Assembly: GCA_028702695.1 (NCBI GenBank)
Contig: JAQVOH010000002.1
Span: 1-45,559 of the forward strand
Direction of reading: 5' to 3'
DNA length: 45,559 bases
Source of the DNA: Desulfotomaculaceae bacterium
GTDB taxonomy: Bacteria; Bacillota; Desulfotomaculia; Desulfotomaculales; Pelotomaculaceae
Numbering within the stretch: position 1 is the stretch's first letter; each line of letters begins with the position of its first letter. Shown here in pieces: positions 1 through 45,559 of this stretch. Both the position numbers and the translations under genes were made by a program. The notes beneath the pieces are model-generated. The model did not search any database and had not been told where the DNA came from. It saw only the letters and a program-made list of their open reading frames with translations.

Positions 1-609
1 CATTTCGACAAGGTTACCAACACTTTACTTTCTAAGGGTTTATATATAAGGTATCCTAATGTTACCATCTCTAAAGTAACTGATTTTGTTAAAAAACAAA
101 ACTTCTTAACTGGGTTCCTCGGCGAGAAAAGACCTTCTCTCGCTCAAGAGATTGCTGCGTCTTTTCACATAGTTTTCTTAAACTCAGTGGGGAAGAACCT
201 AATGACCGGTTTCAGGCAGGTAGCCAAGTCGAAGCAGGTTCGAAATTATATTGATAGAGGTATAAAACTAACAGATAAAATTATAGACACATTCAGCGAT
301 CATCTTAAAGAGGAAGATATCCCTGTACCCATGTTTTGGGACAGGATGGTGACAGACTCGATTGAACCTCCTGTTTCGGATAAATTGATGATGTTTCAAA
401 TTGGAATGATAAGTACCTGCGGTGCAATGGAATACGCTTTTCTTATGACCTTGAACTTTAGACATGACCTCAAGGCGAAATATCTTCTTATCATGACTGA
501 AGCTGGAAATTTTGCAGAAGACGGAACAAATATAATGATAGACAACAACTGGTTTGAGGAACCGCCTCGTGTGGTTGACAGGGAGAAGCTTGTAAATAAA
601 ATACACTGA
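1..609 (+). CDS. DUF3231 family protein, 3' part (5' end outside window)
   Basis: The reading frame is open from base 1 to the TGA at 607-609, giving about 202 residues, so this is the C-terminal part of a gene that begins upstream. A GTG at 187 could be mistaken for the start, but the 62 codons before it continue the same protein (phrases such as VTDFVKKQNFLTG and LAQEIAASFHIVF). The alternation of helical segments, the phrase MTGFRQVAKSKQVRNY, and a C-terminal half with SDKLMMFQIGMI and DLKAKYLLIM fit the DUF3231 family. That family consists of four-helix-bundle-like proteins of roughly 330 residues, common in endospore formers and related to coat protein CotF. The biochemical role is unknown. 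The family call is from recognition of pattern, not a search. The gene is AT-rich compared with the mmc region. Confidence 0.7.
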   Translation, partial: HFDKVTNTLLSKGLYIRYPNVTISKVTDFVKKQNFLTGFLGEKRPSLAQEIAASFHIVFLNSVGKNLMTGFRQVAKSKQVRNYIDRGIKLTDKIIDTFSDHLKEEDIPVPMFWDRMVTDSIEPPVSDKLMMFQIGMISTCGAMEYAFLMTLNFRHDLKAKYLLIMTEAGNFAEDGTNIMIDNNWFEEPPRVVDREKLVNKIH

Positions 610-680
610 TTACTGCTTTTTTTTGACACATTCAAAGTGAAAGGTGGGCGGTTCCCAAAAGCGACTTTTCGTATCGGAAA

Positions 681-713
681 TTGTTCAACAATTTATTTAA
701 GAGATGTTATAAT
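681..713 (+). promoter_or_regulatory. possible sigma-A promoter before the hsdM fossil / YjbR gene
   Basis: A TATAAT hexamer lies at 708-713. The best upstream partner is TTCAAC at 684-689 with an 18-bp spacer, or TTGTTC at 681-686 with a long 21-bp spacer, so the -35 is weak. It is placed about 70 bp before the first ribosome binding site (AGGAG near 773). The rest of 610-785 shows no gene. Confidence 0.3.
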
Positions 714-785
714 AATTTCAATTAGTTGATTAGATTGGTATTCGCAATATCCAAGTTTTAATAATTATATTTAGGAGCAAAACAG

Positions 786-860
786 ATGCTGACAGGAGAA
801 ATCCGCAACAAGGTTGATAAAATATGGACTGATATATGGGCAGGTGGTATTAATGGGTGA
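786..860 (+). pseudogene. fossil 5' end of a type I restriction methylase subunit (hsdM)
   Basis: An ATG with a good Shine-Dalgarno (AGGAG about 8 bases upstream) opens 24 codons ending at TGA 858-860. The encoded start, MLTGEIRNKVDKIW followed by TDIWAGGI, is the typical N-terminus of HsdM/N6-adenine methyltransferase subunits of type I restriction systems. Those subunits normally continue for about 450-500 more residues. Homology is lost right after the GGI, at about base 850, where the next gene's ribosome binding site and ATG begin. I read this as a deletion or insertion junction that left only the hsdM start. It could still be translated as a leader that couples to the overlapping YjbR gene, since the TGA overlaps the codons after ATG 853. 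No hsdS or hsdR is seen. Confidence 0.6.
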
Positions 861-1245
861 ATCAATGATGAAATATGAATGGCTTGACGCGTATCTGCTA
901 GGAAAAGCGGGCGCGGAGCATGATTTCAAGATTGAATGGCAGTGGGATCGCTATCTTGTCCGGGGGAAGATGTTCGCGGCCACCTGTACCCCGGAACCGA
1001 AGTATAAGCCGCACAACGGGCGGAGCATGGTCATGCTAAAATGTGATCCGTTGCTTGCCGAACTGTTCCGGAAGGAGTATCCCGACGTGGTGCCGGGTTT
1101 CTACTGCGACAAGCGCTGCTGGAATTCGGTCTACCTCGACGGCGCCATGCCCGACGAAATCTTGAAGGATATGTGTGATATGTCCTACAAGCTAGTATTT
1201 GAGAAACTCCCGAAGAAAGTGCAAAAGGAGATACTCGGTGGGTAA
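853..1245 (+). CDS. MmcQ/YjbR family protein (DUF419)
   Basis: This is a 130-residue protein. The start MMKYEWLDAYLLGKAG, the central AATCTPEPKYKP, the segment VMLKCDPLLAELFRKEYPDV and the late VYLDGAMPDEILKDM match the small MmcQ/YjbR family, which has a CyaY-like fold and is suspected to bind DNA; its role is not established. I chose ATG 853 because AGGTGG at 842-847 is well spaced before it. ATG 865 or 868 are possible alternatives. The first codons overlap the stop of the hsdM fossil. The longer reading from 814 would run through the fossil and is rejected. It lies in a stretch of small, unrelated, probably acquired genes. Confidence 0.75.
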   Translation: MGESMMKYEWLDAYLLGKAGAEHDFKIEWQWDRYLVRGKMFAATCTPEPKYKPHNGRSMVMLKCDPLLAELFRKEYPDVVPGFYCDKRCWNSVYLDGAMPDEILKDMCDMSYKLVFEKLPKKVQKEILGG

Positions 1246-1392
1246 GGTTTGACAAAATGGATAATGGGAAAATACATATATCTGAACACGGGGGCATCCC
1301 GCATTGTTATCGAGTTGAAATGAATTTATTGCATTAGCTGAAATTTTCCTTAGCAAGTAAATATGCATACCACTTTTGAGGTGAAAACAATA

Positions 1393-1929
1393 ATGCTTGA
1401 AACCGAAAGACTAAGCCTGCGTCCCGTCACAGTGGACGACGCGGACGATATATTTGAATATTCCCGCACGGCGAATGTCGGGCCGAATGCGGGCTGGAAG
1501 CCTCATGAAAACCTTGAGGAAACGCTTGAAATTATGAAGCTGATTTTCCTTGATAAGGAAGGTGTCTTTGGCATTGTCCTGAAAGAAAAAGGAAAGCTTA
1601 TTGGCTCCGCCGGCCTGATTGCCGATCCGAAGAGAGAAAACGATCAGGTACGGATGCTGGGCTACGCCATAGGAGAGGCATATTGGGGACAAGGTTACAT
1701 GACAGAAGCGGTGCAGGCAATCGTGCGATACGGCTTTGACACACTCGACCTTGATTTGATATCCGCCTACTGCTATCCGCGCAATGCCCGCTCAAAGCGC
1801 GTGCTTAAAAAATGCGGCTTTACCTGTGAAGGAACTCTGAAGATGGCTGAAAAGCTATATAATGGAAACATCTACGACAATGAATGCTGGGCATTGTCGC
1901 GTCATCATCATCTGGGAGGTGCAATATAA
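1393..1929 (+). CDS. GNAT family N-acetyltransferase (RimJ/RimL-like)
   Basis: The 178-residue protein begins LETERLSLRPVTVDDADDIF, the usual opening of RimJ/RimL-type GNAT proteins that acetylate N-terminal or side-chain amines using acetyl-CoA. The acetyl-CoA binding signature appears as GYAIGEAYWGQGYMTEAVQA (Q/RxxGxG/A-like loop, about residues 93-112), followed by the typical N-ARSKRVLKKCGF segment. ATG 1393 is chosen because GAGGTG (1378-1383) precedes it at normal spacing; the in-frame ATG at 1363 lacks this. Its TAA overlaps by one base the ATG of the truncated glycosylase gene, so the two were cotranslated. The substrate cannot be inferred. Confidence 0.85.
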   Translation: MLETERLSLRPVTVDDADDIFEYSRTANVGPNAGWKPHENLEETLEIMKLIFLDKEGVFGIVLKEKGKLIGSAGLIADPKRENDQVRMLGYAIGEAYWGQGYMTEAVQAIVRYGFDTLDLDLISAYCYPRNARSKRVLKKCGFTCEGTLKMAEKLYNGNIYDNECWALSRHHHLGGAI

Positions 1930-2285
1930 TGCTCGAAATACCAGAGAGTACGACCATCGCCAGACAGCTAAATGAAACGGTGCGTGGGAAAACGATCCGC
2001 AGGGTCGTCGCCAATGCTTCACCCCACAAGTTCGCGTTTTATCACGGCGACCCGGCGGATTATGATGCGCTCATTACCGGGCAGGTCGTCGGAGACAGTT
2101 TCGGCATCGGGGCGATGGTGGAAATCGCCGCCGGCAACCGCCGCATAGTCCTCGGTGACGGTGCTAACCTGCGTTATTATGATGATTCGACCAAAGCTCC
2201 GATATTGGAGACAAGACATGTGCGCCTACTTCACACCGATGTGCATATTGTCGTATCTGTATTTAAAAATCAGCTGCCTGCATGA
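1929..2285 (+). pseudogene. truncated Fpg/Nei-like DNA glycosylase (N-terminal part only)
   Basis: An ATG at 1929 with GGAGGTG (1914-1920) opens 118 codons. Residues 1-95 read as a Fpg/Nei-type relative: LEIPESTTIARQLNET at the start (the family's N-terminal catalytic face is divergent here), then KFAFYHGDP and GDGANLRYY. Family members of this type are around 270 residues and contain H2TH and zinc-finger parts downstream. Here homology stops after about residue 95 and a short unrelated tail follows, then a different gene. It therefore lacks the DNA-binding half and is probably non-functional. The break lies near base 2210. The family call comes from recognition of the N-terminal pattern only. 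Confidence 0.55.
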
Positions 2286-2317
2286 AGGCGGAACACTTAT
2301 TGGAGGAAATACAAATA

Positions 2318-2785
2318 ATGAAATTTCAATGCGCTTTGCTGGCCGTAAAAGACATTGAGGTATCGAAAAGGTTCTACGGAGAGCTGTTTAATCAAAAGAT
2401 CGTCCTTGACCTGGGCAAAAACGTGACCTTCGACGGTGGGTTTGCCATACAGGAGGATTTCGCGTGGCTGTTAGATTTACCTGCGGATTCCGTCGTTTCC
2501 AAGTCCAACAACATGGAGCTTTACTTTGAGGTGGACGACTTTGACGCCTTTCTCAAAAAGCTTGGCGGCTTTGAAGTCCTGTACGTTCACCCGCCGAAAA
2601 AGCACGAATGGCAGCAGCGCGTCGTGCGCATTTACGACCCCGACTGGCACATCATTGAGATTGGGGAGTCCATGGCGGTGATCGCACGTAGATATCTCGC
2701 CCAAGGGTACTCCGTCGAGGAAACGGCGAAAATCATTCAGCACCCTTTGGAGTTCGTTGAACTGTGCAAGACCGGAAAGGTCTGA
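2318..2785 (+). CDS. VOC (glyoxalase/bleomycin resistance-type) family protein
   Basis: A 155-residue protein. Residues 1-115 form a vicinal-oxygen-chelate domain: CALLAVKDIEVSKRFYGELF at the start (first beta-alpha module), NMELYFEVDDFDAFLKKLG in the middle, and YDPDWHIIEIGESM near the end, where the D-P-x-x-H/N-x-I-E motif supplies metal-binding-type residues. A C-terminal extension of about 40 residues (RRYLAQGYSVEETAKIIQ) looks like a small helical segment. ATG 2318 is chosen for GGAGG at 2302-2306; the ATG at 2282 lacks one. Substrate is unknown; members act as lyases, isomerases, dioxygenases or drug-binding proteins. It follows the truncated glycosylase closely. Confidence 0.8.
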   Translation: MKFQCALLAVKDIEVSKRFYGELFNQKIVLDLGKNVTFDGGFAIQEDFAWLLDLPADSVVSKSNNMELYFEVDDFDAFLKKLGGFEVLYVHPPKKHEWQQRVVRIYDPDWHIIEIGESMAVIARRYLAQGYSVEETAKIIQHPLEFVELCKTGKV

Positions 2786-2853
2786 GTACTCTATAAAGCT
2801 ATTTTATGACAATGTATAGACTGAAAAGGCGGTTTTAATTTATAGAACTTCGC

Positions 2854-2892
2854 CCCTGAAAACTCACGGCCTTGTGCCGTGAGTTTTCAGGG
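2854..2892. other. perfect 17-bp hairpin at the head of repeat copy 1
   Basis: Left arm 2854-2870 and right arm 2876-2892 are exactly complementary (17 bp) around the loop CTTGT. No T-tract follows, so it is not a convincing intrinsic terminator. The related repeat near 4.2 kb has a different hairpin in the same position, just before the shared GGCGT(T/A)ACTAGCCGC block. Confidence 0.75.
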
Positions 2893-3092
2893 CTTTGGCG
2901 TTACTAGCCGCTGTATGAACTCGCAACGGTAACGACGAAGGAGTGTGTACCATCGATTGAGAGTGTCACGCTAACAGTTAGCCTGCGGGCGGCGATACCA
3001 AAACGCCAGCACAACAACGACTAGAAACTGCCCAACTAGAAGGCGCAAACCAAACCGGAGGCCTCTTTAATTCAGGGCGGGTTTACATAATA
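2893..3092. repeat. structured non-coding repeat, copy 1
   Basis: This stretch has no plausible gene and aligns by eye with 4209-4558. Shared blocks include GGCGT(T/A)ACTAGCCGC, TAACGACGAAGGAGTGT, CCATCGAT, GAGAGTGTC, GCGGGCGGCGATA (2985-2997 here), CTAGAAGG and the closing GGGCGGGTT(T/A)ACATAATA. Copy 1 lacks about 140 bases found in the middle of copy 2. The orientation is the same as copy 2. Conserved short blocks separated by variable ones, and differing hairpins at the same place, suggest an RNA or a mobile-element end rather than a decayed protein gene. The class is not identified. Confidence 0.65.
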
Positions 3093-3175
3093 CCTGCCTT
3101 ATCGGCTCACGGAGCTTCCGTTATCTAATGCGCAGTGGGCGGATAAGGACCTATTATGTAAAGGTTAACCCGCCC
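3075..3175. repeat. 101-bp long imperfect palindrome
   Basis: Three nested pairs of arms are exact: GGGCGGGTT (3075-3083) with 3167-3175; TACATAATA (3084-3092) with TATTATGTA (3152-3160); CCTTATC (3097-3103) with GATAAGG (3142-3148). Within the loop, ACGGA-GCT-TCCGT (3109-3121) is another small hairpin. The shape recalls a transposon end pair, a MITE-like element or a folded recombination site. The ACATAATA arm motif recurs in copy 2. Confidence 0.7.
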
Positions 3176-3230
3176 GACTAGAAGGTAGATTAATCAGCTT
3201 GAATGAAAGGCAGAATTAAGGGTGAAAATA

Positions 3231-3283
3231 TATATTATGAGTAATATATTACGTAACAATTTATGATGTATTTATTGTATAAT
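3231..3283 (+). promoter_or_regulatory. candidate operator and promoter of the toxin-antitoxin pair
   Basis: An inverted repeat TATATTA-TGAG-TAATATA spans 3231-3248, followed at once by the palindrome TTACGTAA (3249-3256). A TATAAT -10 lies at 3278-3283; the -35 region is poor (TAACAA 3254-3259, 18-bp spacer) and overlaps the palindrome. Antitoxins of this kind usually repress their own operon from such palindromes, so these are likely binding sites for the antitoxin or the complex. Confidence 0.5.
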
Positions 3284-3316
3284 AAGGTTAGAATTAAATG
3301 AGAGGAGGTAAAACAG

Positions 3317-3628
3317 GTGAACACAAAAACCGCAAATAAACCAAGTTTTAACGTTGACCAACTGGTTTCAGCTTCTCTTGCATCTAAGAATTTTGGGGAT
3401 TTACGGAAAAAGGCCAAAAGAGTACCTCTTTTTATTACCGATAATGGCAATGTGGATACTGTTCTCATAGGCTATGAATATTATGAAAAAATGTATCAAC
3501 GATTAGTAGAATTAGAGGAAAAAGAGGAGACAAGAATTCTTAAAGAAAGAGTTGAGCGACTAGAGAGCGATCCCGCATTAGCAATTTCTTGGAGATCTAT
3601 TCGTCGCTCAGGTCAACAAGATGAATAA
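3317..3628 (+). CDS. antitoxin, Phd/YefM-like
   Basis: A 103-residue protein starting at GTG 3317, chosen because GAGGAGG (3302-3308) stands eight bases before it. The N-terminal half (SASLASKNFGDLRKKAKRVP, then FITDNGNVDTVLIGYEYYEK) follows the Phd/YefM pattern: a small DNA-binding fold that ends in the long helix whose C-terminal tail wraps the toxin. The tail here is charged (LEEKEETRILKERVERLE). Its stop overlaps the toxin start by eight bases, typical of TA operons with translational coupling. It is AT-rich and surrounded by repeats, which suggests acquisition. The family call is by pattern. Confidence 0.75.
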   Translation: MNTKTANKPSFNVDQLVSASLASKNFGDLRKKAKRVPLFITDNGNVDTVLIGYEYYEKMYQRLVELEEKEETRILKERVERLESDPALAISWRSIRRSGQQDE

Positions 3629-4019
3629 AAAAAGGCGTTTTGATGTCAGGTTAGATCCAGATGCTGCTAAAGAATATCAAAAGATAGATAATTCCGTTAT
3701 TAGAATTGTTGATAAAGCAATAGATGAATTAGAGATCAGAGCCGATGAAGTTGGAAAACCATTAGGAAATAAAAGAGAGATAAAGCTTATTGGTTGTCGA
3801 GAGATAAAACTTCGTGATGCAGGTATTAGGATTATATTCAAAATTGCTAGTGAAGTTGTAGATATATTAAGGATTGTGTATGTACTTACTATTGAGTCTC
3901 GTGGCAAAGACTACGTCTTTAAAACTGCACATAAACGATTCAGGATACTTCAATCTTCTAAATATAAAATTTCAGAGTTTCTCAAAAATGCTACTAAATG
4001 GCGAGGTCGAAGAAAATAG
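3621..4019 (+). CDS. toxin, RelE/ParE superfamily
   Basis: A 132-residue basic protein. The order RFDVRLDPDAAKEYQKI, then a helical stretch, then PLGNKREIKLIGCREIKLRD, then GIRIIFKIASEVVDILRIVY matches the RelE/ParE fold (helix hairpin followed by a four-strand sheet). It is longer than the usual 85-100 residues; the last 30 residues, basic and ending KWRGRRK, are an extension. RelE toxins cut mRNA in the ribosome and ParE toxins poison gyrase; the sequence alone does not decide which. ATG 3621 lies inside the antitoxin gene's 3' end. Confidence 0.75.
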   Translation: MNKKRRFDVRLDPDAAKEYQKIDNSVIRIVDKAIDELEIRADEVGKPLGNKREIKLIGCREIKLRDAGIRIIFKIASEVVDILRIVYVLTIESRGKDYVFKTAHKRFRILQSSKYKISEFLKNATKWRGRRK

Positions 4020-4068
4020 ATCTTAATTTCGCCCGGCAGTTATCTGAATGCTCTAGGATAAACAGTTA

Positions 4069-4080
4069 GTTAACATAATA
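4069..4080. repeat. isolated copy of the GTTAACATAATA motif
   Basis: The 12-mer GTTAACATAATA also closes repeat copy 2 (4548-4559) and, with one mismatch, copy 1. Here it stands alone between the toxin gene and copy 2, inside a looser inverted pair GCCCGG (about 4031-4036) and CCGGGC (about 4096-4101). This suggests the remains of a third element end. Confidence 0.4.
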
Positions 4081-4189
4081 CAGCACTGTCAGGACCGGGC
4101 TTTCGCAAAAAGAAAAATCCTCGTATGGCCGAAACCTTTCGTATGTGTATCAATCGCAAAAACAAAGAGTAACACAGGAGGCACCCAGG

Positions 4190-4561
4190 TCACGTACCGG
4201 AGGGTGTCTTCGGCGTAACTAGCCGCGCAAGTGTAAGCAACGGGGTAACGACGAAGGAGTGTTGGCCATCGATAAGAGAGTGTCGCTCAAACATAAGCCC
4301 GCCGGTTATTGCTAGGCCATAGTATCCATTTTAAGACACGAAAAAAGTATATCTGGTATGAATACCTTCGGGGATGTGTTTTGGGGTTTAATCAAAAGAG
4401 AGATATTATGTAAAACCCGCATAGGTGCTGTAACACCCATGACCAACCTTGCGGGCGGCGATAACAACAACGCCAGCGCCAGTAAAAGTAACGTCTGCCC
4501 AGCTAGAAGGTACAACCAGGCCGGGAGCCACTTCCAGAAAGGGCGGGTTAACATAATATCT
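4190..4561. repeat. structured non-coding repeat, copy 2 (longer form)
   Basis: This is the second, longer copy of the repeat at 2893-3092. It opens with a hairpin (CACCC near 4185-4190 pairing with GGGTG near 4202-4206), then GGCGTAACTAGCCGC, TAACGACGAAGGAGTGT and CCATCGAT. An extra middle of about 140 bases follows, then GCGGGCGGCGATA (4451-4463) and the closing GGGCGGGTTAACATAATA (4541-4558). Its 3' part is bounded by exact inverted arms AGATATTATGT (4401-4411) and ACATAATATCT (4551-4561), with AACCCGC (4414-4420) and GCGGGTT (4543-4549) inside them. The ORFs that cross it show no protein character. Confidence 0.65.
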
Positions 4562-4742
4562 ATTATCGGAACATCAATACAGGACTCAAAAAGGGGTTTG
4601 GATCAGTGCTACCACTATAAATAAATATTTACAATTTGTAAAGAGAAGGTCCTATAATTTTATGGTTACAACAGTAATACGAAAAAATAATACGAAAAAT
4701 AATTTGCCATGCTGTTTAGTTTGCTTATTTTGAGTCCTATGA

Positions 4743-4766
4743 GTATTCCGGGATATTTGGGAATAC
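4743..4766. other. small inverted repeat in the 4.56-4.84 kb gap
   Basis: GTATTCC (4743-4749) and GGAATAC (4760-4766) form a 7-bp hairpin with a ten-base loop. No T-tract follows on either strand. Nothing else recognisable was seen between repeat copy 2 and the terminator at 4843. Confidence 0.4.
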
Positions 4767-4842
4767 CAAAAATAACAGATCTCTTCTGATGTGAAAAAGA
4801 TTATATCCCTCCCATTTAACTTTTGCATTATTCGGGCAATTG

Positions 4843-4865
4843 AAAAAACCGGCCTTCACCGGTTT
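4843..4865 (-). terminator. intrinsic terminator overlapping the end of the Cys-rich gene
   Basis: Read on the minus strand, AAACCGG-TGAAGG-CCGGTTT is followed by further Ts (six in a row in all). The loop contains the TGA stop of the small cysteine-rich gene, so the 5' arm encodes its last residues. Confidence 0.75.
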
Positions 4866-5107
4866 GTAGGGGCCTTTTTGAATATTTTCCTTTTCTTCGT
4901 ACCGCTACTCTCCTCCAAAAATAAGATATCATCTATGATAATAGTTTTAAAATCAGGTAATTCGAGACATTTTGCACAATTGTCACAAATTCTTCCAGGG
5001 TCAAGGTCGCATACAAAACATTCGCAGCAATTATCGCAAATCTTATTATCCTCTAAAATACATTTAATAGATAATGCGTCAGATTTTACATTTCCATTTT
5101 TCTGCAT
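4856..5107 (-). CDS. small cysteine-rich protein of unknown function
   Basis: An 83-residue protein with a dense cysteine cluster: ICDNCCECFVC (about residues 23-33) and ICDNCAKCLEL (about 40-50), giving two C-x2-C-based groups plus an earlier IKC. This arrangement could bind zinc or an iron-sulfur cluster; no family function is recalled. The C-terminus is acidic then basic. ATG 5107 is preferred (AGGA about ten bases upstream); a TTG at 5113 is an alternative. An overlapping plus-strand frame has no protein-like features, and the cysteine spacing plus a terminator placed exactly at its stop support the minus-strand reading. It is followed on the same strand, upstream, by the phospholipase-like gene. 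Confidence 0.6.
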   Translation of the reverse strand: MQKNGNVKSDALSIKCILEDNKICDNCCECFVCDLDPGRICDNCAKCLELPDFKTIIIDDILFLEESSGTKKRKIFKKAPTNR

Positions 5108-5218
5108 TGGCAAATCATCCTTATCAGTAAGTTAAATGAAATTAAAAACACAGTAATATTCTATAACGTTCTAAGTTATATTGCATTACTTTATCCCTAA
5201 AATGATTATAAATAAGCC

Positions 5219-5962
5219 TTAATGGGTAAATGGAGTGGTGGAATGTCTTAAAGACGGCTTATTATTGATTAAAGGCCTATCTGATATAGTGGTAAAGTCG
5301 ACGGCAAACTTTAGAAAGCCTGCTGTCGAACGTTGGGCCAGTGGTAACAGAACACTGGTTGCAAGCTTATAAGATGCATCTGTACCGATATTAGACACAT
5401 ATGGAAAATAGCACCTTGATAATTTAGCGTTAAACAATAGCCAGTCGCGTGGAGTAGAATATCTATTGTAGATACCTCCTGCCTCAACAGCAAAATCATC
5501 ATAGTTATTTAATACCCAGTTCTCATATTCCTTATGACCGGAGAAAGCTGCCCCCTTAGCATGGTGCGGAACGCACAGGTCCTGGATCAGGTGTAAAGCC
5601 GCTCCCAAGTAAAAATAGTACTTCCCCTTATCTCCATGTTCCCAGTGTCTTAGGGCTTTGTTGAAAAAATTATCAAACTCCAGCCTTGCATCAGGCCAGG
5701 GACCTAGCCCTTGGCTGACAACTGGGTCGAAATAATGTGAAAAATTCTTCCATCCTTTATCTGCCCATAGGACTCCCTTGTTTAAGAATTCTATATGATT
5801 GCTTATATTGCGGGCGTATGGTATAGCTCCGTCGTTTTTAAGTATAAGCAAAGCTTGGTTAATGCAAAAAAGGTGGGTATCCCCCTTGCCTGATACAAGC
5901 TTTTGAATTGGTGCTCCCGCAGCTAGAAACAGTTTAACCGCATTCCATGAGGTTGGCCCCAT
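5219..5962 (-). CDS. zinc-dependent phospholipase C-like protein (S1/P1 nuclease superfamily)
   Basis: A 247-residue protein resembling Bacillus cereus phosphatidylcholine-hydrolysing PLC over its whole length: SGKGDTHLFCINQALLIL at the N-terminus (metal His), a central FSHYFDP, and YFYLGAALHLIQDLCVPHHA then GHKEYENWV, which carry the H-x3-D and H-x3-E zinc ligands. Late GIYNRYSTPRDWL and TAGFLKFAVDF also match. ATG 5962 is preferred over 6001 because GGGGAGGG stands just before it. No signal peptide is visible, unlike the secreted PLCs, whose mature N-terminal Trp is itself a zinc ligand; a Trp does occur at residue 6. Possible roles are membrane lipid turnover or a spore/mother-cell function; these are inferences. 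Confidence 0.75.
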   Translation of the reverse strand: MGPTSWNAVKLFLAAGAPIQKLVSGKGDTHLFCINQALLILKNDGAIPYARNISNHIEFLNKGVLWADKGWKNFSHYFDPVVSQGLGPWPDARLEFDNFFNKALRHWEHGDKGKYYFYLGAALHLIQDLCVPHHAKGAAFSGHKEYENWVLNNYDDFAVEAGGIYNRYSTPRDWLLFNAKLSRCYFPYVSNIGTDASYKLATSVLLPLAQRSTAGFLKFAVDFTTISDRPLINNKPSLRHSTTPFTH

Positions 5963-6184
5963 TATTACCCTCCCCTGAATTTCAATAATATTTTTGTTCA
6001 TAAACTTTATTAAAGATCCTAGACAATGGTGGTAATATATCCCACACTTTGCTTAAATATTACTTAGCAACATATATAATTGCAAAATAAATCTAAAATA
6101 ATAAAAAAACTACCATTCTGAAAGGAATTACCATCTCTTAAAAAGAAATAAAATTAAATATCAATATATGAAAGAGGTGGTAAT

Positions 6185-7267
6185 ATGGAAAACTGTGAGC
6201 TTGAGTATGGGGCAGCGGCTAGATTAAAAGAAGGCGTGTTGGATCCCGATCTGTGCAGCGGTTGTGGTGCATGTGTAGGCTTTTGCCCGTATATAAAGTC
6301 TTACAACGAGCGGGTGGCTATTATCCATAATTGCCAGATCTGTGATGGTGTTTGTTACCGGATCTGCCCTCGTGGTTTTACACAATACACGTCTTTACGT
6401 CGTGAGGTATTTGGAGCAGTTGATTTTGATCCTGTGCTTGGAGTCAATAAGGAGATATACTTCGCCCGTGCCGGGGAAGAAGAAATGAGATCGTGCGGTC
6501 AATACGGAGGAGTTGTGACAGCGCTTTCGGCCTTTGCTCTTAAAGATGGGTTTATTGACAGCATCCTAATGACGGGTGGCAATCTGAAAGGAACTAAACC
6601 GGTGTTGGTTTCATCAACTAGTGGTGTAGCTAAGTGCGCCGGCTCAAAATATACTGCTGCGCCTACCCTTAGCCTTTTTCAGGAAGCCATAAAGAATGGT
6701 TATCAGAAGATTGGCGTTGTTGGCCGGCCTTGTCAGGTTACGGCCTCGCGTAAGATGCAGCAAGCTCCTGAAATAAATGGGCAGCGTATTTCACTTGTGA
6801 TTGGACTGTTTTGTATGGGGGCATTTTCACCAGAGTTATACACTTTAGTGAAAGAGAAAGGCTTGGAAAATTGCGACCGTATGGATATACCAAAAGATGT
6901 TCTTTTCAGTAGTTCAGGTGAAGATACAATCATTCCTTATGATGAAATGCGACAATTTATCCGCAATGCCTGCCTTTCCTGCTATGATCCGCTGTCGGAA
7001 CTAGCTGATGTCTCGGTTGGTTCAACTGAATATGATCCTGGTTGGAATGCCTTGATTATACGTACCACAAAGGGTGCTGCGTTGGTTGAACAAGCGTGCG
7101 CCAATGGTTATATCGAGATTAACCCTTACCCTTCAGAGTTATTGCCATTGTTAAAAAGGGCTGTTTTCCGCAAGAAAAAAAGAGTTCTTGGGCGTGTGGA
7201 CTTCACTTATTTGAACCTGCCTGCACCGGAAAGAGAATATTTTCTGTCTACGGGAGATGACGACTAA
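6185..7267 (+). CDS. FrhB-like [4Fe-4S] flavoprotein (coenzyme F420 hydrogenase/dehydrogenase beta subunit family)
   Basis: A 360-residue protein. Residues 17-62 hold ferredoxin-type cysteines (CSGCGACVGFCPY, then CQICDGVCYRICP). Residues 90-340 are an FrhB-type domain: RSCGQYGGVVTALSAFAL, GSKYTAAPT, GVVGRPCQVTASRKM, LVIGLFCMGAF and ACLSCYDPLSELADVSVG, which binds FAD and often one or more clusters. Family members oxidise or reduce F420, quinones or ferredoxin partners. RBS AGAGGTGG precedes the ATG. The stop codon is directly followed by the iorA start, so it probably forms an electron-transfer subunit of the indolepyruvate oxidoreductase. Partner specificity is inferred from position only. 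Confidence 0.8.
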   Translation: MENCELEYGAAARLKEGVLDPDLCSGCGACVGFCPYIKSYNERVAIIHNCQICDGVCYRICPRGFTQYTSLRREVFGAVDFDPVLGVNKEIYFARAGEEEMRSCGQYGGVVTALSAFALKDGFIDSILMTGGNLKGTKPVLVSSTSGVAKCAGSKYTAAPTLSLFQEAIKNGYQKIGVVGRPCQVTASRKMQQAPEINGQRISLVIGLFCMGAFSPELYTLVKEKGLENCDRMDIPKDVLFSSSGEDTIIPYDEMRQFIRNACLSCYDPLSELADVSVGSTEYDPGWNALIIRTTKGAALVEQACANGYIEINPYPSELLPLLKRAVFRKKKRVLGRVDFTYLNLPAPEREYFLSTGDDD

Positions 7268-9184
7268 ATGGGTTGGAAAGACGCCATAGAAGGCAAACCG
7301 GGAGATTTGGTTTTATTAAACGGAAACGAAGCTATCGCAAGAGGAGCCTACGAAGCTGGGGTGCGATATGCTTCTTCCTACCCGGGCTCCCCTTCTTCTG
7401 AAATTACCGAAACGCTGTCCAGGGTACCGGCATCTGATCTTTACGCGGAATGGTCGGTGAATGAGATCGTGTCCCTCGAAGGAGCTACAGCGGCCTCTTT
7501 TGCTGGGCTTAGGGCTATGTGCACCATGAAGGCAGATGGCTTAAATGTAGCCTTTGACTTCCTTACCAGCATGAATTTAGGCGGCTGTAAAGGTGGACTG
7601 GTACTTACCGTGGCAGACGATCCACAGGGACATTCCAGCGTGAAAGAGTATGATTCCCGTTATTTGGCCAAGTCGGCCATGGTTCCGGTGCTTGAACCTT
7701 CTACTGTTAAGGAAGCCAGGGAGATGGCTATCAAGGCATTTGACATATCAGAGCAAATAAAAGGGCCTGTACTCCTGCGTTCTGTTACCCGAGTCTCGCA
7801 CTCACGAGGCTTGGTCAGGCTTGGCGCCCTGGCCCAGGAAAGGAAAAAGGCGGAATTTCCGGTAGGTCAGCGTTTTCTGACCAAAACTCTATTTCACATG
7901 AAGGCCAGAGACAGGTTGATTCAGGCAGCAATTATTTTCGAAGAATGTAAGTTTAATTATACCGAGGGTCCAGATCGGGCAGATACCGTTATATTTTGTT
8001 GCGGCACCAGCCTGTTATATGCCCGGGAGGCTATCAACATCCTGGGCCTTCAAGGCAAAATAAAACTGGTTAAGATAGGGACGACCTTTCCCCTACCGGA
8101 AAGATTTATCCTGTCCAATCTGCAGGGTGTTAAAAACGTTATTTTTGCGGAAGAAATACGTTCTTTTATTGAGGAAGGTGTAATGCTCATCTATGCCAGG
8201 CATAACATTGGCAATATCCGTTTCTACGGTAAAATCTCCGGTGACATTTCTGGAGTACGCGGACCGTTCTGCGGTGAAATGAACCCTGATATTATTATTA
8301 AAGCAATTGCCAGGGTAAAGAGGATTCAATACGAAGCACCAGGCTATTCGCCAGAGACAATAGTGGAATTTTCAACAATGCTCCCACCCAGGGAATACGC
8401 TATGTGTCCGGGTTGCCCGCACCGTGCGTCTTTTTGGGCGGTTAAAACAGCTATTGCCGTGGACAGCAGGGATTGTATCGTTGCGGGAGATATTGGCTGC
8501 TACTGTCTTGGCGCGTGGGATACAGGCTACAATCTCTTTGACAGCCTGCACTGCATGGGCGCTGGACCGGGTATTGCCAGTGGGCTTAGTAAGCTGGAAA
8601 AATTTGGACTAAAGAGGCCTACCTTGACAATCGTTGGCGATTCAACTTTTTATCATGCGGTAATACCAGGCCTTATTAACGGGCGTTATAGCGGTTCTGA
8701 TTTTCTTTGCATTGTCCTGGACAACAGTGTAACGGCGATGACCGGTCACCAGCCACATCCTGGTTCAGGTATAAGCAACCACGGCAGGTCGACTACTGCC
8801 ATACCAATCGAAGAAATCGTCCGTGGGTTGGGTATACCCTGTGCCATAACGGATCCCTTTGAAAACGACAAAACAGCTGAAACAATAAGTTCCACGCTCA
8901 GAGAACCAGGTGTAAAAGTATTAATTTTGCGCCGAGAGTGCGCCCTGGTGGCAGCACGCAAGCATCAGCATAAGAAGCAACGTGTTTATGTCGACCAATC
9001 ACTTTGCAGGGGTGAGTCTTGTGGATGCGGTCGTTTTTGCACTTCAGTGTGGGGCTGCCCGGGCAATATCTGGGATCCTGTTGCAGGAAAGGCTGTTATA
9101 GATGAAGCGGTTTGCGCCGGATGCGGCGTCTGCGCAACTTTGTGTCCTGCCGGGGCGATCATCGCCGAGGAGGTCGATAAATAA
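7268..9184 (+). CDS. iorA: indolepyruvate:ferredoxin oxidoreductase, alpha subunit
   Basis: A 638-residue protein matching IorA (usual length 580-640). The N-terminal PYR-type domain (GNEAIARGAYEAGVRYASSY, then PGSPSSEI) is followed by a middle pyrimidine/transketolase C-like part. The TPP-binding domain contains CPGCPHRASF, GDIGCYCLGA, and GDSTFYHAVIPGL...DNSVTAMTGHQPHPG. The C-terminus carries ferredoxin cysteines (CRGESCGCGRFC and CAGCGVCATLCPAG). It oxidatively decarboxylates aryl pyruvates to aryl-acetyl-CoA and reduces ferredoxin, as part of aromatic amino acid fermentation, in the cytoplasm. It can also run in reverse. It is fused end to end with the FrhB-like gene and overlaps iorB by one base. 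Confidence 0.93.
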   Translation: MGWKDAIEGKPGDLVLLNGNEAIARGAYEAGVRYASSYPGSPSSEITETLSRVPASDLYAEWSVNEIVSLEGATAASFAGLRAMCTMKADGLNVAFDFLTSMNLGGCKGGLVLTVADDPQGHSSVKEYDSRYLAKSAMVPVLEPSTVKEAREMAIKAFDISEQIKGPVLLRSVTRVSHSRGLVRLGALAQERKKAEFPVGQRFLTKTLFHMKARDRLIQAAIIFEECKFNYTEGPDRADTVIFCCGTSLLYAREAINILGLQGKIKLVKIGTTFPLPERFILSNLQGVKNVIFAEEIRSFIEEGVMLIYARHNIGNIRFYGKISGDISGVRGPFCGEMNPDIIIKAIARVKRIQYEAPGYSPETIVEFSTMLPPREYAMCPGCPHRASFWAVKTAIAVDSRDCIVAGDIGCYCLGAWDTGYNLFDSLHCMGAGPGIASGLSKLEKFGLKRPTLTIVGDSTFYHAVIPGLINGRYSGSDFLCIVLDNSVTAMTGHQPHPGSGISNHGRSTTAIPIEEIVRGLGIPCAITDPFENDKTAETISSTLREPGVKVLILRRECALVAARKHQHKKQRVYVDQSLCRGESCGCGRFCTSVWGCPGNIWDPVAGKAVIDEAVCAGCGVCATLCPAGAIIAEEVDK

Positions 9185-9798
9185 TGAAAGATCCCATCAA
9201 TATGGTTATTACTGGAGTGGGTGGCCAGGGCAATATCCTAGTTTCAGAAATCCTGGCGAAAGCCGCATCGGTAGAAGGCTTCAGGGTTACGGTCGGGGAA
9301 TCCTACGGTATGTCGCAGCGTGGCGGTTCTGTATCCTCTCACATCCGTTTATCACGCAACTGCTTATATGGACCGATTATTCCGGCGGGCCACGTCGATA
9401 TTATTGTTGGTTTTGAACCTGTTGAGGCGGCACGGATTGCCCTTGAACTAGGCAGCCCTAACGTAAAAATCATCGTCAACCCCCGCCCGGTCTTCCCTGT
9501 TCACGTCCTCATGGGCAAATGCGAATACCCGCCAATAGAAGATTTGCTGGATAAAATTAAAGGAATAACTGCTCAGACCCTAATCATTGAGAGCACGGTT
9601 CTTGCGGCACAGGTCGGCGATCCTGTTGTTCAGAATATAATTATGGTCGGTGCCCTGGCAGGCTCCGGCTATATGCCTATCCCCCGTGAAACTTTTGAGG
9701 AGATAATTACCAGAGTAGTACCACAAAAAGCTTTGGAATTAAACCAAAAGGCATTTAAAATAGGTTTTGAAACAGCCCAAAACATAAATAGGTCATAA
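9184..9798 (+). CDS. iorB: indolepyruvate:ferredoxin oxidoreductase, beta subunit
   Basis: A 204-residue protein of the pyruvate/2-oxoacid ferredoxin oxidoreductase gamma-domain family. The signature ITGVGGQGNILVSEILAKAA followed by GESYGMSQRGGSVSSHIR is diagnostic for IorB, which joins IorA to form the catalytic dimer or tetramer. Its ATG overlaps the TAA of iorA (TAATG), indicating translational coupling. The downstream hairpin at 9932-9960 ends the operon. No tryptophan transaminase or acyl-CoA synthetase gene lies beside it, so the physiological 2-oxoacid must come from elsewhere. Confidence 0.93.
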   Translation: MKDPINMVITGVGGQGNILVSEILAKAASVEGFRVTVGESYGMSQRGGSVSSHIRLSRNCLYGPIIPAGHVDIIVGFEPVEAARIALELGSPNVKIIVNPRPVFPVHVLMGKCEYPPIEDLLDKIKGITAQTLIIESTVLAAQVGDPVVQNIIMVGALAGSGYMPIPRETFEEIITRVVPQKALELNQKAFKIGFETAQNINRS

Positions 9799-9931
9799 AT
9801 CGAGTTGCCATAATTAAATTCCACATGCCGCTATCGTGGAGTCGCAGAGAATATTAAAATGCGTTTAATGTAAGGTTGTGTTTTCGTACAGAACAACATG
9901 CAATAAACATTTTCCTGGTTCGAAAATAGAA

Positions 9932-9960
9932 TAAACGGAGGACGTAATGTCCTCCGTTTA
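9932..9960. terminator. bidirectional terminator between iorB and the pyruvate oxidoreductase gene
   Basis: A perfect 12-bp inverted repeat (9932-9943 with 9949-9960, loop GTAAT) contains ACGGAGGAC/GTCCTCCGT and is followed by TTTT on the plus strand and a weaker T-rich run on the minus strand. It lies between two convergent genes and can serve both. Confidence 0.8.
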
Positions 9961-9992
9961 TTTTGATTCTTTAGAACGCAACCAACAAGCTC

Positions 9993-12900
9993 TTAACCTT
10001 CTGATTGTTTTTTGTAGAATTCGTATCTTTCCTTGGCATCTTCTTGTGTTTTGACGAAGAGCTGTTCTGCCTGTGCAGGGAACAGCTTGGCAAGTGAGCT
10101 GTAACGAGTTTCGCTCATAATGAAGTTTCTGAAGGAATCCAGATCTGGCTCTTTAGAATCGAGGATAAATGGATTCTTGCCCTCTTTCTTAAGATCAGGA
10201 TTGTACCTGTACAGGTGCCAGTAACCAGCTTTAACAGCCTTGGCCATTTCTTGCTGGCTCTTGGTCATATTGATACCGTGGTTAATACAGGAAGAATAAC
10301 AGATGACCAAGGACGGTCCGGGATACTCTTCAGCTTCCTTGAAGGCTTTAACGCATTGGGCCTGGTCGGCTCCCATGGCAACCTGTGCCACATAAACATA
10401 GCCGTAGGTCATAGCCATGGCACCGAGGTCTTTCTTCTTCGTCTTCTTACCGGCAGCGGCAAATTTGGCAATAGCTGCAGCTGGTGTCGCTTTTGAGGAT
10501 TGACCACCGGTATTGGAATAAACTTCGGTGTCTAAGACCAGGATGTTGATATCTTCACCGGATGCCAGCACGTGGTCTAAGCCGCCGTAACCGATATCAT
10601 AGCCCCAACCATCACCGCCGAAGGCCCAGTTGGATTTCTTGATCAGGAAGTCTTTCCTGTCGATAATCTCTTTCAGTACAGGATTGGTCTGCCCTTCCAA
10701 CAGGGGTAAGATCTTGGCTGACGCTGCTTTGGATGCTTCAGCATTATACATGCCTTCCAGCCATTCCTGGAATGCATCTTTAATTTCCTGTGAAATATCA
10801 AGAGATATGGCTTCTTGCATCAGTTCGGCAACTTTATTTCTGATCTTCTTCACACCTAAATATAGACCAAAGCCGAATTCCGCGCTGTCTTCAAACAGGG
10901 AATTTGACCAAGCCGGGCCCTTACCTTCAGCGTTTGTAGTGTAAGGCATGGAAGGAGCAGCAGCAGCCCAGATGGATGTACATCCCGTGGCGTTCGACAT
11001 CATCATCCTGTCCCCAAATAGCTGGGTGAGAAGTTTGACGTACGGAGTTTCGCCGCAACCGGCGCAGGCGCCGGAGAACTCCAGCAGGGGTTGGCAGAAC
11101 TGGCTACCTTTTACGCTGTATTTATTCCAGAGTTTGTCTTTTACGGGAATCGTCATGGCAAATTCCCAGTTGGCTGCTTCAATATCTTTTTGGCTGTCCA
11201 GGCTTTCCATAACGAGGGATTTTTCCTTCGACGGGCAAGTATTGACGCACACTTCACAGCCCATGCAATCTAAAGGATCAACCTGCATGCGATAAGCTAG
11301 TCCGGCCAGCTGCTTACCAATAGCTGGTTTGGTTTCAAACTCAGCCGGAGCGTTCTTGGCTTCTTCCTCGGTCAACAGGATCGGCCTGATCGCTGCGTGC
11401 GGGCAAACAAACGAACACTGGTTGCACTGGATGCAATTTTCTTTAATCCACCTGGGTACAAACGCTGCCACGCCGCGTTTTTCGTATTTAGCAGTGCCGG
11501 ACGGGAAGGTACCGTCTTCCACACCTTTAAAGGCGCTGACGGGAAGAGTATCTCCCTCATTCCTGTTCATGATCCGTAAGACATTTTTAATGAAATCGGG
11601 CTCGTCTTTTTCTACAACCGGCTCATCAGGAGCATCAGCCCACGCGGCAGGTATGTCAATTTTTACCAGATTACCAACACCTGTATCAACAGCTGCATTA
11701 TTCATGCTAACGATCTTGTCGCCTTTTTTACCATAAGCTTTCATGATCTGAGCTTTCATGTAACCAACAGCTTCGTCAATAGCAATTACTCTTGACAGTT
11801 TGAAGAAGGCTGCCTGCATAATCATGTTGGTACGGTTGCCTAAACCTATTTCTCTAGCGAGTTCCACAGCATTGATCGTAAAGAAGTTAATTTTGTTTTT
11901 AGCAATATATCTCTTAAGCTTTGCCGGCAATTTTTCTTCCAGTTCTTCCGGTGACCAAATAGTGTTAAGCAGGAAGGCACCGCCTGGCTTGAGACCTGCA
12001 GTTAAATCATAAACGTTAACATAAGACTGGTTGCTGCATGAAATGAAGTCGGCTGTGTTAATCAGGTAAGGAGCCTTAATGGGCTTCTTACCAAAGCGCA
12101 GGTGGGAAACGGTGATGCCTCCTGATTTTTTGGAGTCATAGGCAAAATAGGCTTGCGCAAAAAGGTCAGTATGGTCACCAATGATTTCGACAGCCTGTTT
12201 GTTGGCGCCGACTGTACCGTCAGAACCTAACCCCCAGAATTTGCATTGAATGGTTCCTGGCGGAGCAACGTCTATATCCTCGCCCCTCGGCAGGGATGTA
12301 AAGGATACATCGTCTATAATGCTGATAGTGAAATTATTCTTTGGCTTATCCGCTTTCAGGTTTTCATATACTGCTACGATATCGGAGGGCAGGGTGTCTT
12401 TAGAACCCAGACCGTAACGTCCACCAACGACAAGAGGTTTTTCAATATCTGTATTGAAGAATAAGTTGCAAATGTCGTTATACAGCGGTTCTCCAGGGGA
12501 ACCTGGTGTCTTAATCCGGTCAAGTACAGCAATCTTCTTTACAGTTTTCGGGTAAACGTTGAAGAAGTATTTTGACGAGAAGGGCCTGTAAAGGTGTACT
12601 TTAATGATACCTACTTTTTCACCCTTGGCCATTAAATAGTTGATGGTCTCTTCCGCAGTATCACAGACAGAACCCATTGCAACGATAATGTTTTCAGCTT
12701 CCGGATCTCCGTAATAATCAAATGGTTTATATTCCCGGCCGGTGATCTTGCCGATTTCCTGCATATAGTCATTTACGATATCTGGTACTGGCTCGAAGAA
12801 TGGGCTACATGCTTCTCTAGCCTGGAAGAAAATATCCGGGTTCTGGTTGGAACCTCTAATAACCGGGCGGTCAGGATTTAAGCTGTTGTCCCTGAATGCC

Positions 12901-13505
12901 TTGACAGCATCCATGTCAACCAGTTTGGCAAAATCCGCGTAATCAATGACTTCTACTTTCTGTTGTTCATGGGAGGTTCTGAACCCGTCATAGAAGTGCA
13001 GGAAGGGTATCTTGGACTTAATGGCAGCCAGGTGGGCGATACCACCGAGATCGATAACTTCCTGGACACTGTTGGAACACAGTAACGCAAAGCCTGTTTG
13101 AACGGTGGACAAAACATCGGAGTGGTCACCGAAGATATTCAAAGCATGGGTTGCCAGGCTGCGGGCGGTTACATGCAACACGCCGGGGAGAAGTTCGCCA
13201 GCTATTTTGTACATGTTGGGGATCATCAGCAACAAGCCTTGTGATGCAGTATAACTTGTCGATAATGCACCAGCGCACAATGCGCCGTGCAAGGCTCCGG
13301 CAGCGCCTGCTTCAGATTGCATTTCTGTAACGTCCACAGTTTGACCGAAAATGTTTTTCAGTCCCTGAGCGCTCCACTCATCCACATATTCTGCCATCGG
13401 AGAGGATGGAGTAATGGGGAAAATGCAGGCACATTCGGTAAAAGCATAAGACACATAAGCGGCTGCCTTAGTCCCGTCCATCGTCTTCATCTTGTCTTTT
13501 GCCAT
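9993..13505 (-). CDS. mmcM/nifJ: pyruvate:ferredoxin (flavodoxin) oxidoreductase
   Basis: A 1170-residue single-chain enzyme, the normal length for homodimeric PFOR. The order is: PYR-like domain (AYVSYAFTECACIFPITPSSPM), middle gamma domain (GSDGTVGANKQAVEII), two [4Fe-4S] clusters (CIQCNQCSFVCPHAA and CMGCEVCVNTCPS), then the TPP domain with a proximal-cluster cysteine (FSGACAGCGETPYVKLLTQ) and EVYSNTGGQSSKATP. It converts pyruvate and CoA to acetyl-CoA, CO2 and reduced ferredoxin, the last step of the pathway encoded upstream. RBS AAGGAGG precedes ATG 13505. A 213-base gap with its own candidate promoters separates it from the transcarboxylase gene, so it may be expressed both with and apart from the mmc operon. 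Confidence 0.96.
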   Translation of the reverse strand: MAKDKMKTMDGTKAAAYVSYAFTECACIFPITPSSPMAEYVDEWSAQGLKNIFGQTVDVTEMQSEAGAAGALHGALCAGALSTSYTASQGLLLMIPNMYKIAGELLPGVLHVTARSLATHALNIFGDHSDVLSTVQTGFALLCSNSVQEVIDLGGIAHLAAIKSKIPFLHFYDGFRTSHEQQKVEVIDYADFAKLVDMDAVKAFRDNSLNPDRPVIRGSNQNPDIFFQAREACSPFFEPVPDIVNDYMQEIGKITGREYKPFDYYGDPEAENIIVAMGSVCDTAEETINYLMAKGEKVGIIKVHLYRPFSSKYFFNVYPKTVKKIAVLDRIKTPGSPGEPLYNDICNLFFNTDIEKPLVVGGRYGLGSKDTLPSDIVAVYENLKADKPKNNFTISIIDDVSFTSLPRGEDIDVAPPGTIQCKFWGLGSDGTVGANKQAVEIIGDHTDLFAQAYFAYDSKKSGGITVSHLRFGKKPIKAPYLINTADFISCSNQSYVNVYDLTAGLKPGGAFLLNTIWSPEELEEKLPAKLKRYIAKNKINFFTINAVELAREIGLGNRTNMIMQAAFFKLSRVIAIDEAVGYMKAQIMKAYGKKGDKIVSMNNAAVDTGVGNLVKIDIPAAWADAPDEPVVEKDEPDFIKNVLRIMNRNEGDTLPVSAFKGVEDGTFPSGTAKYEKRGVAAFVPRWIKENCIQCNQCSFVCPHAAIRPILLTEEEAKNAPAEFETKPAIGKQLAGLAYRMQVDPLDCMGCEVCVNTCPSKEKSLVMESLDSQKDIEAANWEFAMTIPVKDKLWNKYSVKGSQFCQPLLEFSGACAGCGETPYVKLLTQLFGDRMMMSNATGCTSIWAAAAPSMPYTTNAEGKGPAWSNSLFEDSAEFGFGLYLGVKKIRNKVAELMQEAISLDISQEIKDAFQEWLEGMYNAEASKAASAKILPLLEGQTNPVLKEIIDRKDFLIKKSNWAFGGDGWGYDIGYGGLDHVLASGEDINILVLDTEVYSNTGGQSSKATPAAAIAKFAAAGKKTKKKDLGAMAMTYGYVYVAQVAMGADQAQCVKAFKEAEEYPGPSLVICYSSCINHGINMTKSQQEMAKAVKAGYWHLYRYNPDLKKEGKNPFILDSKEPDLDSFRNFIMSETRYSSLAKLFPAQAEQLFVKTQEDAKERYEFYKKQSEG

Positions 13506-13550
13506 TAATTAGTTAACCTCCTTATAGTTGAGCTTCAAGCCAGTAACGAT

Positions 13551-13620
13551 CATGTGATTGTAAGCCTGGCTATTGCCAGTATAAACATCAATATCTTATC
13601 ACATGTAACTAGTTGTTCAA
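13551..13620 (-). promoter_or_regulatory. promoter/operator region of the pyruvate oxidoreductase gene
   Basis: On the minus strand a sigma-A-type promoter can be read: TTGAAC (13615-13620), 16 bp, TAAGAT (13593-13598). Downstream, TGGCAATAGCCAGGCT (13563-13578) has GG and GC at exact -24/-12 spacing but a poor -12 half, so it is only a weak sigma-54 candidate. Two nested inverted repeats occur: CTGGC-TATT-GCCAG (13566-13579), and CATGTGAT (13551-13558) with ATCACATG (13598-13605). They look like operator sites. Confidence 0.45.
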
Positions 13621-13663
13621 AACAAGTAAATCTAAAACAGTTCGTTAATTGAAAAAGTTTTTG

Positions 13664-13686
13664 CGGACCGCTATACTGGCGGTCCG
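13664..13686 (-). terminator. hairpin after the transcarboxylase gene (partial terminator?)
   Basis: CGGACCGC-TATACTG-GCGGTCCG forms a perfect 8-bp GC-rich stem. Downstream on the minus strand it is followed by GCAAAAACTTTTT rather than an immediate T-tract, so it may end only part of the transcripts or protect a 3' end, letting some reading continue into the pyruvate oxidoreductase gene. Confidence 0.5.
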
Positions 13687-13718
13687 TCAGTCTATTTTAT
13701 ATATTCACGAAATTCAAA

Positions 13719-15122
13719 TTAAAAGGGATAGAATTCGGAGCTAGCTTTGGCTAGTTCAATATCGACATTGAGCTTTTTGGCCATGCGCTCTTCAAGGAAT
13801 TTGGGAGCGACCTGCGGGTAAATAGCACAGGAGATGATATCCTCTTCTTTTTCCATGACCGGGGCGATCATTTCCTTGGCCTTTGGCAGTTCGGGCTCCA
13901 GCATATCGGCTGGACGGCAGGTGATAGGCTGTTCGTCGCCGATAATCATCCTGCGGGCTTCTTCGTTAATTGCAGCCGGAGGGCGTCCGTAATAACCGCG
14001 CATGTACTGCTTTACTTCGTTGGTGCACATTTTATAGCGGCCCATGAGTACGTTCAGCACCGCCTGGGAACCTACGATCTGGCTGGACGGGGTCACCAGC
14101 GGCGGCCACCCGAAGTCTTCCTGCACTCGCGGCATTTCCTCAAGCACCTCAGGCAGGCGATCTAAAGCGTTAGCCTGCTGCAGTTGGGAAAGGAAGTTGG
14201 ACATCATACCTCCTGGTACTTGGGAAACCAGAATGCCAGCATCCGGGTACTTCTGGGCCAGGTCGAACGTCGCGTAAAGCGGGCGAATGTTCTTCCAGTA
14301 ATCAGCAAGTTCAATCATGGGTTCGAGATCTAAGCCTGTATCGTATTCCGTTCCCGCAAAGGCTGAGCACATAACTTCAATGGACGGCTGCGAAGTTTGC
14401 ACCGACATTGGGGATATCGCGCAGTCAATAATGTTAGCCCCTGCTTCAATACCTTTCATGTAAGCCATTGCACCCATACCGCTAGTATAGTGGCAGTGGA
14501 TTTGGATAGGCAACTCGATCCCTGCACCCCGTATGCCCTTTACGATATCGGCAGTCATATATGGCGCAATTATGCCAGCCATGTCTTTAATGGCGATGGA
14601 ATGCACTCCCATACCTTCAAGTTCTCTGGCTAATTTAACATAGTGGTCTACAGTGTGAACCGGGCTGATGGCGTAACAAATGGTGCCCTGAGCATGTGCG
14701 CCCTCATCAATCACGGTTCTAATAGCTACTTCCAGGTTGCGGTAGTCGTTCAAGGCATCGAAGCAACGGAAGATATCCATACCGTTATAAACAGCTTTTT
14801 TAATAAATTCAATCAAGACATCATCGGCATAGTTCCGATAACCGACTACGTTTTGTCCTCTTAGCAGCATTTGAGTTTTGGTCTTTTTGAGATGACGCCT
14901 TATCACTCTGAGGCGCTCCCACGGATCGTCGTCGCAGAACCTCATGCAAGTATCAAAAGTTGCTCCGCCCCAACATTCCATCGAAAAGAAACCTATTTCA
15001 TCGTGTTTCTCAGCGATGGGAATCATGTGCTCAGTCTTCATCCGGGTTGCCAACAGCGACTGGTGGGCATCCCGGAAAGTGGTATCGGTTATTAATGCAG
15101 CTTTTGGACCTTTTGTTGCCAT
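13719..15122 (-). CDS. mmcL: methylmalonyl-CoA:pyruvate transcarboxylase 5S-type subunit (oxaloacetate decarboxylase alpha-like)
   Basis: A 467-residue protein with the DRE-TIM/HMGL-like barrel of transcarboxylase 5S, pyruvate carboxylase CT and OadA: ITDTTFRDAHQSLLATRM (metal Asp), IAIKDMAGIIAPY (carbamylated Lys), and IHCHYTSGMGAMAYMKGIEA (metal His-x-His). A C-terminal PYC_OADA-type domain follows, but no biotin domain, which is supplied by the separate carrier. It moves the carboxyl group between biotin and pyruvate/oxaloacetate. ATG 15122 is chosen because GGAGG at 15131-15135 precedes it; the longer frame from 15182 overlaps the end of malate dehydrogenase. Lack of a membrane beta subunit argues for transcarboxylase rather than a sodium pump. 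Confidence 0.9.
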   Translation of the reverse strand: MATKGPKAALITDTTFRDAHQSLLATRMKTEHMIPIAEKHDEIGFFSMECWGGATFDTCMRFCDDDPWERLRVIRRHLKKTKTQMLLRGQNVVGYRNYADDVLIEFIKKAVYNGMDIFRCFDALNDYRNLEVAIRTVIDEGAHAQGTICYAISPVHTVDHYVKLARELEGMGVHSIAIKDMAGIIAPYMTADIVKGIRGAGIELPIQIHCHYTSGMGAMAYMKGIEAGANIIDCAISPMSVQTSQPSIEVMCSAFAGTEYDTGLDLEPMIELADYWKNIRPLYATFDLAQKYPDAGILVSQVPGGMMSNFLSQLQQANALDRLPEVLEEMPRVQEDFGWPPLVTPSSQIVGSQAVLNVLMGRYKMCTNEVKQYMRGYYGRPPAAINEEARRMIIGDEQPITCRPADMLEPELPKAKEMIAPVMEKEEDIISCAIYPQVAPKFLEERMAKKLNVDIELAKASSEFYPF

Positions 15123-15168
15123 CTTTTTATCCTCCCCTTTTCTCGCTGGCTGGACTGAAGTCAAGGTA

Positions 15169-16116
<948 letters not shown>

Positions 16117-16162
16117 CTAACCCTAAATTAATATTACTTTCATCTGGTTGTTTTGCTCCACA

Positions 16163-16183
16163 GAGGCGCTGCAACAGCGCCTC
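16163..16183 (-). other. stable hairpin between biotin carrier and malate dehydrogenase genes
   Basis: A perfect 9-bp stem GAGGCGCTG/CAGCGCCTC with a three-base loop lies just after the biotin carrier gene on the transcribed strand. It lacks a T-tract. It is probably an mRNA processing or 3'-end protection element that sets relative expression within the operon. Confidence 0.55.
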
Positions 16184-16196
16184 CGACCTTTTATAA

Positions 16197-16607
16197 TTAG
16201 CCGATTACGATTAGTTGATCTCCACCGTTAACAGCCTGTCCCTTGGTTACTTTAACTTCTTTTACTGTTCCTGCCTTATCAGCTTGGAGCTCATTTTCCA
16301 TCTTCATGGCTTCCAGAATCAGCAACACATCACCAAGTTTAACAGCATCGCCTACTTTAACCTTAACATCGAGAATAGTGCCTGGCATGGGAGCGCATAA
16401 AGCTCCACCACCACCACCACCACCACCTGATGGTTTCGGTGCAGCTGTTGGTGCAGGAGCAGCTGCGGGAGCGGCCGGGGCTGGTGCTGGCGGAGGAGCT
16501 GCAACAGGCGCCGCCGGGGGTGGTGCGGCTACTGCGGGGCTTCCACCAATTGCTTCAACCTCAACTTCATAAACTTCGCCATTTACTGTAATCTTAAAAT
16601 TTTGCAT
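16197..16607 (-). CDS. mmcJ: biotin carboxyl carrier protein of the transcarboxylase (1.3S type)
   Basis: A 136-residue protein. A short N-terminal strand region (QNFKITVNGEVYEVEVEAI) is joined by a Pro/Ala-rich swinging linker (about residues 24-62) and eight consecutive glycines to a biotinyl domain (about 68-136). The biotinylated lysine is in LILEAMKMENELQ. It carries CO2 between the 12S-type and 5S-type subunits. The linker is encoded by a repetitive CCA-rich tract near 16410-16430. RBS AGGAGG precedes ATG 16607. Confidence 0.93.
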   Translation of the reverse strand: MQNFKITVNGEVYEVEVEAIGGSPAVAAPPPAAPVAAPPPAPAPAAPAAAPAPTAAPKPSGGGGGGGGALCAPMPGTILDVKVKVGDAVKLGDVLLILEAMKMENELQADKAGTVKEVKVTKGQAVNGGDQLIVIG

Positions 16608-16654
16608 ACAGTTTCCCTCCTAAATGGTAGGCCTGTTCTTGCTGCCATATTAAT

Positions 16655-16852
16655 TTACATATAGTCCCTGTTCATATCGCGACCGAGCATCATCTCGGTT
16701 AAGCCGGCTCTCCTCCAAGGGCTCATGCCCTTGGTGATTTTGCTGACATGGTAACCTTCTTGCGCCGAGAAGCCGTAAAGGGCAATTGCCGCTGTTATAG
16801 CGGCCAGCACTTCGGGTTTGATACCGGCCTTTGCGTTTTTGGCTGCAGACAT
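16655..16852 (-). CDS. small subunit of the methylmalonyl-CoA carboxyltransferase (OadG/MmdE-like, soluble)
   Basis: A 65-residue protein starting at ATG 16852 (RBS GGAGGAGG). PEVLAAITAAIALYGFS followed by SPWRRAGLTEMMLGRDMN resembles the C-terminal region of small gamma/epsilon/delta-type subunits of decarboxylase and transcarboxylase complexes. In those complexes the conserved SPW...R...M segment docks the small subunit to the large carboxyltransferase. No clear membrane helix is seen beyond one short hydrophobic helix, which fits a soluble complex. The alternative frame for a 78-residue protein starting at 16886 overlaps the 12S gene stop and has no such pattern. It lies between 12S and carrier genes. 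Confidence 0.7.
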   Translation of the reverse strand: MSAAKNAKAGIKPEVLAAITAAIALYGFSAQEGYHVSKITKGMSPWRRAGLTEMMLGRDMNRDYM

Positions 16853-16885
16853 GTGCTATTCCTCCTCCTTGCCGGTACTCCAACA

Positions 16886-18424
16886 CTAGCAGGGGATATT
16901 TCCGTGCTTCTTCCTGGGCCTGGTTTCGCGTTTGGTTGACAGGTTACTAAGAGCTTCAATGATGTTGGCTCTGGTATCGCGCGGATCAATAACATCCTGA
17001 ACGAAGCCCCTGGCACTGGCATTATATGGGTTGGCAAACCGATCACGGTAATCTTGGACCAGTTTTTTACGAGTTTCAATCGGGTTTTCAGAAGCTGAAA
17101 TTTCCTTACGGTTAATTACGTTTACCGCACCTTCCGCGCCCATAACGGCAATTTCAGCGGTAGGCCAGGCAAATGTACTATCAGCACGCAGGGAAGCAGC
17201 GCACATGGCGAGGTAGGCTCCGCCATAAGATTTGCGGGTGATTATTGTGATCTTGGGTACAGTAGCCTCAGAGTAAGCGTACAGCATCTTGGCACCGTGC
17301 CTGATAATACCGCCATATTCCTGTTGGACTCCAGGTAGGAAGCCAGGAACATCCACGAAAGTGATAATGGGAATATTGAAGCAGTCGCAGAAACGAATCT
17401 GGCGGGCAATTTTGTCGGATACGTTTATATCGAGACAACCGGCCAAAACTCTCGGCTGGTTAGCTATGATACCCACCGATTGGCCGTTAATCCTTGCAAA
17501 ACCAACTACACTGTTGGTAGCATAGAATTGGTGTACTTCCAGTAAAGAGCCGGCATCCACCACGGCATTGATAATATTGCGAACATCATAACCTTTGTTT
17601 GGATCATCAGGAATTACAGTAAATAGTGACTCTCTATCCAACGCAGGTTCAGCTGCCGGGAATACCGGCGGGTCTTCAAGGTTATTTAAAGGCAGGTAAC
17701 TGATTAAGGATTTGATTTGAGCCAAGCATTCATCTTCGCTGTTGGCCAGGAAATGTGCCACACCGCTGACCTGGTTGTGCGTGGCAGCACCACCAAGGGC
17801 TTCCTGGCTTACATCCTCGCCTGTTGTTGCTTTAATAACCAGAGGTCCTGTAATAAACATCTGACTAGTACCGGCAACCATCATGATAAAGTCGGTTAGG
17901 GCCGGGGAGTAAACGGCGCCTCCCGCACAGGGTCCCATGATTACGGAGATCTGTGGAATTACACCGGAAGCGATGGTGTTGCGGAAAAAGATCTGGCCAT
18001 ACCCGTCAAGAGCGTCCACGCCCTCCTGAATCCGAGCGCCGCCGGAGTCACAGATGCCGATAACAGGAGCGCCGACTGTCATGGCCATATCAAGCACCTT
18101 GCAAATCTTTGCTGCGTGTACGCGTCCCAGTGAGCCGCCGACTATTGTAAAGTCCTGGGCGAATATATAAACTTTACGCCCGCCAATGGTGCCGTAACCG
18201 CCGACAACACCTTCACCCGGGTTCTTTACCTTTTGGTACTCAATTTCTGAGTTGGTAAATACATCGATTTCCTTAAAGGAGCCCTCGTCATACAAGTCGT
18301 TGATCCGTTCGCGGGCGGTTTTTTTACCACCTTCATGCTGTTTGTCAATCTTTTTTTTGCCACCGCCAAGTTCGACGTCTGTCCTTAATTTATTCAGGAT
18401 ATCCAGTTTTTCCTGCATACTCAT
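16886..18424 (-). CDS. mmcI: methylmalonyl-CoA carboxyltransferase 12S-type subunit (propionyl-CoA carboxylase beta / decarboxylase alpha family)
   Basis: A 512-residue carboxyltransferase with two crotonase-like halves: KIDKQHEGGKKTARERI near the start; GICDSGGARIQEGVDALDGY (oxyanion hole of the N half) and PCAGGAVYSPALTDF; then FVDVPGFLPGVQQEYGGIIR and SYGGAYLAMCA in the C half. It transfers CO2 from methylmalonyl-CoA to biotin (or the reverse). With the carrier and 5S subunit it would form a transcarboxylase: methylmalonyl-CoA + pyruvate to propionyl-CoA + oxaloacetate, run backwards in syntrophic propionate oxidation. No biotin carboxylase gene is near, so ATP-driven carboxylation is not expected here. 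RBS GGAGG precedes ATG 18424. Confidence 0.94.
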   Translation of the reverse strand: MSMQEKLDILNKLRTDVELGGGKKKIDKQHEGGKKTARERINDLYDEGSFKEIDVFTNSEIEYQKVKNPGEGVVGGYGTIGGRKVYIFAQDFTIVGGSLGRVHAAKICKVLDMAMTVGAPVIGICDSGGARIQEGVDALDGYGQIFFRNTIASGVIPQISVIMGPCAGGAVYSPALTDFIMMVAGTSQMFITGPLVIKATTGEDVSQEALGGAATHNQVSGVAHFLANSEDECLAQIKSLISYLPLNNLEDPPVFPAAEPALDRESLFTVIPDDPNKGYDVRNIINAVVDAGSLLEVHQFYATNSVVGFARINGQSVGIIANQPRVLAGCLDINVSDKIARQIRFCDCFNIPIITFVDVPGFLPGVQQEYGGIIRHGAKMLYAYSEATVPKITIITRKSYGGAYLAMCAASLRADSTFAWPTAEIAVMGAEGAVNVINRKEISASENPIETRKKLVQDYRDRFANPYNASARGFVQDVIDPRDTRANIIEALSNLSTKRETRPRKKHGNIPC

Positions 18425-18439
18425 GTGATTACCTCCAAT

Positions 18440-18841
18440 CTAGTCGCGCTCACAAAGTTCGATTAGGACACCGAAGGTGGATTTTGGGTGCAGGAACGCT
18501 ATATTTGCGCCACCCGCGCCGCGTCTCGGTTTTTGATCAATCAACCGGACGCCTTTTTCTTTTAGTTCAGCTAATCTTTGCTCCAGGTTTTCCACCCGGA
18601 AGGCTATATGCTGGATACCTTCACCGTTCTTTTCGATGAACTTGGCGATGGCGCCGTCGGGGGATGTTGACTCTAGTAACTCGACTTCACTGTCGCCGGT
18701 GGGTAAAAAGGCAACCTTTACCTTTTGATCTTCCACCACTTCCGTTTCGACTGATTTAAGGCCAAGCATACCTTCGTAAAATGCTAACGTTGCTGCGAGG
18801 TCCTTAACCGCAATCCCGATATGGTCCACTTTTTTTATCAT
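18440..18841 (-). CDS. mmcH/mce: methylmalonyl-CoA epimerase
   Basis: A 133-residue VOC-fold enzyme: [20 protein letters not shown] at the N-terminus (metal His), then [37 protein letters not shown] and a late [16 protein letters not shown], which together give the four metal ligands (His, Gln/Glu, His, Glu). It interconverts (S)- and (R)-methylmalonyl-CoA to connect carboxyl transfer with the B12 mutase. RBS GGAGG precedes ATG 18841. The gene is close to the 12S gene (15 bases) and follows a hairpin-bearing gap after the mutase small subunit. Confidence 0.95.
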
Positions 18842-18902
18842 CGAGACCCCTCCAAATATTTATAGTATTCTTAGTATCCCCTCTATCTCACTCCCAGTCT
18901 AA

Positions 18903-18943
18903 GCACGGGTCTGGCGGCCGGCATAGCGCCGGCCCGCCCGTGC
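18903..18943 (-). other. long GC-rich hairpin between mutase small subunit and epimerase genes
   Basis: Outer arms GCACGGG (18903-18909) and CCCGTGC (18937-18943) enclose inner pairs GGCGG/CCGCC and CCGGC/GCCGG. There is no T-tract on the transcribed (minus) strand. It is likely a processing or stability structure in the mmc mRNA. Confidence 0.6.
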
Positions 18944-18970
18944 GATTTATTTTTAACAAAAAATAGTAAT

Positions 18971-19363
18971 CTATACGTGTTCCTGAATGTACTTAACAAC
19001 ATTTGCAAGCGGTGTGCCAGGGCCAAATACTTCAGCCACACCAGCTTCTTTTAATGGTGGGATATCTTCTTCAGGAATAATCCCGCCGCCTATTACCAGA
19101 ATGTCACCAGCGCCCTTTTCTCTAAGAAGGTTTACTACCTCAGGAAACAAGGTTCCGTGCGCTCCTGAAAGAATGCTCATGCCTACAACGTTAACATCTT
19201 CCTGCAATGCTGCCGAGACAATCTGCTCAGGTGTCTGGCGCAAACCGGTATATACTACTTCCATTCCGGCGTCACGCAATGCCTGGGCAATAACTTTAGC
19301 GCCACGGTCATGCCCGTCAAGACCCGGCTTGGCTACCAATACGCGAATGCGTTTTTCGCTCAT
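18971..19363 (-). CDS. mmcG: methylmalonyl-CoA mutase, small (B12-binding) subunit
   Basis: A 130-residue cobalamin-binding domain. The hallmark DGHDRG (DxHxxG, residues 16-21) supplies the His that coordinates cobalt, followed by [16 protein letters not shown] (SxL motif) and [12 protein letters not shown] (GG motif). It pairs with the separate large subunit encoded just upstream to isomerise methylmalonyl-CoA to succinyl-CoA. Splitting the enzyme into two genes is usual in archaea and in Pelotomaculum-type bacteria. The gap to the large subunit gene is 15 bases. Confidence 0.95.
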
Positions 19364-19378
19364 CTGCCTTCCTCCTCC

Positions 19379-21049
19379 CTAGAATACGATTTGCTGCTTG
19401 TATTCACCGAAAACGTCTCTCAGGACACCACAGATCTCGCCCAAAGTAACGTATTCTTTAACCGCATCGATAAAGACAGGCATCAGGTTGGCGTCGCTCT
19501 GCGCTGCTTCCTTCACTGCTTGTAACAGGGCAGCGACCTTGGCCTGGTCTCTTTCAGCTTTCATTTTCTTCAGTTTTGCAACCTGGTGATCCCCAACTGA
19601 AAGGTCAACTTTCAGAAGGCCTTCAATCGGTTTTTCTTTCATTTGGAACTTGTTGACACCGACAACGGTTTTCTTCTTGTTGTCAATAGCCAATTGGTAT
19701 TGATATGCAGCATTGTGAATTTCTTTCTGCATATACTCAATGGCTTTTACAGCACCGCCCAGGGCGTCAATCTTGCCGATATAATCCATGGCTTTTTCTT
19801 CAAGCGCGTTCGTCAGGCTTTCAATATAGTAAGAGCCACCCAGTGGATCAACTACATCGCAAACACCAATTTCGTAGCCAATGATGTGCTGGGTGCGCAG
19901 GGCGATCATAACTGACTCGTCGCAAGGTAGCGCCAGAGCTTCATCGTAGGAGTTGGTGTGCAGGGACTGGGTGCCGCCCAGTACCGCTGAAAGAGCCTCA
20001 TAGGCAGTCCGCATGATGTTTACCATAGGCTGCTGGGCAGTCAGGCTGACACCGGCGGTCTGCGTGTGGAAACGCAGGGACATTGATTTTGCCTTCTTGG
20101 CGCCGAAACGCTCTTTCATCACTTTTGCCCAGACCCTGCGGGCTGCCCGGAATTTAGCAATTTCCTCCAGGAAATTCAGGTGGGCGTTGAAGAAGAAGGA
20201 AAGGCGCGGTGCAAAATCATCAACATTTAAGCCGGCTTTAATGGCGGCTTCTACGTAGGCAATACCGTCCGCCAGGGTGAAGGCAATCTCCTGGGCGGCA
20301 GTGCTGCCTGCCTCACGAATGTGATAGCCGCTGATGCTGATCGTATTCCATGTTGGAACTTCCTTGGAGCAGTATTCAAAGATGTTGGATATGAGGCGCA
20401 TCGAAGGCTCCGGCGGCAGGATATAAGTGCCCCGGCAGATATATTCTTTGATGACATCGTTTTGAATAGTACCGTTAATTTGAGCTTTGGTAAAACCTTG
20501 TTTCTCCGCACATGCAATATACATGGCCAACAACACACCTGCCGGAGCATTGATGGTCATTGATGTGCTGACCTTACCCAGCGGGATCTGGTCAAAAAGG
20601 GTTTCCATATCCGCTAAAGAGTCGATGGCTACACCCACTTTGCCGATTTCGCCCCGTGCTAACGAGTGGTCGGAGTCATAACCGATCTGGGTAGGCAGGT
20701 CAAAGGCGCAACTTAAACCCGTCTGCCCTTGCTCCAGGAGGTAGCGGAAACGCTGGTTGGTCTCTTCAGCTGATCCGAAACCAGCATACTGGCGCATGGT
20801 CCAGAGACGGCCACGATACAAATTGGGCTGAACGCCCCGGGTATAGGGAAACTCTCCGGGTAGGCCCAGGTCGCGTTCGTAATCCATTTCAGCCAGATTA
20901 TTCGGGGTGTAAACGGTGTCAATTTCAAACCCCGAGTCGGTAGCAAAATTAGCTTCTCTTGGTGGCCGTTTCTTCTCAGTTGCTGCTAGTTTTGCCGCCC
21001 AGACTTCTTTTGTTGCCGCAATTTTATCGAGTTCATCTTTTGTATACAA
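19379..21049 (-). CDS. mmcF: methylmalonyl-CoA mutase, large (catalytic) subunit
   Basis: A 556-residue TIM-barrel mutase domain without the B12 domain, the usual size for the split form. Recognisable segments are [20 protein letters not shown], then [71 protein letters not shown] and [19 protein letters not shown] with the substrate-loop His in RFHTQTAG. Translation probably starts at TTG 21049, with GGAGG eight bases before. It rearranges methylmalonyl-CoA to succinyl-CoA with the small subunit. Confidence 0.96.
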
Positions 21050-21074
21050 GATATCTCCTCCTTTCGATCAACAA

Positions 21075-21944
21075 TTACATGCCGAGCATTTCTTTAATCA
21101 GACCAGGTACTTCAAAAGGAAGGGTCGCCACTTTGGCCCCAGCAGCTGTTAAAGCTTCCACCTTACCCTGGAATGTCCCTTTGCCCCGCTCAATGATAGC
21201 GCCGGCATGTCCCATCCGTTTGCCAGGAGGTGCACTCTTGCCTGCGATGTAGCCAACTACCGGTTTGCTCATCGTTTTAATGTATTCAGAAGCAGTTTCC
21301 TCAGCGTTGCCGCCGATTTCACCAATCAGCACGACTGCCTTGGTTAGAGGATCCTCTTCAAACATTTTCAAAACGTCAATAAAGGTTGTTCCTACCACCC
21401 GGTCGCCGCCCATGCCTACAACGGTGGACTGGCCGAGTCCGCTGGCGGTGAGGTTACCGACGATTTCATAGGTCAAGGTCCCAGAGCGGGCGACTACACC
21501 CACAGGCCCTTCCACGAAGTACTTATTTGGTGGTATCCCTATTTTGCACTTGCCGGAGGACACGATACCAAAGGTATTTGGACCCAGTACAATTGCTCCT
21601 TTGCGCTTGGCATAAGCAACCATCTGAATTTCGTCATGCACTGGAACGCCTTCGGTAACCACTACAACTACTCCTACGCCTGCATCAATAGATTCAAGAG
21701 CGGCATCTTTTGTTCCCCCAGCGGGAACAAATACCACGGAGGCGTCTATTCGATGGTTTTCACAAGCCTCGCGGACGCTGTTGTATACCGGAACACCTTC
21801 AACAATAGCCCCGCCTTTCCCTGGGCTGGTGCCGGCTACAATTTTGGTGCCATAGTCAAGCATTTGCTTGGTATGAAAGGTTCCCTGTTTGCCGGTCATG
21901 CCCATGACTAATACATTAGTATTTTCATTAATGATAATGGCCAA
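21075..21944 (-). CDS. mmcE/sucD: succinyl-CoA synthetase, alpha subunit
   Basis: A 289-residue protein. The CoA-binding Rossmann part opens with [36 protein letters not shown] follows; the phosphorylated active-site His is in [18 protein letters not shown]. It makes ATP or GTP from succinyl-CoA by substrate-level phosphorylation, the only direct energy yield of this part of the pathway. Start is a TTG at 21944 with AGGAGG well placed. It partners the beta subunit directly upstream (gap about 80 bases). Confidence 0.95.
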
Positions 21945-22022
21945 TTTAACAATTCCTCCTTGTCAAAGCTTTTCATGAACCGTGTTATTCGCCTACAGGC
22001 AAATGCACACTAGATACTCTTA

Positions 22023-23141
22023 CTAGACATTAGCAGCAGCCAGTTTGACCGCTTTCTCGGCAGCTTCCGCCATAAAATCGAATGCTTCAATGCCGATTGA
22101 AGCGAGAATTGCCCGACCTTCATCCTGGTTAGTGCCGACAAGCCGGATCACCACGGGGCAATTAAAACCTACGGATTCGTTAATGTCTTTAAATGCCAGG
22201 GCAACTTGATCGCAACGGGTAATCCCACCGAAAATGTTGATGATCATGGACTTGGGATTCTTAGCAATAAGGAGCTCCAGCGCCTTGGCAGTTGCTTCCC
22301 GGCCGGTTCCGCCACCACAGTCAAGGAAGTTGGCGGCAGCGCCACCGTAATACTGGAGGGTATCCAGTGTTCCCATGGTAATGCCAGCGCCGTTAGCCAT
22401 AACAGCAATGTTCCCTTCAAGGTCAACAAATGAAAGTCCGAGGTCTTTCGCGGCTTTTTCAGTAGCAGAGCGCTCTTCAACATATGGTAAATCTTTCTGG
22501 CGGAAAAGGGCGTCGTCATCAATGGTTACTTTGGAGTCGGCTGCAATTACTTTATCATCGCTGAATACCAGTGGGTTTATTTCAACAAGTTCAGCGTCTT
22601 TCTGGATAAATATCTTGTAAAGGGTCTGTACAATCTTGACCAGTTCTTTGCCATGAGGACCGCTTAAAGGTATGCCCATCCTTCTTACCACATCACGGGC
22701 AATAAAAGGCTGCATACCAAGCTCAGGGTCAATGTGCTGCTTAATGATAAATTCTTCGTCAACTTCCTCAATATCCATGCCACCGTGTGCAGATGCTATA
22801 AGAACAGGCATCTTTGCAGCGCCGTCAATGGTAATAGACATATAAAGTTCTTTATCTATTTTTAATTTCTCTTCAACCAGGAGCCTTTCAACCGGCAGGC
22901 CCTGGATGGTCATCCCGAAAATCTCCTTCGCAGCTGCCGCAGCTTGTTCTGGAGTGTCGGCAAACTTAATTCCCCCGGCTTTACCCCTCTTGCCTGATAG
23001 CACCTGTGACTTAATAACTGCTGGTTTTCCAATTTCCGCTGCTACAGTAGCTGCTTCTGCCGGGTCTGTGATCATTCTGCCTTGCGGCACCGGAAGGCCG
23101 AATTTAGCAAAAATCTCTTTACCCATATACTCAAACATTTT
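22023..23141 (-). CDS. mmcD/sucC: succinyl-CoA synthetase, beta subunit (ADP/GDP-forming)
   Basis: An ATP-grasp protein of about 372 residues. KMFEYMGKEIFAKFGLPVP is the standard N-terminus, then KSQVLSGKRGKAGGIKFAD (nucleotide loop), EINPLVFSDDKVIAADSK (metal binding) and MANGAGITMGTLDTLQYYGG with IINIFGGITRCD (CoA ligase part). The frame is open to an ATG at 23186, but no ribosome binding site precedes that. GTG 23141 has GGGGAG about 11 bases before it and gives the family N-terminus, so I use it. It is separated from the fumarase genes by about 500 bases. Confidence 0.93.
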   Translation of the reverse strand, partial: KMFEYMGKEIFAKFGLPVPQGRMITDPAEAATVAAEIGKPAVIKSQVLSGKRGKAGGIKFADTPEQAAAAAKEIFGMTIQGLPVERLLVEEKLKIDKELYMSITIDGAAKMPVLIASAHGGMDIEEVDEEFIIKQHIDPELGMQPFIARDVVRRMGIPLSGPHGKELVKIVQTLYKIFIQKDAELVEINPLVFSDDKVIAADSKVTIDDDALFRQKDLPYVEERSATEKAAKDLGLSFVDLEGNIAVMANGAGITMGTLDTLQYYGGAAANFLDCGGGTGREATAKALELLIAKNPKSMIINIFGGITRCDQVALAFKDINESVGFNCPVVIRLVGTNQDEGRAILASIGIEAFDFMAEAAEKAVKLAAANV

Positions 23142-23370
23142 CACTGGCTGAATCTCTCCCCTCTGGTCATTTATAACCTTGAACATGCATGCAAATCTTT
23201 GTTGCTTGGGGTAATCTCAATTCCCATTCAAACTTGACACCATAAAGCCATCGCAGAAAAAAATCTTTGATAAAATTAACCAATACCGAATCTAATTTCC
23301 TGCTTTAAAGTTAGTTATAGATTGTTTACCTTATCACTCCTTTCCACCGTTTCAACCAAAGTGCAATTTA

Positions 23371-23384
23371 TTAAACCGGTTTAA
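23371..23384. promoter_or_regulatory. 14-bp perfect palindrome in the fumarase-sucC gap
   Basis: TTAAACCGGTTTAA is a perfect palindrome overlapping the end of the small frame described at 23381-23584. It is a candidate regulator site controlling the downstream mmc genes. No convincing promoter hexamers were found between it and sucC. Confidence 0.35.
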
Positions 23385-23584
23385 GTTAGTGATTGGTGGC
23401 GGCACCTTGAATTGTTCCAATGCTTGCAGCTATAAGCCTTTTCAGAAAACAACCTAGCCCAACCTGCTATAACTCACCGGTCGGGCACTATCATAACCCA
23501 GGTTTCCTGCTCATAAAGTATGGTAGTCACTAGGCTTACCTGGTACACTACAGCATTATTGGTGCAGCAAATATATTTTCTCAT
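23381..23584 (-). pseudogene. possible small gene with an in-frame TGA
   Basis: In the 450-base gap between fumarase and sucC, the minus strand reads from ATG 23584 for 36 codons (MRKYICCTNNAVVYQV, then LYEQETWVMIVPDR) to TGA at 23474-23476. It continues in the same frame for 30 more codons (VIAGWARLFSEKAYSCKHWN) to TAA at 23381. The composition on both sides of the TGA is protein-like, with clustered Trp, Tyr and Cys. It could be a small gene broken by a nonsense change, two tiny ORFs, or a selenocysteine codon; no clear SECIS hairpin was seen after the TGA. The ribosome binding site is poor. Family unknown. Confidence 0.35.
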
Positions 23585-23640
23585 GCAACCGGGGTAAATT
23601 ATAATTATCTCCCCTCAATGGTGCTAATCTAGTTCTACCC

Positions 23641-24195
23641 CTACTTTGCGGCGTAAATTTTAATGCCTTCGTCATAGAGATCCCCGCCCAGCGTGTCGTT
23701 AACAACTATAACAGGAAAATCTTCTACGACCAGTTCATGGATCGCCTCAGCTCCCAGATCCGGGTAAGCGATGACCTTGCAGGACTTAATACTCCTCGAA
23801 ATCAAGGCAGCTGCTCCACCAACAGCAGCAAAATACACACCTTTATTTTGCTTAAGAGCATTAATCACGCCTTCCGACCTGCGTCCTTTGCCGATGCTTG
23901 CTTTAAGACCAAGCTTATAAAGCTCAGGCGCATAGGAATCCATCCTATAACTGGTGGTTGGACCAGCTGAGCCTATAACAGCACCTGGTTTTGCCGGCGA
24001 GGGGCCTACATAATAAATGACCTGCCCATCGGGATTAAAGGGTAATTCCTTTCCTTGTTGAATCAGTTCTACCAACCTTTTATGAGCGGCGTCACGCCCG
24101 GTATAGATTGTCCCATTTAAAGAAACCCGTTGACCGATTCTCAGTTTTTCAACATCTTCATCAGATAACGGGGTTGTTAGCCTGATTTGGGTCAA
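23641..24195 (-). CDS. mmcC: fumarase class I, beta (C-terminal) subunit
   Basis: About 184 residues. LTTPLSDEDVEKLRIGQRVS opens the domain, followed by YYVGPSPAKPGAVIGSAGPT, TTSYRMDSYAPEL, KASIGKGRR and GGAAALISRSIKSC: the Fumerase_C signature. With the alpha subunit it forms an iron-sulfur fumarase that interconverts malate and fumarate. I prefer TTG 24195 as start (GGGGAGG eight bases upstream); the GTG at 24204 lies inside the ribosome binding site. The two-gene form is common in anaerobes; tartrate dehydratase is related, but the operon setting favours fumarase. Confidence 0.92.
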   Translation of the reverse strand: MTQIRLTTPLSDEDVEKLRIGQRVSLNGTIYTGRDAAHKRLVELIQQGKELPFNPDGQVIYYVGPSPAKPGAVIGSAGPTTSYRMDSYAPELYKLGLKASIGKGRRSEGVINALKQNKGVYFAAVGGAAALISRSIKSCKVIAYPDLGAEAIHELVVEDFPVIVVNDTLGGDLYDEGIKIYAAK

Positions 24196-24254
24196 TCGTT
24201 TCACCTCCCCTTTTTTATTGGTAACATTATTGTGTGGGGTGTAAAAAATAAAAC

Positions 24255-25133
24255 TTATAAAACAGTTTCCTTGTGCCGAGCTGCATGACAGTTAATGTTT
24301 ACTGCCACAGGCAGACTGGCAATATGAGCAGCATAGATTTCAATATGCACAGCGAGGGCTGTTGTTCTGCCACCTAAGCCCTGCGGCCCGATCCCCAGTT
24401 TGTTGATTTCCTCAAGAAGTTCATCTTCCAGTTTGGCAATATCGGGGTATTTGCTTTTCACCCCAAATTCCCTTAATAGCGCCTCTTTAGACAGTTGGGC
24501 ACACTTTTCAAATGTCCCACCTATTCCAACTCCAACCACAATCGGTGGGCAGGGGTTGGGGCCTGCCGTTTTAACCGTATCGACAATGAATTTTCTTACA
24601 CCTTCTACGCCATCGGCTGGTTTTAACATCTTAATTGCGCTCATGTTTTCGGCACCGCCGCCTTTAGGAGCGATTGTAATCCGGAGTGTTTCACCAGGCA
24701 CAATCTTGGTGTGGATTACAGCCGGGGTATTATCTCCGGTGTTTTTACGCTCCAAGGGATGGCTTACAATGGATTTTCTGAGGTAGCCTTCGGTATAACC
24801 CCTCCTTACTCCCTCATGAATTGCCTCGTAAAAGTCACCACCTTCAATCCTGACGTCCTGTCCGAGTTCCACAAAAATAACAGCATAGCCAGTATCCTGA
24901 CACATCGGGACCAACTCGTCGCGTGCTATTCCTGCGTTTTCAATTAGTTGCTGGAGTATCTCTTTTCCTGTAATAGAAATTTCTTGATCCAGCGCTTTTT
25001 GGAACCCCTCAAGAACATCTTGCCCGAGGTAAAAGTTTGCCTCCTGACTCATCCTTGCCACGGCTTCTGTTATAGCAGTGGTATTAACGGTTTTAATTTT
25101 AGTTCCCCCCCCTTGCTGTATTGTAGCTACCAC
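24255..25133 (-). CDS. mmcB: fumarase class I, alpha (N-terminal, iron-sulfur) subunit
   Basis: Up to 292 residues. TEAVARMSQEANFYLGQDVL starts the Fumerase domain. Cysteines that bind the [4Fe-4S] cluster lie in VPMCQDTGYAVIFVELGQD, GPNPCPPIVVGVGIGGTFEK and AVNINCHAARHKE; GGGAENMSAIKMLKPADG is also typical. The frame opens at GTG 25133, but that codon has no ribosome binding site and lies only about eight bases after the predicted sigma-54 start point. An in-frame ATT at 25097, seven bases after a run of eight Gs, gives the usual family N-terminus (280 residues) and may be the real start. It is the first structural gene of the mmc operon. Confidence 0.92.
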   Translation of the reverse strand: MVATIQQGGGTKIKTVNTTAITEAVARMSQEANFYLGQDVLEGFQKALDQEISITGKEILQQLIENAGIARDELVPMCQDTGYAVIFVELGQDVRIEGGDFYEAIHEGVRRGYTEGYLRKSIVSHPLERKNTGDNTPAVIHTKIVPGETLRITIAPKGGGAENMSAIKMLKPADGVEGVRKFIVDTVKTAGPNPCPPIVVGVGIGGTFEKCAQLSKEALLREFGVKSKYPDIAKLEDELLEEINKLGIGPQGLGGRTTALAVHIEIYAAHIASLPVAVNINCHAARHKETVL

Positions 25134-25151
25134 TATTCAAATTTATAAAAA

Positions 25152-25167
25152 AGCAAGATCCATACCA
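25152..25167 (-). promoter_or_regulatory. sigma-54 (-24/-12) promoter of the mmc operon
   Basis: Minus-strand TGGTATGGATCTTGCT matches the sigma-54 consensus TGGCACG-N4-TTGCW at ten of twelve defined positions, with GG and GC correctly spaced. It precedes the fumarase alpha gene, and the gene immediately upstream encodes a sigma-54 activator. A sigma-A-like pair also overlaps here: TTGACA (25182-25187), 17 bp, TATGGA (25159-25164), with a weak -10. Confidence 0.7.
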
Positions 25168-25201
25168 TAGCGGTAAGACCTTGTCAAAAGAGTCTTTTTT
25201 G

Positions 25202-25253
25202 CAGTTGGTTCTTATTTAATCCTTTAATAACACAGCATTTGTGCCAGTTGGTT
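25202..25253 (-). promoter_or_regulatory. candidate activator sites upstream of the mmc promoter
   Basis: CAGTTGGTT occurs twice in direct orientation (25202-25210 and 25245-25253), 43 bp apart, about four helical turns. A related AACCAATTGG lies at 25312-25321. Direct repeats 40-150 bp upstream of a -24 element are where sigma-54 activators bind, so MmcA is the likely ligand. Confidence 0.45.
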
Positions 25254-25368
25254 TGAATCGTGCTGCGCATTTTGTTGGATGAGGGAAAATGCTAAATTTT
25301 CTAAATTATAGAACCAATTGGGACTAATCCCTTGAGACAAGCGGTATTTCTTATATTTATAATCATTT

Positions 25369-27075
25369 CTAATTATTGTAATTGGATGGTTTGATCTTTT
25401 TCAATTTATTATAGAGGGTTGCCAGAGATATATTCAGGACCTGTGAGGCTCTTCGCTTGCCCTCCACCGTGTTGCCATACTTGGCCATGGCCTTCCGGAT
25501 AAGCATCTCCTCCATTTGATCAATGGGCATCAAGTCAACGTCACGCTCCGGAAAGATCCTGGTCTGGTTGACATGGGGAAGGAGATATTTCTTAACCAGG
25601 ACTTCTTCATCTACCGTTACCATTACTCTCTCGATAACGTTTTCGAGTTCACGGACGTTGCCTGGCCAATCATAACTGTAAAGCACTTCCAACGCGTCAT
25701 CGGAAAGGCCTTTAACCTTTTTACCCAGTTTCCTGTTGAACTTAGTAATGAGGTGAATGACTAGCGCGGGAAGATCTTCCTTGTGCAACCTAAGCGGGGG
25801 GATGGTAATTTCCACCACATTCAGACGGTAATATAGGTCTTCTCTGAAAATGCCCTGTCGGATTAACTCCTTCAGGTTGCGGTTGGTTGCTGCAATTACC
25901 CTGACGTCAACCTTGATGGTCTGGTTGCCGCCCACACGCTCAAACTCCATCTCTTGTAAAACCCTCAAAATCTTGCCCTGAAGCAGGAGATTCATATCAC
26001 CGATCTCATCCAGGAATATAGTTCCCCCGTTGGCTAATTCAAATTTTCCTATTTTTGCTTTTACCGCTCCGGTAAAAGCCCCCTTAGCGTAGCCAAAAAA
26101 TTCACTTTCCAGTAGTGTTTCAGGAATAGCAGCGCAGTTTACCTTGACAAAGGGATTCTCACGCCGCATTGAAGCTCCATGGATGGAGTGAGCAAATAGT
26201 TCTTTACCTGTACCGCTTTCTCCCAGTAGTAGGACTGTAGAATTACTACGGGCTGATTTTTCAGCCAGGTTAATGCACCTATTTATTTCCAGGCTATTTC
26301 CCAGGATGTCTTCAAAAGAGTACTTGCTGGTGGTTACCAGACCTAATTTGTCAGTTAGGTTCTCAATGAGGGTAGTACTTTTTTTTAGCTCATCTATCAT
26401 CTTCATGATATCTGTGAAATGCTGGAATACCACTACTCCCCCTTCCATTTTTCCGTCAATAATAATAGGTGCGGCGTTTGCCACAACTTCGGCTAGGCTT
26501 CCACCCACTTTAGTCTTCTGCCCAAACATGAGTTTTCCGGTTTTTAACAAGTTTGTCAGAGCACCGTCCGGTGATGCCTCAAAAATATTCTGGCCGATTC
26601 TTTCTTGCTCGGGAATACCGGTTATACGGCTAAAGGCAGGGTTTACGTATTTAATGGTGCCGTTCGTATCGGCAACCTCAATAGCCTCCTGCATCGAGTT
26701 TAAAATGGCTGAGAGTTCACCCTGAATTCTGGTCAGCTCTAATAATTCTTCTTTTTCTTTCAGTATTGTCATCATCAGGTTGACCGCTTGAGCTTCCATT
26801 ACCGTGGCTCTTTTAGGTTTGATCAGTAACAGATCCTCCTGCACCTCTGGAACTCCGGTAACTTCAATAATCACGTCCAGATCAGGAAGCTTGACTATAT
26901 CATGGTAATCGGTTGATATATAAATACCTTCTTCGGAACCGGCTACAAGTCCTGGAGCTGCCGGATTAATGTCGACCAATCCGGCAATTTCCACTTCTTC
27001 CATCGTCTTGAGCATTCTGTAAATTGCAAAACCTCCTTGGCCGACTCCTACAATTGCCACCTTAAACTTTTGCAA
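25369..27075 (-). CDS. mmcA: sigma-54 dependent activator with Rossmann-type NAD-binding and PAS domains
   Basis: A 568-residue regulator. Residues 1-115 form a Rossmann-like domain ([17 protein letters not shown] with GxGxxG, then [10 protein letters not shown] with the Asp that favours NAD, then [16 protein letters not shown]). Residues about 120-235 are a PAS domain ([36 protein letters not shown]). Residues about 255-490 are the AAA+ domain: Walker A GESGTGKE, the sigma-54 loop GAFTGA, Walker [12 protein letters not shown]. The C-terminal Fis-type HTH is [20 protein letters not shown]. Start is TTG 27075 after AAAGGAG. It lies directly before the mmc promoter and is the obvious activator of that operon; ligand unknown. 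Confidence 0.93.
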
Positions 27076-27183
27076 CAGGTCTGCTCCTTTCCGATTATTG
27101 TTGCTGAAACAAATATTTCTACAAAAATTAACCAGCTTCCTTCTAAATATTAAAAATAATAATCAAAAATTTCCGCCAATGTC

Positions 27184-27197
27184 CGAACAAATGTTTT
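27184..27197 (+). promoter_or_regulatory. LexA (SOS) box of lexA
   Basis: CGAACAAATGTTTT matches the Gram-positive SOS consensus CGAACRNRYGTTYC in 13 of 14 positions. It overlaps the -35 region of the lexA promoter, as expected for self-repression. Confidence 0.8.
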
Positions 27198-27222
27198 GAC
27201 GTGGTGGTTTTTATGTTATACT
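27196..27222 (+). promoter_or_regulatory. lexA promoter
   Basis: TTGACG (27196-27201) and TATACT (27217-27222) form a sigma-A promoter with a short 15-bp spacer. The LexA box overlaps the -35, so bound LexA would block polymerase. Confidence 0.6.
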
Positions 27223-27263
27223 AATAGCATAGTAAAATAAATCGAAAAAGGCTGGTGTAACTT

Positions 27264-27869
27264 ATGCAGGCGGGTTTGACCACAAAGCAGGCGGAAATCC
27301 TGACGGTGATAAAAGATAATTTGCGCCAGAAGGGATATCCTCCTTCTGTACGGGAAATTGGCCAGGCTGTTGGTTTAAGTTCAAGTTCTACCGTCCACGG
27401 TTACCTTAAAAAGCTTGAGAAAATGGGGTACTTGAGAAGGGATCCGACGAAGCCAAGAGCCATAGAGGTGTTGTACCCGGGAGGTGAAAGGGTGGAATAT
27501 GTAAATGTTCCACTAGTCGGACGCGTAGCGGCGGGTTTACCACTCCTGGCCGTTGAAAACAAAGAGGAATTATTTCCCTTACCCACTCATTTTACCGGAA
27601 CTGGGGAATTCTTCATGCTGAAGGTTCAGGGCGAAAGCATGATTGAAGCAGGCATTCTGAACGGGGATATGGTTGTGGTCAGGCAACAGCATGACGTAAA
27701 CAACGGCGATATCGTGGTTGCCCTGCTTGAGGAAGAAGCTACGGTAAAAAGGTTTTTTAAAGAAAAAGTCAGGATTCGCCTACAGCCGGAAAACAGAGCT
27801 ATGGAGCCAATATATGTAAACGAACTTCAAGTTCTTGGCAAAGTCATCGGACTTGTACGTAAAATCTAA
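27264..27869 (+). CDS. lexA: LexA repressor
   Basis: A 201-residue protein. The winged-helix DNA-binding domain covers residues 1-65 ([40 protein letters not shown]). The self-cleavage site Ala-Gly is in [11 protein letters not shown]. The catalytic Ser is in [12 protein letters not shown] and the Lys in [13 protein letters not shown], giving the Ser-Lys protease of the S24 family. It represses DNA-damage genes and is cleaved when RecA is activated. It lies divergent from mmcA and ends only seven bases from the convergent dctP-like gene. Confidence 0.97.
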
Positions 27870-27876
27870 TATGGAC

Positions 27877-28902
27877 TTACTGAGTGTGCATTTCTTCAAT
27901 GTAGTCTGCCATGTCGGTTCCGATGAGATTCTTAAATTCCAAATATACAGGCTTCAAAGCAATTGACCATTGTTTCTTTTCGGTCTCCGTTTGTTGGTGC
28001 ACCTGTATCAGACCGGAATTGACGACTATTTCCAGGCTTTGTTTGTCCAATACGAAAGCCTGCTCGCGTTCCCATTCAGTGACTTCCAGCAGTGTACTTT
28101 CCAGAGTCTTTCTCACATCTACCGGCAGTCCTGCCCAGAATTTTTGATTGGTCAGGACTACGTAACCCATGTAGCCGTGGTTCGATAAAGTCAGGTAAGG
28201 CTGTACCTTATATAGGTTTTTAGAATATATATTTGACATGGTATTTTCCTGTCCGTCCACTTCGTGTGAATCGAGAGCCCGGTAGAGGTCATTGAAAGGG
28301 CCTTCTACGGCATGGGCATTCAATCTTTCAAACTCTTTTTTTAAAACCTGGCTATTAATCATTACCCTGAATGAGAGCCCCTGAAAATCAGCAGGATTGA
28401 CCAGAGGACGCTGGCTGTTGGTCATTTGTTTAAAGCCATTGTCCCAGAAGGCCAGAGCCTGCATGTTGTTCTGCTTTAATCCATCACACAACTGGCTTCC
28501 GATGTAACCAGACATTGCTTCGTGTACAGCGTTTACATCCTCAAAGGCGTAAGGAAGGTCGAAAACCTGCCACTGGGGATACAGTCCGGAAAGTTTTGAC
28601 GTGGCTGGTGCAATCATTTGCACCAGCCCATTCTGTAGCGCTTGTATTTCCTCACCATCTTTGTACAAGGTGGAGTTATGAAATACTTGTACCTCGATTC
28701 TGCCATGGGTGCGTTCTTTGACCAGATCCGCAAAACGCTGCGCTGCCAATCCCTTGGGGGTATTTTCAGCAACTACGTGCGAAAATTTAATTACTATTTT
28801 TTCTTCCGGGCTTACCTGCTCCAAATCTACAACTCTTTCCCCACAACCAGCAATACATAATAAGGAAATTATAAGCAGGACAAGAGTTAACCGGATCTGC
28901 AT
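27877..28902 (-). CDS. TRAP-type solute-binding lipoprotein, DctP family
   Basis: A 341-residue protein with a lipoprotein signal peptide (hydrophobic LVLLIISLLCIAG with Cys at the lipobox AGC, residue about 20). The mature part is a DctP-type receptor: IVIKFSHVVAENTPKGLAA, then RIEVQVFHNSTLYKDGEEIQ, the NSQRPLVNPADFQGLSFRVM segment with the Arg that holds the carboxylate, and EVDGQENTMSNIYSKNLY. It would bind a carboxylic acid, often a C4-dicarboxylate, outside the membrane. No DctQ or DctM permease is in the window; instead it follows a two-component system on the same strand. This suggests a sensing role like B. subtilis DctB with DctS/DctR. Confidence 0.88.
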   Translation of the reverse strand: MQIRLTLVLLIISLLCIAGCGERVVDLEQVSPEEKIVIKFSHVVAENTPKGLAAQRFADLVKERTHGRIEVQVFHNSTLYKDGEEIQALQNGLVQMIAPATSKLSGLYPQWQVFDLPYAFEDVNAVHEAMSGYIGSQLCDGLKQNNMQALAFWDNGFKQMTNSQRPLVNPADFQGLSFRVMINSQVLKKEFERLNAHAVEGPFNDLYRALDSHEVDGQENTMSNIYSKNLYKVQPYLTLSNHGYMGYVVLTNQKFWAGLPVDVRKTLESTLLEVTEWEREQAFVLDKQSLEIVVNSGLIQVHQQTETEKKQWSIALKPVYLEFKNLIGTDMADYIEEMHTQ

Positions 28903-29020
28903 TTTTATAATTTACCACCACTTCCAAAACAAATGTTGCAGGTAGCTACTTAAAGCTTATCTAGGAGTTTGGCCAAGGACAATATTAGTTCTATTGTTTA
29001 TGTCATTTATATATGCCTTA

Positions 29021-29698
29021 TTACTCAATAGTGCGATACCGGTTGATCGGACGGCCAACCGAGCCATACTGGAGTTCAAGTACAACGCGGTTTGACTTTT
29101 CTAGAAAATCAAGATAACGCCTCGCCGTAACCCTGGCCAGCCCTACTCCCTCTGCCACCTCTTCGGCGGAGAGCGCTTCCCCTTCCTTCGATAAATAAAG
29201 GTATACCTGCTTCAGGGTTATTTCGTTCAACCCTTTGGGAACACCCTCATCAAGCTGTTGCCCGCGGCTTAAGGCAAGACTGTCGATTTCGTTCTGGTTC
29301 ATTTGTGCCTGCCGGCGGAATTTGCTGTGCAGAGTGGCGTAGGAATTCAAGGCTGTTTTCAGGCGTGCAAACTTAAAGGGTTTTACGATATAATCTATAG
29401 CGCCGTATCGGAACACATTTTGAATCGTTTCAGCATCATGCGCGGCAGTTACGATAATTACGTCAGTTGGCAAACCAAGGCGTCTGATCTCCTGAAGCGT
29501 TGTTACACCGTCCATATCAGGCAAATAAATATCCAGAAGGGCAAGGTCCGGCGTCATCTCTTTAATTATTTCTACGGCATCCAGTCCGGTAGATGCCACC
29601 CCCGCCACCCTGAAGCCATGCACAGCGTTGATAAATCCCCGGTTAACTTCAACTACCATGGGGTCGTCCTCAACAATCACTACGTCTATTGGGAGCAT
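29021..29698 (-). CDS. response regulator, CitB/DcuR/DctR family
   Basis: A receiver domain (residues about 3-120: VVIVEDDPMVVEVNRGFI, phosphorylated Asp in LALLDIYLPDMDG, then VIIVTAAHD and AIDYIVKPFKF) is followed by a winged-helix output domain (LSAEEVAEGVGLARVTARRY). This two-part form is typical of the CitB/DcuR family, which controls uptake and use of di- and tricarboxylates. The frame opens at GTG 29719, but ATG 29698 has AAGGTGA correctly spaced and gives the standard start, so I prefer it. It lies just after the kinase gene. Target promoters are unknown; the mmc or dicarboxylate transport genes are candidates. Confidence 0.9.
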   Translation of the reverse strand: MLPIDVVIVEDDPMVVEVNRGFINAVHGFRVAGVASTGLDAVEIIKEMTPDLALLDIYLPDMDGVTTLQEIRRLGLPTDVIIVTAAHDAETIQNVFRYGAIDYIVKPFKFARLKTALNSYATLHSKFRRQAQMNQNEIDSLALSRGQQLDEGVPKGLNEITLKQVYLYLSKEGEALSAEEVAEGVGLARVTARRYLDFLEKSNRVVLELQYGSVGRPINRYRTIE

Positions 29699-29731
29699 AT
29701 TCTTCACCTTCTTGCTCACTATTTATGATAT

Positions 29732-31354
29732 TTAGTCCTCTTTCGGAATATATATGTTAAACTCTACTCCACCCTCGACAAGGTTTTTTAGGGTTATAGC
29801 ACCTCCTGCCAGGTGGACGTAGCGTTTTACCAGGAAAAGACCCAAACCGCGGTTGGCCAAACCCTTGGTTGAAAAGCCCTGCTGGAAAATGAGCTCATGT
29901 TTTTCCTCGGGGATACCGGGCCCCATGTCCCTGACAGTTATATAAAGTGCGTCATGCTGGTCGTACATTGAAAAATAAATCTTGCGCCGGTCCGGTTCTA
30001 CCATTCTGACGGCATCCAGCGCATTTTCAATGAGGTTGCCGATAATAATTACCAGGTCGCCGGTCTCCAGTCGTGACGGTAGTTCTCTTAACCTTGTCTT
30101 GTGGTCAATAATCAATTCGGCCCTAAGTTCCTTGGCCCGCGTGTATTTCCCCAACAGGAGGCCTGCTATGCTGTGGTCAAAGATGTTTTTCGTTAAAAGG
30201 CCCGTAATTTCCTGCTGCTCTTCAGTGAGGTCATAGATATAGTCCAGCGCTCTTTCGTATTTTTCCAACTGGATTAGGCCCGCAATGGTGTGCATTTTGT
30301 TCATATGCTCGTGGTTTTGCACCCTCAGAGCCTCGATAAAAGCTTTAACACCGGTTAATTCCTCGGCTAACCGGTTAGCCTCAGTTTTATCCTGGAAGGT
30401 GGCCACGGCGCCGATTATTTCCTCCTTAAAGCGGATCGGGACGCGGTTTACCAAAACAGCTGTATCATTGATATACATTTGGCTGTTGATTTGGGCTTCT
30501 CCTGTTCTTAAAACCTCCGGCAAGTTTGAGTTGGGGATCATTTCCATAATATTACGCCCTACAATCTCTTCGTTGGTTTTATCAAGGAGATGTTGGACTT
30601 CTTTATTGGCTACGGTTATGCGACTGTTCGTGTCAATCGCAATGATGCCCTCGCTCATAGCTTGAAATATAGCCACCCTCTCCTCAAGCAGCCGGGCGAT
30701 TTCCACAGGTTCCAGACTGAACATACCGCTTTTAATCTTTCTGGCCATAAAAAGGGAACCCAGCAGTCCGACTAACAACCCTATAACTAGAGAGTAGTAG
30801 AGCTCGGTTTGAATGGTTCTGAGCAGAAAGCTAATGGTGGGAGTTAAAATACCCACCACAACGACACCAACTTGTTTGGTCCCTTCATTTATTTTAATCG
30901 GTACAAAGGCCCGGATTGACGGTCCCAGCACCCCTTCTGCCCGCGAAATGTACTCATTATTGGCAAGGGCCGGTACTAGATCGCTTTCAGTAAATCTCTT
31001 GCCAATCCTGTTCTCAACAGGGTGAGAGTAGCGAATACCATCCATATCCACCACAACTATGTACTCCACTCCGGTGGCCAACCTGGTGCGTTCGGCCACC
31101 GGCTGGATGCGTGATGTTCCATCAGGTGTCCCGATGTTATTTTGGATTTCCTCGGATTGAGCCAGGGTCCGTGAGATAGCCATAGCCCTTAAGCCTGTTT
31201 CCTCTTCAATTGTAGAGGATATTTTCTCCACCACGATTATTCCGCCGATGGTGATCGCCAATAAAACCGAGCAAAAAGAGAGGAGCGCCATTTTCGTACG
31301 GAGAGTATAAAATTTGGGGTTTAATAAAAATAATTTTTTTAAGGAAGACAGCAT
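29732..31354 (-). CDS. sensor histidine kinase, CitA/DcuS/DctS type
   Basis: A 540-residue membrane kinase. TM1 (about 22-42, LLSFCSVLLAITIGGIIVV) and TM2 (about 187-206, SLVIGLLVGLLGSLFMARKI) bracket an extracellular PAS-like sensor domain with the carboxylate-pocket style RIQPVAERTRLATGVEYIVV and YSHPVENRIGKRF. A cytoplasmic PAS follows (FQAMSEGIIAIDTNSRITVA), then the HPK5 phosphoacceptor HEHMNKMHTIAGLIQ. The ATPase domain has NLIENALDAV, RDMGPGIPEE and RGLGLFLVKRYV. It probably senses extracellular C4-dicarboxylate or a related acid, perhaps with the DctP-like lipoprotein two genes downstream. Confidence 0.92.
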   Translation of the reverse strand: MLSSLKKLFLLNPKFYTLRTKMALLSFCSVLLAITIGGIIVVEKISSTIEEETGLRAMAISRTLAQSEEIQNNIGTPDGTSRIQPVAERTRLATGVEYIVVVDMDGIRYSHPVENRIGKRFTESDLVPALANNEYISRAEGVLGPSIRAFVPIKINEGTKQVGVVVVGILTPTISFLLRTIQTELYYSLVIGLLVGLLGSLFMARKIKSGMFSLEPVEIARLLEERVAIFQAMSEGIIAIDTNSRITVANKEVQHLLDKTNEEIVGRNIMEMIPNSNLPEVLRTGEAQINSQMYINDTAVLVNRVPIRFKEEIIGAVATFQDKTEANRLAEELTGVKAFIEALRVQNHEHMNKMHTIAGLIQLEKYERALDYIYDLTEEQQEITGLLTKNIFDHSIAGLLLGKYTRAKELRAELIIDHKTRLRELPSRLETGDLVIIIGNLIENALDAVRMVEPDRRKIYFSMYDQHDALYITVRDMGPGIPEEKHELIFQQGFSTKGLANRGLGLFLVKRYVHLAGGAITLKNLVEGGVEFNIYIPKED

Positions 31355-31432
31355 GATGGTTATTTAGACAAAATACTTTGAATATCCTGCAAGATGAGAA
31401 CTAAATCAACATTTTGTTACGTAAAAAACAAA

Positions 31433-31462
31433 ATACGTTTCCTACTTCGGTAGGAAACGTAT
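31433..31462 (-). terminator. intrinsic terminator that includes the lysR stop codon
   Basis: On the minus strand ATACGTTTCCTAC-CGAA-GTAGGAAACGTAT is followed by TTTGTTTTTT. The 13-bp stem is perfect. The TAG stop of the LysR gene lies at the loop end, so the 5' arm encodes its last residues. Confidence 0.85.
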
Positions 31463-32356
31463 GCCTTCTTCACTGTTATTAATGAAATCGCAGAAAACCT
31501 CAGTAGCGAAGCCACCTATGCTCTGGCTTTGTTTAATTAAGTAAAGGGAGCGGTTGAGATCAAGCCCCTGCACTTGGATTTCCGATATCTTTTTTAATGC
31601 TAGAGCGTCCTTTACTGCGCACCGGGAGACTATACTCACTCCCAAACCAGCCTCCACGGCTGTAATAACAGCCCTAGTGCTGCCAAGCTCCATCCCATGG
31701 GGAATTTTTTCCAGGGATATCCCTTTTGTCTCCAGCTTTTTCTCGAGGGTCCTCCTTGTTCCTGAGCCTTGCTCACGTAAGATCATAACTGATGTTTTGA
31801 GTTCGGAAATGTCAATAACACCGGAATTAACCCACGGGTGGTTAGGATGGACGATGAGTACCATTTCATCCTTCAACCATGGTGAGCAATCAATTCCATC
31901 GCCTTCAACCGGAACACCGGTGATGCCCAAGTCTATCTCTCTCTCACGTATCCACCTCGTTACTTGTCCACTTCCGGCAACTTTTAAAGCAATTTGAATT
32001 CCAGGATAAGCTTCCTTAAACCCCCCTATCAGTAGAGGTAAAAGATACTCTCCCGGTATAGTGCTGGCGCCTACCACGAGGTTACCTGTTTTAAGGCCTT
32101 TTAGATCGTCGAGACCTGACTTTATTTTATGATAATGCCGCAGCATCTTTTTAGCCTCGGGATACAATAGCCTGCCAGCTTCGGTAAGGATGACCTTCTT
32201 GTCACCGCGTTGGAACAAATCTGCCTCCAGGTCTTCCTCGAGCGCCTTAATTTGAAAGCTTACGGCAGGTTGGCTCATATACATTTGCCGGGCCGCTTTC
32301 GTAAAACTATGCATTTCAGATACCCACAAAAAGGCCTCAAGTTGCTTAAAATTCAT
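31442..32356 (-). CDS. LysR family transcriptional regulator
   Basis: A 304-residue protein. The N-terminal HTH is MNFKQLEAFLWVSEMHSFTK, then AARQMYMSQPAVSFQIKAL. The effector domain follows: LVVGASTIPGEYLLPLLIGG, ITGVPVEGDGIDC and LREQGSGTRRTLEKKLETKG, ending GLGVSIVSRCAVKDAL. The pattern resembles CysL/CbbR-type regulators and those associated with selenium metabolism; I cannot decide which. Its gene ends in a strong terminator and is not divergent from an obvious target. The next gene upstream is a PLP enzyme on the same strand. Confidence 0.9.
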   Translation of the reverse strand: MNFKQLEAFLWVSEMHSFTKAARQMYMSQPAVSFQIKALEEDLEADLFQRGDKKVILTEAGRLLYPEAKKMLRHYHKIKSGLDDLKGLKTGNLVVGASTIPGEYLLPLLIGGFKEAYPGIQIALKVAGSGQVTRWIREREIDLGITGVPVEGDGIDCSPWLKDEMVLIVHPNHPWVNSGVIDISELKTSVMILREQGSGTRRTLEKKLETKGISLEKIPHGMELGSTRAVITAVEAGLGVSIVSRCAVKDALALKKISEIQVQGLDLNRSLYLIKQSQSIGGFATEVFCDFINNSEEGIRFLPK

Positions 32357-32481
32357 GACAAATCACCATGCTTCCCACGGTGTTTAATAAATTATTATTA
32401 TATTTTCGATAGGAATATTATAATACCTTTTTCATCATAAAAATATAAGATTCTAATACCTTTGATTGTAACTTCTGTCAG

Positions 32482-33741
32482 CTAGGCCGTGTTCATTATT
32501 TCTCTGGCAGCTGATATGATGGCCAGCCTCACATATTCCTTCGAAAGGCCGCCCTGCACATAAACGTTATAGGGTTCTCGCAGAGGTCCATCTGCCGACA
32601 ATTCAAGGGAAGCACCCTGCACAAATGTTCCCGCCGCCATTACCACCGGGTCTTTGTAACCAGGCATAGGCTGTGCTTCCGGACGTACATATGAGTCTAC
32701 CGGGGATGCTGCCTGCAGGCCACGGCAAAAAGCTAAAACTTTTTCCGGTGTGCCAAGTTTGATCAACTGTACCAGGTCGTACCGTTGTTCATTAAATAAA
32801 GGCCTCACCTCATATCCCAGTTTCTCGAAAAATCTGGCTGTAAAAACACTCCCTTTGATCGCTTCGGCAACGGTATGTGGCGCCAGGTATAATCCCTGGA
32901 AAAACAGACGCTGGTTCTCGGCGGAAGGCCCTACCTCCGACCCGATACCTGGTGCGCTCCACCGGTTGGCGGCCATAATGACGTATTTATCCCGGCCGAC
33001 CACATAGCCCCCGGTTGGTGCAACACCGCCACCGGGATTTTTAATCAGTGAACCGGCAGCAAGGTCCGCCCCAGCTTCGATAGGCTCTTCTTCCTCAACG
33101 AACTCGCCATAGCAGTTGTCAACAAATATCACCGTTTCGGGTTTTCGCTGCCTAATATAATCGATAATTCTTTTCAATTCTTTAATACTAAGTGGTTTAC
33201 CGGCTCCGTAACCACACGAACGTTGCAGGAGCACCATTTTAGTTTTATCGCCCAGGGCTTGGCCGACCCTATCATAGTCGATACCACCTTCGTTTGTGGG
33301 TTCGACCTGTTTGTACGAGATCATCAGATCTTTTAGTGAACCGCTTTCATTACTATGAAGTCCAATAATAGCGCCCAGCGTATCATAAGGTTGACCCTGC
33401 ACCGCCAGGAGCTCATCCCCAGGTCGCAACACCCCATAGAGGCAAAGGGCTATGGCATGCGTGCCAGAGACAATCTGGCTTCGCACCAGTGCCTTTTCAG
33501 CATGGAATACCCTGGCGTATACTTCTTCCAGGGCTTCTCTGCCGGCGTCACCATAGCCGTAGCCGGTGGACCCCTTCAGGTGGTAGTCACTTACTCTGGC
33601 CGCTCTGAAGGCTTCAAGCACCTTGCCATGATTAGTAAGCGCTATCTTTTCAATATGTCTGTAAAAAACCTGAACTTCTGCTTCAACTTCATCTGATAGA
33701 AGTTCAAGATCATATAGCTTATTCACCAGCCGCAATAACAT
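32482..33741 (-). CDS. methionine gamma-lyase family protein (aluminium resistance / YnbB-like PLP enzyme)
   Basis: A 419-residue fold-type I PLP enzyme of the YnbB/aluminium resistance family. FRAARVSDYHLKGSTGYGYG opens the conserved part; RSQIVSGTHAIALCLYG is the cofactor phosphate region; ETVIFVDNCYGEFVEEEEP has the Asp that contacts the PLP ring nitrogen; and LAAGSLIKNPGGGVAPTGGY holds the Schiff-base Lys. Related genes sit near hflX or glnR in many Firmicutes. The reaction is thought to be a C-S or C-N lyase on a methionine- or cysteine-like substrate; true activity is uncertain. It follows spoVK closely. Confidence 0.88.
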   Translation of the reverse strand: MLLRLVNKLYDLELLSDEVEAEVQVFYRHIEKIALTNHGKVLEAFRAARVSDYHLKGSTGYGYGDAGREALEEVYARVFHAEKALVRSQIVSGTHAIALCLYGVLRPGDELLAVQGQPYDTLGAIIGLHSNESGSLKDLMISYKQVEPTNEGGIDYDRVGQALGDKTKMVLLQRSCGYGAGKPLSIKELKRIIDYIRQRKPETVIFVDNCYGEFVEEEEPIEAGADLAAGSLIKNPGGGVAPTGGYVVGRDKYVIMAANRWSAPGIGSEVGPSAENQRLFFQGLYLAPHTVAEAIKGSVFTARFFEKLGYEVRPLFNEQRYDLVQLIKLGTPEKVLAFCRGLQAASPVDSYVRPEAQPMPGYKDPVVMAAGTFVQGASLELSADGPLREPYNVYVQGGLSKEYVRLAIISAAREIMNTA

Positions 33742-33775
33742 CTCCTGACTATCTAAATATTACTTAAATATCTAT

Positions 33776-34729
33776 TCATTCACCTGCCAGGTCTTCCCTC
33801 TTGAGGAGCATCAAATCATCACGGGTCATTCTATTCCCAGGCTGTAGAAGTCGTACCGCCTGCCTACGGATGGCCTTCTCGATCAGGTTCCGGACAAGCC
33901 TAGCGTTGCCGCTGTTGTCATGGCTTTTTTGTTCCTTTTCAATAACAAAGCGGAGTTCTTCTCTGGCTCCGGTTGAAAGCTCATACTGCTTCTTCTTAAG
34001 CATCACATCGGCAATGGCCAGCAATTCCAGGCTGTTGTAATCAGGAAAGTTCAGGTGTACCGGGAAACGCGAACGCAAGCCCGGATTTGATTCGACAAAC
34101 CAGTCCATCTCGTCCTGGTAACCTGCCAGGATCAGAATGAAATTGTCCCTGTGGTCTTCCATCCCCTTGACCAGCGCATCGATGGCTTCCTTGCCGAAAT
34201 CCTTTTCCCCACCCCGGGCCAGGGAATAGGCCTCGTCGATAAAGAGGATGCCCCCCAGTGCCTTCTTAATCTGTTCCCTGGTTTTTTGGGCAGTGTGTCC
34301 GATGAATTCTCCTACCATATCGGCCCGCTCAACTTCAACCAAGTGACCTCTTGGTAGGACGCCAACCTCTTTGAATAACTTTCCCAGAATTCTGGCAACA
34401 GTTGTCTTTCCTGTGCCGGGGTTCCCTTTGAAAATCATATGCAACGCCAGGGGTTCAACGACCAGCCGCTCAACTTGTCTGCATTTTTGTATTTCAACGA
34501 AAGCATAGATTTCTTCTATAAGCTTTTTAACACCCTTGAGCCCGATTAATGTATTGAGTTCATTGATGATTTCCTTGGCGCTGCGGCGCGCAGCCAGGTC
34601 ATCAGAAGGCCGGGTGGCCATATATAAGGGCTGGTTAGAATGGGCAGTTTTGACAGGTCTATTTACCCTAACATGACCTTTACCGGGGTCTCCTGCATAC
34701 TCCTTACCATTCCATATTTTTATTTTCAC
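33776..34729 (-). CDS. spoVK: stage V sporulation protein K, CbbX-type AAA+ ATPase
   Basis: A 317-residue AAA+ ATPase. A short basic N-terminal part is followed by ELNTLIGLKGVKKLIEEIYA, Walker A KGNPGTGKTTVARILG, Walker B GGILFIDEAYSLARG, and LILAGYQDEMDWFVESNPGL with the Arg finger in SRFP. C-terminal KSHDNSGNARLVRNLIEKAI matches sensor 2. SpoVK is needed for spore maturation in Bacillus and is normally adjacent to hfq and the YnbB-like gene, as here. Start is GTG 34729 with GAGGTGG upstream. Confidence 0.92.
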   Translation of the reverse strand: MKIKIWNGKEYAGDPGKGHVRVNRPVKTAHSNQPLYMATRPSDDLAARRSAKEIINELNTLIGLKGVKKLIEEIYAFVEIQKCRQVERLVVEPLALHMIFKGNPGTGKTTVARILGKLFKEVGVLPRGHLVEVERADMVGEFIGHTAQKTREQIKKALGGILFIDEAYSLARGGEKDFGKEAIDALVKGMEDHRDNFILILAGYQDEMDWFVESNPGLRSRFPVHLNFPDYNSLELLAIADVMLKKKQYELSTGAREELRFVIEKEQKSHDNSGNARLVRNLIEKAIRRQAVRLLQPGNRMTRDDLMLLKREDLAGE

Positions 34730-34808
34730 CCGGTTTTCGCCACCTCTGCTAGGGCATCAAATCATTTAATGTATACGCCCGGGGTGGACATTTACAACCA
34801 AAAAATAA

Positions 34809-34827
34809 GCCCCTCTGATAGAGAGGC
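34809..34827 (-). terminator. intrinsic terminator after hfq
   Basis: On the minus strand CCTCT-CTATC-AGAGG forms a five-base-pair core (imperfectly extended by flanking G/C), followed by GGCTTATTTTTT. It stands between hfq and spoVK. Confidence 0.65.
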
Positions 34828-34845
34828 GAAAACCAACTCTATTAC

Positions 34846-35088
34846 TTAGGAGCTTTTGGTTTCAGAAAAAGATGTGCTGACAGGTTTAAGCGGGCTGATG
34901 GTTGATATGGCATGTTTATAAACCATCAGTTGTTTGCCATCACTTTCCAAGATTACTGTAAAGTTATCAAAGCCCCTCACCATCCCCTTCAACTGGAAGC
35001 CATTTACCAGGAATATAGTGACAGGGATATTCTCCTTCCTTACCTGATTTAAAAAAGCGTCTTGTAGGTTAATTTGGGGTTTTGTCAT
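34846..35088 (-). CDS. hfq: RNA chaperone Hfq
   Basis: An 80-residue Sm-like protein. [20 protein letters not shown] is Sm1 (poly-U/proximal face), [20 protein letters not shown] follows, and [13 protein letters not shown] is Sm2 with the conserved YKH motif. It forms a hexamer that binds A/U-rich RNA and small RNAs. Its place just after miaA on the same strand is a classic arrangement. The tail after residue 70 is short, as usual in Firmicutes. Confidence 0.97.
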
Positions 35089-35137
35089 AATAGGAGCTAC
35101 CTCCGTTGGATATTTTTGTTATTATGTTCTACAAACC

Positions 35138-36094
35138 TTAGAATACTCCTTCTAAACTTTTGGTTATTTCTTTTGCAATCGCCTCTTGACTACCGAAATC
35201 ATCTATATCTAGCCATCTAATTCTGTCGTCTCTGCGAAACCAGGTCAGCTGTCTTTTGGCAAAACGCCTAGTGTTTCTCTTTAAGAGCTCAACCGCCTGC
35301 TCCATGGAGATCTCACCAGTAAGGTAGGCGGCAATCTCCTTATAGCCAAGACTGCGCATAGCGTTTAAATCCCTGCTGTAGCCGCTTTCTAGAAGCTGGT
35401 GGACTTCTTCCACAAGCCCGGCTGCAATCATAGCGTCAACCCTTTTTTCTATGCGCCGGTAGAGGCTTGCCCGCTCCATATTCAGGCCAAACATAAACAG
35501 GCGATAAAGCGGTTGGTGGTATTGGTTTAGTTGCGTGTAGCTTGAAGATGGTCTACCGGTCATATAATAAACCTCAAGGGCACGAATGACCCTCCTGGCA
35601 TCCCTGGGGTGGAGCTTGGCAGCGGCCTCTGGGTCAACCTCGAACAGGCGCCGGTGAAGTTTATCGTAACCATCCTGTTCTGCTTCAAGCAACAAGCGTT
35701 CCCTTATAGCAGGTTCACTACCAGTATCGCCAAATTCGTAGGGGTCAATAACCGCTCTTATATACAACCCGGTTCCACCAACTAAAATGGGCAAATTGCG
35801 TCGAATTGAAATTTCGGTGATTAAATGGCGGGCCTCCTTTTGGTAAAGTGCGGCGCTGTATTCCTGGTCTGGTTCCGCAATATCGATCATATGGTGTGGA
35901 ATGCCGTGTCTTTCCACCATGTTAGGCTTGGCGGTTCCGATATCCATATGGCGGTACAACAACATGGAGTCTGCCGAGATGATTTCTCCGCCTACCTGTT
36001 CGGCCACCAGAACGCCAACCTCACTTTTTCCTGTGGCGGTAGGGCCTGTAATTACTATCAGGGGTTTCATTTTATTATCTGCTTTATCCTTCAT
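35138..36094 (-). CDS. miaA: tRNA dimethylallyltransferase
   Basis: A 318-residue enzyme that adds a dimethylallyl group to A37 of tRNAs reading UNN codons. The P-loop is ITGPTATGKSEVGVLVA, followed by EIISADSMLLYRHMDIGTAK, PHHMIDIAEPDQEYSAA and GGTGLYIRAVIDPYEF, with the catalytic-tunnel residues of the family and RNTRRFAKRQLTWFRRD near the end. Its start overlaps the upstream methyltransferase stop (ATGA). MiaB, the enzyme that adds the methylthio group to its product, is encoded at the right edge of the window. Confidence 0.97.
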   Translation of the reverse strand: MKDKADNKMKPLIVITGPTATGKSEVGVLVAEQVGGEIISADSMLLYRHMDIGTAKPNMVERHGIPHHMIDIAEPDQEYSAALYQKEARHLITEISIRRNLPILVGGTGLYIRAVIDPYEFGDTGSEPAIRERLLLEAEQDGYDKLHRRLFEVDPEAAAKLHPRDARRVIRALEVYYMTGRPSSSYTQLNQYHQPLYRLFMFGLNMERASLYRRIEKRVDAMIAAGLVEEVHQLLESGYSRDLNAMRSLGYKEIAAYLTGEISMEQAVELLKRNTRRFAKRQLTWFRRDDRIRWLDIDDFGSQEAIAKEITKSLEGVF

Positions 36095-36918
36095 CCCATA
36101 ACCTGCCGATCAATTACACCATAAACCACAGGGGCATGCTTTCCACCACGGATTTCCTTGAAACCCAAACGCTCGAATTCTTTGCTCCACCGCCGTTCCT
36201 TCATTACAACCCGCTTCGTGCAGGCCTTTAAAGCCATGGCTATCGTTTCACGATCAATAGGGTTAGGATTGGCAATTGCTCTCATGGCATCCATGTAGGG
36301 TGATTTTTTTCTGGGTGAGCGGAACATCGGGTCAAAGTAGACAACGTCGTAACTGCGGGGTGGCAAGCCTGCCAGGTAATCCTTGTGATAGAAATGCACT
36401 ACTTCAACCCTCTGCATAGCCTGGCTGATGTCTGCATCTGCTAATTGGTAGGTTTTCAACCCCTGTCCAACGATAGCTGCAATCAAGATCGAGCTTTCTA
36501 ACCCGGTGACCCTGCCGCGCGAGCCTGATACATAACTTGCTACAATCGAATCGCTTCCCAGGCCTAGGGTACAGTCCAGCAGCGTGTCCCCTGCTTGAAG
36601 CGACATTGCTTGTACCATTTGGTCAGTTTTCCCATTTTTTAGCTCATTTATGCGGAGTTTGGCAAGTCCGGGATGGAAAAAAAATTCCGATTTACCCGTA
36701 AAAAAGCTGATTCTTTGTGAAGATATAACCATTATACCAGCAATCCCAATATTTGATATCATGGATTCAATAGATAAATCATTCCGTGGTATAAATGGTA
36801 CAGACAGCTCAGCAGCCAGCTTAACAGCATGAGAAACCTGAACCGGCGTCGGGCGATGGGAGGTTGTTACGGCAAAATATTGCTGATTGTTGGTGATGCC
36901 GGTGTGACAGCCCGTCAA
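36091..36918 (-). CDS. class I SAM-dependent methyltransferase, RsmJ/DUF548-like
   Basis: A 275-residue protein. The N-terminal part (YFAVTTSHRPTPVQVSHAVK) is of the kind found with this family in Firmicutes. The Rossmann methyltransferase core follows: GDTLLDCTLGLGSDSIVASY (motif I), VTGLESSILIAAIVGQGL (acidic residue binding SAM ribose), and YDVVYFDPMFRSPRKKSPYM (motif IV, DPMF/DPPY-type). RsmJ methylates G1516 of 16S rRNA in E. coli; in this group the substrate is not certain. It overlaps miaA by four bases and lies after mutL. Confidence 0.75.
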   Translation of the reverse strand: MTGCHTGITNNQQYFAVTTSHRPTPVQVSHAVKLAAELSVPFIPRNDLSIESMISNIGIAGIMVISSQRISFFTGKSEFFFHPGLAKLRINELKNGKTDQMVQAMSLQAGDTLLDCTLGLGSDSIVASYVSGSRGRVTGLESSILIAAIVGQGLKTYQLADADISQAMQRVEVVHFYHKDYLAGLPPRSYDVVYFDPMFRSPRKKSPYMDAMRAIANPNPIDRETIAMALKACTKRVVMKERRWSKEFERLGFKEIRGGKHAPVVYGVIDRQVMG

Positions 36919-37026
36919 TTCCTCTACTCCTAACTATCAGGTTTATCCAATTTTTTGCTTCGTTGGGGGTAGATTCCTCCAAAGAATCTCGATGTAAAAC
37001 TTTAGCTGGACGAGTTCATTCCAGAC

Positions 37027-38844
37027 TTACCTTTTAAAGCGTGTGGCCAGGTCCCGGTAGGAGATTTTAATTACGGCAGGTCTCCCGTGCGGGCAGGTAA
37101 AGGGGTTATCCTTTCCAGCCAGGCTCTTAAGGAGCGCCTCCATGGCCGCTAAAGTGAGTTTTTCCCCCGATTTTACAGCGTTTTTGCAGGCTACAGATGC
37201 AGCCAAGTGGTTGAAAAATTCGGCACGGCAGGAAGTTGTTCCTTTTTCCTTAAAATAATCCAACAGGTCCAGAAACAATGTTTTCTCCTGTCCTGGTGGA
37301 AAACGTGAGGGGACTCCCCGCAGTAAGAAGGTGTTTCCTCCAAAGTGTTCAATAATAAAACCCGCCTCAGTAAACCACAGGATTCTTTCGGTGAGTAGTG
37401 ACGCATCCCGGTAGTCCAGTTCTAGTGTTACCGGTTCGAGTAAACACTGGCTTTTGGTAGTGCCCTGCACGGCTAGATAATCTTCATACTGAACTCTTTC
37501 GTGAGCGGCGTGCTGATCAATAATGTAAAGGCCGTCCTCCCCCGCAGCCAAAATATATAAGGGGGGCAACTGGGCGAGGGGATGCAAATCGGGGAAAGAC
37601 GCAACCTGTTTGTCGTAGTCAGCCAGTTTTTCTACGGCGCCTTCAGACGGGCTTCCTGCCTGCTGCCCGTAGGAATGTGGCATCGCCGCTGCGTTTGAGT
37701 TGTCTCTGGTCTCCAGCCCGGGCTGAACACAGGATTTTACTTTCACCTGTACCAGTTCGTTTAATCTTTCCTGTTGCACGGGTATATCATACTGGGGCAT
37801 AACCAGTCCTGATTGGTATTTTCTATGGGTTGCGTTGGCCGCTGAGGGTATCAGCTCTTTTGTCCTGAGGGCTTCAAGTAATGCCCTTTTGACCAACCCG
37901 GCCACTGTCCCCTCCTCTAGCAGGTGAACCTCCAGCTTGGCAGGGTGGACATTAACATCCAGAAGCTCCGGGGGGATAGCCAGCGACAGCAGGACAACCG
38001 GCTTTCGTCCCTGGGGAAGCAAGGTATGGTAAGCTGCTTCAACAGCTGCTGTAACCGGTGCGCAGCGCACATAGCGACCGTTGATAACAAGCGTGATATG
38101 GCTGCGGGTGCTGCGGCTGATGCTGGGTTTTCCCACCAAGCCAACAATCGCTACACCGTCTTTTGTAAAATTAAGGGATATCATTTCCCTGGTCAGGTTT
38201 ACCCCGTAAACCGCTGTTGCGGCATCAACTAGGCGCCCTGAACCAGCTGAATAGAAGACGCCCTTCCCCTTAACTCTCATTTCGTAGCGGATATCGGGTC
38301 TGGCTAAAGCCAGGCGGGATACCAGTTCTCCACAGAGAGAACCTTCATTGGCGGGGCTCTTCATGGTTTTCCGCCTGGCTGGGGTATTATAAAAAAGATC
38401 TTTGACGGTTACGGTGGTACCAGGAGGGGTTCCGGCCGGTACCACCGTAACGAGGTTGCCACCCTCAATCTGTGCCTGCGTGCCGGTTAGGGCTTCATGA
38501 GTCCTAGTGGTAACCGTTAACTTAGATACTGCGGCGATGCTGGGCAAGGCTTCACCTCTAAAGCCTAGCGTATAGATACAGCTGAGATCACCGGTTGAAG
38601 TGATTTTGCTGGTAGCGTGTCGCTGGAAAGCAAGCTCTAAATCCTCCCCTTCTATACCACAGCCGTCGTCGGAAACGGTTATCATCGACAGTCCGCCGTT
38701 CTCGATTTCTATGACTATGCGGCGGGCTCCGGCGTCAATTGAATTTTCCACAAGTTCCTTTACTACCGAGGAAGGGCGTTCTACAACTTCTCCGGCAGCG
38801 ATTTGGTCCGCAGTATATTTATCCAGTACGATGATCCTGGCCAA
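37027..38844 (-). CDS. mutL: DNA mismatch repair protein MutL
   Basis: About 605 residues. The N-terminal GHKL ATPase has ADQIAAGEVVERPSSVVKEL, NSIDAGARRI, SDDGCGIEGEDLELAFQRHA and TLGFRGEALPSIAAV. The C-terminal dimerisation domain carries the endonuclease metal motif DQHAAHERVQYE, plus ACKNAVKSGEKL and the zinc-binding CPHGRPAVI, as in MutL proteins of organisms without MutH. The frame is open far upstream to 39135, but that part overlaps the HDAC-like gene. TTG 38844 has GGGGGA about eight bases before it and gives the canonical ARIIVLDKYTADQIAAG start. Confidence 0.96.
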   Translation of the reverse strand: MARIIVLDKYTADQIAAGEVVERPSSVVKELVENSIDAGARRIVIEIENGGLSMITVSDDGCGIEGEDLELAFQRHATSKITSTGDLSCIYTLGFRGEALPSIAAVSKLTVTTRTHEALTGTQAQIEGGNLVTVVPAGTPPGTTVTVKDLFYNTPARRKTMKSPANEGSLCGELVSRLALARPDIRYEMRVKGKGVFYSAGSGRLVDAATAVYGVNLTREMISLNFTKDGVAIVGLVGKPSISRSTRSHITLVINGRYVRCAPVTAAVEAAYHTLLPQGRKPVVLLSLAIPPELLDVNVHPAKLEVHLLEEGTVAGLVKRALLEALRTKELIPSAANATHRKYQSGLVMPQYDIPVQQERLNELVQVKVKSCVQPGLETRDNSNAAAMPHSYGQQAGSPSEGAVEKLADYDKQVASFPDLHPLAQLPPLYILAAGEDGLYIIDQHAAHERVQYEDYLAVQGTTKSQCLLEPVTLELDYRDASLLTERILWFTEAGFIIEHFGGNTFLLRGVPSRFPPGQEKTLFLDLLDYFKEKGTTSCRAEFFNHLAASVACKNAVKSGEKLTLAAMEALLKSLAGKDNPFTCPHGRPAVIKISYRDLATRFKR

Positions 38845-38860
38845 GTCACGTTCCCCCGTC

Positions 38861-40222
38861 CTATCGACGCCATTCCTTTCCCGCTTTCGTGTCATAACCG
38901 AGAAGGAAATCTGAAGACTTATCCTGTAGATAAATTTGGTTGTATTTAACTGATTTCTTAGCACCGGTGTACAGGTCAGCCGCCTCATTACGACATTTAG
39001 AGCAGGCCCCGAAAGGGACCGAGAGGCACAGTACTTTTCTGGCCTGACCATAACCCTGGTTGGCCTCTGATTCAATGGATAAATACCCGGTACAGTTGTT
39101 GCAAATTCTAAGCTTTTCGACCTGGTGTTCCTCAATATAGTCGGTATCGTAGAAAATTATCTTTTCCCTCTCATAATAGCCGTTAACTATTTTTACCCGG
39201 CCAGCCTGGGTGGCATAACGATTCTTCCAGTGCTTTAAAAGTTCATCCACCAGCCTTTTTACCTGTTCGGTCCGCTGGGAAGTTTCCTTGAAACGGTCTG
39301 GCCAGTAGTCAGGTTCTCTTACATAGCTATAGTCCAGGCCGGCCAGAGCAAGAATAATGGCCATGTTAACGTAAGGCAGGGCGGTTTCGATGGCATAACC
39401 CCCTTCCAGCACAGCCAGATCCGGGCGAAGTTTTTCAGTGAGCCTGGCGTACCCCTGGGCACTGATACGCATACTCCCGAGAGGGTCGGTATAGTGGTTG
39501 TCCTGTCCAGCCGAATTTACGATAAAGTCCGGCTGGAATTCCTCCAGGATTGGCAGAATAAGGTTGTCTGTGATATAAAGCAGGCTTTCGTCAGTTGTGC
39601 CTGGCGATAGCGGGATGTTGATAGTGCGTGCGTAGGCGCCCGGGCCGCCCAGTTCGTAAGTGAAACCAGTACCAGGGAACAACGTGCGGCCGTCCTGGTG
39701 GAAGGAAATAAAAAGGACATCCGGATCATGCCAAAAAATATCCTGGGTACCATCACCGTGGTGCACGTCAGTATCGATAATAGCAACCCGCTTAACTCCG
39801 TGACGGCTGCGCAGGTGTTCGACCATGACCGCTTCGTTGTTGATATTACAGAAACCCCGATTGCCGTGTACCACCCGCATGGCGTGATGGCCGGGTGGGC
39901 GCACCAGCGCGAACCCATTATCTATATGTCCTGCAACTATTTGGTCAGCCAGCATCATTGCCGCACCGGCCGCGATTAGGTGTGCCTCGGTAGTCTGGGT
40001 TTCAACCCGCGGGATGCAGAAGTGGACTCTTGCAATATCATGAATAGAAGCCAGGGACGGTGTGAATTCTGCTATCTGGGGTAAGTCGATGATGCCCTCT
40101 TCAAAAATCTGGTCCCGGGTATAGAGGAGCCTCTCTTCCCGTTCCGGATGGGTGGGGGAAATAGCCCAGTCAAAGGCAGGGAAAAAAATCAACCCGGTCT
40201 GTTTGCACCTGATGCCTCTCAC
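38861..40222 (-). CDS. histone deacetylase-like amidohydrolase with C-terminal cysteine motif
   Basis: A 453-residue protein. The arginase/deacetylase fold shows YTRDQIFEEG, FALVRPPGHHAMRVVHGNRG (the HH dyad), GFCNINNEAVMVEHL, RVAIIDTDVHHGDGTQDIFW (zinc Asp and His), SFHQDGRTLFPGTG, VNSAGQDNHYTDPLGSM (second zinc Asp) and VLEGGYAIETALPY. Bacterial members deacetylate acetylated amines such as acetoin-utilisation proteins or acetylpolyamines. Residues about 370-430 contain CNNC and CSKC pairs that may bind zinc and are not part of the usual domain. Start is GTG 40222, two bases after the previous stop. Its position between hydantoinase-like and mutL genes is unexplained. Confidence 0.88.
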   Translation of the reverse strand: MRGIRCKQTGLIFFPAFDWAISPTHPEREERLLYTRDQIFEEGIIDLPQIAEFTPSLASIHDIARVHFCIPRVETQTTEAHLIAAGAAMMLADQIVAGHIDNGFALVRPPGHHAMRVVHGNRGFCNINNEAVMVEHLRSRHGVKRVAIIDTDVHHGDGTQDIFWHDPDVLFISFHQDGRTLFPGTGFTYELGGPGAYARTINIPLSPGTTDESLLYITDNLILPILEEFQPDFIVNSAGQDNHYTDPLGSMRISAQGYARLTEKLRPDLAVLEGGYAIETALPYVNMAIILALAGLDYSYVREPDYWPDRFKETSQRTEQVKRLVDELLKHWKNRYATQAGRVKIVNGYYEREKIIFYDTDYIEEHQVEKLRICNNCTGYLSIESEANQGYGQARKVLCLSVPFGACSKCRNEAADLYTGAKKSVKYNQIYLQDKSSDFLLGYDTKAGKEWRR

Positions 40223-40224
40223 CC

Positions 40225-41895
40225 CTATTGCCCCCCTGCTTCAATTCTTCCCGTTATACCTCGGGGAGTTTGTACTGTTATATCTATAAGCCTACCATTT
40301 GTATGCCAGTCCCTGACCATATTGAATACTTCCAGGCGGGTTACCTCAAGTTGTTCCGGTTTTACATCCAGACCATATCTTGCGGCCATCTGGATTAAAC
40401 GCTCTTTTACGATATCCAGGGCTATTTTTTCATTGAATTGATTGCTCTCAATTTTACCCTCAAAACCTTCTTCCTGCAAAACGTAGCTACCCTGCTCCGT
40501 ATCCGCCCTCAGGCTTAGTTGTAGGGTGGTTTTAGCGACTGCAGCCCCAATGGCATTGGCGATCGCAGCGTAAGGCGGTATGAGCGAACGGCATCCCAGC
40601 TCTTCTGCAATCCGCCCCACCAAACCGTTAGCCCCGCCTCCTACACCTACAACGGTGGATGGTCGCACCTTCTTCTTCTGCATAATTTCCCATACCCGGT
40701 AGGCCGGTTCCTGTTCCCACTCCTGAAACATCTGATTTATCTGGGAGGAAATGCTTTCAACTACCAGACTGACAATCCTATTTGCAACGATACAGCTGCC
40801 GCCTTGTTCTCCCAATATCGCCATTGCTTCCGATGCTCTGGCCTGATCACCCAGGGTTGTTAAACCAAGTACTCGCAAAGCGTCGGTTGGTGTGGGTACA
40901 GGACCCCCCATACAGTAGGCCGGCCCCATCCTTTTGCCGTGCACAATGATTTCATTTCCCACCCGTTCTAGTAAACTGTCTCCGCCTACCGGGACTGATT
41001 TAACTGCCAGTGTATGCACCTGCGTCAACTGGCCCTCAATACGGGCGCCTTTAGCTGAGAGAAGTGGCTGCCCGCTTAAGATGAGGGCCAGATCGGTGGT
41101 TGTCCCACCGATATCAGCTACAACTGCAGTTTCGCCAGGGGAGGTCAGGGCCAGCGCCCCGAGAGTGCTGGCAGCTGGCCCGGAAAAGATGGTTTCTACC
41201 GGCATTTTCTCGGAGTTTTCCATGGGCAGTGTACCGCCGTCAGCTTTTAAGATCAATACTTCGGCAGTTATTTGACGCTGTGCCAGGGCCTGCCGCACCA
41301 AGTTCAAAAAGTGGTGAAAAGCCTCACGTGTAGCTGCAGTAAGGTAGGTGGTTACAACCCTTCTGGGGAAATTTAACTGTCCGCCGACCAGATGGCCAAG
41401 TTCAACCTCCCAGTCAGGATGATTCTCTTTGATCAGCAATTCCAGGCGTCTTTCATGGGAGGTATTGCGTGGTGAAAACTTGCCAATTACGCCAACCTTT
41501 TTAAAACCCTGGGCAGCCACTTCGGCCATCGCTGCCTCGATCTCTTGTTCCTTTAAAGACACAGTTTCTCTGCCCCGGTAGTCAATTGTTCCGGTTAATA
41601 TGCGAGTCATCGTATTGAACTGGTAATACGTATGGCTCAAACCGGGACCAGGGATGAGGAGCAAAGCCACCGGAGCATATTTTCGCTCGGCAATAAGGTT
41701 GGTAATCATGGTGGTGCTGAAAACAATCCTATTTAAGCGACTGGTGTCCACACCCTGTAAGACCGTATCTAGGGCCTCGATAATGGAGCTCAGCAGGTTT
41801 TTCCTGCTTGGCACCTTGGCGCTTGCCCTGATTTGGTTTTGTTCTAATAGCACTGCGTCGGTATAAGTACCCCCTACATCAACCCCTATGTACAT
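40225..41895 (-). CDS. hydantoinase/oxoprolinase family protein (HyuA-like subunit)
   Basis: About 556 residues. The ASKHA-type N-terminus is YIGVDVGGTYTDAVLLE, then FSTTMITNLIAERKYAPVAL. The middle has VEVILKADGGT-like ILKADGGTLPMENSEKMPV, SGPAASTLGALAL and VVADIGGTTTDLALILSG, then VGGDSLLERVGNEI. These are the phosphate/ATP loops of HyuA and 5-oxoprolinase A. Partner HyuB is not adjacent, so the substrate is unknown. ATG 41895 is preferred (GAGGG upstream) to the TTG at 41916. It lies between mutS and the HDAC-like gene with short gaps, so it is probably cotranscribed with the repair genes. Confidence 0.88.
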   Translation of the reverse strand: MYIGVDVGGTYTDAVLLEQNQIRASAKVPSRKNLLSSIIEALDTVLQGVDTSRLNRIVFSTTMITNLIAERKYAPVALLLIPGPGLSHTYYQFNTMTRILTGTIDYRGRETVSLKEQEIEAAMAEVAAQGFKKVGVIGKFSPRNTSHERRLELLIKENHPDWEVELGHLVGGQLNFPRRVVTTYLTAATREAFHHFLNLVRQALAQRQITAEVLILKADGGTLPMENSEKMPVETIFSGPAASTLGALALTSPGETAVVADIGGTTTDLALILSGQPLLSAKGARIEGQLTQVHTLAVKSVPVGGDSLLERVGNEIIVHGKRMGPAYCMGGPVPTPTDALRVLGLTTLGDQARASEAMAILGEQGGSCIVANRIVSLVVESISSQINQMFQEWEQEPAYRVWEIMQKKKVRPSTVVGVGGGANGLVGRIAEELGCRSLIPPYAAIANAIGAAVAKTTLQLSLRADTEQGSYVLQEEGFEGKIESNQFNEKIALDIVKERLIQMAARYGLDVKPEQLEVTRLEVFNMVRDWHTNGRLIDITVQTPRGITGRIEAGGQ

Positions 41896-41928
41896 ACTAT
41901 ATACCCTCACCCTCAACCATAGTGCAAC

Positions 41929-44523
41929 TTACTGCAAATCAGTTTTAATTCCCTGCTGTAAGTGGTAAAGCTGGTTAAGCGCTTCTAGTGGTGTCATACT
42001 AAGAACATTCAGGCTTCCTAGTTTTTGTAAAACTGCATGTTCGCGTTCATTCAACATTATTGCTGCTTCCTCACGGTAACTCTCCTTGCAGGCGGCTGCG
42101 TCTATAGCGCCCCCGCCTGTTTCAAGTCCCCGCAGCACCTCGGTTGCCCGTCTGACAATCTCTTCAGGCAGTCCTGCCAACCTGGCGACGTGGATACCAT
42201 AGCTGCGGTCCGATTTACCCGCCACTACCTTACGCAAAAAAATAATATTCTCTCCATCTTCCTTGACCGCAACGTTGTAATTTACTATCCCAGCGACCTG
42301 GTCAAGGTTGGTCAATTCGTGATAGTGGGTTGAGAATAGGGTCTTGGCGCCTATCCTGGTGTGGATGTACTCGACCAGTGCCCGGGCGATGCTGATACCG
42401 TCGTAGGTGCTTGTGCCGCGCCCGACTTCATCCATAATGATCAGGCTTCTTTGAGTAGCGCCCAGTACAATAGCCCGGCATTCGTTCATTTCCACCATAA
42501 AGGTACTTTGTCCTGTGGCCAGGTCGTCAGCGGCTCCCACCCTGGTAAAAATCCGATCTACAAGTGGGATTTGGGCTGATGCTGCTGGGACAAAGCTGCC
42601 TGACTGCGCCATCATGATGATTAAGGCTACCTGACGCATATAGGTACTTTTCCCGGCCATATTAGGTCCTGTGATCAGGACCAGGCGATTTTTTTGATTA
42701 TCCATAACAGTATCGTTGGGTACAAACTTCTCGTTCAGTACTTGTTCCAGAACGGGGTGTCTCCCGTCTTTTATGAACAGCTGCCCATCCCCGTTAATTC
42801 CCGGACGTACAAACCTCCCCACCGCTGCAGCCTCGGCCAGTGAAAAGAGTGCGTCTGCAATGGCTACCGCTGCAGCGGTTGCTTGGATGCGTTGGATAGC
42901 TCCGGTGAACTGGTTGCGAATCTCAGAGAAGATTTGATATTCCAACTGCACCAAGCGGTCCTCGGCGCCTAAAACCAGGTCCTCATATTCTTTAAGTTCC
43001 GGAGTGATAAAGCGCTCTGCATTGGCTAGGGTTTGTTTACGATGATAATCCTCCGGGACCTGCTCCAGGTTTGACTTGGTAACCTCAATATAATAACCAA
43101 ATACCTTATTAAAACCCACCTTAAGTGACCTTATACCGGTACGGGAACGCTCCTGCTCTTCCAGCCTGGCCAACATGGACTTTCCTTCCTGTTTGACCAA
43201 ACGGAGTCTGTCCACTTCAGTATTAAAACCTATTTTTATAATTCCACCATCCCTGAGTGATAAAGGTGGGTTATCGGTGATGGCGCTGTCCAGCAGCTCA
43301 CGGAGGTCTTTCATGATGTCGATGCTATATCCGGTTTCCTGTAAAAGGGCCGCCGTGCACTGCTCCAATAGACCCTTCAAATCTGGCAGACAGTCCAACG
43401 ATTTTTTCAAGGAGACCATGTCGCGGGCATTGATGGTACCGAAAGAGATCCTGCCAGCCAGCCTTTCCAGATCATAGATGCCCTTTAGCAGGCCCTTTAA
43501 GTCGCTGCGTATAAACAGCTGCTGCATAAGCTCATCCACTGCGTCCAGCCGCGGCACGATTTCATCTTTTTCAAGGAGAGGTTGTTCGATCCAATTCCTG
43601 AGCAGCCGCCCCCCCATGGCTGTTACTGTATAGTCTAAAACGGCAAGCAGGGTATTCCTGCGGGAGCCGTCAGAGAGCGATCTGGTCAACTCCAGGTTGC
43701 GTCTAGTTGATGCATCCAGAAGCATAAACCTGCCAGGATGGTAATAGCTTACCTGTCTGATATGGGAAAGGTCTCTTTTTTGCGTATCCCTGAGGTATTT
43801 AAGGAGTGCCCCGGCGGCTGGAATGGCCAACTCAAAGTCCGGGCTTTTGATATTTCCCGGGCAGTCCTGACCAAACTGGTTTTCCAGTTCACGCAGAGCC
43901 TGTAAACGATCGTATGCTTCGTCAAGGTAAGCGCTGACTGTTACAGCTCCAGTTAGAGTCAGGTCTTCACTGAGGCGTTCCGCCTGGGCCAGTGGGAGGA
44001 GTACCTCAGCCGGCAGTAACCGGCTTAGTTCCTCGGCCAGCCTGGCTCTACCCTTGTCGCCGGTGAAGGCACTGACCATAAAGACGCCTGTGGAAATATC
44101 AGTCATGGCAAAGCTGTAGCTGCTCCCTTCCAGGGCAATGCTCACAAGGTAATTGTTTTGCTTTTCTTCCAGAAGATGACCTTCCATGACCGTACCAGGG
44201 GTAATCACCCTGGTAACTTCCCGCCTGACGATTCCTTTGGCCAGAGCGGGGTCTTCCACCTGTTCGCAGATTGCTACCCGGTACCTTTTGGCCAGGAGCC
44301 TGGCTATATAACTGTCCGCCGCGTGATAGGGAAAGCCGCACATGGGTACTCGTTCGCTACCTCCACCGTCTCTACCGGTAAGTGCAATCTCAAGCTCACG
44401 TGAGGCCAGGCGGGCATCGTCAAAAAACATTTCATAAAAATCGCCCAGTCTAAAAAAAAGGATGGTATCCGGATATTGCTGCTTTATTTCAAGGTACTGC
44501 TTAATCATAGGTGTAAAATTCAC
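41929..44523 (-). CDS. mutS: DNA mismatch repair protein MutS
   Basis: An 864-residue protein, the normal length. MIKQYLEIKQQYPDTILFFR followed by LGDFYEMFFDDA holds the mismatch-reading Phe-x-Glu motif (FYE). Lever and clamp domains fill the middle. The ATPase has Walker A ITGPNMAGKSTYMRQVALI, DDLATGQSTFMVEM, Walker B LIIMDEVGRGTSTYDG and FSTHYHELT. It finds mismatches and recruits MutL. AGGAGG-type RBS precedes ATG 44523. A terminator from the ricA-like gene stands just upstream, so mutS probably has its own promoter. Confidence 0.98.
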   Translation of the reverse strand: MNFTPMIKQYLEIKQQYPDTILFFRLGDFYEMFFDDARLASRELEIALTGRDGGGSERVPMCGFPYHAADSYIARLLAKRYRVAICEQVEDPALAKGIVRREVTRVITPGTVMEGHLLEEKQNNYLVSIALEGSSYSFAMTDISTGVFMVSAFTGDKGRARLAEELSRLLPAEVLLPLAQAERLSEDLTLTGAVTVSAYLDEAYDRLQALRELENQFGQDCPGNIKSPDFELAIPAAGALLKYLRDTQKRDLSHIRQVSYYHPGRFMLLDASTRRNLELTRSLSDGSRRNTLLAVLDYTVTAMGGRLLRNWIEQPLLEKDEIVPRLDAVDELMQQLFIRSDLKGLLKGIYDLERLAGRISFGTINARDMVSLKKSLDCLPDLKGLLEQCTAALLQETGYSIDIMKDLRELLDSAITDNPPLSLRDGGIIKIGFNTEVDRLRLVKQEGKSMLARLEEQERSRTGIRSLKVGFNKVFGYYIEVTKSNLEQVPEDYHRKQTLANAERFITPELKEYEDLVLGAEDRLVQLEYQIFSEIRNQFTGAIQRIQATAAAVAIADALFSLAEAAAVGRFVRPGINGDGQLFIKDGRHPVLEQVLNEKFVPNDTVMDNQKNRLVLITGPNMAGKSTYMRQVALIIMMAQSGSFVPAASAQIPLVDRIFTRVGAADDLATGQSTFMVEMNECRAIVLGATQRSLIIMDEVGRGTSTYDGISIARALVEYIHTRIGAKTLFSTHYHELTNLDQVAGIVNYNVAVKEDGENIIFLRKVVAGKSDRSYGIHVARLAGLPEEIVRRATEVLRGLETGGGAIDAAACKESYREEAAIMLNEREHAVLQKLGSLNVLSMTPLEALNQLYHLQQGIKTDLQ

Positions 44524-44573
44524 CGGAACACCTCCTGGGGTTCATTATAACATATGGTATTCTAAACCAAAAG

Positions 44574-44616
44574 AAAAACCCCCTTAGGGGTAAGTAGAGC
44601 CCATACAGGGGTTTTT
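44574..44616 (-). terminator. terminator after the ricA-like gene
   Basis: AAAAACCCC (44574-44582, plus strand) pairs with GGGGTTTTT (44608-44616), and an inner CCCC-TTA-GGGG hairpin sits close to the left arm. On the minus strand the structure runs into TTTTTCTTTT, so it ends transcription from the ricA-like gene before mutS. Confidence 0.75.
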
Positions 44617-44665
44617 GCACTAAATACGAATTTGGTACAATCTCATAAATATTTAATTCTTGAGA

Positions 44666-45064
44666 TTAACTGCAACTTTCACACCCACAGTCGTGGTCAG
44701 TCTGGCATTCGCCTTCACAGCCACATCCTTGACTCATACCAATAGACTCACTAATGATTTTATTAACCTGATCAAGGATATTCTCAAAACTTTCCTGGGC
44801 CTTGAAGAAATTAGTTATATGGGTATTATCAAACATTCTTCTCTGGAATTCCCCAAATTCCCTTTGCAGGGATTCGGAAAGAGGCAGTCCCTGGGCTTGC
44901 ATGTCCTGCAAGGCATGCTGCTTAGCTTGGAATTCACTGATGATAATTTGAGCTTCGGGATTCTGCATCATCATGGTTTCCGCTTCCCGCACATTGCTAA
45001 ATTCTTTTGACTTTGATAATTCAAGACCTAGTTCCCGGGCCTTATTTAGTATCGATTCCGACAT
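44666..45064 (-). CDS. ricA: YlbF/YmcA family protein, RicA-like, with cysteine-rich tail
   Basis: A 132-residue helical protein (ILNKARELGLELSKSKEFSN, AQIIISEFQAKQHALQDMQA) of the YlbF/YmcA family. The C-terminal tail CGCEGECQTDHDCGCESCS has six cysteines and one histidine. In B. subtilis, RicA, RicF and RicT form a complex with [4Fe-4S] clusters that affects RNase Y processing and sporulation or biofilm phosphorelay; the tail here fits cluster binding. ymcA (ricA) lies next to miaB and close to mutS in Bacillus too, which supports RicA rather than RicF. Start ATG 45064 is preferred since GAGGTG precedes it; the GTG at 45073 is inside that site. Confidence 0.8.
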   Translation of the reverse strand: MSESILNKARELGLELSKSKEFSNVREAETMMMQNPEAQIIISEFQAKQHALQDMQAQGLPLSESLQREFGEFQRRMFDNTHITNFFKAQESFENILDQVNKIISESIGMSQGCGCEGECQTDHDCGCESCS

Positions 45065-45084
45065 GTTTCTCACCTCGTTTCTGT

Positions 45085-45122
45085 AATCTAAATAAATTAA
45101 TTAAATTAATTTTATTTAGATT
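45085..45122. repeat. AT-rich long inverted repeat just upstream of the ricA-like gene
   Basis: AATCTAAATAAATTAAT (45085-45101) faces a near-identical inverted arm at 45105-45122, with one extra base in the right arm. Almost all A/T, it would form a weak long hairpin in the leader of the ricA-like gene, about 20 bases before its start codon. Confidence 0.6.
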
Positions 45123-45124
45123 TT

Positions 45125-45306
45125 CTCCTGATGACTAAACAGGAGGCAGTGTCACAGATTTCAACTTCTTAGCCATAAGCTTACACTTATGTACCGGTTG
45201 GTCTTCCTTACGGAATCCCAACACCAGCTTTTAAGCCGCGTGTTCTTGCCCGGAAGGGGGTATTACCCACCACCTTAGTTGTTCTGGCCTCTGCGCCGAC
45301 TTTCAC
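45125..45306 (-). ncRNA. probable structured RNA region between miaB and ricA (class unknown)
   Basis: Several hairpins line up on the minus strand: AAGG...CCTT around GGGT-AAT-ACCC (about 45260-45283); GTTGG-GA-TTCC-GTAA-GGAA-GA-CCAAC (45197-45222); CATAAG-TGTAAG-CTTATG (45174-45191); CTCCTG/CAGGAG (45125-45145). The second has a GNRA tetraloop (GUAA) and tandem G-A pairs only when read on the minus strand, which argues that RNA is made from that strand. A 32-codon frame (GTG 45306 to TAA 45208, VKVGAEARTTKVVGNTPF...) also runs through it, so a small peptide cannot be excluded. No known riboswitch consensus was recognised. Confidence 0.4.
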
Positions 45307-45365
45307 CGATTGTCTCTATCGACGCATCATTGGATGTAACTGCAAAGAAACTTTTATCCTTTCAT

Positions 45366-45559
45366 TTAATTTTTTAATGAACCCTCGAGGTAAGCCAGGT
45401 GAGCCCTGGTAATGGTTACATGTGCAGTGGAGCCTATGAGTGTTTTATCCCCTGGAAAAACAACCGTTTTATATCCTCTGGACTTGCCATACACAAGGCC
45501 GGAGGCGTTGTTTCTTTCTCCTTCGACCAGGACTTCCTGCCATGAACCTTCCTCTGCCT
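45366..45559 (-). CDS. miaB: tRNA-2-methylthio-N6-dimethylallyladenosine synthase, C-terminal part
   Basis: The last 63 residues of a protein whose 5' part lies beyond the window edge. The visible part is a TRAM domain: EVLVEGERNNASGLVYGKSR, then TVVFPGDKTLIGSTAHVTIT and RAHLAYLEGS, the usual end of radical-SAM methylthiotransferases. The stop TAA is at 45366-45368. MiaB rather than MtaB or RimO is inferred from the adjacent ricA-like and mutS genes, the same neighbourhood as ymcB-ymcA-mutS in Bacillus. The enzyme adds a methylthio group to the base made by MiaA. Confidence 0.85.
   Translation of the reverse strand, partial: AEEGSWQEVLVEGERNNASGLVYGKSRGYKTVVFPGDKTLIGSTAHVTITRAHLAYLEGSLKN

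Follow-up and report, generated by a model that had tools for sequence, protein, structure and literature searches.

The miaB-ricA interval

At one end of the window, by which is meant the whole 45,559-nucleotide stretch of DNA analysed here, the 3' end of miaB (a partial open frame at 45366-45557) and a ricA/ymcA-like gene (Com_YlbF; 44666-45064; PF06133, 88.5 bits) lie on the minus strand, and the interval separating them is occupied by a structured RNA of the same strand. The initial annotation had called such an RNA, and folding of 45085-45365 bears this out: the minus-strand fold reaches -84.4 kcal/mol (z -4.4), with none of 200 shuffled sequences equally good, and the strand assignment holds with the AT-rich palindrome left out, the remaining core scoring z -2.5 on the minus strand versus z -1.2 on the plus strand. 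The hairpin GTTGG-GA-TTCC-GTAA-GGAA-GA-CCAAC is present as reported (45222-45197, minus strand), with its tandem G-A pairs and GUAA loop, and can be aligned with GNRA-loop counterparts in other copies of the RNA, such as GGCGG-UGA-GCC-GCAA-GGU-GAU-CCACC (L009, L044 and L078).

The RNA is, however, bigger than first described. In a consensus fold of 87 pairs, obtained from 12 other copies, it forms a single closed structure from 45359 to 45074, in which helix P1 pairs AGUUUCU (45352-45346) with AGAAACG (45082-45076, adjoining the insertion junction) and so closes the whole RNA, whilst helix P2 pairs GCAGU (45343-45339) with ACUGC (45150-45146). Enclosed by these are the hairpin CAUAAGU/GCUUAUG (45191-45174), a further hairpin CUCCUG...CAGGAG (45145-45125) and an AT-rich terminal hairpin (45123-45083), found both by folding and in the consensus. 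This last is the inverted repeat of the initial annotation, which had placed it after the RNA as a feature apart; the repeat is real, but since P1 encloses it, it belongs to the same RNA. At its 3' end the RNA reaches into the Shine-Dalgarno sequence of ricA (junction 45074|45073; ATG at 45064-45062).

Searches of Rfam at both gathering and E-value thresholds returned no credible family for the window RNA or the tested copies, and the sub-threshold matches (STnc490, SNORA28, mycoplasma_FSE) did not recur between copies. Cobalamin riboswitches, T-boxes and HEARO RNAs had been suggested by motifs and were set aside, having no model match. A coding role for the 32-codon frame at 45306-45208 was likewise rejected: homologues vary there by indels of diverse length, as seen in the alignment, which was not scored as a coding test.

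A dispersed RNA family at the right end of IS607-type elements

Searching for the same sequence elsewhere, as had been proposed, yielded more than 80 copies in the window's own genome and its relatives. Further copies lie on contigs C46 (two) and C16 of the same assembly, and many more in related genomes; when named genomes were scanned for a conserved pattern of 23 bases, 35 stretches matched, in Pelotomaculum, Desulfoscipio, Desulforamulus, Desulfotruncus, Thermincola, Peptococcaceae and further Firmicutes assemblies. Eighteen copies, the window sequence not among them, were used to build a covariance model of the 3' domain; within the family it matches 20 of 25 genomes and within the class 34 of 113, and it finds the window copy at 45275-45124 with 98 bits (E 3.5e-30). 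Covariation was among the checks proposed for homologues, and compensatory changes are indeed present in the family model: 11 of its 32 pairs have changes on both sides, and in the best covarying helix, the hairpin at 45174-45191, six of seven pairs show compensatory types, with both sides changed in up to seven of 18 sequences. The pre-ricA RNA thus belongs to an element dispersed through Desulfotomaculia, of which it is one copy. Genome G047 alone carries a dozen near-identical copies with a sharp right end, ...GAAACCAG|G, where the RNA follows closely on a TnpB-like gene; the same sharp end is seen at more than 80 junctions. Some copies are very short (L046, L129, L163), consisting of just the outer helices and the right end, and still stand directly before a gene start. 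In five copies from Pelotomaculum propionicicum (L052-L055 and L080), one hairpin loop of the RNA is interrupted by a second, palindromic insert some 100 nt long, CCCAGCACTCAACCTA...GGTTGAGTGTTGGG, which occurs in either orientation, so that one element is nested within another.

Full-length copies reveal the context of the RNA. It begins some 75 nt after the end of a divergent tnpB gene (72-86 nt from the tnpB stop or match to the start of the RNA model in six copies), behind the gene of an IS607 serine transposase, and extends to the right end of the element. The transposase of L043 is complete, with Resolvase and MerR domains (NF033518, 199.6 bits; cut-off 110); in L067 the transposase upstream is truncated and the RNA lies just past the TnpB-like gene. 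The TnpB proteins exceed the TIGR01766 cut-off of 32 in two of three cases (32.3 and 36.3) and score 46-60 bits with NF040570, below its cut-off of 100; on these matches the protein is probably a divergent TnpB. No solved structure was matched by sequence, an hhalign comparison with IS605 TnpB gave no signal from what was too shallow an alignment, and an AlphaFold model from an alignment of only three sequences (pLDDT 39) was not used. Four of the proteins (L043, L056, L067, L080) are without the usual C-terminal zinc-finger cysteines and carry HEAAxYxIARR close to where the third RuvC motif usually lies, and the active site may be rearranged.

By analogy with described systems, place and form of the RNA are those of a TnpB omega RNA (reRNA) for which the flanking DNA would serve as guide. 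The RAGATH-18-derived reRNAs of Firmicutes IS607 TnpBs, those of ISFba1 and its relatives (PMC11061315), are likewise structured, lie at the IS607 right end just after tnpB, and share with the present family a variable 3' flank as guide and an AG-rich TAM; their scaffold is 187 nt long, against about 285 nt here, and their TnpB has 387 aa, against about 485 aa of divergent sequence. RAGATH-18 was not among the Rfam matches of three copies up to E 10, although the Rfam copy searched was perhaps without that model. The reRNA of ISXfa1 (PMC10711439) has in common with the family the IS607 element, the GG crossover and a fixed G after the right end that is taken into the RNA scaffold, but its TAM is GGG, its RNA has a different sequence and it comes from another group of hosts. 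IS607 of Helicobacter pylori (PMC6188088) shares the serine transposase with a MerR-type DNA-binding domain and the insertion at GG without target duplication, whereas its target preference is only (G)GG and that of the family is GGAG|G near start codons. The initial claim of a new structured RNA is therefore borne out in part: the family is uncatalogued, without a match in Rfam, but its kind, a TnpB omega RNA at an IS607 end, is known.

Many copies in G002, G005, G013 and G017 are small forms with neither gene. Their left end comprises a -35 box, a LexA-type box, a -10 box, a Shine-Dalgarno sequence, a start codon and a few codons, after which the RNA follows; in L044, a full copy, the start codon so placed belongs to tnpA. 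The LexA-type box CGAACACCTGTTC lies between -35 and -10 in the left ends L040, L041 and L047-L054. LexA control of the small forms appears likely, because the same box, CGAAC-N4-GTTC, also precedes recA (L248, L249) and ruvC (L235); the box pattern by itself is not enriched in the genomes examined. A transposon under SOS control would also put the genes downstream of it under SOS control. Solo omega RNAs and small non-autonomous transposon derivatives, which have a guide-RNA end and no nuclease gene, occur dispersed in genomes. The small form differs from these in keeping a LexA-box promoter and sitting in Shine-Dalgarno sequences, and the window copy differs in having lost even the promoter-bearing left part. 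The nearly complete genome G013 (99%) holds at least five well-kept small copies (L047-L051) and no matching tnpB was found in it: either the gene was lost recently or the partner was not recognised.

Insertion into ribosome-binding sites

Directly 3' of the fixed right end the flank is variable (81 junctions). In 68 of 81 distinct copies, some of them orthologous and hence not independent, the junction is followed within 4-18 nt by the start codon of an open frame, compared with 19-20% of random GG sites, 24% of GGAGG sites and 33% of AGGAGG sites. Judged by their start sequences, the genes behind the copies include rpmB, rpmF, pyrG, gltX, hisC, hisIE, rplI, thiC, rtcB and livH. The left flank is GGAG in 24 of 35 cases (AGGAG in 13), versus 1.6% of GG sites, and several of the remaining 11 are poorly resolved left ends. 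When the two flanks are joined, uninterrupted GGAG|G sites result, i.e. the element inserts at GG without target duplication.

Active IS607 TnpBs of Firmicutes have been reported to use the TAM 5'-AGGAG in 18 of 22 strains (PMC11061315). The left flanks seen here agree with that TAM, and the motif is at the same time the core of the Shine-Dalgarno sequence, a coincidence of which no earlier mention was found in the open-access literature searched. The simplest reading would be that the transposase needs GG, and that TnpB keeps the element where a TAM is present; as AGGAG is also the Shine-Dalgarno core, copies come to sit in the ribosome-binding sites of housekeeping genes. Such insertions would be tolerated because the end of the element, ...AG|G, rebuilds the Shine-Dalgarno sequence. 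That copies occupy and rebuild housekeeping ribosome-binding sites in this way is perhaps unexpected even for specialists, and the role of the TAM in where such elements survive becomes testable from genome sequence.

A different view can be taken of the small copies. Bearing an SOS-type promoter, the start of a host gene and the guide RNA but no protein, they might be working solo guides which, the GGAG TAM being a Shine-Dalgarno sequence, would be directed systematically against the translation starts of housekeeping genes, with the host retaining some of them, the pre-ricA copy included, for regulation or to protect the site. This reading we consider unlikely.

Origin and present state of the pre-ricA copy

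At the window locus the junction lies between 45074 and 45073, where the element ends in CGAG (family consensus CCAG) and the host sequence GTGAGAAACATG follows. Relatives without the RNA have empty pre-ricA sites such as CAGGAG|GTGAAAAAATG (L207, L208), with miaB directly upstream, and all three genomes of the window's genus are occupied, reading CGAG|GTGAGAAACATG in the window and CGAG|GTGAAAACATG and CTAG|GTGAAAACATG in the others. The ricA Shine-Dalgarno sequence GAGGTG (45076-45071) is accordingly composite, three bases being contributed by the element and three by the host. No left end was found between miaB and the RNA with a left-end model, and the RNA starts right after miaB; the copy is a fragment with its left end missing. 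Decay is evident in its fold also: 65 of the 87 consensus pairs are kept in the window (21 are broken), 59 in G002 and 57 in G001, and both of these orthologues are without the GNRA/tandem G-A hairpin. Among the twelve copies from which the consensus was derived, a derivation that favours them, nine keep 80-86 pairs and three more diverged ones keep 66-69.

The pre-ricA RNA is thus very probably the right-end RNA, of the omega RNA or reRNA type, of an IS607-type transposon, in a truncated copy unable to move. One possibility offered in the initial annotation, that a non-autonomous RNA element had become inserted between miaB and ricA, is supported in detail by this identification. The element would have inserted by a G|G crossover into the ricA Shine-Dalgarno sequence, between GGAG and G and without target duplication; the right junction is evident from the empty sites, and the left one is placed by reference to other copies. 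It would then have lost its left part, where tnpA has its promoter and start, so that the RNA part remained between the two genes; the three orthologous copies suggest that this happened in the genus ancestor. In active elements, to judge by published studies of IS607 TnpBs, the RNA would bind TnpB, with the DNA to its right as guide and GGAG or AGGAG to its left as TAM, and TnpB would cut empty sites, whereby the element is kept. The window copy has most likely been inherited as a remnant and tolerated because GAGGTG, the ribosome-binding site that its end helps to rebuild, presumably leaves ricA translatable; today it would be carried passively in the ricA leader, on a transcript shared with miaB, its structure decaying.

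The other possibility initially offered, a leader that regulates ricA, fares poorly. As a cis-acting riboswitch- or thermometer-like leader, the RNA would have been retained so that P1 could mask or expose the Shine-Dalgarno sequence, and the 3' strand of P1 (45082-45076) does adjoin and slightly overlap GAGGTG. The RNA has been kept before ricA in three genomes of the genus, and the window copy, which still scores 98 bits and retains more pairs than its orthologues, may have some use. However, the same RNA stands before many unrelated genes, with no conserved link to one gene or pathway; ricA of other genera is without it; and the orthologues lose pairs, including those of the GNRA/tandem G-A hairpin. 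The RNA probably does not regulate ricA, and its retention as such a leader we regard as quite unlikely.

Another view is that the window RNA still works as a solo guide, with TnpB supplied in trans. Such a tnpB is present in G001, G002 and G005, and small copies without tnpB can be near-perfect in structure, as in G013 (82-86 of 87 pairs), where none was seen. Against this, no IS607-type tnpB was found in the window's genome (94.6% complete in 186 contigs, so that one could be missed), 21 of the 87 consensus pairs are broken in the window copy, and the would-be guide, the roughly 20 nt after the right-flank G (45072-45053, assigned by analogy with IS607 reRNAs; PMC10711439), covers the ricA translation start and matches its own locus only. 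A trans-acting role is therefore very improbable. The sole NF040570 match in that genome (L233, contig C100) was rejected as a partner: it is an apparently intact IS200/IS605 element with a Y1 transposase and a zinc-finger TnpB, unrelated to the RNA. Least credible of all is a self-splicing, intron-like or IStron RNA whose excision restores a split Shine-Dalgarno sequence, for although insertions fall in the Shine-Dalgarno sequences of housekeeping genes and P1 brings the two ends of the fold together, Rfam gives no match to group I or group II introns, tolerance is accounted for by the rebuilt AG|G, which makes splicing unnecessary, and the RNA agrees with IS607 reRNAs in its position, its size and its variable 3' flank (PMC10711439, PMC11061315).

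Read as a truncated IS607-type right end, a puzzling leader RNA becomes an identifiable transposon insertion, and the family adds an uncatalogued, probable omega RNA with its covariance model, tied to a divergent TnpB branch of Desulfotomaculia. All three genomes of the genus share another old insertion next to a gene start: an orthologous remnant with few helices left (L039, L045, L130) lies upstream of a livH-like permease gene.
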